A stretch of 43,312 bases of DNA from Giesbergeria sp. (GTDB lineage: Bacteria > Pseudomonadota > Gammaproteobacteria > Burkholderiales > Burkholderiaceae_C). The notes under the pieces were generated by a model that saw only the letters and a list, made by a program, of their open reading frames with translations, was not told where the DNA came from and ran no database searches. The stretch is taken from positions 1 through 43,312 of the forward strand of contig JAKLLE010000028.1 in assembly GCA_023150295.1 (NCBI GenBank). Direction: 5' to 3'. How positions within the stretch are numbered: position 1 is the first letter of the stretch; each line of letters starts with the position of its first letter. Shown here piece by piece: positions 1 through 43,312 of the stretch. The position numbers and the translations under genes are program-made.

Positions 1-132
1 GGTTTTCTTGCGCGAACGGGCGATGGCGAGCCGGGAGTCAAGACCATCTGGCTGGGCATGCAGCGAGTTCTTGACTTCGCCGCTGGCATCAGGTTCTCAC
101 GCGAGCTTCATGCGCAGGGGACTTGTGTATAA
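1..132 (+). pseudogene. C-terminal end of an IS4-family transposase (cut by window edge)
   Basis: Frame 1 is open from the first base to TAA at 130-132 and encodes 43 residues. They include GDGEPGVKTIWLGMQRVLDF, which resembles the C-terminal tail of IS4-type DDE transposases (typically xRTGDGEPGxKTxWxGxQRL). The catalytic core would lie upstream of the window, so I cannot say whether the element is intact. No clear terminal inverted repeat could be assigned in the 34 bases between this stop and the next gene. The family assignment is by motif memory only. Confidence 0.7.
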
Positions 133-166
133 CGAAATGCCCATAAGCCCCATAGCCCAAAAACGC

Positions 167-2038
167 TCAATACCTTCCCGCCTGATACCGCTGCCCCAAC
201 ACCCCTTGCAGCGTCTGCACCACCGAGAACGCCTCCTTGAGATGGCTGCGCTCGAAGTTGGAGAGTTCTTCCAGCGCCAAAAAATTGTCGGGCTTGAGGC
301 CTTGTGTCATCTGGCGGGCCTGGTGGTCTATGCGCAGCTTGGAGAGAAATTCCAGCGCGTCGCGCAGATCGCGCGCGCTTTGTTCGCTGACTTCGCCCGC
401 GTGGGCCACCTGCTCCAGCCGGTCGTGCGTATTCACGGCGGCCACGCCACCGGCCAGTGCGTACACCCGTGCCAAGTCCACGATGGGAACGATGCCGCTG
501 TGCTTGAGATCGATGGTGCCCGCGTTGTCGCCGCCACGGATGCGCGAAATGGTGCCAAACAGCCCCAGCGGGGGCCGGTGCTTGAGGGCGTTGCCCACCA
601 TGTGCGCCAGGAACAGGCTGTGCCCGCGCGTGCGTGCCAGCACCTCCTGGCGCAGGCTGTCCAGCAATTCGAGCTTGCCGTGCACGGCGCGCAGGTCGAA
701 GAACACGCAGGTCAGCATCAGCGCCATGGGCTCGGGCTTGTCCACCCATTGGCGGAAGTACTCCGACCAGCGCTGGCGCGGCTGGCGCCATTTGTCGGTC
801 ATGGCCATCATCTCTCCGGGGCAGTGCACGTAGCCGCAGGCGTCGAGCCCGTCGCAGACAAAGCGGCTGAAGGCGCGGAAGTACTCGCCATGGCGTGCCT
901 CGTCGTAGCGGTCGTCCAGCACCAGGCAGTTGTCCTGGTCGGTGCGCGCGGTCTGCTCGCTGCGCGCCTGCGAGCCTGCGGCCACCCAGACATAGTCCAC
1001 CGGTGGCGGGCCCAGTTCGGCCTCGGCCAGGTGGATGAGCCGGGTGGTCACCGCGTCGGTGATGGTGGTGATGATGTGCCCGGTGCTGTAGGCGCTGGCA
1101 TCGGCCGCCGCCAGGTGCTGCTGCAACTGGCGCACCCGGCTGCTGGCCTGCACCAGGCCCTGCAGGCTGGGTTGCTTGTAGATGTCGCCCGCCAGGTACA
1201 CGGGCGAGGTGCTGTGCTGTTCGGCCAGATCGGTGGCCGTGATCATGCCCGCGATGCGTGTGCCGTCGAGCACCGGCATGTGGTGGATGTTGTGTCGCGC
1301 CATCAGCAACAGTGCCTCGAAGGCGGGGCTCTGGGCTTGCATGGTCAGCGGCGCCAGCGTGGCAATGTCGGAGACGGGGCGGGCAATGTCCAGCCCCTGC
1401 GCCACCACGCGGTTGCGCAGGTCGCGGTCGGTTACCAGGCCGAAGAGGTGGTCTTGCTCCACCAGCAGCACCGAGGACACGCGCAGGTCGCTCATCTTTC
1501 GCGCTGCGGCTTGGATGGAGGTGCCCGGCGGCAGGGTGATGGGCTCGCGCTTGATGAGTGAACGCACCGGCGTGCCCAGCAAATTGAGGTGCACGCCCGA
1601 GTCGGGTGCATGTGTGGCGTTGCCAGCCTGGCTCGTGCCGGGGAGCGAGGGAAAGAAGTACGCCAGTGCGCTGTGATCCCGGCACAGCGCCGACAGGGTT
1701 TCGGGCGCCAGCCAGGCAATGCAGCAGTCCGTGGCCGCAGTCGCCTGCCAGGTGGTGAGGTGCTGTGCCGGGGTGGCGCCAAAGCCGAACATTTCGCCCG
1801 CTTGCAGGTGAACGGCCATGTCCAGGTCGGGGTCGTGCAGATCCACTGCGCCGCTCAGGATCAGCCCCGTTCGGCTGTGCAGCCGCCCTTGCGGCAGCAA
1901 GGGGGTGCCCACCTCTGCGGTTTCCAGCTGCCACTGCGGTGCCAGTGGGGCCAGGGCGGCTGGGTCGAGCTGGTTCCAGACGCGGTGGTTTGTCAGCGCA
2001 GGCAGCACGGAGGTGGTGGCTTGGGTCTCGGGGTTCAT
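167..2038 (-). CDS. CNMP-binding / CBS-pair / DUF294 nucleotidyltransferase-like signalling protein
   Basis: This is a cytoplasmic protein of 623 residues. Domains in order: a cyclic-nucleotide-binding-like fold (about 15-130), two CBS domains (about 160-280; the loop VTDRDLRNRVV and the second repeat MITATDLAE are visible), then a DUF294-type putative nucleotidyltransferase with G355SQARSEQT followed by TDQDN, and the C-terminal DUF294 helical domain. GS-x-AR-x-E plus D-x-D matches the nucleotidyltransferase core of this family, which resembles the GlnD/GlnE sensor enzymes; its substrate is unknown. The ATG at 2038 was chosen because homology-like sequence begins just after it. An ATG at 2071 would add 11 residues. 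The frame stays open further upstream, but that part looks non-coding. The neighbouring uvrA is divergent. Confidence 0.85.
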   Translation of the reverse strand: MNPETQATTSVLPALTNHRVWNQLDPAALAPLAPQWQLETAEVGTPLLPQGRLHSRTGLILSGAVDLHDPDLDMAVHLQAGEMFGFGATPAQHLTTWQATAATDCCIAWLAPETLSALCRDHSALAYFFPSLPGTSQAGNATHAPDSGVHLNLLGTPVRSLIKREPITLPPGTSIQAAARKMSDLRVSSVLLVEQDHLFGLVTDRDLRNRVVAQGLDIARPVSDIATLAPLTMQAQSPAFEALLLMARHNIHHMPVLDGTRIAGMITATDLAEQHSTSPVYLAGDIYKQPSLQGLVQASSRVRQLQQHLAAADASAYSTGHIITTITDAVTTRLIHLAEAELGPPPVDYVWVAAGSQARSEQTARTDQDNCLVLDDRYDEARHGEYFRAFSRFVCDGLDACGYVHCPGEMMAMTDKWRQPRQRWSEYFRQWVDKPEPMALMLTCVFFDLRAVHGKLELLDSLRQEVLARTRGHSLFLAHMVGNALKHRPPLGLFGTISRIRGGDNAGTIDLKHSGIVPIVDLARVYALAGGVAAVNTHDRLEQVAHAGEVSEQSARDLRDALEFLSKLRIDHQARQMTQGLKPDNFLALEELSNFERSHLKEAFSVVQTLQGVLGQRYQAGRY

Positions 2039-2244
2039 GGCGGGGTGGAACCAAGGGGAGAAAACGCCCATTGTGCAGCCCCGGGTGATCGGTGGGGGCA
2101 AGGGTTGATACCAGAGGGAGCGGTGCGGGCCATGCTGGGGTGCTCCTGCCGGACCGACGCGCCATAGGGTCAATGGGCGCCATGGCAGGCGTTCGCCACG
2201 CGCTGTTTCTAGAATGTTTCGCCTCACCGACCACAAAGCCCACC

Positions 2245-5200
2245 ATGACCCAGGGAACCATCCGCATCCGCGGCGCACGCCAGCACAACCTTCAAAACCT
2301 GGATGTGGATTTGCGCACCGGCGAACTCACGGTGGTCTCCGGCCCCAGCGGCTCGGGCAAGTCCAGCCTGGTGTTCGACACGCTCTACGCCGAGGGCCAG
2401 CGCCGCTATGTCGAGACCTTCAGCGCCTACGCGCGCCAGTTCCTCGACCGCATGGACAAGCCCGCCGTGGACAAGGTGGAGGGCGTGCCCCCGGCGATTG
2501 CCATCGACCAGACCAACCCGGTGCGCAGCTCGCGCTCCACCGTGGGCACGATGACGGAGCTGAACGACCACCTCAAGCTCCTGTTCGCACGCCTGGCCGT
2601 GCTGTACGACCGCGCCACCGCGCTGCCCGTGCGCCACGACACGCCCGAGACCATCTACGCCGAGCTGCGCGCACGGGCACAAGCCGACGACCCCCGCCTG
2701 GTGGTGACCTTCCCGGTCGAACTGCCCGCCAACACCAGCGCCGAGCAACTGGAGCAGTGGCTGTCGGCCAGCGGCTTCACCAAGGTGCAGGCCGAGCGCG
2801 AGGCTTCGGGCGTCAAGCTGCTGGACGTGGTGGCCGACCGCTTCCGCCTGGGCAATGCGGAAAAAGCGCGCGTTGTCGAGGCCATCGAGGTCGCGCTCAA
2901 GCGCGGCGGCGGACGCATGAATGTGTACCGGCTGGTGGAGCAGGGCGAGCCCGAGGTGTGGAAATTCTCCACCGGCCTGCACTGCCCCGAAAGCGACCTG
3001 CGCTACAGCGAGCCGCTGCCCTCCATGTTCTCGTTCAACTCCGCTGCCGGGGCCTGCGACACCTGCCGCGGTTTTGGCCGCGTGATCGGCGTGGACTACG
3101 GCCTGGTCATCCCGGACGAGAAGAAGACCCTGCGCAACGGCGCCATCAAGGCCATCCAGACGCCCGCCTGGCAGGAATGCCAGGACGACCTCATGCGCCA
3201 CGCCGAGGCCGCGGGCATTCCGCGCGACACACCCTGGTACCGCCTCACGCCCGAGCAGAAGCAGTGGGTGATCGACGGCTCGCCGCACTGGAACGGCAAG
3301 TGGAACCAGCAGTGGTACGGCATCAAGCGCTTCTTCGAGTACCTGGAGACCAAGGCCTACAAGATGCACATCCGCGTGCTGCTGTCCAAGTACCGCAGCT
3401 ACACGCCCTGCCCGGTGTGCGCGGGCGCGCGCCTCAAGACCGAGAGTCTGCTCTGGCGCATCGGCAGCAAGCAGGATGCCGACGCCGTACTCGACCCGGC
3501 CCAGCGCTTCCTGCCCCAGGGCCTGCCCTGGAGCCGCGCCCAGCTCGAAGCGCTGCCCGGTCTGTGCCTGCACGACCTGATGCTGCTGCCCATTGCGCGC
3601 CTGCGCCGCTTCTTCGACCGCATGGCCGAGGCGCAGCGCGCGTCAAATGCTACTGAATTGATAGCTGTTGGCGCAACAGATACGGGCGCTGGAGGCACAT
3701 TTGGCATAGAAAAACCCGGCGCCCCGTCCGCCGAAGCTCAGGCCCTGCGCCTGCTGCTGGACGAAATCTGCACCCGATTGCAGTACCTCTGCGACGTGGG
3801 CATTGGCTACCTCACGCTGGACCGGCAAAGCCGCACGCTCAGCGGCGGTGAGGTGCAGCGCATCAACCTCACCACGGCGCTGGGCACCTCGCTGGTCAAC
3901 ACGCTGTTCGTGCTCGATGAGCCCAGCATCGGCCTGCACCCGCGCGACATGGACCGCATCACCCAGGCCATGCTGCGCCTGCGCGACGCGGGCAACACCC
4001 TGGTGGTGGTGGAGCACGACCCGGCGGTCATGCTGGCGGCGGACCGCGTGCTCGACTTCGGCCCCGGCCCGGGCGAGCGTGGCGGCCACATCGTGTTCGA
4101 CGGCACGCCCGACGCGCTGCGCAGCGCCGACACCCTGACCGGCCAGTACCTGGGCGGGCGCAAGCGCATTGCCCTGGGCCTGCCGCGCGCCGTGGGCGAC
4201 GCCACGCCGCGCCTCATCCTTGAAGGGGCGAGCGAGCACAACCTGCAGCACCTGAACATTGAATTCCCCCTGCAGCGCCTGGTCTGCGTCACCGGCGTCA
4301 GCGGCTCGGGCAAGTCCACGCTGGTGCAGGACGTGCTGGCCCCCGCGCTCTTGCGCCACTTTGGCAAGGCCACCGAAACCCCCGGCCGCCACGACCGGCT
4401 GCTGGGCGCCGACCACCTTTCCGACGTGGTGTTTGTGGACCAGACCCCCATCGGCAAGACCGCGCGTTCCAACCCCGTGAGCTACGTGGGCGCGTGGGAC
4501 AGCATCCGCGAACTCTTTGCCGCCACGCCCCAGGCCGCGCAGCGCGGCTACACCCAGGCCAAGTTCAGCTTCAACAGCGGCGACGGGCGCTGCCCCACCT
4601 GCGGCGGCTCGGGCTTCGAGCATGTGGAGATGCAGTTCCTCAGCGACGTCTATCTGCGCTGCCCCGACTGCGACGGCAAGCGCTACCGCCCCGAGATCCT
4701 GGAAATCACCCTGGAGCGCGGCGGGCGGTCGCTCAGCGTGGCCGACGTGCTGGAGCTGACCGTGAGCGAAGCCATGGCCTGCTTCGCCCAGGACCGCGAC
4801 GTGCTGCGCGCGCTGCGGCCCATTGCCGAGGTGGGGCTGGACTACGTCAAGCTCGGCCAGCCCGTGCCCACGCTCAGCGGCGGCGAGGCCCAGCGCCTCA
4901 AGCTGGCGGGCTTTCTGGCCGAGGCGGCGCGCACGCAAAGCAAGTCGCGCCAGCCGCTGGCGCGCAAGGGCACGCTGTTCCTGTTCGACGAGCCGACCAC
5001 CGGCCTGCACTTCGACGACATCGCCAAGCTAATGCGCGCCTTCGTGCGCCTGCTGGAGGCGGGGCACTCGCTCATCGTCATCGAGCACAACCTCGACGTG
5101 ATCGGCGCCGGCGACTGGATCATCGACCTGGGTCCCGAGGGCGGCGACGCGGGCGGGCAACTCGTGGCCGAGGGCTCGCCGCAGGACTTGCGCGCCCACC

Positions 5201-8200
5201 CCCAGTCGCACACCGGCGCCGCGCTGCGCGCCTACGACGGCGCCATCGGTGCCAGCGAAGCGCTGCCGGTGCTATTGAATCAGGAGCGCCTCGCGCAATC
5301 AAAACGGGCGCTAGGAGCCTGTCGGAATTGGGGCGTCGAAAGCGAAAATTGGCCCCAGCGAGGACAGTTTTTGCCGGACTTGCAGCCCCATAGCGGGGCT
5401 ATGGGGCAAAAAGACGGTGAAAAATGGACCGCTGCGGCCAATTTGCAGCCGACGATTCCCAAGTCCGACAGGCTCCTGGAGGCCAAAAACACCATAGAAA
5501 TCGTCAACGCCCGCGAGCACAACCTCAAGGGCCTGAGCGTGGACATTCCGCGCGGCCAGTTCAACGTCATCACCGGCGTCAGCGGCTCGGGCAAGTCCAC
5601 GCTGGCGTTCGACATTTTGTTCAACGAAGGCCAGCGCCGCTACCTCGAATCGCTCAACGCCTACGCGCGCAGCATCGTGCAGCCCGCCGGGCGGCCCGAG
5701 GTGGACGCCGTGTACGGCATTCCGCCCACGGTGGCGATCGAGCAGCGTCTCTCGCGCGGCGGGCGCAAGAGCACCGTGGGCACGACCACCGAGGTCTGGC
5801 ACTTTTTGCGGCTGCTCTACGTCAAGCTCGGCGTGCAGCACTGCACCAAGGACGGCGCTGCCGTGCAGCCGCAAACGCCCGAGCGCATCGCTGCGCAGCT
5901 GCTCACCGAGTTCCGCGGTCAGCACATCGGCCTGCTGGCGCCGCTGGTGGTGGCGCGCAAGGGCGTCTATACCGAGCTGGCCGACTGGGCGCGCCCGCGC
6001 GGCTTCACGCACCTGCGCGTGGACGGCGAATTCCTGCCCACCTCGGGTTTCCCGCGCATCGACCGCTTCAAGGAACACACCATCGAGCTGCCCGTGCTGA
6101 GCCTGGATGTGGCGCCCGAGAATGAAGCGGCACTGCGCGAGGGACTGGCCCAGGCGCTTACGCATGGCAAGGGTGTGGTGCATGTGCTCAGCCACCTGGA
6201 CGGCCTGCGCGAGGCCCTGGCGGCGGGCGCGCCCACGGCGGGCATCGGGCGGCTGCAGGTGTTCTCGGCCAAGCGCGCCTGCCCGGTGTGCAGCACGAGC
6301 TATGCCGAGCTTCAGCCTTCCCTGTTCTCCTACAACAGCAAGCACGGCTGGTGCCCCGACTGCGTGGGCACGGGCGTGAAGCTGACCAAGGAGCAGCGCA
6401 AGGTGTTCGACGACTCGGTGCTTGCCGACGACCAGAAGGGTCGCGAGCAGACCTTCGCCGAACCCGAGGTGGACGACCTGCAGGACACTGCCTGCCCCAG
6501 CTGCCAGGGCTCGCGCCTGAACGCTACGGCGCGCGCCGTGCGCTTTGGCGCCGATGCGGCCACGGGCCACGCGGGCTGGAGCATTACCGACATCGCGCGC
6601 CTGTCGGTCAGCGACATCCGCGCCTGGGTGGACACCGTGGCGCTCGCGGGGCGCGAGGCCGAGATCGCACGCGACCTGATCCCCGAGATCCGCAGCCGGC
6701 TCGAATTCCTCGAAGAAGTGGGCCTGGGCTACCTCACGCTGGACCGGGGTGCGCCCACGCTGTCGGGCGGTGAGGCCCAGCGCATCCGCCTGGCGGCGCA
6801 GCTGGGCAGCAACCTGCAGGGCGTGTGCTACGTGCTCGATGAGCCCACCATCGGCCTGCACGCACGCGACAACCAGATTTTGCTGCGCGCGCTGCGCCAG
6901 CTCAGCAGCAAGGGCAACACCCTGGTGGTGGTGGAGCACGACGAGGACACCATCCGCGCCGCCGACCACCTCATCGACATTGGCCCGAGCGCGGGCAAGC
7001 GCGGCGGGCGCCTGGTGGCCCAGGGCGGCGTGGCCGACCTGACCGGTACCGAGGATTCGCAGACCGGCCGCTACCTGCTGCACGCCATGCGCCACCCGCT
7101 GCAGGCGCGCCGCCCGGTTTTGCCTCCCCTCTCCCCCAGCGGGAGAGGGGCAGAGGGGGCGGGCGCAGGAGGCGCGGCGCCAGATCACCCCCTCTCCCCA
7201 GCCCTCTCCCGCGAGGGGAGAGGGAGTGCATGCGCGGTCGTTCCGTCCGCTGCTGCGGTGCTGGGTTTGCCTCCCCTCTCCCCCAGCGGGAGAGGGGCCG
7301 GGGGAGAGGGGGTGGGCGCAGGAGGCGCGGTGCCAGATCACCCCCTCTCCCCAGCCCTCTCCCGCGAGGGGAGAGGGAGTGCATGCGCGGTTGATCCGTC
7401 CGCTGCTGCGTTGCTGGGTTTGCCTCCCCTCTCCCCCAGCGGGAGAGGGGCCGGGGGAGAAGGGGTGGGCGCAGGAGGCGCGGCGCCAGATCACCCCCAC
7501 TCCCCCACCCTCTCCCGCGAGGGGAGAGGGGGTGAAGCAGCCGGGGCTCCGGCCCCATCCAGCGTGGAGAGTGAAGGCATGGCGGTGCGCTGGCTCACCG
7601 TGCACGGCGCGCAGCTGCACAACCTGCAAAACGTGACCGCGCGCGTGCCGCTGCAGCGCCTCGTCGCCGTCACGGGCGTGAGCGGCTCGGGCAAGTCCAC
7701 GTTGGCGCGCGACGTGCTGCTGGCCAACGTGGCCGCCTGGGTGCAGCAGCGCAGTACCAAGGCCGGGCGCGACGCCATGGACGCGGGCAACGCGCCCGCG
7801 CTCATCGGCTGCACCGGCCTGCAGGGCTTCGAAACCATCGACCGCGTGCTCGAAGTGGACCAGACGCCCATCGGCAAGACCCCGCGCTCTTGCCCGGCCA
7901 CCTACATCGGCTTCTGGGACACCGTGCGCAAGCTGTTCGCCGAAACGCTGGAGGCCAAGGCGCGCGGCTACGCGGCCGGGCGCTTCAGCTTCAACACCGG
8001 CGAGGGCCGCTGCCCGGTGTGCGAGGGGCAGGGCGTGCGCACCATCGGCATGGCCTTCCTGCCCGACGTGAAAGTGCCCTGCGAGGCCTGCCACGGCGCG
8101 CGCTTCAACCCCGAGACGCTGGCCGTCACCTGGCGCGGCAAGAGCATTGGCGACGTGCTGCAGATGGAGGTGGACGAGGCCGTGGACTTCTTCGCCAGCA

Positions 8201-8649
8201 TGCCGAGCATCGCCCACCCGCTGCAACTGCTCAAGGACGTGGGCCTGGGCTACCTCACGCTGGGCCAGCCCAGCCCCACGCTCAGCGGCGGCGAGGCACA
8301 GCGCATCAAGCTCGTGACCGAGCTCACCAAGGTGCGCGACGAGGTGGGCCGGCGCGGCCAGAAGGCGCCGCACACGCTCTACGTGCTCGACGAGCCCACC
8401 GTGGGCCTGCACATGCAGGATGTGCACAAGCTCATCCGCGTGCTGCACCGCCTGGTCGATGGCGGGCACAGCGTGGTCGTCATCGAGCACGACCTCGATG
8501 TGATCGCCGAAGCCGACTGGATCATCGACCTGGGCCCCGAGGGCGGCGCGGGCGGCGGGGGCATTGTGGCCGCAGCCCCGCCCGAAGACGTGGTCCGCCT
8601 GGGCACGCACACCGGCGTGGCGCTGGGGCCGGTGCTGGCGCGGGGATGA
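2245..8649 (+). CDS. uvrA: Tandem UvrA-type excinuclease ATPase (four ABC modules)
   Basis: A 2134-residue protein, about twice the length of normal UvrA (about 940). It is built as two complete UvrA units in a row. Walker A motifs lie at about residues 33 (GPSGSGKSS), 684, 1111 and 1811 (GVSGSGKST). All four LSGGE(A/V)QR signatures and the Walker B/D-loop DEPxxGLH are present. Zinc-type CxxC pairs are complete in modules 2, 3 and 4, but in module 1 the first pair reads C247-P-E-S. UvrA binds damaged DNA with UvrB in nucleotide excision repair. Long four-ATPase UvrA paralogs occur in Burkholderiales, and a standard uvrA probably exists elsewhere, so the role of this copy is inferred. Low-complexity in-frame insertions at about residues 468-490, 1010-1087 and 1627-1762 are repeat-derived. 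The start is an ATG directly before TQGTIRIRGARQHNL, the usual UvrA N-terminus. Confidence 0.9.
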   Translation: MTQGTIRIRGARQHNLQNLDVDLRTGELTVVSGPSGSGKSSLVFDTLYAEGQRRYVETFSAYARQFLDRMDKPAVDKVEGVPPAIAIDQTNPVRSSRSTVGTMTELNDHLKLLFARLAVLYDRATALPVRHDTPETIYAELRARAQADDPRLVVTFPVELPANTSAEQLEQWLSASGFTKVQAEREASGVKLLDVVADRFRLGNAEKARVVEAIEVALKRGGGRMNVYRLVEQGEPEVWKFSTGLHCPESDLRYSEPLPSMFSFNSAAGACDTCRGFGRVIGVDYGLVIPDEKKTLRNGAIKAIQTPAWQECQDDLMRHAEAAGIPRDTPWYRLTPEQKQWVIDGSPHWNGKWNQQWYGIKRFFEYLETKAYKMHIRVLLSKYRSYTPCPVCAGARLKTESLLWRIGSKQDADAVLDPAQRFLPQGLPWSRAQLEALPGLCLHDLMLLPIARLRRFFDRMAEAQRASNATELIAVGATDTGAGGTFGIEKPGAPSAEAQALRLLLDEICTRLQYLCDVGIGYLTLDRQSRTLSGGEVQRINLTTALGTSLVNTLFVLDEPSIGLHPRDMDRITQAMLRLRDAGNTLVVVEHDPAVMLAADRVLDFGPGPGERGGHIVFDGTPDALRSADTLTGQYLGGRKRIALGLPRAVGDATPRLILEGASEHNLQHLNIEFPLQRLVCVTGVSGSGKSTLVQDVLAPALLRHFGKATETPGRHDRLLGADHLSDVVFVDQTPIGKTARSNPVSYVGAWDSIRELFAATPQAAQRGYTQAKFSFNSGDGRCPTCGGSGFEHVEMQFLSDVYLRCPDCDGKRYRPEILEITLERGGRSLSVADVLELTVSEAMACFAQDRDVLRALRPIAEVGLDYVKLGQPVPTLSGGEAQRLKLAGFLAEAARTQSKSRQPLARKGTLFLFDEPTTGLHFDDIAKLMRAFVRLLEAGHSLIVIEHNLDVIGAGDWIIDLGPEGGDAGGQLVAEGSPQDLRAHPQSHTGAALRAYDGAIGASEALPVLLNQERLAQSKRALGACRNWGVESENWPQRGQFLPDLQPHSGAMGQKDGEKWTAAANLQPTIPKSDRLLEAKNTIEIVNAREHNLKGLSVDIPRGQFNVITGVSGSGKSTLAFDILFNEGQRRYLESLNAYARSIVQPAGRPEVDAVYGIPPTVAIEQRLSRGGRKSTVGTTTEVWHFLRLLYVKLGVQHCTKDGAAVQPQTPERIAAQLLTEFRGQHIGLLAPLVVARKGVYTELADWARPRGFTHLRVDGEFLPTSGFPRIDRFKEHTIELPVLSLDVAPENEAALREGLAQALTHGKGVVHVLSHLDGLREALAAGAPTAGIGRLQVFSAKRACPVCSTSYAELQPSLFSYNSKHGWCPDCVGTGVKLTKEQRKVFDDSVLADDQKGREQTFAEPEVDDLQDTACPSCQGSRLNATARAVRFGADAATGHAGWSITDIARLSVSDIRAWVDTVALAGREAEIARDLIPEIRSRLEFLEEVGLGYLTLDRGAPTLSGGEAQRIRLAAQLGSNLQGVCYVLDEPTIGLHARDNQILLRALRQLSSKGNTLVVVEHDEDTIRAADHLIDIGPSAGKRGGRLVAQGGVADLTGTEDSQTGRYLLHAMRHPLQARRPVLPPLSPSGRGAEGAGAGGAAPDHPLSPALSREGRGSACAVVPSAAAVLGLPPLSPSGRGAGGEGVGAGGAVPDHPLSPALSREGRGSACAVDPSAAALLGLPPLSPSGRGAGGEGVGAGGAAPDHPHSPTLSREGRGGEAAGAPAPSSVESEGMAVRWLTVHGAQLHNLQNVTARVPLQRLVAVTGVSGSGKSTLARDVLLANVAAWVQQRSTKAGRDAMDAGNAPALIGCTGLQGFETIDRVLEVDQTPIGKTPRSCPATYIGFWDTVRKLFAETLEAKARGYAAGRFSFNTGEGRCPVCEGQGVRTIGMAFLPDVKVPCEACHGARFNPETLAVTWRGKSIGDVLQMEVDEAVDFFASMPSIAHPLQLLKDVGLGYLTLGQPSPTLSGGEAQRIKLVTELTKVRDEVGRRGQKAPHTLYVLDEPTVGLHMQDVHKLIRVLHRLVDGGHSVVVIEHDLDVIAEADWIIDLGPEGGAGGGGIVAAAPPEDVVRLGTHTGVALGPVLARG
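3645..3714 (+). repeat. Dispersed Comamonadaceae-type palindromic repeat inside uvrA
   Basis: An AT-richer stretch with the core ctactgaattgatagctg followed by gcgc, gggcgct and ggaggc. It is out of character with the surrounding GC-rich codons. It matches related copies at about 5271, 17216, 21500, 30207, 33903 and 37866. Here it is translated in frame as a linker in the first UvrA unit (about residues 468-490). It lies at a non-conserved position between the zinc region and the first ABC signature. Confidence 0.7.
5271..5503 (+). repeat. Dispersed repeat copy split by a small inverted-repeat element
   Basis: The left part (5271-5312) begins gctattgaat and ends gggcgct. The right part (5478 onward) begins ggaggccaaaaa. 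Joined, they recreate the gggcgct-ggaggc junction seen uninterrupted in the copy at 3645-3714. The element at 5313-5477 therefore appears to have inserted into an older repeat, which itself sits in the linker between the two UvrA units. Confidence 0.65.
5313..5477 (+). mobile_element. MITE-like element with 20-bp terminal inverted repeats inside uvrA
   Basis: The left end aggagcctgtcggaattggg (5313-5332) and the right end cccaagtccgacaggctcct (5458-5477) are reverse complements at 19 of 20 positions. The element is 165 bp, exactly 55 codons, so the uvrA frame stays open through it. It encodes no protein of its own in any convincing frame. A short internal palindrome around 5389-5408 (gccccatagcggggc) is present. 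No clear target-site duplication was found. Confidence 0.7.
7123..7530 (+). repeat. Three tandem REP-like palindromic units in frame in uvrA
   Basis: Units begin at 7123, 7270 and 7423, each with cctcccctctcccccagcgg, and contain two inverted CCTCTCC/GGAGAGG pairs. The spacings of 147 and 153 bp are both multiples of three, so the reading frame is kept. The 6-bp difference comes from a missing segment in unit 1. The array adds about 136 residues rich in P, S, G and A (repeating PPLSPSGRGA and PLSPALSREGRG) between the third and fourth ABC modules. Elements of this GGGAGAGG palindrome type are usually intergenic in proteobacteria. Confidence 0.85.
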
Positions 8650-8764
8650 GGAAATTTCCCTACGCGCCCTCACTGCTGGGATCGCTGCCCCCAAGGGGAC
8701 GGCTTTGCATCTTTGGGTGGCCCGACGATGAAGAGAGTGGGTAGCGGCGAGTAAGCTTGTGCCC

Positions 8765-8886
8765 ATGCTCGACGACATCAAAAAGCCCTCTGGGCCTCCG
8801 CCGACAAGCTGCGCGCCAACATGGACGCGGCCGAATTCAAGCTTCTGGTGCCCTGCCTCTTCTTCGTCAGGAGCATCTCTGACACG
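8765..8886 (+). pseudogene. Remnant of type I methyltransferase hsdM (5' end only, frameshifted)
   Basis: ATG at 8765 opens MLDDIKK. After loss of one base near 8783 the next frame continues as [19 protein letters not shown] and then SISDT. Together this is the characteristic N-terminus of HsdM subunits of type I restriction-modification enzymes. Only about 40 codons remain of a roughly 500-codon gene, and no catalytic NPPF/Y motif follows. The fragment runs directly into an hsdS-like tail, so an internal deletion removed most of both genes. The HsdM-like stretch is distinctive, so I am fairly sure of the identity. Confidence 0.75.
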
Positions 8887-8892
8887 GAAGCG

Positions 8893-8985
8893 GGGTTGAA
8901 CGAGTCATCCACCCAACTGCTCTCCACCTGCCGCGATACCGTGCTCCCTCGTCTAGTCTCCGACCAGCTGAGGCTGCGAGGTGAA
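8893..8985 (+). pseudogene. Remnant of type I specificity gene hsdS (3' end only)
   Basis: In the frame continuing from the hsdM scar, residues [20 protein letters not shown] and then VSDQLRL resemble the C-terminal segment shared by many HsdS proteins (x-LRDTLLPKLISGELRL). No stop codon separates this tail from the downstream ATPase frame, so the hsdS terminator has been lost or altered. The match is short, so the assignment is less certain than for hsdM, but the gene order M then S is as expected. Confidence 0.6.
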
Positions 8986-9027
8986 TTTGAGGCACACTTT
9001 TCCTTCCAAACGCACCCAGGCAAAGTC

Positions 9028-10284
9028 ATGGCCTTATCTACAGCAGTCCCTCGCATCGAATACCTGAAGGTTCAGAACTTTCGGGCTCTGCAGAACATTG
9101 AGCTCAAGAACATCACGCCCTTGACGGTGCTGCTGGGGCCCAATGGCAGCGGCAAGTCCACCTTGTTTGATGTATTCAACTTTCTGTCTGAGTGCTTTCA
9201 AGGGGGGCTGCGCCAGGCGTGGGATCGGCGAGGCCGTGGGCGCGAGCTTAAAACCCGTGGGGTGCAGGGGCCTGTGATCATCGAGATCAAGTACCGCGAG
9301 CGCCCCAAGACGCCGCTCATTACCTACCATTTGTCGATTGATGAAACGCCCAAGGGCCCTGTGGTGGCAGAAGAATGGCTGGAGTGGCGCAGGGGGTCTT
9401 TAGGCCGTCCCTTTAAATTCCTAACCTACCGACACGGTATGGGCAGCGTGGTGAGTGGCGACCAGCCCGATGAGAGCGATCAGCGGCAGGAGGTGCCCTT
9501 GCGCGGCCCCGATCTGATTGCGGTCAACACGCTGGGACAGATTGCCCAGCACCCCCGTGTGGCTGCGCTGCGCGACTTCATCACCGATTGGTATGTGTCT
9601 TATTTGTCGGTGGACAACACTCGCTCGCAACCGGAATCGGGCCCGCAAGAGCGACTGTCAAAAACCGGCGATAACCTGGCCAATGTCATTCAATACCTGA
9701 AGGAGAGCCACCCCGAGCAGTTGGAGCGGGTGATGGAGGTGCTGCGTGAGCGCATCCCCCGGCTGGAGCGAATCGACGCGACGCCGATGCCGGATGGCCG
9801 CTTGCTGCTGCAGGTGAAGGACGCCCCGTTCGAGCAGCCAGTGCTGTCCAAGTTTGCATCCGATGGTACCTTGAAGATGCTTGCCTATTTGACGGTGCTG
9901 TACGACCCGATGCCGCCCCAGTTTGTGGGTATTGAGGAGCCTGAGAATTTTTTGCACCCTAGGTTGTTGCCTGAGCTGGGAGAGGAGTGTCGATTGGCCT
10001 CTGAGCGCACGCAGCTGTTGGTGACCACGCACTCTCCGTTCTTTTTGAACAGCTGTCGCCCAGAGGAAGTGCGCATCTTGTACCGAGACGATCAGGGCTT
10101 CACCCAAGCCCGCTCGGCGAGCGACATCATTGGCATCAAGGAGTTCATGGCGGCAGGGGCCTCTTTGGGACACTTGTGGATGGAGGGCCAGTTTGGTATG
10201 AGCGATCCGCTGCGCAACCAGGGCGCTCCATGGTCGCTCCAGAGCGTGGAACCGCAAGGTAAGCGGGGGCGCCGTGGCCGTTGA
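9028..10284 (+). CDS. AAA (AAA_21-type) ATPase of a two-gene ATPase/TOPRIM cassette
   Basis: A 418-residue soluble ABC/SMC-like ATPase. The N-terminus [17 protein letters not shown] is typical of OLD/RecF-like ATPases. Walker A is GPNGSGKST (37-45), a signature-like segment SDGTLK lies near 278, Walker B is IEEPE (302-306), and an H-loop histidine is at 335 in VTTHSP. It overlaps the following DUF4276 gene by 11 bp, so the two are translationally coupled. ATPase plus TOPRIM partners are the architecture of several phage-defence systems (PARIS AriA/AriB is an established example), but I do not claim this is PARIS. The ATG at 9028 was chosen because the upstream part of the same frame is the hsdM/hsdS scar. 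A weak AGG lies upstream. Confidence 0.85.
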
Positions 10285-10885
10285 TACCCTGTATGTGTTG
10301 GTGGAAGAGCCGTCTATGGAGGAGGCTTTGCAACGCCTGCTGCCCAAGATGCTTGGACAGGGCGTTACGGCAGAGATTCGGCAGTTTCAGTGCAAGGACG
10401 ATTTGCTCAAACAGCTGCCCCAGCGTCTGATGGGTTATGCCCAATGGCTGCCAGACACGGCCAAGGTGCTGGTGATCGTGGATCGGGATGACGATGACTG
10501 CCTGCAGCTCAAGGACCGTCTGGAGCAGATGGCCCACAAAGCCGGTCTGGGAACGCGGCAACGCCAGGTTCAGGGGCAATTTCAGGTCATCAATCGTATT
10601 GCCATCGAGGAACTGGAAGCCTGGTTTTTTGGCGACTGGGAGGCTGTGCGCACGGCCTACCCCAAAGTGGACAACAGTGTTCCCCAAAGGGCTGGATACC
10701 GTAACCCCGATGCCATCAAAGGTGGCACCTGGGAGGCACTCGAGAGAGAGCTCCAGAAGAAGGGCTATTTCAAGCAAGGTTTGCGCAAGCTGGAACTGGC
10801 GCGAAGCGTTGCGAGTCATATGGATCCGGCGCGGAATCGATCCCAGAGCTTTTGTTGCCTGCGCGATGCCTTGGCGCAGATTTGA
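10274..10885 (+). CDS. DUF4276-family TOPRIM-like putative nuclease
   Basis: A 203-residue protein with the hallmarks of DUF4276: an N-terminal acidic motif V10-E-E (TOPRIM glutamate position), [11 protein letters not shown] with D70 and D72 (the D-x-D metal site), and [11 protein letters not shown] (112-121), the family's signature. It starts at GTG 10274, inside the end of the ATPase gene. A downstream ATG (residue 15) would remove the acidic motif and is unlikely. As a TOPRIM-fold protein it probably cuts nucleic acid under control of the adjacent ATPase. That role is inferred from analogous pairs. Both genes are full length while every flanking restriction gene is broken. Confidence 0.8.
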
Positions 10886-10917
10886 TGCCCCGTTCCGCTG
10901 ACGCAGGTAGTATTTTC

Positions 10918-11112
10918 ATGAAAACACCTCTTGGCAAACTTGAGCGTATCCAATTGCGCAAGGCTTGGATCCATGAGGCTGGCGAGTTCACTTCATGGCT
11001 GGCGCAAGCAGAAAGCCTGCGCAAGTACAAGTACCCGCCGGATCAGCAGGATGCGGCGGTGGATTTGGTACTGCAACAGGCGCAGGCGTTGGGCGAGAGC
11101 TGGGCCGCATGA
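10918..11112 (+). pseudogene. Chimeric remnant: DUF4268-like N-terminus joined to the hsdR C-terminus
   Basis: This 64-codon open frame has two halves. LGKLERIQLRKAWIHEAGEF resembles the start of DUF4268 proteins that accompany type I systems. It is followed within a few residues by SLRKYKYPPDQQDAAVDLVL, matching the C-terminal end of HsdR (kYgYPPDkQ..A...VL.QAe.L...W). The fusion point is near 11010. One deletion would thus have removed most of a DUF4268 gene and nearly all of hsdR. A product could be made, but no function is expected. Its stop overlaps the next gene's ATG. Confidence 0.65.
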
Positions 11113-11465
11113 CATCCGGCGAGCCACCCCCCGGCTGTCAGGTGGTGCACTGGCACCCGGAGGCCCCGCCCAAGCCCGCAGAGGGCGCGCCCTGCAATGG
11201 CTGCGGCCTGTGCTGCCTGGCCGAGCCTTGCCCGCTGGGGGTGCTGGTGTCACGTCGGCGCACAGGGCCGTGTGCTGCGTTGCGCTGGAGCGAGGCAGAC
11301 GGGCGCTATCTCTGCGGCATGGTCCAGGAGCCCGGCGCGGTGACCGGCTGGACGTGGCCCTGGGCCGTGCGCTGGCAAAAGGCCTTGGCGCGGCGATGGA
11401 TTGCGGCGGAGGTGGGGTGCGACGCCAGCCTGCAGGCGCAGGCTCCCAGTCCCCCATCGGGCTGA
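11109..11465 (+). CDS. Small YkgJ-like Cys-cluster protein
   Basis: A 118-residue protein with GAPCNGCGLCCLAEPCPLG in its first third, the C-x2-C-x2-CC pattern of the YkgJ-type putative zinc/iron-chelating family, and two further cysteines (GPCAALRW, YLCGMV). The ATG overlaps the stop of the hsdR remnant (ATGA), and no signal peptide is visible. The Trp-rich middle and the final PSPPSG look unstructured. The biochemical role of this family is unknown. The overlap with the relic suggests it was already the neighbour of hsdR before the island decayed. Confidence 0.7.
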   Translation: MTSGEPPPGCQVVHWHPEAPPKPAEGAPCNGCGLCCLAEPCPLGVLVSRRRTGPCAALRWSEADGRYLCGMVQEPGAVTGWTWPWAVRWQKALARRWIAAEVGCDASLQAQAPSPPSG

Positions 11466-11471
11466 CCCAGG

Positions 11472-12362
11472 TCAGACGCCCGGCACCGCCACGCGCACCG
11501 TCCAGATGGCTGCTTCGCGGGCGTTTTTTCGCAGGTGCTCGTGAAAATCCGGGGCCACACACAGAAACAGGGTGTGGCCGTCGGGGCCGCCCAGGGTGCA
11601 GGCAAAGACGCCCATGTCACCGGTGGAGATTTCGTCCAGCACTTTGCCGCCTTCGGCCACGCGCAGCACCCGGCGGCCAATGGCATCTGCCAGCCACACA
11701 GCGCCCTCGGCGTCCAGCGTGGCGCCGTCAGGGGCCACCTTGGCCTGGGGAATCACCGTGGCCAGCTCGCGCCCTTCGGGCAGGGGGCCAAACACCGCCC
11801 AGTCCCGGCGCGGCCCCAGGCCATGGTCGGGGTGCACGTCAAAGGCCGAGATGCGGTTGCCAAACGTCTCGACCACGATGAGGGTCTTGCCGTCGGGCGT
11901 GACCATGGCGCCGTTGGGAAAGTACAGGCCATCGGCAACGTTGCGCACCGCGCCTTCGGGCGACACGCAGGCCAGGCTGGCGGTCTCCACGGGCGCACCG
12001 CCCATCAGGTCGAAACCGAAATTGCCCACGTAGGCATGGCCGTGGCGATCGACGGCCATGTCGTTGGCGTGGCCCCTGGCAACGCCCGAGAGGTCGGCGT
12101 GCTCAACGATGCGGCCGTCGGCTTCGCGGCGCAGCAGCTTGCGGTCGCGCATCGAAACGATGAGCAGCCGCCCATCGGGCAGCCATCCCAGGCCCGATGG
12201 TTGTTCAGGCACTTCGGCCATTTTTTCCACCTGCCCATCCATGCCCACGGCGATGACTTGGTGGGTATAGAAATCCGACAGCCACAGACGGCCTTCGCGC
12301 CAGCGCGGGCCTTCGAGAAAGGTGTAGCCAGAAACCAGGGTTGCAAATTCGGGGGATGCCAT
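11472..12362 (-). CDS. SMP-30/gluconolactonase (LRE)-type beta-propeller protein
   Basis: A 296-residue protein. FLEGPRWREGRLWLSDF near the N-terminus carries the metal-binding glutamate (EGPxW) of the SMP-30 family. HANDMAVD (metal Asn/Asp site), GLYFPNGAMVTPDGKTL and LDAEGAVWLAD follow, the usual order of blades. Members are lactonases acting on sugar lactones or related esters, but the substrate cannot be read from the sequence. It has no signal peptide and is therefore cytoplasmic. It is co-oriented with the ctlX-like gene upstream (about 85 bp gap) and ends 6 bases from the convergent Cys-cluster gene. Confidence 0.88.
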   Translation of the reverse strand: MASPEFATLVSGYTFLEGPRWREGRLWLSDFYTHQVIAVGMDGQVEKMAEVPEQPSGLGWLPDGRLLIVSMRDRKLLRREADGRIVEHADLSGVARGHANDMAVDRHGHAYVGNFGFDLMGGAPVETASLACVSPEGAVRNVADGLYFPNGAMVTPDGKTLIVVETFGNRISAFDVHPDHGLGPRRDWAVFGPLPEGRELATVIPQAKVAPDGATLDAEGAVWLADAIGRRVLRVAEGGKVLDEISTGDMGVFACTLGGPDGHTLFLCVAPDFHEHLRKNAREAAIWTVRVAVPGV

Positions 12363-12447
12363 GGTGCGTTGTCTCCTGCAGGGTTGTGGTGAACCCCATG
12401 GTAGGTGGCGATATTGGTGCGCTGGGGGGCAATCTGTCGCTCAGGCG

Positions 12448-13368
12448 TCAGCGGGGCGCCAGGTGGATGCCCGCCAGCATGCAGCGCACCGAGCCGCCCG
12501 CCAGTTCGATGGTGGGCACGCGCAGCGGCAGCAGCGTGGCGCTGCGTTCGATCACGGCCTTCTGCGCGGTGCTCAGGCTGGCAGCGGCGCGCTCGGACAG
12601 CGCCAGCAGCCGCTGGCCGCCGCGCCCGGTCAGCTCCAGCGCGTTGCCCGCGAATTCGCCGATCTGGCGCGCGTCGAGTTCGATGACGTCGCGCCCGCTC
12701 TCGCGCAGCCGCGCGTGCACGGCCTCGCGGCGCCGCAGGTCGGCGATAAGGTGAAAGCCCCCGAGCGCGAAGTCGGTGCCCACGCACAGCATCACGTTGG
12801 TGTGGTAGCAGGGCCGACCCTGCGCATCGGCGGTGGCAAACGCCATGGGCTCGAAGTTGAAATGCGTGCAAAAGCGCTCCAGCGCCACCGGGTCGGCACG
12901 GTTCGATTGCGCGGTGTAGGCGATGCGGCCGATGTGGTCCAGCACCATGGCGCCCGTGCCCTCCAAAAACATGCCGTCGTGCTCCAGGCCCGAGTAGTCG
13001 ATCACGTCCTGCACGCGGTAGCGGGCCTTGAGCATCTCGATGATGTCGCCGCGCCGCTCCCGCCGCCGGTTGGCGGCGTACATGGGGTAGAGCGCCACAT
13101 GGCCACCCGCGTGGGTGGAGAACCAGTTGTTCGGGAACACGGCGTCGGGCGTCGCCGGGTCGTGGCTGTCGAACAGGTGCACGCGCACGCCGGCGGCTTC
13201 GAGCCGGGCGGCGGCCTCGGTCACCTCGGCATGGGCCTGCGCGGCCACGCTGGCGGCCGTGGCCGGGCGCTGGAAGGCGTTGTCGGCGGCGGTCTCGGGG
13301 TTGGGGTGGAAGTGGTGCGGGCGCACCATGGCGACGGCGGCGGGGGCTTGGAGAGAGGGCGGGGGCAT
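12448..13368 (-). CDS. ctlX: CtlX-type citrulline/arginine amidinohydrolase
   Basis: A 306-residue member of the amidinotransferase/arginine-deiminase fold. PDAVFPNNWFSTHAGGH matches the conserved N-terminal block of the citrulline-utilisation hydrolase (CtlX) family. LEHDGMFLEGTGAMVLD carries the catalytic acid region, YHTNVMLCVG the catalytic His, and GGSVRCMLAGIHLAPR the catalytic Cys near the end. The start ATG at 13368 leads straight into a polar N-terminus before MVRPHHFHPN; an internal ATG at that point is possible. It is transcribed divergently from an Lrp/AsnC regulator with 135 bp between, the common arrangement for amino-acid catabolic genes controlled by an adjacent Lrp-type sensor. 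The exact substrate is inferred. Confidence 0.82.
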   Translation of the reverse strand: MPPPSLQAPAAVAMVRPHHFHPNPETAADNAFQRPATAASVAAQAHAEVTEAAARLEAAGVRVHLFDSHDPATPDAVFPNNWFSTHAGGHVALYPMYAANRRRERRGDIIEMLKARYRVQDVIDYSGLEHDGMFLEGTGAMVLDHIGRIAYTAQSNRADPVALERFCTHFNFEPMAFATADAQGRPCYHTNVMLCVGTDFALGGFHLIADLRRREAVHARLRESGRDVIELDARQIGEFAGNALELTGRGGQRLLALSERAAASLSTAQKAVIERSATLLPLRVPTIELAGGSVRCMLAGIHLAPR

Positions 13369-13503
13369 GGTCTTGCGGTGGTGGGGGAGGGGTGCCCACG
13401 GAGGGCGGTGCAGGCATTGTGCGAACAGCCACTGCCAACAAAAAGACGGCAAACTGGTCAAATAGCTGCAAAAATTGGCGAAACGCCAGCGCACAAACGC
13501 ACC

Positions 13504-13935
13504 ATGACCAAGCTCGACGACACCGACCGCGAAATCCTCAGCATCCTGCGCGCCGACGCGCGCACCCCCGTGGCTACGCTGGCGCACAAGCTGCGTGTCT
13601 CGCGCGGCACGGTGCAGAACCGGCTGCGCAAGATGGAGGAGGGCGGTGTCATCGTCGGCTACACGGTGCGCCTGCGGCCCGACTCGGAGCCGCAGCGCAT
13701 CCGCGCCTGGATGTGCATCGCCGTGGAGGGCAACGCCGCGCCCGAGGTGATCCGCGCGCTGCGCGGCGAGCCCATGGTGGGCACGCTGCACACCACCAAC
13801 GGCCGCTGGGACATCGTGGCCGAGCTGCGCGCCGAAAGCCTGGAGGCCTTCGACGCGGCGCTGGGGCGCATCCGCCTCACGCCGGGCATCGCCAACACCG
13901 AGACCAGCATCCTGCTGTCCACCTACAAGGCCTAA
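13504..13935 (+). CDS. Lrp/AsnC-family transcriptional regulator
   Basis: A 143-residue protein with an N-terminal winged helix (LDDTDREILSILRADARTPV, then LRVSRGTVQNRLRKMEEGGV) and a C-terminal RAM/AsnC effector domain ending ANTETSILLSTYKA. It probably senses an amino acid. From its divergent position it is the likely regulator of the ctlX-like gene; the 135-bp intergenic region contains ttggcgaaacgcca-like symmetry. Its stop codon overlaps the left end of the palindromic element at 13935-14039. Confidence 0.88.
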   Translation: MTKLDDTDREILSILRADARTPVATLAHKLRVSRGTVQNRLRKMEEGGVIVGYTVRLRPDSEPQRIRAWMCIAVEGNAAPEVIRALRGEPMVGTLHTTNGRWDIVAELRAESLEAFDAALGRIRLTPGIANTETSILLSTYKA

Positions 13936-14039
13936 TACGGATTTGCCTTCAACCGTATAACGTCGTTGGTTTGCCTCGCCGTGCTACAGCACTGTCTTCG
14001 GCTTCCCGCCTAGTTATCCGATTGAATGCAAACCCGTAT
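13935..14039. repeat. 105-bp inverted-repeat element between convergent genes
   Basis: The left end atacggatttgccttcaacc and the right end (reverse complement atacgggtttgcattcaatc) match at most positions over about 27 bp, giving a large imperfect hairpin. It lies between convergent genes. Its left edge overlaps the TAA of the Lrp gene, and its right part supplies the last codons and stop of the diguanylate cyclase. It may act as a bidirectional transcription end and looks like a small non-autonomous repeat. Confidence 0.65.
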
Positions 14040-15273
14040 AAAACTCCTGGTGGCTCCCGTCGGGCAGCGCCAGCATGGTGCGTGCGCGCCCGGCCTGTTT
14101 GCCCGCGTAGAGCGCCAGATCCGCGCGCTGCAGCAGGGACTCGAGGCTGTCCTCACCGGGCAGGCGCTGGGCCACGCCCGCCGTCATGCCCGCCACGATG
14201 CGCTGGCCCTCGTGCTCCACCGGGGTTTCGGCCAGGCGTTGCGCCAGGCGCCGCGCGGCCTGGGCTGCGCAGTGCAGGTCGGCGCTGGGCAGCAGCACGG
14301 CAAATTCTTCGCCCCCCAGGCGGCCCACCGTGTCGATGCTGCGAAAGCACCCGTGGCTCAGTTGTGCCAGGGTGCGCAGCACCGCGTCACCGGCGGCGTG
14401 GCCGTATTGGTCGTTGATGCGCTTGAAGTGGTCCAGGTCGATGAGCACCAGCGACAGCGGGCTGGCGTCGCGCTGCGTGCGCGCCAGGTCCAGCGCAAAG
14501 CGGCGGCTGAATTCGCGCCGGTTCACCAGACCGGTGAGCGGGTCGGTGGTGGCCTGGCGCTCCAGCTCGGCCTGCAGCTCGATGCGTTGGGCGATTTCGG
14601 TTTGCAGCGCGGCGTTGGTTTCGCTCAAGCGTTGGCGCAGGGCAAATTCCTGGCGCTGCACGCGTTGCAAGCGTGCCGCCGTCATGTAGCCCACCAGGGC
14701 AGGAAGGGTGAGCAAAAAGACCAGGCCCAGCAGCACGCCTGTGGGCCGCCCCAGCAGCACAAAGCTCAGCAGGCTTCCCACTACGCCCCACACGGCGACT
14801 GGCAGGTAGGCCACCACGCGCCCCGGCAAAAAAAGGAACATGCAGAACTGCATGAACATCACCATGCCCACCGTCCAGAAACGCACGTCCTCGCGCACAT
14901 GGAACAGCAGGAAGTAGAACGGGTAGCCGATCACCGCGATCCAGGCCACCAGCCGCCCATCGGTGGCCCAACGCGGCTGGCTGCGCAGCACCCAGATGGC
15001 GCCCAGCAGCAGCATGGCCATCAACGCCCGGTACAACAGCAGTTGCCAGAACAAGGCGTTGCCCGCACCCAACGCCTGCAGGTCGGGCAGTGCAAACAGC
15101 AGCATCAGGCCCGCCCACAGCGCCAGGGCCAGCCGCAGTTGCCGGGCCATGGCGTCCTGCACACTGGCGCGGAAGGCCTGTTCGCAATCCGCATCCTTGA
15201 ACTCGGCACGCCAGACCGAGATGGGCACATGCGCCGACGCGGCGGGTGGGGGCGGGGTGGTGGTCGCAATCAT
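14014..15273 (-). CDS. Membrane-bound diguanylate cyclase (GGDEF)
   Basis: A 419-residue protein with a cytoplasmic N-terminus, about six membrane helices (residues 45-215), a short coiled linker and a C-terminal GGDEF domain. TDPLTGLVNRREF, DLDHFKRINDQYGHAAGD and the active-site loop GRLGGEEFAVL are all present, so it should make cyclic di-GMP from GTP. RSID, five residues before GGEEF, fits the RxxD inhibitory I-site. The last residues and stop lie inside the adjacent palindromic element, so the natural C-terminus may have been altered. The ATG at 15273 is the only suitable start before the first conserved residues. Its close relative is divergently transcribed next door. Confidence 0.92.
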   Translation of the reverse strand: MIATTTPPPPAASAHVPISVWRAEFKDADCEQAFRASVQDAMARQLRLALALWAGLMLLFALPDLQALGAGNALFWQLLLYRALMAMLLLGAIWVLRSQPRWATDGRLVAWIAVIGYPFYFLLFHVREDVRFWTVGMVMFMQFCMFLFLPGRVVAYLPVAVWGVVGSLLSFVLLGRPTGVLLGLVFLLTLPALVGYMTAARLQRVQRQEFALRQRLSETNAALQTEIAQRIELQAELERQATTDPLTGLVNRREFSRRFALDLARTQRDASPLSLVLIDLDHFKRINDQYGHAAGDAVLRTLAQLSHGCFRSIDTVGRLGGEEFAVLLPSADLHCAAQAARRLAQRLAETPVEHEGQRIVAGMTAGVAQRLPGEDSLESLLQRADLALYAGKQAGRARTMLALPDGSHQEFYTGLHSIG

Positions 15274-15396
15274 GGGCACAGGGCAAGCGTATGACAGATG
15301 ACGCCATGGCGACCCCCGGACAAGCCAGATGGCCGACGAACAGGCCCCGCAGCAGGCGCATCGGGGCACAATGGATGAAAAGAACACCGGACACCC

Positions 15397-16701
15397 ATGC
15401 GAAACCGCCTGAAATCCCTGTTGGGCCTTCCAGACGCGCTGGAGGGCATGGAGCAGCTTGCCTCCAGTGCGCAATGGCGTATCAACGAATGGTGCGCCGA
15501 GTTCAGCGATCCGCACACCGAGGCGGGCTACCAACAGCATTGCCAGCATTTCACGGCACGCCAGCTCTTGCTCGCGCTGGGCACCTGGGTGGTGTTGATT
15601 CTGCTGTTTGGCATTCCGGACTACCTGGCCATGGGCTGGTCGGCCCCGTTCCAGGGGCTGTTGGCCATGCGTGTGGGTGTGGCGCTGTGCGTGCTGGCGC
15701 TGATGCGGGCCGTGCTGCGCAACCCGCTGATGGCCACCCGCGGGCGGTGGACCACGGTGGTGGAGTTCATCGGCCTGGCCAGCTTCATGCTGGTCTATGT
15801 GCTGCGGCCCGAGATCGCCATGTGGACCTACGCACTGACGCTGCTGATGCTGATCATGCTGTTCGTCTTTGTGCCCAACCGCCTGTGCAACGCGCTGGCG
15901 GTGGCGGTGGCTGGGGCCTTGCTCACGCTGGCCATGGTCGGCCAAAGCCGCAGCTTGCAAACCCGCGAACTCGTGGTGCTGAGCCTGGTGCTGGCACTGC
16001 CCATCGTGACCGGCTATGTGAGCGCCTGGCGCGTGCAGATGCTGCAGCGCCAGCAGTACGCGCTGCTGATGGCGGCGCGCGCCAACAACGCGCAGCTGCG
16101 CCAGGAGGTGGAGCAGCGCAGCGCCCTGCAGGAGGCGTTGCGCATCCAGGCCAGCATCGACCCGCTCACCGGGCTGAACAACCGGCGCGAGTACGAAAAG
16201 CTCTTTGCCCGCGAAATGGCCCGCGCCCGGCGCGAGGGGCGTGCCATGTCGCTGGTCATGCTGGACCTGGACCATTTCAAGCACGTCAACGACGACCACG
16301 GCCACGCTGCGGGCGACGAGGTGCTGCGCCGTGTGGCGCAACTGTGCCGCGAGAATTTCCGCGAGGTGGACATTGCCGGGCGCCTGGGGGGTGAGGAGTT
16401 TGTCGTGCTCATGCCCCACACGGCGCTGCGCGAGGCGGGCGAGGTGGCGCGGCGCTTCCTGCAGGTGCTGTCGGACACCGAGATTGCTTTCGAAGGCTTG
16501 CGACTGCGCGTGCAGGCCACCGCCGGGGTGGCCGAACTGCAAGCCCACGAGGATCATCTCGAAACCCTGCTGCAGCGCGCCGACCACGCCCTGTACGCAG
16601 GCAAGCAGACCGGCCGCAACCGCGTGATGCTGGCGCTGCCCGACGGGCAGGTGCAGCACTACCAGGGCGGCGCCATGGCGCCCACGGAGCCGGGTGTTTG
16701 A
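15397..16701 (+). CDS. Membrane-bound diguanylate cyclase (GGDEF), paralog of neighbour
   Basis: A 434-residue protein with the same plan as the preceding gene: N-terminal polar segment, six hydrophobic helices (about 55-215), coiled-coil linker, GGDEF domain. IDPLTGLNNRREYEKLFARE, DLDHFKHVNDDHGHAAGDE and GRLGGEEFVVL are visible, and REVD at the I-site position suggests product inhibition. The shared architecture and similar N-terminal motifs (W-x-AEF-x-D) indicate an old duplication followed by inversion of one copy. The 123-bp divergent gap presumably holds both promoters. The signal sensed by the membrane part is unknown. Confidence 0.92.
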   Translation: MRNRLKSLLGLPDALEGMEQLASSAQWRINEWCAEFSDPHTEAGYQQHCQHFTARQLLLALGTWVVLILLFGIPDYLAMGWSAPFQGLLAMRVGVALCVLALMRAVLRNPLMATRGRWTTVVEFIGLASFMLVYVLRPEIAMWTYALTLLMLIMLFVFVPNRLCNALAVAVAGALLTLAMVGQSRSLQTRELVVLSLVLALPIVTGYVSAWRVQMLQRQQYALLMAARANNAQLRQEVEQRSALQEALRIQASIDPLTGLNNRREYEKLFAREMARARREGRAMSLVMLDLDHFKHVNDDHGHAAGDEVLRRVAQLCRENFREVDIAGRLGGEEFVVLMPHTALREAGEVARRFLQVLSDTEIAFEGLRLRVQATAGVAELQAHEDHLETLLQRADHALYAGKQTGRNRVMLALPDGQVQHYQGGAMAPTEPGV

Positions 16702-16708
16702 AGCCGTG

Positions 16709-17536
16709 TCAGCGCGCGGCCAGCAGTGCCCGCGCCAGCTCGGCAAAGCCAGCGCCGCGCTCGGCCTGCGTCACAAAGCGCGGCAGGTGGCGCAATTGCG
16801 GCACAAAGCGCGCAATGTTGGCCACGCCCACGCTGAGCGGAAAACGCTCGAACATCACCTGGTCGTTGGTCGAGTCGCCCACATAGACCCATCGGTCTAT
16901 CTCGGCGTCCAGGTTGCGCCCCAGCAGCTCGCGCACGATCCAGCGCGCCCCTTCCAACTTGTTGTGCGCGCCAAACCAACCGTTGATGTGGATGCTGCTG
17001 ACCGTGGCGTTCATGCCCGCCGCGTGCATGATGCGCACGGCCTGGTCGATGGTGTCCTGGGGCAGGTGGGTGAATTCGCTGTGGTCGATGGCAATGTCGG
17101 TTTCGCGGCCCGCCGAATCGGTGGCCCGGCGTGCGCCGGGCACCTCGCGCTCGATCTGGGCCAGCACCTGCTGCATGCGCGCAAAGTGGTGCGCCCTGCT
17201 GGCAGCGTCCTGTTGGTATATTTTTGATAGCGCCTTGCGCCCTGAATACGGGCGCTGCGGGCTGATTTGGTCTGAATTTTCTTCAGCCACTGGCACCAGC
17301 GCCACGGCCCCGTTCTCAGCCACGATGGCGTCCAGCGGCCAGGTCTGCGCAAACGGCTCGCTCCAGCCCACCGGCCTGCCGGTGATGGCGATCACCTGCA
17401 GGCCTGCGCCTTTCAGGTCGGCCAGGGCCTGCAGGGCATCGGGCGTGATGGCGCCCTCGGTGGTGAGGGTGTCGTCGATGTCGGTGAGCACGCCCACCAG
17501 GCCTGGGCTCAGGCGCAGTTCGCTCAGCGGCAGCAT
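16709..17536 (-). CDS. HAD-superfamily (Cof/IIB-type) phosphatase
   Basis: A 275-residue soluble hydrolase. TDIDDTLTTEG carries the nucleophile Asp pair (motif I DxD), ITGRP is motif II, and the late GDSTNDQVMF is motif IV. The cap contains HINGWFGAHNK. The sequence resembles mannosyl-3-phosphoglycerate/trehalose-phosphate-type HAD-IIB phosphatases, but the substrate is not determined. Residues about 86-108 are encoded by a dispersed repeat (17216-17284) inserted in frame, a likely surface loop. The ATG at 17536 was chosen; a GTG at 17551, three bases after the prfC stop, would add five residues. It probably shares a transcript with prfC. Confidence 0.82.
   Translation of the reverse strand: MLPLSELRLSPGLVGVLTDIDDTLTTEGAITPDALQALADLKGAGLQVIAITGRPVGWSEPFAQTWPLDAIVAENGAVALVPVAEENSDQISPQRPYSGRKALSKIYQQDAASRAHHFARMQQVLAQIEREVPGARRATDSAGRETDIAIDHSEFTHLPQDTIDQAVRIMHAAGMNATVSSIHINGWFGAHNKLEGARWIVRELLGRNLDAEIDRWVYVGDSTNDQVMFERFPLSVGVANIARFVPQLRHLPRFVTQAERGAGFAELARALLAAR
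17216..17284 (-). repeat. Dispersed palindromic repeat copy inside the HAD phosphatase gene
   Basis: The stretch tatatttttgatagcgcctt, then cgccctgaatacgggcgct and a pyrimidine-rich tail, matches the layout of the repeat family (gatagc, gcgc, gggcgct). It is AT-richer than its surroundings and is translated in frame. The inserted residues (SDQISPQRPYSGRKALSKIY) have no counterpart in typical HAD-IIB enzymes as I know them. Confidence 0.6.
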
Positions 17537-17554
17537 GGGTGCGCTTTCCACCTC

Positions 17555-19183
17555 TCAGTGAGAGTTGCTCAGGCTCAGCCCCGCGTGCTCGCGCAGCGGG
17601 TGGAAGTGGATTTTGGGAAAGCGCTCCTGCGCCAGGCGCACGTCGTAGGGGCTGGTGCACAGGTAGGCCAGCGTGTTGGCCGCGTCGTGCGCCAGGCGCA
17701 GCGGGTAGGCGTTCTCGAACTCGCGCAGCTCGGCCGGGGTGTCGGCGGTGATCCAGCGCGCGCCGGTGTACTGGCAGCTCTCCAGGCGCACGTCGCAGTC
17801 GTACTCGGTTTTCAGGCGGTGCTGCACCACCTCAAACTGCAGCTGGCCCACGGCGCCCAGAAGCATGTTGCCGCCGGCGTCGGGCTTGAAGACCTGAATG
17901 GCACCTTCCTCGCCCAGCTCCATCAGGCCCTGCTGCAATTGTTTGGAGCGCAGCGGGTTCTTCAGCACCACGGTCATGAACATCTCGGGTGCGAAGAAGG
18001 GCAGGCCGGTGAACTGCAGCGCCGGGCCGTCGGTGATGGTGTCGCCCAGTTGCACGCCGCCGTGCGTGGTGAAGCCGATGATGTCGCCCGCGTAGGCCTC
18101 ATCGACGGCCTCGCGGCGCTGGCTCATGAAGGTGACCACGCTGGTGGGGCGCAGTTCCTTGGCCGTGCGCTGCACGCGCATCTTCATGCCGGGGGTGAAC
18201 TTACCCGAGGCCACGCGCACGAAGGCGATGCGGTCGCGGTGGTTGCTGTCCATGTTGGCCTGCACCTTGAAGACCACACCCGAGAAACCCTCGTCCTCGG
18301 GCTGGATGGTCTTTGCCTCGCGCTGGCGGTTCACTTCCTGGTAGGCGATGCGCGGGCCCGGCGGGGGCGACATGTCCACCACGGCGTTGAGCACTTCCAT
18401 GACACCGAAGTTGTTCACGCCCGAGCCGAAGAACACCGGCGTGAGCTTGGCCGCGAGGAACTGTTCGTGGCTCCATGTGGTGGAGGCGCCCACGGCCAGT
18501 TCCATGCTCTCCAGGGCGTCGTCGAAGGCCTGGCCGAAGCGCGCGCGCAGGCGGCCCTGGTCGCTCAGGGGGATGGTCTCGAAGTCCTGCGGGCGCTTTT
18601 CGCTGCCGGGCTCGAACACCGTCATGCTCTGCGTGCGCAGGTCGATGATGCCGCCGAACGACTTGCCCTGTCCCACGGGCCAGGTCATGGGGCAGCAGGG
18701 CATGCCGAGTTCGCGCTCCACCTCGTCGAGGATGTCCAGAGGGTCGCGCACCTCGCGGTCCATCTTGTTGACGAAGGTGATGATGGGCGTGTCGCGCTGG
18801 CGGCAGACCTCGATCAGGCGGCGCGTCTGCGCCTCCACGCCGTTGGCGGCGTCGATCACCATCAGGGCCGAGTCCACGGCCGTGAGCACGCGGTAGGTGT
18901 CTTCAGAGAAGTCCTTGTGGCCGGGGGTGTCGAGCAGGTTGATGACGTGGTCGCGGTACTGCATCTGCATGACCGACGAGGCCACCGAGATGCCGCGCTG
19001 CTTTTCGATCTCCATCCAGTCCGAGGTGGCATGGCGGCTGGCCTTGCGGCCCTTGACGGCGCCGGCGATCTGGATCGCGCCCGAGAACAGCAGCAGCTTT
19101 TCGGTCAGCGTCGTTTTACCCGCGTCGGGGTGGGAAATGATGGCAAAGGTGCGGCGGCGCCGGGTTTCGGGGGCGTAGGACAT
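17555..19183 (-). CDS. prfC: Peptide chain release factor 3
   Basis: A 542-residue GTPase that releases RF1/RF2 from the ribosome after peptide release. The G1 motif is SHPDAGKTTLTE, G3 DTPGHKDFSEDTYR, and G4 NKMDRE; switch I lies around EIEKQRGISV. Domain II and the RF3 C-terminal domain (KNPLRSKQLQQGLMELGEEG) follow in the usual order, and the length is typical. The start ATG is immediately followed by the conserved ETRRRRTFAIISH segment. The downstream HAD gene begins within 20 bp, suggesting co-transcription. Upstream and divergent is the toxin-antitoxin pair. Confidence 0.97.
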   Translation of the reverse strand: MSYAPETRRRRTFAIISHPDAGKTTLTEKLLLFSGAIQIAGAVKGRKASRHATSDWMEIEKQRGISVASSVMQMQYRDHVINLLDTPGHKDFSEDTYRVLTAVDSALMVIDAANGVEAQTRRLIEVCRQRDTPIITFVNKMDREVRDPLDILDEVERELGMPCCPMTWPVGQGKSFGGIIDLRTQSMTVFEPGSEKRPQDFETIPLSDQGRLRARFGQAFDDALESMELAVGASTTWSHEQFLAAKLTPVFFGSGVNNFGVMEVLNAVVDMSPPPGPRIAYQEVNRQREAKTIQPEDEGFSGVVFKVQANMDSNHRDRIAFVRVASGKFTPGMKMRVQRTAKELRPTSVVTFMSQRREAVDEAYAGDIIGFTTHGGVQLGDTITDGPALQFTGLPFFAPEMFMTVVLKNPLRSKQLQQGLMELGEEGAIQVFKPDAGGNMLLGAVGQLQFEVVQHRLKTEYDCDVRLESCQYTGARWITADTPAELREFENAYPLRLAHDAANTLAYLCTSPYDVRLAQERFPKIHFHPLREHAGLSLSNSH

Positions 19184-19286
19184 GGTCAGAAAGCGGGGCC
19201 AGCGCGAGCGCGCAGCAAAAAAGAAAGCGGGGCCGTCGGCCCCGGTCGTTGGATCGCGATTTTACGATTTTGCCCAGGCTATCTGG

Positions 19287-19305
19287 TTTGCCAAAATTTG
19301 CCAAA
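19287..19305 (+). promoter_or_regulatory. Putative ParD operator: two TTTGCCAAA direct repeats
   Basis: TTTGCCAAA occurs at 19287-19295 and again at 19297-19305, one helical turn (10 bp) apart, 18 bp before the antitoxin start. Paired sites with this spacing are what dimeric ribbon-helix-helix antitoxins use for autorepression. It is inferred from position and spacing only. Confidence 0.45.
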
Positions 19306-19322
19306 GCTTCTACCATGCCTGT

Positions 19323-19559
19323 ATGAGCACCATGAACATCTCCCTTCCCGAAATGCTCAAGGCGTTTGTCGATGAGCAAGTCAGCCAGCGCGGATACGGC
19401 ACAAGCAGTGAATACGTGCGCGAGCTCATTCGCCGGGAGCAGGAACGGCAGCAACTGCGCGGTCTGCTGCTGGCGGGTGCGGCGTCAAAGCCGACGCGTG
19501 CGGTCGATGGGGCCTATTTCGATGCGCTGCGTGCCAGGGCGCGCCAAGCGGCGCAATGA
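19323..19559 (+). CDS. parD: ParD-type antitoxin
   Basis: A 78-residue ribbon-helix-helix protein. MNISLPEMLKAFVDEQV is the DNA-binding strand and helix, followed by RGYGTSSEYVRELIRREQER, the classic ParD/CopG motif, and a basic C-terminal toxin-binding tail. ATG 19323 is used; ATG 19332 (at MNISLP) is an equally possible start. It overlaps the toxin start by 4 bp (ATGA), so antitoxin and toxin are translationally coupled. The operon is presumably autorepressed through the upstream direct repeats. Confidence 0.88.
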   Translation: MSTMNISLPEMLKAFVDEQVSQRGYGTSSEYVRELIRREQERQQLRGLLLAGAASKPTRAVDGAYFDALRARARQAAQ

Positions 19560-19888
19560 AGGTCTGGCCGCTCATCCCCAGGGCGCAGGCCCAGGAAGAT
19601 GTGGAGCGGGCGCTGGACCACTACCGGCAGCAGGCGGGCGAATCCGTTGCGCTGGGCTTTGTGGCTGCGCTGGAGCAGGCGTTTGTGCATATTGCCCGCC
19701 ACCCGTCCACGGGCTCGCCGCGCTACGCGCACGAGCTTGACTTGGCGGGCCTCCGTTGCTGGCCGCTCAAGCGCTACCCCTTTCTCGTCTTCTACCTGCA
19801 ACAGGCGGATCACATCGACGTTTGGCGCGTTCTGCATGGCGCAAGGGATATCCCGAGCTGGCTGGAGGGGGGCGATGGTGATGGGTAG
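19556..19888 (+). CDS. parE: ParE/RelE-superfamily toxin
   Basis: A 110-residue toxin of the ParE branch. RAQAQEDVERALDHYRQQAG is the N-terminal helical pair, GLRCWPLKRYPFLVFY the central strand, and DVWRVLHGARDIPSWL the C-terminal signature (VLHgaRDIP) of ParE proteins, which typically act on DNA gyrase. It is full length, with no frameshift. It lies directly upstream of the ahcY promoter, which begins within the last codons of this gene. Confidence 0.88.
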   Translation: MKVWPLIPRAQAQEDVERALDHYRQQAGESVALGFVAALEQAFVHIARHPSTGSPRYAHELDLAGLRCWPLKRYPFLVFYLQQADHIDVWRVLHGARDIPSWLEGGDGDG

Positions 19889-19902
19889 CACACCGGTATA
19901 AT
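19874..19902 (+). promoter_or_regulatory. Promoter of the ahcY operon
   Basis: A perfect -10 box TATAAT is at 19897-19902. The -35 region (about 19874-19879) is weak. The expected transcript start, about 19909, falls a few bases before the first stem of the SAH riboswitch, which supports the call. Confidence 0.65.
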
Positions 19903-19913
19903 CCAAATCCTTT

Positions 19914-19987
19914 CCGAGGAGCGTTGCAGCGCCCCCAGCACAGCGGGGCGTGAGGCTCGGAACCCGATTTGTGCAACGACGCTCACC
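19914..19987 (+). promoter_or_regulatory. SAH (S-adenosylhomocysteine) riboswitch
   Basis: The segment opens ccgaggagcgttgcagcg and closes the first helix with ggctcgg (CCGAG/CTCGG). It then continues gcaacgacgctcacc, whose GCAACG-CGCTC pairs back to GAGCG-TTGC as a pseudoknot. This is the arrangement and consensus of the SAH riboswitch, an RNA class known upstream of ahcY in betaproteobacteria that activates expression when SAH accumulates. It lies 78 bases before the ahcY start. The aptamer assignment is strong; the switching mechanism (terminator or RBS access) cannot be decided from the sequence. Confidence 0.92.
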
Positions 19988-20064
19988 CACGCAAGTCCTG
20001 TGCGGTGAACGGTTTTCTCCCGCAGGCGCGTGGTTTTCCCATTCTTGAACAGAAGGACACCACC

Positions 20065-21492
20065 ATGAGCGCAGCATCCCCCGCCCACGATTCCGCCATC
20101 GCCGACATTTCCCTGGCCGACTGGGGCCGCAAGGAAATCCGCATCGCCGAGACCGAGATGCCCGGCCTGATGGCCATCCGCGAGGAATTCGCGGCCAAGC
20201 AGCCCCTGAAGGGCGCGCGCATTACCGGCTCGCTGCACATGACCATCCAGACCGCCGTGCTGATCGAGACGCTCAAGGCCCTGGGCGCTGACGTGCGCTG
20301 GGCCTCGTGCAACATCTTCTCCACACAGGACCACGCAGCCGCCGCGATTGCCACCACCGGCACGCCGGTGTTCGCCGTCAAGGGCGAGACGCTGGTGGAC
20401 TACTGGGATTACACCCACCGCATCTTCGATTTCGGCCCCAAGGGCAGCGAAGGTGAGGGCCCGAACATGATCCTGGACGACGGCGGCGACGCCACGCTGC
20501 TGATGCACCTGGGCAAGCGTGCCGAAAAGGACGCCTCCGTGCTGGCCAACCCCGGCAGCGAGGAAGAGCGCATCCTGTTCGCCGCCATCAAGGCCAAGCT
20601 GGCCGAGGACGGCACCTGGTACAGCCGCAAGAGCGCCCAGATCCTCGGCGTCACCGAAGAAACCACCACCGGCGTGCACCGCCTCAAGGAAATGTCGGCC
20701 AAGGGCACGCTGATGTTCCGCGCGATCAACGTGAACGACTCGGTGACCAAGAGCAAGTTCGACAACCTGTACGGCTGCCGCGAGTCGCTGGTCGATGGCA
20801 TCAAGCGCGCCACCGATGTGATGATCGCTGGCAAGGTGGCCGTGGTGGCCGGTTACGGCGACGTGGGCAAGGGCTCGGCCCAGGCGCTGCGCGCGCTGTC
20901 GGCTCAGGTCTGGGTGACCGAGATCGACCCGATCAACGCCCTGCAGGCCGCCATGGAAGGCTTCAAGGTCGTGACCATGGAGTACGCCGCCGACAAGGCA
21001 GACATCTTCGTGACCACCACGGGCAACCGCGACGTCATTACCTTCGAGCACATGAAGGCGATGAAGGACCAGTCCATCGTCTGCAACATCGGCCACTTCG
21101 ATAACGAAATCCAGGTCGCCAAGCTCGAAGAGCACTGCCAGTGGGAAGAGATCAAGCCCCAAGTGGACCATGTGATCTTCCCGGACGGCAAGCGCATCAT
21201 CCTGCTGGCCAAGGGCCGCCTGGTGAACCTGGGCTGCGGCACGGGCCACCCGAGCTTTGTGATGTCCAACTCGTTCGCCAACCAAACCATTGCGCAGGTC
21301 GAGCTGTTCACGCACAGCGACTACTACGAGACCGGCAAGGTCTATGTGCTGCCCAAGCACCTGGACGAGAAGGTGGCGCGCCTGCACCTGAAGAAGGTGG
21401 GTGCGATGCTGACCGAACTGACGGACGAGCAGGCCGCCTACATTGGCGTTCCCAAGCAAGGGCCGTACAAGCCCGATACCTACCGTTATTGA
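20065..21492 (+). CDS. ahcY: S-adenosylhomocysteine hydrolase
   Basis: A 475-residue NAD-dependent enzyme that splits SAH to adenosine and homocysteine, relieving product inhibition of methyltransferases. Visible features: the substrate region [20 protein letters not shown], the NAD-binding [14 protein letters not shown], the catalytic segment around [21 protein letters not shown], and the conserved C-terminus [10 protein letters not shown]. The ATG is preceded by AAGGA. It is the first gene of an operon with tlyA-like and metF genes, under the SAH riboswitch. Confidence 0.98.
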
Positions 21493-21499
21493 TTTATTT

Positions 21500-21558
21500 G
21501 CTATTGAATTGATAGCTGTCAGCGCCCGCAGTCAGGGCGTTCAAGCCATTTTTTGCTT
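21500..21558 (+). repeat. Dispersed palindromic repeat between ahcY and the tlyA-like gene
   Basis: The core gctattgaattgatagctg (21500-21518) is followed by tcagcgcccgcagtcagggc and a T-rich end reaching the tlyA start. It is the best preserved copy of the family in the window. Because it fills the intergenic gap it could affect transcript stability, and it replaces any recognisable ribosome-binding site for the next gene. Confidence 0.75.
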
Positions 21559-22554
21559 ATGAAAACCCAGCGTGCCGACGTTCTTTTGGTGGAAAAGGGG
21601 CTGGCCAGCACCCGCTCGCAGGCCCAGCGGCTGATTGCCAGCGGGGTGCAGTGGCGCCTGGACGCGCACGGCCCCTGGAGCCGCGTCGCCAAGAACGGCG
21701 AAGAGATCCCGGCCCAGGCCGAACTGCAACTGCAGGATGCGGCCGAGGCGCGCTTTGTCTCGCGTGGCGGCCTCAAGCTCGATGGTGCGCTGGAGACCCT
21801 GGGCCTGGTGGTGCAGGGGTTGCAGTGCCTGGACGTGGGCCAGTCCACCGGCGGCTTCACGCACTGCCTGCTGGAGCGCGGCGCGCGCCGCGTGGTGGGC
21901 GCGGACGTGGGTCAAGGCCAGTTGCACGCGCAACTGCGCCAGGACCCGCGTGTGGTCTGTCTCGAAGGCATCAACGCCCGCGCGCTGACGCCCGAAATGC
22001 TTCAGATGGCCTGGGAGGACGCATGGTCCGAGCCCTCCGCCGCTGTCGTGGAGGACGAAGCCGAGCCCGAAAGCCCGTACCGCTGGATGTCTGGTGATGG
22101 CGAGGTGACCGACTACGACGACAGCGACGACGTGAGCGACGACGATGTGGAGGCCGACCTGGAGCGCGAGCGCGAAGACGCCGCGCCGCCCGCCGCTGTG
22201 GGCACCCGCCGCCGCCTCAAGGCCTGGGTGGGCGAAAGCACGGCGCCGGTGTTCGAGTTGGTCACGGGTGACCTGTCCTTCATCTCGCTCACGCTGGTGC
22301 TGCCTGCCCTGGTGCCGCTGCTGGCGCCGGGTGGCCACCTGCTGATGCTGGTCAAGCCGCAGTTCGAGCTTCAGCCCGGCCAGGTGGGCAAGGGCGGCAT
22401 CGTGCGCGATGCATCGCTCTACCCCGTGGTCGAGCAGCGCATCCGCGACTGCTGCGCCAGCCTGGGGCTGGAAGTGTGCTCGTGGATGGACAGCCCCATC
22501 AGCGGTGGTGACGGCAACCAAGAATTTTTTGTCTTTGCGAGGAGGTCTGCATGA
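21559..22554 (+). CDS. tlyA: TlyA-family rRNA 2'-O-methyltransferase (hemolysin A type)
   Basis: A 331-residue protein with an N-terminal S4-like RNA-binding domain (RADVLLVEKGLASTRSQAQR) and an FtsJ-type methyltransferase core: FVSRGGLKLDGAL, the SAM motif CLDVGQSTGGFTHCLLERGA, DLSFISLTLVLPAL and LVKPQFELQPGQVGKGGIV. TlyA enzymes methylate ribosomal RNA ribose positions. Between motifs there is an unusual acidic insertion, about residues 153-220, with runs such as DYDDSDDVSDDDVEADLERE, which makes the protein longer than the usual 250-270 residues. No strong SD precedes the ATG, since the dispersed repeat occupies that site. Its stop overlaps the metF start (ATGA). As an SAM user it fits the SAH-controlled operon. 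Confidence 0.88.
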   Translation: MKTQRADVLLVEKGLASTRSQAQRLIASGVQWRLDAHGPWSRVAKNGEEIPAQAELQLQDAAEARFVSRGGLKLDGALETLGLVVQGLQCLDVGQSTGGFTHCLLERGARRVVGADVGQGQLHAQLRQDPRVVCLEGINARALTPEMLQMAWEDAWSEPSAAVVEDEAEPESPYRWMSGDGEVTDYDDSDDVSDDDVEADLEREREDAAPPAAVGTRRRLKAWVGESTAPVFELVTGDLSFISLTLVLPALVPLLAPGGHLLMLVKPQFELQPGQVGKGGIVRDASLYPVVEQRIRDCCASLGLEVCSWMDSPISGGDGNQEFFVFARRSA

Positions 22555-23420
22555 ACGCAGCCAACGCCGCGCCGGCCGCCGTGCCGGTCAGTTTCGAGTT
22601 TTTCCCGCCCAAGACGCCCGAGGGCATCGAGAAGCTGCGCGCCGTGCGCCAGCAGCTCTACGCCCTGCAGCCCCAGTTTTGCTCGGTGACCTACGGTGCG
22701 GGGGGCTCCACGCAGGACGGCACCTTGCAGGCCGTGCAGGCCATTCTGGACGAAGGGCAGCAGGGGGCTTCGCATTTCACCTGCGTCGGTGCGTCGCGCG
22801 ATTCGGTGCGCGAGAAGCTGGCGCTGTTCCAGTCCATGGGCGTGCGTCGGCTGGTGGCACTGCGTGGTGACCTGCCCAGCGGCTACGGCAGCATGGGCGA
22901 ATTTCGCTATGCCGCCGATCTGGTGGCCTTCATCCGCGCCGAGACGGGTAATCACTTCCACCTGGAGGTGGCCGCCTACCCGGAAATGCACCCGCAGTCC
23001 CGCTCCCCCGAGGCCGATCTGCAGGCCTATGCGGCCAAGGTCAAGGCGGGTGCCAACTCGGCGATCACGCAGTTCTTCTTCAACGCCGATGCCTATTTCC
23101 GCTTTGTGGACGAGGCGCGCAGGCTGGGCGCCGAGGTGCCGGTGGTGCCGGGCATCATGCCTATCACCAACGCCAGCGGCCTGCTGCGCTTTGCCGACAG
23201 CTGCGGCGCCGAAGTGCCGCGCTGGATTCGCCTGCGCCTGCAGGGTCTGGGGGACGATGCGGCGGGCATCCGGGCTTTCGGGCTGGATGTGGTCACCCGC
23301 CTGTGCGAGCAGTTGCTGGCTGCTGGGGCGCCGGGCCTGCACTTCTATACGATGAACCAAAGCACCGCGACGCTGGAAATTTGCCGCCGCCTCGGGCTGG
23401 CTGGCGCTTGCACGCGGTAA
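22551..23420 (+). CDS. metF: 5,10-methylenetetrahydrofolate reductase
   Basis: A 289-residue flavoprotein that makes 5-methyltetrahydrofolate, the methyl donor for methionine synthesis. SFEFFPPKTPEG is the conserved N-terminus, SVTYGAGGST the active-site segment, RGDLPSG the FAD-region motif, and FFFNADAYFRFVDEARRLG and PGIMPITN follow. The start overlaps the tlyA stop by 4 bp, and GAGG (aggaggtctgc) lies just upstream. With ahcY it completes the methyl cycle. Riboswitch control therefore links SAH removal with regeneration of methionine. Confidence 0.97.
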   Translation: MNAANAAPAAVPVSFEFFPPKTPEGIEKLRAVRQQLYALQPQFCSVTYGAGGSTQDGTLQAVQAILDEGQQGASHFTCVGASRDSVREKLALFQSMGVRRLVALRGDLPSGYGSMGEFRYAADLVAFIRAETGNHFHLEVAAYPEMHPQSRSPEADLQAYAAKVKAGANSAITQFFFNADAYFRFVDEARRLGAEVPVVPGIMPITNASGLLRFADSCGAEVPRWIRLRLQGLGDDAAGIRAFGLDVVTRLCEQLLAAGAPGLHFYTMNQSTATLEICRRLGLAGACTR

Positions 23421-23447
23421 CATTTCACCTTTTGGTTGAGGGTCACC

Positions 23448-24065
23448 ATGAAATCGGTGTGGAACTGCATGGCTCTGGCGGGTGGCAGTTTGTGGGCGGG
23501 CGCAGCCAGTGCGCAAATGAGCTACCACTGCCGGGATTCCAACGGCAGCAATTTCGTGCTCTCGCGCCCCTGTCCGTCCGATATGCGGACCACGGCAGTG
23601 GTGGGCGGGCCAGCGCGTTCCTCGGGCTACTCTTCGTCGTCGTCCGGCAGTTACCGGTCGTCGTCCCGCTCCTCAGGAGACGAGCCTGAGCATATGCAGT
23701 ACATGAGCGGGCGTTGCCGATCCCTGTACCAGGCTATGCGCACGGCGGGAAGCCGCGGCCTGAAGTACGACGCCGTGGAAGACCTGCGTCGGGAGTACAA
23801 GAGAGAGTGCAACGAAGAGGAAGAGGCAGCCTATTCCAAGCTCTCATCCGATCGCTACACGCGCAAGGAGGAGCAGCGCGAGGAAGAGAAGTCGGCCCGC
23901 TTGGTTGACCAGGCCTCGCGCGATCGCGAAGAGCGCTTCCTGCAGCAGTGCGCCGAATCCCGCCGCATTCTTCACGCCAAGCAGGCACGCACCGACCTGA
24001 GCGAAGGCGAAAAGGCCGATTTGCGCCGATTCGAAGAGAACTTCATCGCGCGCTGCAAGCGCTAG
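23448..24065 (+). CDS. Exported, charged DUF4124-like protein
   Basis: A 205-residue protein with a signal peptide (hydrophobic stretch MALAGGSLWAGAASAQ, probable AxA cleavage near residue 23). A short cysteine-containing segment MSYHCRDSNGSNFVLSRPCP recalls DUF4124/periplasmic small domains. A Ser-rich low-complexity linker (SSGYSSSSSGSYRSSSRSS) follows, then a long Glu/Arg-rich helical region with C-x(n)-C pairs (GRCRSLY, KRECNEEE, QQCAESRR, ARCKR). Probably periplasmic; function unknown. It starts 27 bp after metF and could be read through from that operon. It converges on rlmJ with a 3-bp gap. Confidence 0.7.
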   Translation: MKSVWNCMALAGGSLWAGAASAQMSYHCRDSNGSNFVLSRPCPSDMRTTAVVGGPARSSGYSSSSSGSYRSSSRSSGDEPEHMQYMSGRCRSLYQAMRTAGSRGLKYDAVEDLRREYKRECNEEEEAAYSKLSSDRYTRKEEQREEEKSARLVDQASRDREERFLQQCAESRRILHAKQARTDLSEGEKADLRRFEENFIARCKR

Positions 24066-24068
24066 CTT

Positions 24069-24944
24069 TCAGCCGCCCGACTCCAGCTGGTGGCAGGCAT
24101 TGCGGTCTTGCCCCAGCAGTTCCACCATGCGAGGCAGGGACTCGCGCAAGGCGGCTTGCAGGGTGTGGGGCGGGTTGACCAGGAACATGCCGCTGGCCCC
24201 CAGGCCGGGGCGCGCGCCCGCGCCCGATTTCACCGTCAGGCTCGCATGCAGCCAGCTTTTGCCCGCCTTGGTGGCGGCGGACTTCAGCCGCCTTGGCAGG
24301 TCGTGCGCCTCGGGGCGGGGGATGATGGGGTACCACACGGCGTAGGTTCCGGTAGCAAAGCGTTTGAGGGCGTCCTGCAGCATCTCGGGTACGCGCGCGT
24401 AGTCGCTTTTGAGCTCATAGCTGGGGTCGCACAGCACCAAGGCCCGGCGCGACGGGGGGGGCAGGAATCGGCGCATGCCTTCAAAACCGTCTTCCTGTAT
24501 GACAGCGACCTGGCGCCCGGCGTTGAGCTGTGCGACGTTGCCCGCCAGGGCGCGCAAATCGGTCGGGTGCAGCTCGAACAGTTTCAGTTTGTCGCGCTCG
24601 CGCAACAGGTGCTGCAGAATGAAGGGGGAGCCTGGGTATACCCTGATTTGTGCTCCCTGGTTGAAGCGTTGAACCAGTGCGAGGTAGTCCTGCAACAGCG
24701 CGGGCAGGGGCGGGGACGATGCGTTGCTGGCCGCGCTGGCCAGCTTCAGAATGCCCTCGTCGGCTTCAGCACTGGTGCGTGCGTAGTCGCCGTCCAGCCG
24801 GTACAGGCCTGCGCCCGCGTGCGTGTCCAGCGCCATCAGGGCCGTGTCCTTCGCGGTCAGGTGCTGCAGGGTGGCAATCAGGACGGAGTGCTTGAGCACG
24901 TCGGCATGGTTGCCCGCGTGGAAGGCATGGCGGTAACTGAACAT
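24069..24944 (-). CDS. rlmJ: 23S rRNA (adenine(2030)-N6)-methyltransferase RlmJ
   Basis: A 291-residue protein, near the 280 of the E. coli enzyme. MFSYRHAFHAGNHADVLKHS is the near-invariant RlmJ N-terminus. ALDTHAGAGLYRLD holds the SAM-binding region, VLCDPSYELKSDY the catalytic DPPY-type motif (here DPSY), and GASGMFLVNPP the C-terminal signature. It methylates A2030 of 23S rRNA. The frame is open far upstream, but this ATG is fixed by the conserved start. DPSY in place of DPPY is a small deviation. Confidence 0.93.
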   Translation of the reverse strand: MFSYRHAFHAGNHADVLKHSVLIATLQHLTAKDTALMALDTHAGAGLYRLDGDYARTSAEADEGILKLASAASNASSPPLPALLQDYLALVQRFNQGAQIRVYPGSPFILQHLLRERDKLKLFELHPTDLRALAGNVAQLNAGRQVAVIQEDGFEGMRRFLPPPSRRALVLCDPSYELKSDYARVPEMLQDALKRFATGTYAVWYPIIPRPEAHDLPRRLKSAATKAGKSWLHASLTVKSGAGARPGLGASGMFLVNPPHTLQAALRESLPRMVELLGQDRNACHQLESGG

Positions 24945-25184
24945 CCGGCAATGGTAACCCCCACAGGCTGTTCCCTGGCGCGCATGGCGTGGGGGCGCCC
25001 TTGGTGGGAGTGCTTTGCCGAGGGCACAATCGAGAAAAAAGTGGGCAGGCCGCGTGTTTTTTGTCGCAGAGATACGTTTTGTTATCAATGGGACTTGTCG
25101 CAGCAGCGATGATGGCGCCTGCAGCCTTGTGGCACCTTTCCAGCGGAGGCATTTCCGCCGGAGCGGCACTATGGATTCGTGACC

Positions 25185-27113
25185 ATGACCGACCAAGCAA
25201 CCGAGACTACCTCTCCACCGGCACAGCATGTCGATGCCCTGCCGGTGGGCACTCGCCTGGGAGAGTTCGAGATCCTTGCCCTTTTGGGGGTGGGCGGTTT
25301 TGGCATGGTGTACCGGGCGTTCGATCATTCGCTCCACCGTGCTGTGGCCATCAAGGAGTTCATGCCGTCTGCCTTGGCGGCCCGTGGCCCTGATGGCGCG
25401 CTGGTGCCGCGTTCTGCGGCGGACATGTCTGCGTTCCATGCAGGGCTGAAATCGTTTGTGGGAGAGGCGCGACTGCTCGCGCAGTTCGACCACCCATCGC
25501 TGGTCAAGGTCTTTCGTTTCTGGGAGGCCAACCAGACCGCCTACATGGTCATGCCGCTGTACAGCGGCATGACCTTCAAGCAGGCACGTGCACAGATGCG
25601 CACGCCGCCCCCCGAGGCCTGGCTGCGCAAGGTGCTGTGGTCTGTGCTGGGCGCGCTGCGCGTTTTGCATGGTGGGCAGACACTGCACCGCGATATTTCT
25701 CCCGACAACATCTTTTTGCAGGACCTGGGGCCGCCCGTCTTGCTCGATCTGGGTGCGGCGCGCCACGCCATCAATGACCGCGACCGCAAGCACACCGCCG
25801 TGCTGAAGGTCAACTACGCGCCCATCGAGCAGTACGCCGATGGCGACCTGGAGCTGGTTCAAGGGCCGTGGAGCGACCTCTATTCCCTGGCCGCAGTGGT
25901 GCATGGCTGCCTGTGCAATGACACGCCCTTGCCGTCCACGCTGCGTTCCATCCGTGACCGCATGGTGCCGTTCGCGCGCGTTGCCAAGACCGTGCGCAAG
26001 CAATTCGGGCAGGACTACTCCCCGGCATTTGTCGAGGCCATCAGCAAGGCCTTGTCGCTGCAGCCCCAGGATCGGCCGCAGAGCATCGACGAGTTTCTCC
26101 AGCTGATGGAGATGACGTCCGCACCCGCGGGCCTGGATCTCTTTGACTTCCGCACCGAGCTGGGCGATCTGTGGGTGGAGCCCACCGACCAGCCGGGGCC
26201 GGGTCTGGTGGTGCCTACGGTAGATCTGACCTCCGAGGTCCAGGGCAAGGTCGGCATACCGCTCCCCCCTGCACCGGCGTCTGCAGCGCCCCTGCCGACG
26301 AGGAGGGGGGTGCCGGATGCGCAGGACACCGTTGCCATGGATGCTGGCGATACGGTGCTCATGGAGGATGTGGCGGACAGTTCGATTCTGGAGGCCGTCG
26401 AGGCCGGGCAGCCACCCATGCCGCCGGGCACCACGCGCTATGGGTTGGAATCCGAGCGCGGGCGATCCTCACGTCCAGCGCCGCTGCACAAGGCCGCAGC
26501 CAAGACCGCCGCTCGAAAGTCCACAGCGGGCACAGGGGTGGCCTGGTGGGCGGTCGTTGTGGCTGCCTTGCTTGTGACCGTGGGCGGGGCCTACGGCTGG
26601 CGCAGTCATGTGGAGGCCAAGAAGGCGCAGCCGCCCAAGGAAGACATCATTACCGAAATGGCCGAGCCCGCCTCGGCGCCCGCCTCCAACGGGGCGTCGG
26701 ACGGCCCCAAGGTGCCAGCGCTTGCCGCCGCTTCAGATGCCGCCTCCGAGGCCGTTGGCGCAGCCGTCGCCGCCTCGGATGCCGCATCGGTCGCCGCGCC
26801 CGCCTTTGTAGCGGCCTCGGACCCACGCGCTGCTTCGCGGGTGGCCCAGCGCCGCAAGGCGGCTGCCGTTGCGGTGGCGCCGCCTCCGGCCCCGGAGCCT
26901 GCCCCCCCGCCACCAGCTCCCGAGCCCGCGCCGCCCCCGCCACCTCCGCCCAAACCGGCTGCGCCCGTGCGGCTGTGCGAAGGAGAGTCGGTCTTGACGC
27001 GCAGCATGTGCTTGCGTGACCAGTGCCGCAAGTCGGCCAACGCCGTGCTGCCGGTGTGTGTGGAATTCCGTCGCCAGATGGAGCCGCTGGAAAACCGCCA
27101 GCTTGCCAATTGA
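25185..27113 (+). CDS. Membrane-anchored Ser/Thr protein kinase
   Basis: A 642-residue protein. The kinase domain is at about 25-310: Gly-rich loop LLGVGGFGMVY (33-43), lysine K57 in AIKEF, catalytic loop LHRDISPDN with D170 and N175, and DLG (D188) in place of DFG. The activation segment contains YAPIEQYAD, typical of bacterial PKN kinases. A linker with acidic repeats (DTVAMDAGDTVLMED) follows, then one membrane helix (about 452-472, WWAVVVAALLVTVGGAYGW) and an Ala/Pro-rich exported region ending in a cysteine cluster (RLCEGESVLTRSMCLRDQC). The plan suggests an outside sensor or anchor and an inside kinase. The start is ATG 25185; GTG 25179 is possible. The 240-bp upstream gap contains no other gene. 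Confidence 0.9.
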   Translation: MTDQATETTSPPAQHVDALPVGTRLGEFEILALLGVGGFGMVYRAFDHSLHRAVAIKEFMPSALAARGPDGALVPRSAADMSAFHAGLKSFVGEARLLAQFDHPSLVKVFRFWEANQTAYMVMPLYSGMTFKQARAQMRTPPPEAWLRKVLWSVLGALRVLHGGQTLHRDISPDNIFLQDLGPPVLLDLGAARHAINDRDRKHTAVLKVNYAPIEQYADGDLELVQGPWSDLYSLAAVVHGCLCNDTPLPSTLRSIRDRMVPFARVAKTVRKQFGQDYSPAFVEAISKALSLQPQDRPQSIDEFLQLMEMTSAPAGLDLFDFRTELGDLWVEPTDQPGPGLVVPTVDLTSEVQGKVGIPLPPAPASAAPLPTRRGVPDAQDTVAMDAGDTVLMEDVADSSILEAVEAGQPPMPPGTTRYGLESERGRSSRPAPLHKAAAKTAARKSTAGTGVAWWAVVVAALLVTVGGAYGWRSHVEAKKAQPPKEDIITEMAEPASAPASNGASDGPKVPALAAASDAASEAVGAAVAASDAASVAAPAFVAASDPRAASRVAQRRKAAAVAVAPPPAPEPAPPPPAPEPAPPPPPPPKPAAPVRLCEGESVLTRSMCLRDQCRKSANAVLPVCVEFRRQMEPLENRQLAN

Positions 27114-27143
27114 GGCACAGTCGCCGCTGTGGAGTGACAGCCC

Positions 27144-27171
27144 TTGGCGATTTTGACAAGTTTTGTATAAT
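27144..27171 (+). promoter_or_regulatory. Promoter of rplM-rpsI
   Basis: The -10 box TATAAT at 27166-27171 is perfect. A -35 of TTGGCG (27144-27149) lies 16 bp upstream. A perfect TTGACA at 27153 is too close (7 bp) to serve with this -10. The transcript would carry a leader of about 180 bases before rplM, unusually long and without an open gene. Confidence 0.7.
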
Positions 27172-27309
27172 GCTTGGCTTCGCAGCGAACTGGTGCTCCG
27201 CGGCGAAGGGGCGCGCCTGCCATGGATCATGGCGAAAAGTGCGCCCAAGCACCACCTAAGAGGTTTCCGCCTGAGAGAAACACCGACCGTGGAAAAGAGC
27301 CCGCAGGAC

Positions 27310-27332
27310 ACCGGCCCCTATTTTTGGCCGGT
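27310..27332 (+). promoter_or_regulatory. Hairpin in the rplM leader
   Basis: ACCGGCC (27310-27316) pairs with GGCCGGT (27326-27332) around a U-rich loop, ending 23 bases before the rplM ATG and just ahead of the AGAG ribosome-binding region. Ribosomal protein operons often have leaders bound by one of their products. Autoregulation by L13 here is only a suggestion. Confidence 0.4.
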
Positions 27333-27355
27333 CAAACCCTCGAAAGAGAACTCTC

Positions 27356-27784
27356 ATGTCTACATTCAGCGCAAAACCCGCTGAGGTGGTGCACGAGTGG
27401 TTTGTGATTGACGCCACCGATAAGGTGCTCGGCCGGGTAGCCAGCGAAGTTGCCCTCCGTCTGCGCGGCAAACACAAAGCCATTTACACGCCTCACGTCG
27501 ATACGGGTGACTTCATCGTCATCATCAACGCATCCAAGATCAAGGTCACCGGCACCAAGTCGCTCGACAAGGTGTACTACCGTCACTCGGGTTACCCCGG
27601 CGGCATCACGGCCACGAACTTCCGCGACATGCAAGCCAAGCACCCCGGCCGCGCGCTGGAGAAGGCCGTCAAGGGCATGCTGCCCAAGGGCCCGCTGGGT
27701 TACGCCATGATCAAGAAACTCAAGGTGTACGGTGGTGCAGAGCATCCCCACACCGCCCAACAGCCCAAAGTGCTGGAACTGTAA
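27356..27784 (+). CDS. rplM: 50S ribosomal protein L13
   Basis: A 142-residue protein. [20 protein letters not shown] is the L13 N-terminus, [20 protein letters not shown] and YRHSGYPGG follow, and [12 protein letters not shown] and [11 protein letters not shown] close the protein. The length is standard. It forms an operon with rpsI, 11 bp downstream, the order found throughout bacteria. Expression is from the TATAAT promoter at 27144-27171 with a long leader. Confidence 0.98.
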
Positions 27785-27795
27785 GGAGCCTTGAG

Positions 27796-28188
27796 ATGAT
27801 TGGTGATTGGAACAATGGCACCGGCCGTCGCAAATCCAGCGTCGCCCGCGTGTTTCTGAAAAAAGGCTCTGGCAAGATCACGATCAACGGCAAGGACATC
27901 CAGTCCTACTTCGGCCGTGAAACCTCGATCATGATCGCCAAGCAACCCCTGGCGCTGACCAACAACCTCGAAGCTTTCGATGTGCAGGTCAACGTCAATG
28001 GCGGCGGCGAATCCGGCCAGGCCGGCGCTACCCGCCACGGCATCACCCGTGCGCTGATCGACTACGACGCCACGCTTAAGCCCGTGCTGAGCCAGGCCGG
28101 TTTCGTGACGCGCGATGCGCGCGAAGTCGAGCGCAAGAAGGTCGGTCTGCGTGGCGCCCGCCGCGCAAAGCAGTTCTCCAAGCGCTGA
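27796..28188 (+). CDS. rpsI: 30S ribosomal protein S9
   Basis: A 130-residue protein. [20 protein letters not shown] is the conserved start, [20 protein letters not shown] the central block, and the C-terminus ends [15 protein letters not shown]. The terminal KR tail reaches the P-site of the ribosome. AAGGAG precedes the ATG. It is followed by an intrinsic terminator at 28214-28253. Confidence 0.98.
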
Positions 28189-28213
28189 TCCGCTGCGACT
28201 GCAGGTCCTTCCA

Positions 28214-28253
28214 CAAAACCGCCACGGTGCAAGCCGCTGGCGGTTTTGTTTTT
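28214..28253 (+). terminator. Intrinsic terminator after rpsI
   Basis: Stem CAAAACCGCCA (28214-28224) pairs with TGGCGGTTTTG (28238-28248), followed by TTTTT. A strong 11-bp stem with a T tract, 25 bases after the rpsI stop, ends the ribosomal protein operon. Confidence 0.9.
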
Positions 28254-28313
28254 GGGGGCCTCCCTCAAGCAGGTATAGTCCGGGCCTTCGTCCCCCCAAG
28301 GAGACCGAGTCCC

Positions 28314-29051
28314 ATGCGTTTTCGCCTGTTGCGCCGCCGCCTGACCGTCAGCGCCCCGCGCATGGCCGTGCGCAGCGCGCTGCCCTGGCCCTTGCGCTGG
28401 TTCCTGCTGGCGCTGATGTTGGGTTTTTCGGCCGCAGTGGCTTTGTGGGCCTTCGAGTTTGGTCGTTCCATCGCCGGGCTGGATGCTCACAGCCAGGAGG
28501 AGCTCAGGCAGCTGCGCACCGAGGTTCAGCGCCTGCGCGATGAGAGCCAGCAGCAGCAGTCGATCGCCAACACCTCGGGCAGCCTGTTGCTGGCCGAGCG
28601 CACGGCCCTGGAGCAACTCACCGCGCGCTTGCGCCAGGCCGAAGCGGAGAACCGCTCGCTGCGCGAAGACCTGGGGCTGTTCGAAAAGCTCATTCCTGCA
28701 GGCAACGATGCCGGTGGGGTGGCCATTCGCGGGTTACAGGCGGAAGTGATTGCGGGCGTGCACCTGCGTTGGCAGGCGCTGGTGATGCGTACGCTCAAGA
28801 ATGCACCGGAATTCAAGGGGCAGCTCGAACTGGTGCTGGCGGGCGTGCGCGAAGGGCGGCCTTGGACGCACACCCTCCCTGCCGAGGGCCAGGGCCTGCA
28901 ATTGCGCCAGTACCAGCGCATGGAGGGCGTTTTCGATCTGCCGCCCCAGACCGTGGTAAAAACCGTCACCGTCCGGGTCCTGGAGGGTGGCACCGCACGC
29001 GCCACCCAGACCCTTGCGCTGGATGGCGCCACCGGCGCGCCTGTCCACTGA
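28314..29051 (+). CDS. DUF6776-type membrane protein
   Basis: A 245-residue protein with a basic N-terminus, one membrane helix (about 28-50, WFLLALMLGFSAAVALWAF), then a coiled coil (about 60-125; ELRQLRTEVQRLRDESQQQQ and RLRQAEAENRSLREDLGLFE) and a C-terminal beta-rich region (GQLELVLAGVREGRPW, VFDLPPQTVVKTVTVRV). The plan matches the uncharacterised DUF6776 proteins found next to bactofilin genes in betaproteobacteria. It is a bitopic inner-membrane protein facing the periplasm. A strong AAGGAGA is 8 bases upstream. Its position before a bactofilin suggests a cell-envelope or morphogenesis role (inference). Confidence 0.75.
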   Translation: MRFRLLRRRLTVSAPRMAVRSALPWPLRWFLLALMLGFSAAVALWAFEFGRSIAGLDAHSQEELRQLRTEVQRLRDESQQQQSIANTSGSLLLAERTALEQLTARLRQAEAENRSLREDLGLFEKLIPAGNDAGGVAIRGLQAEVIAGVHLRWQALVMRTLKNAPEFKGQLELVLAGVREGRPWTHTLPAEGQGLQLRQYQRMEGVFDLPPQTVVKTVTVRVLEGGTARATQTLALDGATGAPVH

Positions 29052-29103
29052 TTCCGATTGTCCTGCCAGTGTGGCCCTTGGGCCCACCCCCTGGAGTAGC
29101 ACC

Positions 29104-29502
29104 ATGTTTTCCCGCAACAAACAGCCCCCCATCAAAAGCCTGATTGCCGAAGGCAGTCGCATCGACGGCAACGTGCAGTTCACCGACGGCCTGCGCATCG
29201 ACGGCGAAGTGGTGGGCGATGTGCGCGCCGCGCCGGGCACTGCGGGCCTGTTGGTGATTTCGGCCACGGCCAGGGTCGAAGGGGCGGTGCACGCCGACCA
29301 TGTCATCGTCAACGGCCAGATCCATGGCCCGGTGCATGCAGGCACCATGCTGGAACTGCAACCCAAGGCGCGCATTGCAGGCGATGTGCACTACAAGACC
29401 CTGGAAATGCACCAGGGAGCCACCATCTCCGGGAAGATGTTTCCGGCCGATGTGGTGGTTGAGGAAAAGCCCACACTGAAGCTGGCGGCAAACAACCCCT
29501 GA
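29104..29502 (+). CDS. Bactofilin
   Basis: A 132-residue polymer-forming cytoskeletal protein. A short tail ([16 protein letters not shown]) is followed by the beta-helical bactofilin core: [20 protein letters not shown], then [20 protein letters not shown] and [20 protein letters not shown], with the G-x-V/I-x(n)-G turn repeats. Bactofilins assemble without nucleotides and position cell-wall enzymes. The M23 peptidase gene lies about 2 kb downstream. It follows the DUF6776 gene by 52 bp. Confidence 0.93.
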
Positions 29503-29564
29503 AAATGAACCTATGGGCGCTTTGCAGTAGCATTGCGCCCAAACAGCTATACCGGAGCCCCGCC

Positions 29565-29933
29565 ATGAGTGCCGCAGTCCAAGACACCCCCGAAGAAGTC
29601 ATGCCCGACCCCATCCTCTTCACCGAGAGCGCGGCCGCCAAGGTGGCCGACCTGATCGCTGAAGAAGGCAACCCCGACCTCAAGCTGCGCGTGTTTGTGC
29701 AGGGCGGCGGCTGCTCGGGCTTCCAGTATGGTTTTACCTTCGATGAAATCGTCAACGAAGACGATACGGTCATGACCAAGAACGGCGTGTCCCTGCTGAT
29801 CGACGCCATGAGCTACCAGTACCTGGTGGGCGCTGAAATCGACTACAAGGAAGACCTGCAGGGTGCCCAGTTCGTGATCAAGAACCCGGGCGCGTCGTCC
29901 ACCTGCGGCTGCGGCTCCAGCTTTTCGACCTGA
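29565..29933 (+). CDS. erpA: Iron-sulfur cluster insertion protein ErpA
   Basis: A 122-residue A-type carrier that delivers Fe-S clusters to apoproteins. [20 protein letters not shown] and [15 protein letters not shown] carry the first cysteine, and the C-terminal [11 protein letters not shown] the other two. [15 protein letters not shown] is the ErpA-like central motif. An inverted pair TGGGCGC/GCGCCCA (29516-29543) lies just upstream in the short intergenic region. The length is normal. Confidence 0.95.
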
Positions 29934-29939
29934 AGACAC

Positions 29940-29960
29940 CCACGCCGATGCGCGGCGTGG
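29940..29960. terminator. Hairpin between convergent erpA and anmK
   Basis: CCACGCCG (29940-29947) pairs with CGGCGTGG (29953-29960) directly after the erpA stop. It lies between convergent genes and could end transcription, but it lacks a T tract on either strand, so this is a weak call. Confidence 0.35.
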
Positions 29961-29966
29961 CTTGCA

Positions 29967-31076
29967 CTACGCGGGGTAGATAGCCCCGAGCACACGGGCG
30001 CCTTGGGCGCCCGTTGCACTGGGCAGGTTGCCGGGCAGGCCCAGCAAGCACTGGCGCGCCAGCCAGGCAAAGGCAGCCGCTTCCACCTGCTGCGCGGGCA
30101 GGCCCAGCGCATCGGTGGGCAACACGTGCAGCCCGGGCAACAGAGCCTGCAGGCGTGCCATCAGGCGGCCATTGAAAGCGCCACCGCCGCACACGGCCAG
30201 TAGTTTGCTATTGTTTTTATAGCGCATGGCGCTTTCTGCGCAAGCGCTGGCGGTCAATTCGAGCAAGGTTGCCTGCACATCGGGCGCAGGTGCCGGTGGG
30301 CACTGGCGAAGGTGTTGCTCCAACCACTGCGGGTTGAACAGGTCGCGTCCCGTACTCTTGGGCGGGTCTTGGTGCAGATAGGGCTCGCCCAGCAGGTGCT
30401 GCAGCAGCACGGGCACCGCCTGACCGCTGGCCGCCCAGGCGCCATCGCGGTCAAAGGGCTCGCCGCGGTGCTGTTGGCACCAATAGTCCATCAGCGCATT
30501 GCCCGGCCCGCAGTCAAAGCCCAGCACGCTGCCGTCGGCGCGCAGCACGCTCAGGTTGGCAATGCCACCGATGTTCAACACCAGCGCATCCTGTCCGGCC
30601 TGCCCGAACTGGTACTGGTGAAATGCGGGAACCAGCGGCGCGCCCTGGCCACCGGCTGCCACGTCGCGGCTGCGCAGGTCGGCCACCACCGGGATGCCGG
30701 TGAGTTCGGCCAGCAGGGCCGGGTTGTTGAGTTGCAGGGTGTAGCCCGTACCGTCGAACGCGCCAGGACGGTGGCGCACGGTCTGCCCGTGGGCGCCGAT
30801 GGCGCGCACGGCGCTGGCGGGCGTCCCGGCCGCTTGCAGCAGGGCCTGCACGGCCTGGGCGTAGCAGCGCGCCAGGGCGTTGGCAGCCAGCGCGGCGCGG
30901 TGCAGTTCGTCGGCTCCGCTGGTGTTGAGTGCCAACAGCTCACTGCGCAGGTCGGGTTCAAAACCCAGGGCATGGTGCTGTAGCACCTGGCAGCGCGGCC
31001 CCGAGAAATCGGCCAGCACGGCGTCCACCCCGTCCAGCGAGGTGCCGGACATCAGGCCGATGTACAGCGCGGGCAT
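29967..31076 (-). CDS. anmK: Anhydro-N-acetylmuramic acid kinase
   Basis: A 369-residue sugar kinase that phosphorylates and opens 1,6-anhydro-MurNAc released during peptidoglycan turnover. YIGLMSGTSLDGVDAVL is the signature N-terminus, GAHGQTVRHRPG and VLNIGGIANLSVL follow, FDCGPGNALMDYW is the catalytic/phosphate segment, and LLAVCGGGAFNGRLM the C-terminal motif. The stretch before AVCGGG (MRYKNNSKL) is encoded by a short dispersed-repeat copy. It is co-oriented with the M23 peptidase 40 bp upstream, pairing wall cleavage with recycling. Confidence 0.96.
   Translation of the reverse strand: MPALYIGLMSGTSLDGVDAVLADFSGPRCQVLQHHALGFEPDLRSELLALNTSGADELHRAALAANALARCYAQAVQALLQAAGTPASAVRAIGAHGQTVRHRPGAFDGTGYTLQLNNPALLAELTGIPVVADLRSRDVAAGGQGAPLVPAFHQYQFGQAGQDALVLNIGGIANLSVLRADGSVLGFDCGPGNALMDYWCQQHRGEPFDRDGAWAASGQAVPVLLQHLLGEPYLHQDPPKSTGRDLFNPQWLEQHLRQCPPAPAPDVQATLLELTASACAESAMRYKNNSKLLAVCGGGAFNGRLMARLQALLPGLHVLPTDALGLPAQQVEAAAFAWLARQCLLGLPGNLPSATGAQGARVLGAIYPA
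30207..30232 (-). repeat. Short dispersed-repeat fragment inside anmK
   Basis: gctattgtttttatagcgc is a clear AT-rich palindrome (GCTAT...ATAGC) inside a GC-rich coding region, matching the left half of the repeat family. It is translated in frame. It could be a truncated insertion or a chance match, and is less certain than the other copies. Confidence 0.45.
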
Positions 31077-31116
31077 GGGTTTGTCGGCGCGTTGGAGGTG
31101 CTGGCGCGCCGAAAGT

Positions 31117-32478
31117 CTATTCAGCGCTGGCCTGCTCGATGAGCGCGGCCGAGGACAGCTCCAGACGCATGGTGCTGGCCAGGCGGTCAAACGCCGGGCG
31201 AACCGCCGCCGAAATGGGGGCAGCGGCCTCGCTTTGGCGGGCAATGGTCATGGGGTCCTGGTGTTCGCCGTTGACGCGGAACTCGAAGTGCAGGTGCGGC
31301 CCCGTGGCCCAGCCGGTGGCGCCCACGGTGCCGATGTTCTGGCCCTGGCCCACGGACTGGCCCTTTTTCACATCAATGCGATGGAGGTGGGCATACACCG
31401 TGACATGCTGGTTGCGGTGCTTGACGAACACCACGTTGCCAAAGCCGTTTTGCACCCCCGCGAATTCGACCACGCCGTCACCCACGGTACGCACCGGGGT
31501 GCCCGTGGGGGCGGCAAAGTCGGTGCCCAGGTGGGCGCGCCACTTTTGCAGGATGGGGTGAAAGCGCATGGCAAAACCGCTGGTCACGCGCGAGAACTCC
31601 AGCGGCGAGGCCAGGTAGGCGCGGCGCTTGCTCTGGCCGTCCAGCGTGTAGTAGGCGCCTTTGTCCGAGCCGGGCTCCTGGAACCACAGAGCCTGGTGCG
31701 TCTTGCCGTTGTTGACGAATTCGGCGCTGAGCACGCGGCCTGCGCGCAGCGGCTCGCCGTCGGCGACCAGGGTTTCGTACACCACCGAGAAGCGGTCGCC
31801 CTTGCGCAGGGCGCGGCGGAAGTCGATGTCGGCCGAGAACAGTTCGGCCAGTTGCACGGCCACGCTGTCGGGGATGTTGGAGGCATCGGTGGCGGCGAAC
31901 AGCGAGCTCTGGATGGTGCCACCCGCCAGGCGCGTGGAAGCGGTGAGCTGCGCCGTTTCGATGCGTGAACTGAAGCCCTGTTCGGTTTTCTCGACCACCA
32001 GGCGCTTGAAGCTACCGCTGTCGTCGGGTGCCCAGCGGGCAGTCAGGCGCTGCAGGCGATGGTCGTCGCTGGTTTCGGCGTTGGCCAAGCGCCCAGCACG
32101 GCCCAGCAGATTGCGCTGCACCAGCGTGTCGCGGCGCAAAAAGGCGGCGGCCTGCGGGTCGGCCACCCCCATGCGCTGCAACAGGGATTCGGCGGTGTCC
32201 GTGCTGCGCACCTGCTCCGTGCGGAACAGGGAAAACCCGCCGGTATCGGTCAGCTCGGCGAGGGCCATGTCCGATGCGAGCGACGGCACGGGCAACTCCA
32301 GCATGCGCACTGGCAGGTCGGCCGGATCGGGCCCCAGCGAGGCCACGGCAAAGGCGCCACCGCCGCCACTCAACAAGAGGGCGGCGACAAAGGCGGTGAT
32401 GCGGCGGGGGTGTTTTTGAATGCCTTGGGCCAGTCGCTCCAGCAAGGCGGCGCGGGCAGAAGTCAGGCCGTGTGTCAA
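31117..32478 (-). CDS. M23 (LytM-type) peptidoglycan endopeptidase, MepM-like
   Basis: About 453 residues. A membrane anchor or uncleaved signal (ITAFVAALLLSGGGGAFAV) comes first, then a periplasmic domain, an OapA/LysM-like middle region (RALRKGDRFSVVYE) and the M23 domain with metal ligands in HLGTDFAAPTG (HxxxD) and GPHLHFEF (HxH). SGFAMRFHPILQKWRAH is typical of MepM-like enzymes that cut D-Ala-mDAP cross-links. No ATG precedes the hydrophobic segment. The reading uses TTG at 32478, and another TTG at LLERLAQ is possible. It is the upstream partner of anmK and divergent from tyrS. Confidence 0.9.
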   Translation of the reverse strand: MTHGLTSARAALLERLAQGIQKHPRRITAFVAALLLSGGGGAFAVASLGPDPADLPVRMLELPVPSLASDMALAELTDTGGFSLFRTEQVRSTDTAESLLQRMGVADPQAAAFLRRDTLVQRNLLGRAGRLANAETSDDHRLQRLTARWAPDDSGSFKRLVVEKTEQGFSSRIETAQLTASTRLAGGTIQSSLFAATDASNIPDSVAVQLAELFSADIDFRRALRKGDRFSVVYETLVADGEPLRAGRVLSAEFVNNGKTHQALWFQEPGSDKGAYYTLDGQSKRRAYLASPLEFSRVTSGFAMRFHPILQKWRAHLGTDFAAPTGTPVRTVGDGVVEFAGVQNGFGNVVFVKHRNQHVTVYAHLHRIDVKKGQSVGQGQNIGTVGATGWATGPHLHFEFRVNGEHQDPMTIARQSEAAAPISAAVRPAFDRLASTMRLELSSAALIEQASAE

Positions 32479-32669
32479 AAGTCGATCCCCAGGTCTGTGA
32501 GGCTGCCCGCGTGCGGCACCGGCAGGGCCGGGCGGCGCGGGCGCGCCAGAGAATATCAGGCTGCAGGCAGTGCCGGAGGGCGGCCCTGGGCGGGAACGTA
32601 AAATCCCCGCTCCTGCAATGTGCGCGCAAGTATAGCGAAGCGTTTTGAGAGCACACCCTAGAAAACCCT

Positions 32670-33899
32670 ATGAATCCATCTGCTGAAAACACACCGCTGT
32701 CCGAGGGCGTGGCCCGGGCGCTTGAAGTCTCGCTGCGCGGCGTGGAGGAACTGCTGCCCCGTGACGAATGGGTGAAGAAGCTCCAGCGCTCCGAAACCAC
32801 GGGCCAACCGCTGCGCATCAAGCTGGGCCTGGATCCGACAGCGCCCGACATCCATATCGGCCACACGGTGGTGCTGAACAAGATGCGCCAGCTCCAGGAC
32901 CTGGGCCACCAGGTGATTTTCCTGATCGGCGACTTCACCAGCCTGATTGGCGACCCCTCGGGCCGCAACAGCACGCGCCCTCCGCTCACGCCCGAGCAGA
33001 TCAAACTCAATGCCGAAACCTACTACCGCCAGGCCAGCCTGGTGCTGGATCCGGCGCGCACCGAGATCCGCTACAACAGCGAGTGGAGCGAGCCCCTGGG
33101 CGCCAGCGGCATGATCCAGCTGGCTGCCAAGTACACCGTGGCGCGCATGATGGAGCGCGACGACTTCCACAAGCGCTTTTCCACGGGCCAGTCGATCAGC
33201 GTGCATGAATTCTTGTACCCGCTGATGCAGGGCTACGATTCGGTCGCGCTCCAGAGCGACCTGGAACTGGGCGGCACCGACCAGAAGTTCAACCTGCTGA
33301 TGGGCCGCCACCTGCAACAGGAATACGGCCAGGAGCCGCAGTGCATTCTGACCATGCCGCTTTTGGTGGGGCTGGACGGCGTGGACAAGATGTCCAAGTC
33401 CAAGAACAACTACATCGGCATCACCGAAGACGCCAACACCATGTTCGCCAAGGTGCTGTCGATTTCGGATGCGCTGATGTGGGACTGGTTCACGCTGCTG
33501 TCCTTCAAGAGCCTGGCCGAGATCGCCGCGCTCAAGGCCGAGGTGGCCGCGGGGCGCAACCCCAAGGACGCGAAGGTGATGCTGGCCAAGGAGATCACCA
33601 CGCGCTTTCACAGCGCCGCCGCGGCCGAGGCTGCCGAGGCCGACTTCCAGAACCGCAGCAAGGGCGGCGTGCCCGACGACATTCCCGAGGTGGCACTCTC
33701 GGGCGCGCCGCTGGGCATCGGCGCCCTGCTCAAGCAGGCCAACCTGGCGCCCTCGACCAGCGAGGCCAACCGCCTGATCGACGGTGGCGGCGTGCGCATT
33801 GATGGCAGCGTGGTCAGCGACAAGGGACTGAAGCTGGGCGCTGGCAGCTACGTGGTGCAGGTGGGCAAGCGCAAGTTTGCACGCGTGCTGGTTTCGTAA
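32670..33899 (+). CDS. tyrS: Tyrosyl-tRNA synthetase
   Basis: A 409-residue class I synthetase of the TyrRS branch with the HIGH motif as HIGHT ([11 protein letters not shown]) and KMSKS as [11 protein letters not shown], plus a C-terminal S4 domain ([20 protein letters not shown]). The length and the position of HIGH at about residue 63 are normal for this form. A TAAAAT -10-like box lies at 32599-32604. The gene is divergent from the M23 peptidase, an arrangement conserved in betaproteobacteria. Confidence 0.98.
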
Positions 33900-33902
33900 G
33901 TT

Positions 33903-33960
33903 TTTAGGCTGCAGCGCCCGCAGATAAAGCGCAAGCAGCTATAAAAATCATAGCAATTGG
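33903..33960 (-). repeat. Dispersed palindromic repeat between tyrS and the LysR gene
   Basis: On the minus strand this reads caattgctatgatttttata, then gctgcttgcgc, tgcgggcgct and gcagcc, the family layout. It follows the tyrS stop directly, and its last bases encode the C-terminal residues of the convergent LysR gene. It may work as a terminator between the two. Confidence 0.7.
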
Positions 33961-34940
33961 GGTGGCCCACCCTCCGTGTCTTCGCCCAACAGTTGCCTCG
34001 TGGCCGCTGCCTCCTGGCGCAGCCAGGCGGTGAAGGCCTGCGCCTCGGGGCGCTGCAGGCTGCGCGGGCCCAGCAGCAGCCAGTAGGCCAGCGGCGAATC
34101 CAGCCGCGTGCCGGGCAATACCTCCACCAGGTCACCACTGGCCAGTGCATCGGCCACCAGTGGCAGGCGCGCCAGGGCCAGGCCCTGGCCGCTGAGCGCG
34201 GCCTGCACGATCTGGTGCGCGTAGTTGAAGTACAGCCAGCGCTGGGGTTGCAGCAGCGGGCAGCCTTGCGCGTCGAACCAGCGCCGCAACGACAGCCATT
34301 GCAGGTGCGTGCTGCGGTGCGCGTCTCCGGCCTCGATCAGGGTGAAGCGCTCCAGGTCGCTGCTCTGGCACACGGGCGGAGCGCTTTTGAGCAGCCAGGG
34401 GCTGGCCACCACGGCCAGTTGTTCGCCAAACAGCCGCTCGCCGCCGTGCACGCGTGCGCCGGGCACGCTGTAGCGCAGCGCCAGATCCAGGTCGGCGGTG
34501 TCCAGGTCGGTGTGGCTGTCGCTGGCGTCGATGCGGATGTCGATGTCTGGGTGCGCCTGCTGGAACGCCTCCATGCGCGGAATGAGCCACATCGACGCAA
34601 AGCTCGACCAGGTGGTGATCGCCACGCTCTTGCGCCCCGCCGTCTGGCGCACCAGGCGCACGGCGGCGTCCATGCGTTCGATGGCGGGCCCCACGGTGCG
34701 CAGCAACTGCGCGCCCGCGCCGGTCAGCTCCACCGCGCGCGTGTGGCGCAGGAACAGGGCAATGCCCACCTCGTCTTCCAGGGCCTGGATCTGGCGGCTC
34801 ACGGCCGACTGGGTGAGCGCCAGCTCCTCGGCTGCGGCGCGAAAGTTCAGGTGCCGCGCCACGCTGACAAAGGCGCGCCAGTGGCCCACGCCCACGGCGC
34901 GGGTGCGCAGTGCAGGGCTGGTCGATGGATGGGTGCTCAT
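33948..34940 (-). CDS. LysR-family transcriptional regulator (GcvA-like)
   Basis: A 330-residue protein. The N-terminal winged helix is WRAFVSVARHLNFRAAAEEL then LTQSAVSRQIQALEDEVG, with the LysR pattern intact. The effector domain follows (VAITTWSSFASMWLIPRMEA then FQQAHPDIDIRIDASDS), close to the GcvA/AmpR group (WLIPR-L-x-F-x-x-x-HP). The C-terminal PPQLL comes from the adjacent repeat. It is divergent from the DUF2917 gene, its probable target, with an ATTGAT-N11-ATCAAT palindrome in between. Confidence 0.92.
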   Translation of the reverse strand: MSTHPSTSPALRTRAVGVGHWRAFVSVARHLNFRAAAEELALTQSAVSRQIQALEDEVGIALFLRHTRAVELTGAGAQLLRTVGPAIERMDAAVRLVRQTAGRKSVAITTWSSFASMWLIPRMEAFQQAHPDIDIRIDASDSHTDLDTADLDLALRYSVPGARVHGGERLFGEQLAVVASPWLLKSAPPVCQSSDLERFTLIEAGDAHRSTHLQWLSLRRWFDAQGCPLLQPQRWLYFNYAHQIVQAALSGQGLALARLPLVADALASGDLVEVLPGTRLDSPLAYWLLLGPRSLQRPEAQAFTAWLRQEAAATRQLLGEDTEGGPPQLL

Positions 34941-34946
34941 GCTTTG

Positions 34947-34969
34947 ATTGATGCGTTAGTGGAATCAAT
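34947..34969. promoter_or_regulatory. Candidate LysR operator
   Basis: ATTGAT (34947-34952) and ATCAAT (34964-34969) form an interrupted palindrome with 11 bases between, immediately upstream of the LysR start and before the divergent DUF2917 gene. Size and location fit a LysR recognition site. This is inferred from symmetry only. Confidence 0.4.
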
Positions 34970-35046
34970 AGCCTAGCGCCATTTCATTGGACGGCCAAGC
35001 CCCGGCGAAGGATCATGGCGTTTCATTGATGCCCAAAGGAGCTGCC

Positions 35047-35550
35047 ATGCACGACGTGATCTTCCCCCCATCGGCCCCTGGCCTGGCACGGCCCGCAGGA
35101 AGCTGGGGCCTGCTGCCCGGCCGGGCGCTGTCCTTGCATCCGCGCAGCCGTGGCCGATTGGCCCTCGTCCAGGGGCGGGCCTGGCTGACGGTGTCTGCGG
35201 CCGGGCAGGCCTCCACCGACATGGTGCTGCACGCAGGGGAGGGCGTGGAACTGCCCGCGCACAGCCACGCCGTGCTCGAAGCCTGGCCGCAGCCTGTTGG
35301 CGCCCCCGCGCTGGCCTGGCAGTGGGCTGCGCTGCCCGCAGTGGCAGTGGCGTCGCTCGATTGGCGGCAGGCCGTGGCCGTCCCGGCGCGTGACCTGAGC
35401 CTGGCCGGCCGGGCCTTGTTGGAAGCCGCAGGGCGGTTGGGCAGGGGCCTGCTGCGGCTGGCGGCATCGGTGTTGGTACGCCCCTGGGTGGCTTCGCACG
35501 CGGGCCGGGGCGTGGTGTGGCGCATTCGCTGGGGGCTGCGCAGCGGATAA
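35047..35550 (+). CDS. DUF2917 family protein
   Basis: A 167-residue protein. LLPGRALSLHPRSRGRLALV, then QGRAWLTV, VLHAGEGVELPAHSHAVLEA and the following W-rich segment match the DUF2917 cupin-like pattern seen beside LysR regulators in betaproteobacteria. No signal peptide is visible, and the function is unknown. The ATG has AAAGGAG seven bases upstream; an upstream in-frame ATG at 35029 is less well placed. Confidence 0.75.
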   Translation: MHDVIFPPSAPGLARPAGSWGLLPGRALSLHPRSRGRLALVQGRAWLTVSAAGQASTDMVLHAGEGVELPAHSHAVLEAWPQPVGAPALAWQWAALPAVAVASLDWRQAVAVPARDLSLAGRALLEAAGRLGRGLLRLAASVLVRPWVASHAGRGVVWRIRWGLRSG

Positions 35551-35606
35551 TCCGGGCCACCGCGGCCGCGCGCCGGTGTGCGCCGCAACCAGCATCCACA
35601 CCATCC

Positions 35607-37046
35607 ATGACACCCATCGACATCCTCATCATGGCGGCCGGCAAAGGCACGCGCATGAAAAGCCGCACGCCCAAGGTCTTGCAGCGCCTCGCAGGCCGCC
35701 CGCTGCTGCACCATGTGCTCGACCAAGCCGCGCACCTGCAGGCGCGCAGCGCCATCGTCATCACCGGCCACGGCGCTACAGAAGTAGAAGCGGCTACCGC
35801 AGGACTGGCGGGCGTTGCAGGCCAGTTTGACCTGAAATTTGTGCGCCAGGAGCCGCAGCTGGGCACCGGCCACGCCGTGCAGCAGGCCGTGCCTTGCCTG
35901 GCGGACGACGGCACGGTGGTGGTGCTCTCGGGCGACGTGCCGCTGACGCAGGCGGCCACGCTGCGCGCGCTGGTGGCTACCTCGCAGGCCGTGCCCGGTG
36001 GGCAGCTGGCGCTGCTGACCGTGCGCCTGCCCGACCCCACGGGCTATGGCCGCATCCTGCGCGATGGGGCGGGGCGGGTGGCGGGCATCGTCGAGCACAA
36101 GGACGCCAGCGGCGCCCAGCGCGCCATCAATGAAATCTACAGCGGCATCATGGCCGTGCCTGCGCGCCTGCTCAAACCCTGGCTCGCGCGCCTGACCAAC
36201 CACAACGCCCAGGGCGAGTACTACCTGACCGACATCGTCGCCATGGCCGTGGCCGATGGCGGGAGCGTGGCGGCCCACCGCATCGACGACGCCCTGCAGG
36301 TGGCGGGTGTGAACAGCCCCCTGCAACTGGCCGAGCTGGAACGCGCCCACCAACTGCGCCAGGCGCGCGCCCTCATGGAGCAGGGCGTGCGCCTGATGGA
36401 CCCCGCCCGCTTTGACCTGCGCGACGACGCACGCACCGGCGTGCGTGGCGAACTGTTGTGTGGGCAGGACGTGGAGCTTGACGTGGGCTGCATCTTCACA
36501 GGCCGCGTGGAGCTGGGCGAAGGTGTGCAGGTGGGCGCGCACTGCTGCATTGCCAATGCGCGCATTGCGGCGGGCGCCGTCATCCACCCCTACACCCATA
36601 TCGACGGCGAAAAGCTCGGCGCCAGTGTGGGCGTGGGCGCGCTCGTCGGCCCGTTTGCACGCCTGCGTCCTGGCGCCGTGCTGGGGCGCGAGGTACACAT
36701 CGGCAACTTCGTGGAGGTGAAGAACTCCCAGCTTGCCGACGGCGCCAAGGCCAACCACCTGGCCTACCTGGGCGATGCCAGCGTGGGCGAGCGCGTGAAC
36801 TACGGCGCAGGCAGCATCACCGCCAACTACGACGGCGCCAACAAGCACCGCACCGTGATCGAGGCCGACGTGCACGTGGGCAGCAACTGCGTGCTGGTGG
36901 CACCCGTCACCCTGGGAGCCGGGGCCACGGTGGGCGGCGGCTCCACCATCACCAAGGACGTGCCCGCAGGCGCACTGGCTGTGGCGCGCGGCAAGCAAGT
37001 GGCCATTGCGAACTGGCAGCGCCCCACCAAGCAGCCCAAGCCATGA
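35607..37046 (+). CDS. glmU: Bifunctional GlmU (N-acetylglucosamine-1-P uridyltransferase / acetyltransferase)
   Basis: A 479-residue enzyme making UDP-GlcNAc for peptidoglycan and LPS. The N-terminal uridyltransferase has MAAGKGTRMKS, GTGHAVQQA and LSGDVPL; the left-handed beta-helix acetyltransferase has VGALVGPFARLRPGAVL, NFVEVKNSQL, NYGAGSITANYDG and the GGGSTIT C-terminal motif. The length is slightly above the E. coli enzyme (456). The ATG is fixed by MTPIDILIMAAGKG. Its stop overlaps the following histidine kinase (ATGA). glmS, the first enzyme of the same pathway, is 1.5 kb away. Confidence 0.97.
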   Translation: MTPIDILIMAAGKGTRMKSRTPKVLQRLAGRPLLHHVLDQAAHLQARSAIVITGHGATEVEAATAGLAGVAGQFDLKFVRQEPQLGTGHAVQQAVPCLADDGTVVVLSGDVPLTQAATLRALVATSQAVPGGQLALLTVRLPDPTGYGRILRDGAGRVAGIVEHKDASGAQRAINEIYSGIMAVPARLLKPWLARLTNHNAQGEYYLTDIVAMAVADGGSVAAHRIDDALQVAGVNSPLQLAELERAHQLRQARALMEQGVRLMDPARFDLRDDARTGVRGELLCGQDVELDVGCIFTGRVELGEGVQVGAHCCIANARIAAGAVIHPYTHIDGEKLGASVGVGALVGPFARLRPGAVLGREVHIGNFVEVKNSQLADGAKANHLAYLGDASVGERVNYGAGSITANYDGANKHRTVIEADVHVGSNCVLVAPVTLGAGATVGGGSTITKDVPAGALAVARGKQVAIANWQRPTKQPKP

Positions 37047-37876
37047 GCGCAGTGCCGTCGGCCCCGTCGGAGTCTTCCGGGTGCCCCGAGCTGGGGTCGA
37101 ACCGGTACGACGCACTCGACGCCCCCGCACTGCGCACCTTGCTGGCGCAGCGCGATCAGCAACTGGCGGAGCAAGGCGCCGCGCTGCAGGCCTGGACGCA
37201 CGCCGTCTCGCACGACCTGCGCGCGCCGCTGCGCCATATCACCTCCTTCGGCCCGCTGGTGTGCGAGCTGCTGCAGGAGGCGCCCGGCCTGGACGCCGCC
37301 ACCCGCCAGGAGGCGCTGGACTTCCTGTCCACCATGGACCAATCCGCCCGGCGCATGGGCCGCATGTTTGACGGCCTGCTGCAACTGGCACGCATTGCGC
37401 GCGCACCCTTCACGCCGCAGGCCGTGGACTTGGGCGCCCTGGTGCACGAAGTGCGCGAGGCCCTGGAGCCGCGCTGCGAGGGCCGTGTCCTGCAGTGGCA
37501 GGTAGACGGCCCCTGGCCCGCAGTGCAGGGCGACCCCGCCCTGCTGCGCCAACTGCTGACCGAGCTGCTGGGCAACGCCCTCAAGTTCACCCGCGGGCGT
37601 GAACCCGCGCAGATCACCGTGGACGGCGCACATGGCGCCGACGGACGCTTCACCCTGCGCGTGCAGGACAACGGCGTGGGCTTCGACCCCGCGCGCGCGC
37701 AGGCGCTGTTCGGCATCTTCCAGCGCCTGCACCGCGAGAGCGAGTTCGACGGCGTGGGCTGCGGCCTGGCGGCTGTGCGTGCCATCGCCCAGCGCCACGG
37801 CGGCAGCGTGAGCGCGCAGGCGGCGCCCGGTGCGGGCTGCACGGTCAGTGTGTGCTGGTCTGCTGGAATGCTATAA
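37043..37876 (+). CDS. Sensorless soluble histidine kinase
   Basis: A 277-residue protein: a short coiled N-terminus, HisKA with AVSHDLRAPLRHI (H57), and a HATPase domain with N-box LTELLGNALKFTRG, G1 DNGVGFD (D209) and a G2-like GVGCGLAAV. It resembles the kinase part of bacteriophytochrome-like proteins (SHDLRAPLRHI, FGIFQRLHRESEFDGVGCGL). No membrane, PAS or GAF domain precedes it, and no response-regulator gene is adjacent. Its start lies in the glmU stop, so it is translated with glmU. The final residues (SAGML) are encoded by a dispersed repeat. Confidence 0.88.
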   Translation: MSAVPSAPSESSGCPELGSNRYDALDAPALRTLLAQRDQQLAEQGAALQAWTHAVSHDLRAPLRHITSFGPLVCELLQEAPGLDAATRQEALDFLSTMDQSARRMGRMFDGLLQLARIARAPFTPQAVDLGALVHEVREALEPRCEGRVLQWQVDGPWPAVQGDPALLRQLLTELLGNALKFTRGREPAQITVDGAHGADGRFTLRVQDNGVGFDPARAQALFGIFQRLHRESEFDGVGCGLAAVRAIAQRHGGSVSAQAAPGAGCTVSVCWSAGML

Positions 37877-37957
37877 ATATAATAGCTATTGGCGCTTATT
37901 TTACGGGCGTTACAGCCACTTTTGTCAAAAATTTTGCTCGTTTGATAGCAAAAAAGG
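37866..37957. repeat. Dispersed palindromic repeat between the kinase and Lrp genes
   Basis: atgctataaatataatagct, then attggcgcttattttacggg, cgttacagcc and an AT-rich tail. It has the family core (GCTAT...ATAGC, then GCGC and GGGCG). It lies between two convergent genes and supplies the last codons and the stop of both: SAGML of the kinase and FLTKVAVTPVK of the Lrp protein. Confidence 0.7.
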
Positions 37958-38387
37958 CCTTCACGTTGCGCACATTGGCATCGCCCGTGAACAGGCGCTG
38001 CGCCAGCGCCAGGTAGGCGGGCATGTCGTGCGTGTGCACCACCAGCACAAAGTCTGGCCCCGGCGACACGCGCCAGCACTGCTGCACGCTGGGCTCCAGC
38101 ACGGCGCGGGCCTCGAACGCGTCCAGCCACTCGGCGCCCTGGCGGTCCAGCGATACCTCGACGATGCTCGCCAGACCATGGCCTTGCACAGCGGCCAGCC
38201 GGTCGGGCTGGACGATGGCCACCTGGCGCTCGATCAGCCCGCACTCGTGCAGGCGCCGCACGCGCCGCAGGCAGGTGGGGGGCGACACATGCACCTGCTC
38301 GGCCAGCCACTGGTTGCTGCGTGCGGCGTCGTCCTGCAGCAGATCGAGCAGCTTCAGGTCCACCGCATCCAGGGTGATTTGTTCCAT
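37896..38387 (-). CDS. Lrp/AsnC-family regulator
   Basis: About 163 residues. ITLDAVDLKLLDLLQDDAAR, then VSPPTCLRRVRRLHECGLI, is the winged helix, and a RAM domain follows. VSPPTCLRRVRRL is typical of Lrp/BkdR-like members. ATG 38387 is taken; an in-frame ATG at 38417 would add ten residues, and neither has a clear SD. It is divergent from glmS across an AT-rich interval with near-palindromic sites, so self-control and possible control of glmS are plausible. The C-terminal 15 or so residues lie in a repeat. Confidence 0.87.
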   Translation of the reverse strand: MEQITLDAVDLKLLDLLQDDAARSNQWLAEQVHVSPPTCLRRVRRLHECGLIERQVAIVQPDRLAAVQGHGLASIVEVSLDRQGAEWLDAFEARAVLEPSVQQCWRVSPGPDFVLVVHTHDMPAYLALAQRLFTGDANVRNVKAFFAIKRAKFLTKVAVTPVK

Positions 38388-38430
38388 ACTGGCGGTTGAT
38401 TTGATTTGAAATTCCATTCAAATGGCTATG

Positions 38431-38445
38431 TGAAATGTAATTTCA
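38431..38445. promoter_or_regulatory. Candidate Lrp operator: TGAAATgtaATTTCA
   Basis: A perfect 15-bp palindrome (TGAAAT, 3-bp spacer, ATTTCA) midway between the divergent Lrp and glmS genes. A second, looser TTGAA...TTCAA lies at 38406-38421 and a third AAATT cluster at about 38466. A row of AT-rich dyads fits Lrp-type binding. Inferred. Confidence 0.5.
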
Positions 38446-38528
38446 AATTGCGTCAAAAATCAATCTGAAATTCTGCATCTCCTTGCCTACCATCACGCCA
38501 TTGTTGGCAAACAGGCAGGAGAACACCC

Positions 38529-40451
38529 ATGTGCGGCATCGTTGGCGCGGTATCCCGGCGCAATATCGTCCCCATCCTTGTGCAGGGCCTGCAGCGGCTG
38601 GAATACCGGGGCTATGACTCCTGTGGCCTGGCCGTGCATGCCGCCAGCCTGGGCGCTGCCCCCGCGGCAGGCCTGCAGCGGGCACGCAGCACGGCCCGCG
38701 TGGCCGAACTGCTGGCGCAGGTGCAGACCGAGCACATCGAAGGCGCCACCGGCATTGCCCACACCCGCTGGGCCACGCACGGCGCCCCGGCGGTGCACAA
38801 CGCCCACCCGCATTTCAGCTTTGGCCCTGGCGCCGAGGGCGTGGCCGACGGTGCGCAGCGCCCCGGCCGCGTGGCGCTGGTGCACAACGGCATCATCGAG
38901 AACCACGAGGAACTGCGCGCCGCCCTGCAGGCACGCGGCTATGTCTTTGCCAGCCAGACAGACACCGAAGTCATCGCCCACCTGGTGGACAGCCACTACG
39001 ACGGCGACCTGTTCCAGGCCGTGCGGGCCGCAGTGCGCGAACTGCGCGGCGCCTACGCCATTGCCGTGCTGCACAAGGACGAGCCGCACCGCGTGGTAGG
39101 CGCGCGCGCGGGCTCGCCGCTCATCCTGGGCGTGGGCCAGGACGGGGCCGAACACTTCCTCGCCAGCGACGCCATGGCCCTTGCCGGTGTGACCGACCAG
39201 ATCGTGTACCTGGAAGAAGGCGACCTGGTGGACCTGCAACTGGGCCGCTACTGGATCGTGGGCGCAGACGGCCAGGCCCTGACGAGCGCGCAGCGCCCGG
39301 TGCGCACCGTGCAGGCCTTCAGCGGCGCGGCCGAACTGGGGCCCTACCGGCACTACATGCAAAAGGAAATCTTCGAGCAGCCGCGCGCCATTGCCGATAC
39401 GTTGGAAGGCGTGCAGGGTATCGTGCCCGAACTGTTCGACGGCGTGGCGCAGGACGGCAAGCCGCGCACCGCAGCGTGGCGCGTGTTCCAGGAGATCGAC
39501 CGCGTGCTCATCCTCGCCTGCGGCACCAGCTACTACAGCGGCTGCACGGCCAAGTACTGGCTGGAAGACATCGCAGGCATCCCCACCCAGGTGGAGGTCG
39601 CCAGCGAATACCGCTACCGGCAAAGCGTGCCAGACCCGCGCACCCTGGTCGTCACCATCAGCCAGAGCGGCGAGACGGCCGACACCCTGGCCGCCCTGCG
39701 CCACGCGCAGTCTTTGGGCATGCGCCACACCCTCACCATCTGCAACGTGGCCACCAGCGCCATGGTGCGCGAATGCGCTCTGGCCTACATCACCCGGGCG
39801 GGCGTGGAGATCGGCGTGGCCAGCACCAAGGCCTTCACCACCCAACTGGCAGGCCTGTTCCTGCTGACGCTGGCGCTGGCGCAGTCACGCGGCCGCTTGA
39901 CCGAGGAGCAGGAGGCGGCCCACCTCCAGGCCATGCGCCACCTGCCCGTGGCCCTGCAGGCCGTGCTGGCGCTGGAGCCGCAGATCATCGGCTGGGCCGA
40001 AGTGTTTGCGCGCATGGAAAACGCCCTGTTCCTGGGCCGTGGCCTGCACTACCCCATCGCACTGGAAGGCGCGCTCAAGCTCAAGGAAATCAGCTACATC
40101 CACGCCGAGGCCTACCCGGCGGGCGAACTCAAGCACGGCCCCCTGGCCCTGGTGACCAGCAGCATGCCCGTGGTCACCGTGGCGCCCAACGACGCGCTGC
40201 TGGAAAAGCTCAAAAGCAACCTGCAGGAAGTGCGTGCGCGCGGCGGCGTGCTCTACGTGCTGGCCGACGCTGACACCCGCATCGACAGCAGCGAGGGCCT
40301 GCACGTCATCCGCATGCCCGAGCACTATGGCGCCCTCTCGCCCATCCTGCACGTGCTGCCGCTGCAACTGCTGGCCTATCACACGGCCTGCGCACGGGGG
40401 ACGGATGTGGACAAGCCCAGAAACCTCGCCAAGAGCGTGACGGTCGAATGA
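38529..40451 (+). CDS. glmS: Glutamine-fructose-6-phosphate aminotransferase
   Basis: A 640-residue enzyme making glucosamine-6-phosphate. The N-terminal Cys of [17 protein letters not shown] is the glutaminase nucleophile. The glutaminase region includes [23 protein letters not shown] and [11 protein letters not shown]. Two SIS domains follow ([34 protein letters not shown]), and [11 protein letters not shown] is the usual end. GCAGGAGA precedes the ATG. The 3' terminal codons and stop lie in a hairpin that is duplicated just downstream. Confidence 0.98.
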
Positions 40452-40690
40452 CCGGCGCGCTCTTGGCCGACGCGTAGCGTCGGCGCCGTAGGCGCGAGGT
40501 TTCTGGGCTTGGACGCCACTCATTTCGCGCAGCGAAGTGATGTGGCGGCACAACCTGTCTTATCGCCAAGAGCGTGACGGTCGAATGACCGGCGCGCTCT
40601 TGGCCGACGCGTAGCGTCGGTGCCGTAGGCGCGAGGTTTCTGGGCTTGGACGCCACTCATTTCGCGCAGCGAAGTGATGTGGCGGCACAA
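40426..40690 (+). repeat. Tandem duplication of the glmS 3' end and hairpin array
   Basis: 128 bp at 40426-40553 are repeated at 40563-40690 with a single clear difference (ggcgcc versus ggtgcc); the period is 137 bp. Each unit contains the final glmS codons and stop, a large hairpin GCCAAGAGCG/CGCTCTTGGC with an inner CGGTC/GACCG stem, CCGACGC-GTA-GCGTCGG, GCGCC-GTA-GGCGC and TTCGC-GCA-GCGAA. The second unit is non-coding. The stretch 40691-40857 after it holds no gene I can recognise. Confidence 0.9.
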
Positions 40691-40857
40691 GTCTGTGCCT
40701 TGCCACAAGCGTCACGGTGGAGTGATGCGCTGTTTGTCATGGGTCTGAAAGCACGTCTCGGCAAACGGCATGTGTGTCGCATCTTGATGCGTTGAACGGC
40801 TTGTTGATGATCTGCCGACAAGCGGGTTGATCGTGTCAGGAGATGCAGTTCAGTCTG

Positions 40858-41328
40858 CTATGCGCTGGGCAGCGCAAGCTGGAAATGCCAAAAGTCGTCG
40901 TCCCGCACCCAGCCATGGGCCGCGTACAGGGCCTGGGCGGGGTGGTTGGTGGTGGCGGTTGAGAGCGACAGGCGCACCGCGCCGACGGACCTTCCAAAAG
41001 CGGCGGCAGCGTCCAGCAGTTGGGCTGCCGCACCGCAGCGGCGTGCGTCCGGGCTGACATACAGGTCGTTGAGGATGTAGATGGGCGCAGCGGATACCGA
41101 TGAAAAGCTGGGGTAGAGCTGGGTGAAGCCCATGACCGCACCTTCCTCGGACTGCGCCAGGAATACAACGGACTGGAGGTGTGCAAGCCGTTCGTGCAAA
41201 AAGCTGCGCGCGAGCGCTGGGTCGCTGGGCTGGCCATAAAAAACGCGGTAGGCGTCGAACAGTGGGGTGAGTGCGTCGAGATCGCCCACCACCGCTTGCC
41301 GAACGTGGATGCGAGCTGTTGGAGCCAT
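40858..41328 (-). CDS. GNAT-family N-acetyltransferase
   Basis: A 156-residue protein. The N-terminal VRQAVVGDLDALTPLFDAYR starts the GNAT fold, IYILNDLYVSPDARRCGAAA holds strand 4 and the acetyl-CoA loop (R-R-C-G-A-A, a variant of RxxGxG/A), and the end is NHPAQALYAAHGWVRDDDFW. YRVFYGQPSDPALARSFL resembles acetyltransferases of the amino-acid/diamine type. It starts 3 bp after the stop of the SPOR protein, so the two are co-transcribed. The substrate is unknown. Confidence 0.9.
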   Translation of the reverse strand: MAPTARIHVRQAVVGDLDALTPLFDAYRVFYGQPSDPALARSFLHERLAHLQSVVFLAQSEEGAVMGFTQLYPSFSSVSAAPIYILNDLYVSPDARRCGAAAQLLDAAAAFGRSVGAVRLSLSTATTNHPAQALYAAHGWVRDDDFWHFQLALPSA

Positions 41329-41331
41329 TGT

Positions 41332-42795
41332 TTACTCAGGGGAGGTGGATTGCTGGAATACCACGGCATCGAGCTGCAGGGCTTTGATGCTGCGCGCCGC
41401 CGCCTGGGCCTGCGCTGCGCTGGGGTAGGGGCCCACGCGCACGCGGATGCGTTGGCCCTTGGGCGTGTCCAGGCTTTGGCGGAAGGCGGGCAGGCCTGCG
41501 TTGAGGAGTTTCGCCTGGGCCTTGCGGGCGTTGGCCTCTTCGGCGAAAAAGCCCACGTTGATGTAGTAGCCCGGAGTTTTGCCAACCATAGGGGGTGGTG
41601 CGCTGCTGGCGCTGGGCGTTGGCGCATGGGTGGTGCTGTCCGATGCGCTGGCGGCAGGCGCGCTGACGGCTGGGTTGTTGGTGCTGTCTGCAGGCGCGGA
41701 GACGCTCTCGCTGCTGCTTTGGGCCGGGCTGGAGGTCGGCGCTGCGGCGGGGGTGGCTGGTTTGCGGGGCGTGGTGGCAGGCAGGGGCCGTGGGGCTGCA
41801 GATGCAGCGGGCGCAGGTGCAGAAGCGGCACGGCGTGTTGCCGCAGGTGCGGCAGGCACCGGGGGCTTGGCCGAGGATGCTGCTGGTGTGCGGGCCATGG
41901 CGGGTGGTGCACTGGCCTTGGGTGCGGCTGTGCTGGCCTTTGAAGCCGGTGCGCTGGCCTTTGGAGCTGGGGTGCTTGCCGCGGCGGTTTGCTGGACAGG
42001 GGCGCTGGCCGGTGGGGGGGCTGCAGGCGGTGTTGGGGCGTGCAGAGGTGTTGGCTCAGCGTCCGATGCGGTGCTGTTTGGCGTGCTGGCGGGGGCACTG
42101 GCAGGGGGTGCGGGTGGCGCGGGAATGGAATGGACTTCTGGCGCACTGGCTGTGCCGACAGCAACGTTGCCAGCTGCGGTGGGCGCGCTGGGCGGCTGCG
42201 CAGGCGCGTCAGCGGGGATGGTCTGGGGCAGGAGCCAGAAGGCCAGCCCAGCCGCGCCCAGCAATGCCACGTTCAGCGCCGCCAGGCCCGCCAGTCGGCG
42301 TGGGGTGGCGGCCTGTTGTTCGAGTTGCGCACACGCATCGGGCAGGCTGCGGGTGCTGGCGAGGGCACGGGCGATGCGCTTGCGCACCTCCGTGTGCAGA
42401 ATGGCGTCACCATACAGGCCCGGTAGCACAAAGGCCAGCAGGGCAAAGGCACCCACCAGGCCCCATTGCACGGGCTCGGGCCAGGGGAGCAGGGCGCGGA
42501 TGGCGCCAAACAGCAGCAGCCCCAGTCCTTCGGCGGCGGCCACGTAGATGAGGGCGGGGGTCCACAGGTGGCGCAGGGCCATCCAGTTCAGCGTGCACAG
42601 GCAGGCAGCCCAGTTCCAGCCGGGCTGGGTGCGGCCCAGGGCGTCAAAGCGCTCGAAACGGGGCAGGTAGCTTTCGGGCCGAACGGGGCCGAGCGCCGCG
42701 CGGTACAGCGTGTGCATGGCGCTGTCGGACGGGCCTGCGGGCTGTTGGGTGTGGAAGAAGTCCGTGAGGGCGGGCATGAGGGTTGATTCTGTCAT
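41332..42795 (-). CDS. Membrane protein with C-terminal SPOR domain
   Basis: A 487-residue protein. The N-terminal part (about 1-190) is of DUF2628 type with several membrane helices (LIYVAAAEGLGLLLFGAI, VQWGLVGAFALLAFVLPGL and LAALNVALLGAAGLAFWLL). A long Ala/Pro/Ser-rich linker (about 200-395) follows, then a SPOR domain (YYINVGFFAEEANARKAQAK to QLDAVVFQQ), which binds denuded peptidoglycan at the septum. The linker is presumably periplasmic and would span to the wall. Repeats such as APKASAPASKA are visible in it. The neighbouring GNAT gene follows at 3 bp. Confidence 0.85.
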   Translation of the reverse strand: MTESTLMPALTDFFHTQQPAGPSDSAMHTLYRAALGPVRPESYLPRFERFDALGRTQPGWNWAACLCTLNWMALRHLWTPALIYVAAAEGLGLLLFGAIRALLPWPEPVQWGLVGAFALLAFVLPGLYGDAILHTEVRKRIARALASTRSLPDACAQLEQQAATPRRLAGLAALNVALLGAAGLAFWLLPQTIPADAPAQPPSAPTAAGNVAVGTASAPEVHSIPAPPAPPASAPASTPNSTASDAEPTPLHAPTPPAAPPPASAPVQQTAAASTPAPKASAPASKASTAAPKASAPPAMARTPAASSAKPPVPAAPAATRRAASAPAPAASAAPRPLPATTPRKPATPAAAPTSSPAQSSSESVSAPADSTNNPAVSAPAASASDSTTHAPTPSASSAPPPMVGKTPGYYINVGFFAEEANARKAQAKLLNAGLPAFRQSLDTPKGQRIRVRVGPYPSAAQAQAAARSIKALQLDAVVFQQSTSPE

Positions 42796-42828
42796 GCGCA
42801 GCCCCGCGCTCCAAGCATGAAGCGCACA

Positions 42829-42862
42829 TCAAAAAGCCCGCAGGGCCGGGGCCGTGCGGGCT
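42829..42862 (-). terminator. Intrinsic terminator of the small exported-protein gene
   Basis: On the minus strand AGCCCGCA and TGCGGGCT form an 8-bp stem, followed by TTTTTGATG. It lies 19 bases past the stop of the gene at 42881-43165 and before the SPOR gene. Confidence 0.85.
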
Positions 42863-42880
42863 GCGTGGGGCAGGGGGCAA

Positions 42881-43165
42881 TCAGCTGCGGTTGCCGGTGG
42901 CAATGGCGCCAGCGCGGTTGGCCACCACGGCTTCGCTGCGCACTGCGGTGCGGCTCAGGGTCGAAGGGCTGGCCTGCGCTGCGTCCACGGCTTCGTAATT
43001 CTTGAACTGGGCCACGGCCTGGACGGCCTGGGCGTGCACGGCGGCGCGGCTTTGGGTCGAGGGGGCCTGGGTGTCAAAGCCAGCACCGTACAGATCGCTG
43101 GCCTGGGCGCCCACAGAAGCGAAAGCAGCAACGGCAGCAACAGAGAGGATGCGAGAGAAGGTCAT
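42881..43165 (-). CDS. Small exported repeat protein
   Basis: A 94-residue protein with a signal peptide (MTFSRILSVAAVAAFASVGA, cleavage after AQA) and two similar segments in the mature part: STQSRAAVHAQAVQAVAQ and STLSRTAVRSEAVVANRAG, each introduced by AP/SP. This matches small DUF4148-like periplasmic proteins (S-R-x-A-V-x-x-Q/E-A-V) often found in many copies in Burkholderiales. Function unknown. A weak GGA precedes the start; the ORF extends upstream, but this ATG fits the signal peptide. Confidence 0.75.
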   Translation of the reverse strand: MTFSRILSVAAVAAFASVGAQASDLYGAGFDTQAPSTQSRAAVHAQAVQAVAQFKNYEAVDAAQASPSTLSRTAVRSEAVVANRAGAIATGNRS

Positions 43166-43299
43166 GATGGTTTCCGAGGGACTTGCAGAATTCCTCAACC
43201 CAGCCGAATTTGCCTCTGCGTGAGGCGCAAAAAAAGTTGCGGGCACCGCCCAAAAGGCTGGAAGATCAGGGTATCGAAGTCTGAACTTGGTGCCCGCCC

Positions 43300-43312
43300 A
43301 TGAATACTACCC
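43300..43312 (+). other. Possible start of a rightward gene at the window edge
   Basis: ATG at 43300 opens M-N-T-T and then runs off the window. It lies opposite the last minus-strand gene. Too short to identify; the 134 bases before it contain no other gene that I can recognise. Confidence 0.2.

Follow-up and report, generated by a model that had tools for sequence, protein, structure and literature searches.

A complete AAA ATPase gene and a complete DUF4276 gene lie at positions 8765-11112 of the window (the whole stretch of 43,312 nucleotides of Giesbergeria DNA that was analysed), flanked by stubs of hsdM, hsdS, a PDC-S11 gene and hsdR. The two genes probably form a self-contained conflict module, pairing an ABC ATPase of the OLD type with a TOPRIM protein, that has outlived its type I restriction-modification carrier. 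By analogy, the pair would most likely work like AbiL or PARIS, and from this likeness we infer a role in phage defence or abortive infection. Pairs embedded in larger operons can be mistaken for helpers of the host operon, and a naturally stripped copy standing beside drifted stubs separates the module from its carrier. The reading predicts that the pair by itself should protect a laboratory strain.

A complete gene pair among the stubs of a type I operon

The earlier note on this DNA described a complete, overlapping ATPase/DUF4276 pair among fragments of hsdM (5′), hsdS (3′), a DUF4268-like gene (5′) and hsdR (3′), and each of these is backed by our profile or DNA matches. All lie on the plus strand. 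The ATPase (9028..10284; 418 aa) and the DUF4276 protein (10274..10885; 203 aa, GTG start) are encoded by open reading frames that overlap by 11 nt. Upstream, the hsdM stub (8764..8885) keeps about the first 41 codons, frame-shifted by an early one-base loss and drifted; it matches the hsdM of an Acidovorax carolinensis plasmid at 87% DNA identity over 123 columns (E 9e-32), and its 44-aa frame by itself has no Pfam match. An internal deletion brings it against the hsdS 3′ stub (8896..8981; about 30 codons), which is recognised by Specificity_I (2.9e-5), by tblastn (7e-5) and by 79% DNA identity over 66 bp. This side of the locus reads in frame into the ATPase, giving a 487-aa frame from 8821. 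The TGA at 8982 is the counterpart of the hsdS stop codon in a relative with type I genes (L054, below) but lies out of the stub's frame; the ATPase start at 9028 is conserved in the same relative.

Downstream, the 5′ stub of the PDC-S11/DUF4268 gene (10918..11016; 33 codons) covers PDC-S11 residues 1-34 (3.7e-10) and, across 102 bp, shares 80% DNA identity with its full-length counterpart in L054, a DUF4268 gene. It is fused in frame to the hsdR 3′ stub (11017..11112; about 30 codons, with the stop codon at its usual place), the two forming a single 64-aa ORF. The hsdR stub is matched by T1RH-like_C (3.4e-6; 27.1 bits against a cut-off of 26.8) and by the hsdR of another relative, L032, at 84% DNA identity over 99 columns. 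A functional type I system has full-length hsdM, hsdS and hsdR, and here only tens of codons of each are left. The G+C content of the pair is 57-59%, while that of the whole window is 67%. A promoter scan of 8600-11600 gave one site, on the minus strand and no better than in shuffled sequence.

Chance matching was rejected as the source of the stubs on the basis of the E-values and a reversed-query control. Reversed HsdM, HsdS and HsdR queries gave nine matches in 107 sequences, with none in the stub loci; these were confined to loci with long type I genes (L036, L037, L060, L073, L100, L103, L120 and L133). Matches of HsdR within the DUF4276 coordinates were discarded as an artefact, in that stop-to-stop HsdR queries extend upstream into DUF4276 in another frame.

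Comparison with a relative that keeps the type I genes

The comparison with a type I-bearing relative that had been proposed for this locus is provided by L054, a Burkholderiales MAG whose DUF4276 is 88-89% identical to the copy studied here. Its gene order is hsdM-PDDEXK-hsdS-ATPase-DUF4276-S11-(a 421-aa frame on the other strand)-hsdR, with hsdM truncated by the contig start. Positions 8982-11018 are colinear with L054 at 82.6% DNA identity, and 11018-11093 match the 3′ end of its hsdR, about 5.5 kb farther along. Judged from this alignment, the locus looks like an L054-like type I operon after two internal deletions, which are deduced because L054 keeps the intervening type I genes. The comparisons support a history in which the pair would have arrived within a type I operon, occupying its hsdS-hsdR interval, at a site bounded by uvrA and a small cysteine-cluster gene. 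One internal deletion would have taken nearly all of hsdM and hsdS and the other nearly all of S11 and hsdR, and purifying selection on the pair appears to have persisted after the collapse.

Selection on the pair and drift in the hsdM stub

Relative to L054, dN/dS is 0.035 for the ATPase and 0.057 for DUF4276, at a dS of about 1. Distances to the outgroup L032 are equal for the locus and L054, with dN of 0.130 and 0.129 for the ATPase and of 0.238 and 0.243 for DUF4276. Of 16 positions invariant in 14 intact HsdM proteins, the hsdM stub has changed at 6, while each of those 14, left out in turn, departs at 0 or 1. For the pair, invariant positions were defined from 13 homologues with type I genes next to them. 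It departs at none of them (0/169 in the ATPase and 0/47 in DUF4276), and the 13 homologues left out in turn show 0-10 departures in the ATPase and 0-3 in DUF4276. The difference between 6/16 in the hsdM stub and 0/216 in the pair (Fisher, 3.9e-8) supports the view that the pair has been constrained while the hsdM stub drifted.

The remaining stubs show less decay, with 1 of 6 invariant sites lost in hsdS, none of 9 in hsdR, and 14 of the 20 differences in the S11 stub at third positions. These values indicate that the collapse is not very old and that the evidence for decay comes from a short stretch: mainly the 33 codons of hsdM, a gene that may have been decaying before the deletion. If the collapse were recent, intactness by itself would be weak evidence of selection. 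The deletions might then simply be too young for the pair to have decayed, an explanation that the third-position bias in S11, the unchanged hsdR sites and the DNA identity of about 79-87% that the stubs retain with functional relatives would suit. Six changed invariant residues and a one-base loss in the hsdM stub, set against no change at 216 positions of the pair, speak against it. At a drift of 0.09 per site, a rough figure from 33 codons, 6.7 stop codons would be expected in the pair and the probability of finding none is 0.0012; at a drift of 0.02 this probability is 0.22. We regard a recent collapse without selection as very doubtful, and retain the reading of a pair kept by selection.

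The ATPase and the predicted TOPRIM nuclease

The checks against PADLOC and Pfam suggested by the earlier note returned AAA_21 and DUF4276 in Pfam and the two HEC-01 components in PADLOC. The ATPase matches AAA_21 at 5.3e-31 and PDLC04182 (HEC-01A) at 2.9e-161. Other PADLOC matches include AriA (6.3e-30) and AbiLi (1.1e-24), and among the 25 matches listed the best ten are all HEC-01, followed by AriA. Residues G37, N39, G40, G42, K43, T45, S278, G280, E303, E304 and H335 are invariant in 51 ATPase rows; we take them to belong to the Walker A, signature, Walker B (IEEPEN) and switch (H335) motifs. The protein has the motif set of an ABC ATPase, with Walker A, an SDG signature (S278, G280), a Walker B with EE and the switch histidine. 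Its structural model (pLDDT 87.4) has PtuA as the best PDB folds (E 1.4e-13). Profiles, motifs and model together make it most likely an OLD-type ABC ATPase.

The DUF4276 protein is matched by PF14103 (5.9e-37) and by PDLC04202, HEC-01B (2e-87). TOPRIM domains alternate strands and helices, with a glutamate after the first strand and a DxD motif at the third. In the model of the DUF4276 protein (pLDDT 93.4), strands and helices follow this order (strand-helix-strand-helix-strand-helix-strand); E11 comes after strand one, and the DxD closes strand three. The conservation that had been asked of the catalytic residues holds, with D70 and D72 present in 93 of 93 rows and E11 in 92 of 93. In hhalign comparisons the DUF4276 profile matched OLD TOPRIM at 9.1e-5 and RloB at 1.1e-4, at probabilities of only 59% and 56%, while unrelated and reversed controls gave 0.13 or worse. 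The OLD-like_TOPRIM HMM matches a DUF4276 paralogue in the same genome (5.2e-4; 22.7 bits, just under the curated cut-off of 23.2) and gave no match to the DUF4276 of the locus itself. Foldseek against BFVD, a viral library, found an RloB-like protein (E 3.8e-3, probability 1.00, TM 0.48/0.46). Against the PDB, Foldseek returned nothing at E ≤ 0.001 (best 0.051), with none named TOPRIM among the 50 matches listed, and PDB sequence searches gave nothing usable. The earlier assignment of this protein to the TOPRIM nucleases gains from the conserved residues, the predicted topology and the weak profile matches to OLD TOPRIM and RloB, and loses from the negative PDB search; a TOPRIM effector is the probable identity.

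Relationship to known two-gene systems

By sequence the pair is a member of the PADLOC candidate HEC-01, as both genes match its profiles best and HEC-01 likewise consists of two adjacent genes. All 13 PADLOC families that match DUF4276 up to E 1 are HEC-01. We take the name to mean Hma-embedded candidate. The locus pair differs in standing by itself in a type I operon that has collapsed, where the embedding is not of Hma type and consists of type I stubs only; since the name goes back to how the candidate was discovered, this does not affect membership by sequence. In the literature searched for HEC-01 and DUF4276 we found no published test of HEC-01 and no mention of DUF4276, and a paper on bacterial defence names HEC-01 as a genome annotation.

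AbiL, with its AbiLi ATPase and AbiLii RloB/TOPRIM protein, is similar in that the ATPase matches AbiLi and the DUF4276 profile and model resemble RloB, but neither RloB (PF13707) nor AbiLii is among the families matched by the locus DUF4276 at E values up to 1. PARIS (AriA and AriB) likewise joins an ABC ATPase to a separate TOPRIM protein, here predicted, and its AriA profile matches the ATPase; this ATPase, however, scores far better as HEC-01A, and AriB is absent from the DUF4276 matches up to E 1. The OLD-ABC/TOPRIM dyads of BREX are described, in the available text of PMC12839542, as backup suicidal effectors. Homologous pairs do lie inside BREX (e.g. L065), whereas at the locus the evidence points to a type I carrier. 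TgvAB and DarTG2 are further two-gene defence pairs within type I clusters, DarTG2 between hsdS and hsdR, so that pairs embedded in type I operons are already in print (PMC11411939, PMC12255303, in the parts available); their enzymes are unrelated, and type I is described there as active or complete. To these the locus adds a surviving pair in a collapsed carrier and a parallel case at the same chromosomal site, in effect a natural deletion experiment.

From these analogies a mechanism can be proposed. The ATPase would act as sensor and restrainer, bound to the DUF4276 protein, until a phage-derived trigger caused an ATP-driven rearrangement that released or activated a two-metal TOPRIM nuclease (E11, D70, D72). 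The activated protein would then cut nucleic acid, perhaps tRNA, as the AriB TOPRIM does according to the available part of PMC12409363, and the infected cell would halt.

Genomic contexts of homologous pairs

Homologous loci came from 20 of 29 matches, taken with wide flanks, and from 80 retained out of 424 relatives, which makes the sample lean to close relatives. The ATPase precedes DUF4276 in 101 of 102 loci, the exception (L059) being on a contig that starts 142 bp upstream of DUF4276. Two records of the same loci as others (L033 and L034, which repeat L057 and L106) and two plasmid records (L052, L053) were left out before counting. Of the 98 loci, 39 had less than 5 kb on one side; the 59 with 5 kb or more on each side comprise 10 with type I sets, 6 with BREX, 2 with other methylase systems, 2 with type I remnants, 1 with partial or other type I genes and 38 with none recognised. 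A complete type I set was defined by hsdM of at least 1000 bp, hsdS of at least 900 and hsdR of at least 2400 (hsdM of L120 is in pieces). Within BREX, the pair stands in the order PglX-pair-PglZ-BrxL in L065, in the PglXI/BrxHI gap in L042 and L047 and in the PglZ/BrxL gap in L086. Only L102 and, more loosely, L043 have an Hma-like context among the 59. On a Meiothermus plasmid, one type I operon holds DUF262, DUF4433 and macro-domain genes together with the pair, the DUF4433 and macro-domain genes being presumably DarT- and DarG-like.

Other loci show remnants around an intact pair. In L079 it is bracketed by an hsdS 3′ end (3e-6) and an hsdR 3′ end (7e-8). The case of L061 is weaker, with an hsdS 3′ end (2.9e-5) and an hsdR 5′ end (3e-4); its hsdR matches beyond DUF4276, artefacts set aside, are all 3e-4 or weaker. 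L079 and, more weakly, L061 are apparently further collapses around an intact pair. In L129, which was counted among the 59 as one of two loci with type I remnants, the remnant consists solely of a piece from the middle of hsdS, more than 1 kb upstream of the ATPase.

Placed on a 68-row tree built by a quick method and with 15 open forks, context changes at least 18 times, compared with a possible minimum of 4 and a mean of 29.3 after shuffling. Three of the 59 (L040, L122 and L129) are missing from the tree, which also includes 10 loci with short flanks, the plasmid L052 and the window. Changes being fewer than in shuffles, context is partly inherited, yet often changed. The five-row clade of the locus illustrates this range, with type I genes in L054, L032 and L056, the collapsed operon at the locus and none recognised in L055.

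Freestanding pairs thus appear to be the commonest state in this sample, which makes the locus less special than first suggested. Loci without type I genes had been named beforehand as a finding that would speak against independence from the restriction enzyme. They are common here (38 of 59 with none recognised), and they argue for independence, since homologous pairs without recognised type I genes imply that HsdMSR is not required in cis. The earlier reading is supported in two further respects, in that the cassette suits a type I operon of which L054 retains the genes and in that it has stayed constrained next to a drifting hsdM stub. Type I, BREX and Hma-like operons would be carriers of the module, which would not need their enzymes in cis.

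The occurrence of the pair within these three kinds of operon is also what one would see if it were an accessory, one that shielded type I or BREX from anti-restriction proteins and, in this genome, assisted a different modification system in trans. PARIS senses Ocr, as stated in the available part of PMC12839542, and elsewhere in the genome, outside the window, there are six N6_Mtase matches (five strong, one weak), so help in trans from another modification system is conceivable. This explanation is weakened by the 38 of 59 full-flank loci without such an operon by the profiles used. In a PADLOC scan of 82 neighbour proteins from those 38 loci, none of the best 25 of 50 families recurred in more than two, and a single PglZ was found, indicating that a few of the 38 may sit in systems missed by the profiles. 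HsdR with the T1RH-like_C family is, moreover, present in the genome only as the stub. We consider an accessory role quite unlikely and prefer the self-contained module.

The chromosomal site in congeneric genomes

The island is bordered on the left by a double-length uvrA-like ORF (2092..8649, plus strand; NCBIfam UvrA) and on the right by a small cysteine-cluster gene (11109..11465, plus strand; YkgJ-like by eye) whose ATG overlaps the hsdR stop codon. The two nearly adjoin in L197, L198 and L199. The surroundings of uvrA were compared in 14 of 25 congeneric genomes. The site is empty in three (G023, G015 and G001), with uvrA and the cysteine-cluster gene nearly adjacent and DNA related to the right-flank gene beside uvrA; in seven congeners no match to the right-flank gene was found within the uvrA stretch examined.

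In G017 the same site holds a different type I island, likewise collapsed and with matching ends, 88% identical in DNA to the locus at the hsdM 5′ end and 84.7% over the hsdR end and flank gene. The hsdM there breaks off after about 90 codons, the hsdS is in fragments and the hsdR has lost the middle. The interior has open ORFs for NTase_sub_bind, nucleotidyltransferase and AlbA_2 proteins, and the ATPase/DUF4276 pair is absent. The simplest reading of these alignments is that one carrier, with different cargo, may have decayed in both species. The states of this site (vacant, or filled by a collapsed island around one pair or the other) show defence-island turnover.

The persistence of open NTase_sub_bind and nucleotidyltransferase ORFs in G017 would also be expected if such pairs were kept by addiction. 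The ATPase would then restrain DUF4276 as in a toxin-antitoxin pair, loss of the ATPase would be lethal, and phage defence would be secondary or absent. The available text of PMC10440598 treats RloB/TOPRIM_OLD toxins, that of AbiL included, as restrained by AAA proteins, and groups AAA/TOPRIM and AAA/RloB pairs with toxin-antitoxin pairs. The pair is not always kept: L122 has both genes broken up into overlapping frames, and L110 combines a split DUF4276 frame with a whole ATPase frame, as expected if the toxic half goes first. Addiction, however, penalises only the loss of the ATPase by itself; the pair could still be lost as a whole, or the toxin could mutate. The constraint on DUF4276 itself, unchanged at its 47 invariant sites, suggests that the effector activity is wanted. 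Addiction as the main reason for survival is therefore rather unlikely, and a module selected for defence remains our preferred reading.

More broadly, modification-based operons may carry small lethal modules that routinely outlive collapsed carriers as freestanding, selected defence, a generalisation that we offer tentatively and would not yet bet on. If true, the locus, L079, L061 and G017 would be successive snapshots of one process and many freestanding HEC-01 pairs its end states. The remaining congeners vary further at the site, with a deacetylase-caspase-TPR protein in G003, transporter, hydrolase and regulator genes (by eye) in G013, and about 0.5 kb between uvrA and the right-flank gene in G010.

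Other occupants of the chromosomal site

The chromosomal site that holds the ATPase/DUF4276 pair in the window, between a uvrA-like ORF and a small cysteine-cluster gene, has other occupants in other genomes. In genome G017 (C46:9000-15700; L196), we found a collapsed type I island in which truncated hsdM and hsdR enclose open NTase_sub_bind, nucleotidyltransferase and AlbA_2 ORFs. In a close relative (L194 2277-5087), the site is filled by a protein of 936 aa that combines a polysaccharide deacetylase domain with caspase (C14) and TPR domains. The UvrA-like ORF on the left in the window (2092-8649) is double-length, at 2185 aa, and includes a GC-rich, in-frame tandem repeat with 2.8 copies of a 153-bp unit (7119-7534).

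Additional and decayed pairs

The window's own genome (G000) harbors a further, divergent pair of the PADLOC candidate family HEC-01 on contig C85 (L051 8546-10311), composed of a 397-aa ATPase and a 191-aa DUF4276 protein, with matches to profiles PDLC04144 (3.6e-222) and PDLC04143 (3.4e-80). This pair is adjoined by a DinG-like helicase, and no type I genes were recognised in the fetched flank. Two other homologous pairs are apparently decayed copies: in Verminephrobacter (L122 5826-7771) both genes are broken into overlapping frames, and in L110 (1248-3127) the ATPase frame is whole with DUF4276 split. On a Meiothermus plasmid (L052 3799-15656), one type I operon has a DUF262, a DUF4433 and a macro-domain gene nested in it along with an ATPase/DUF4276 pair.
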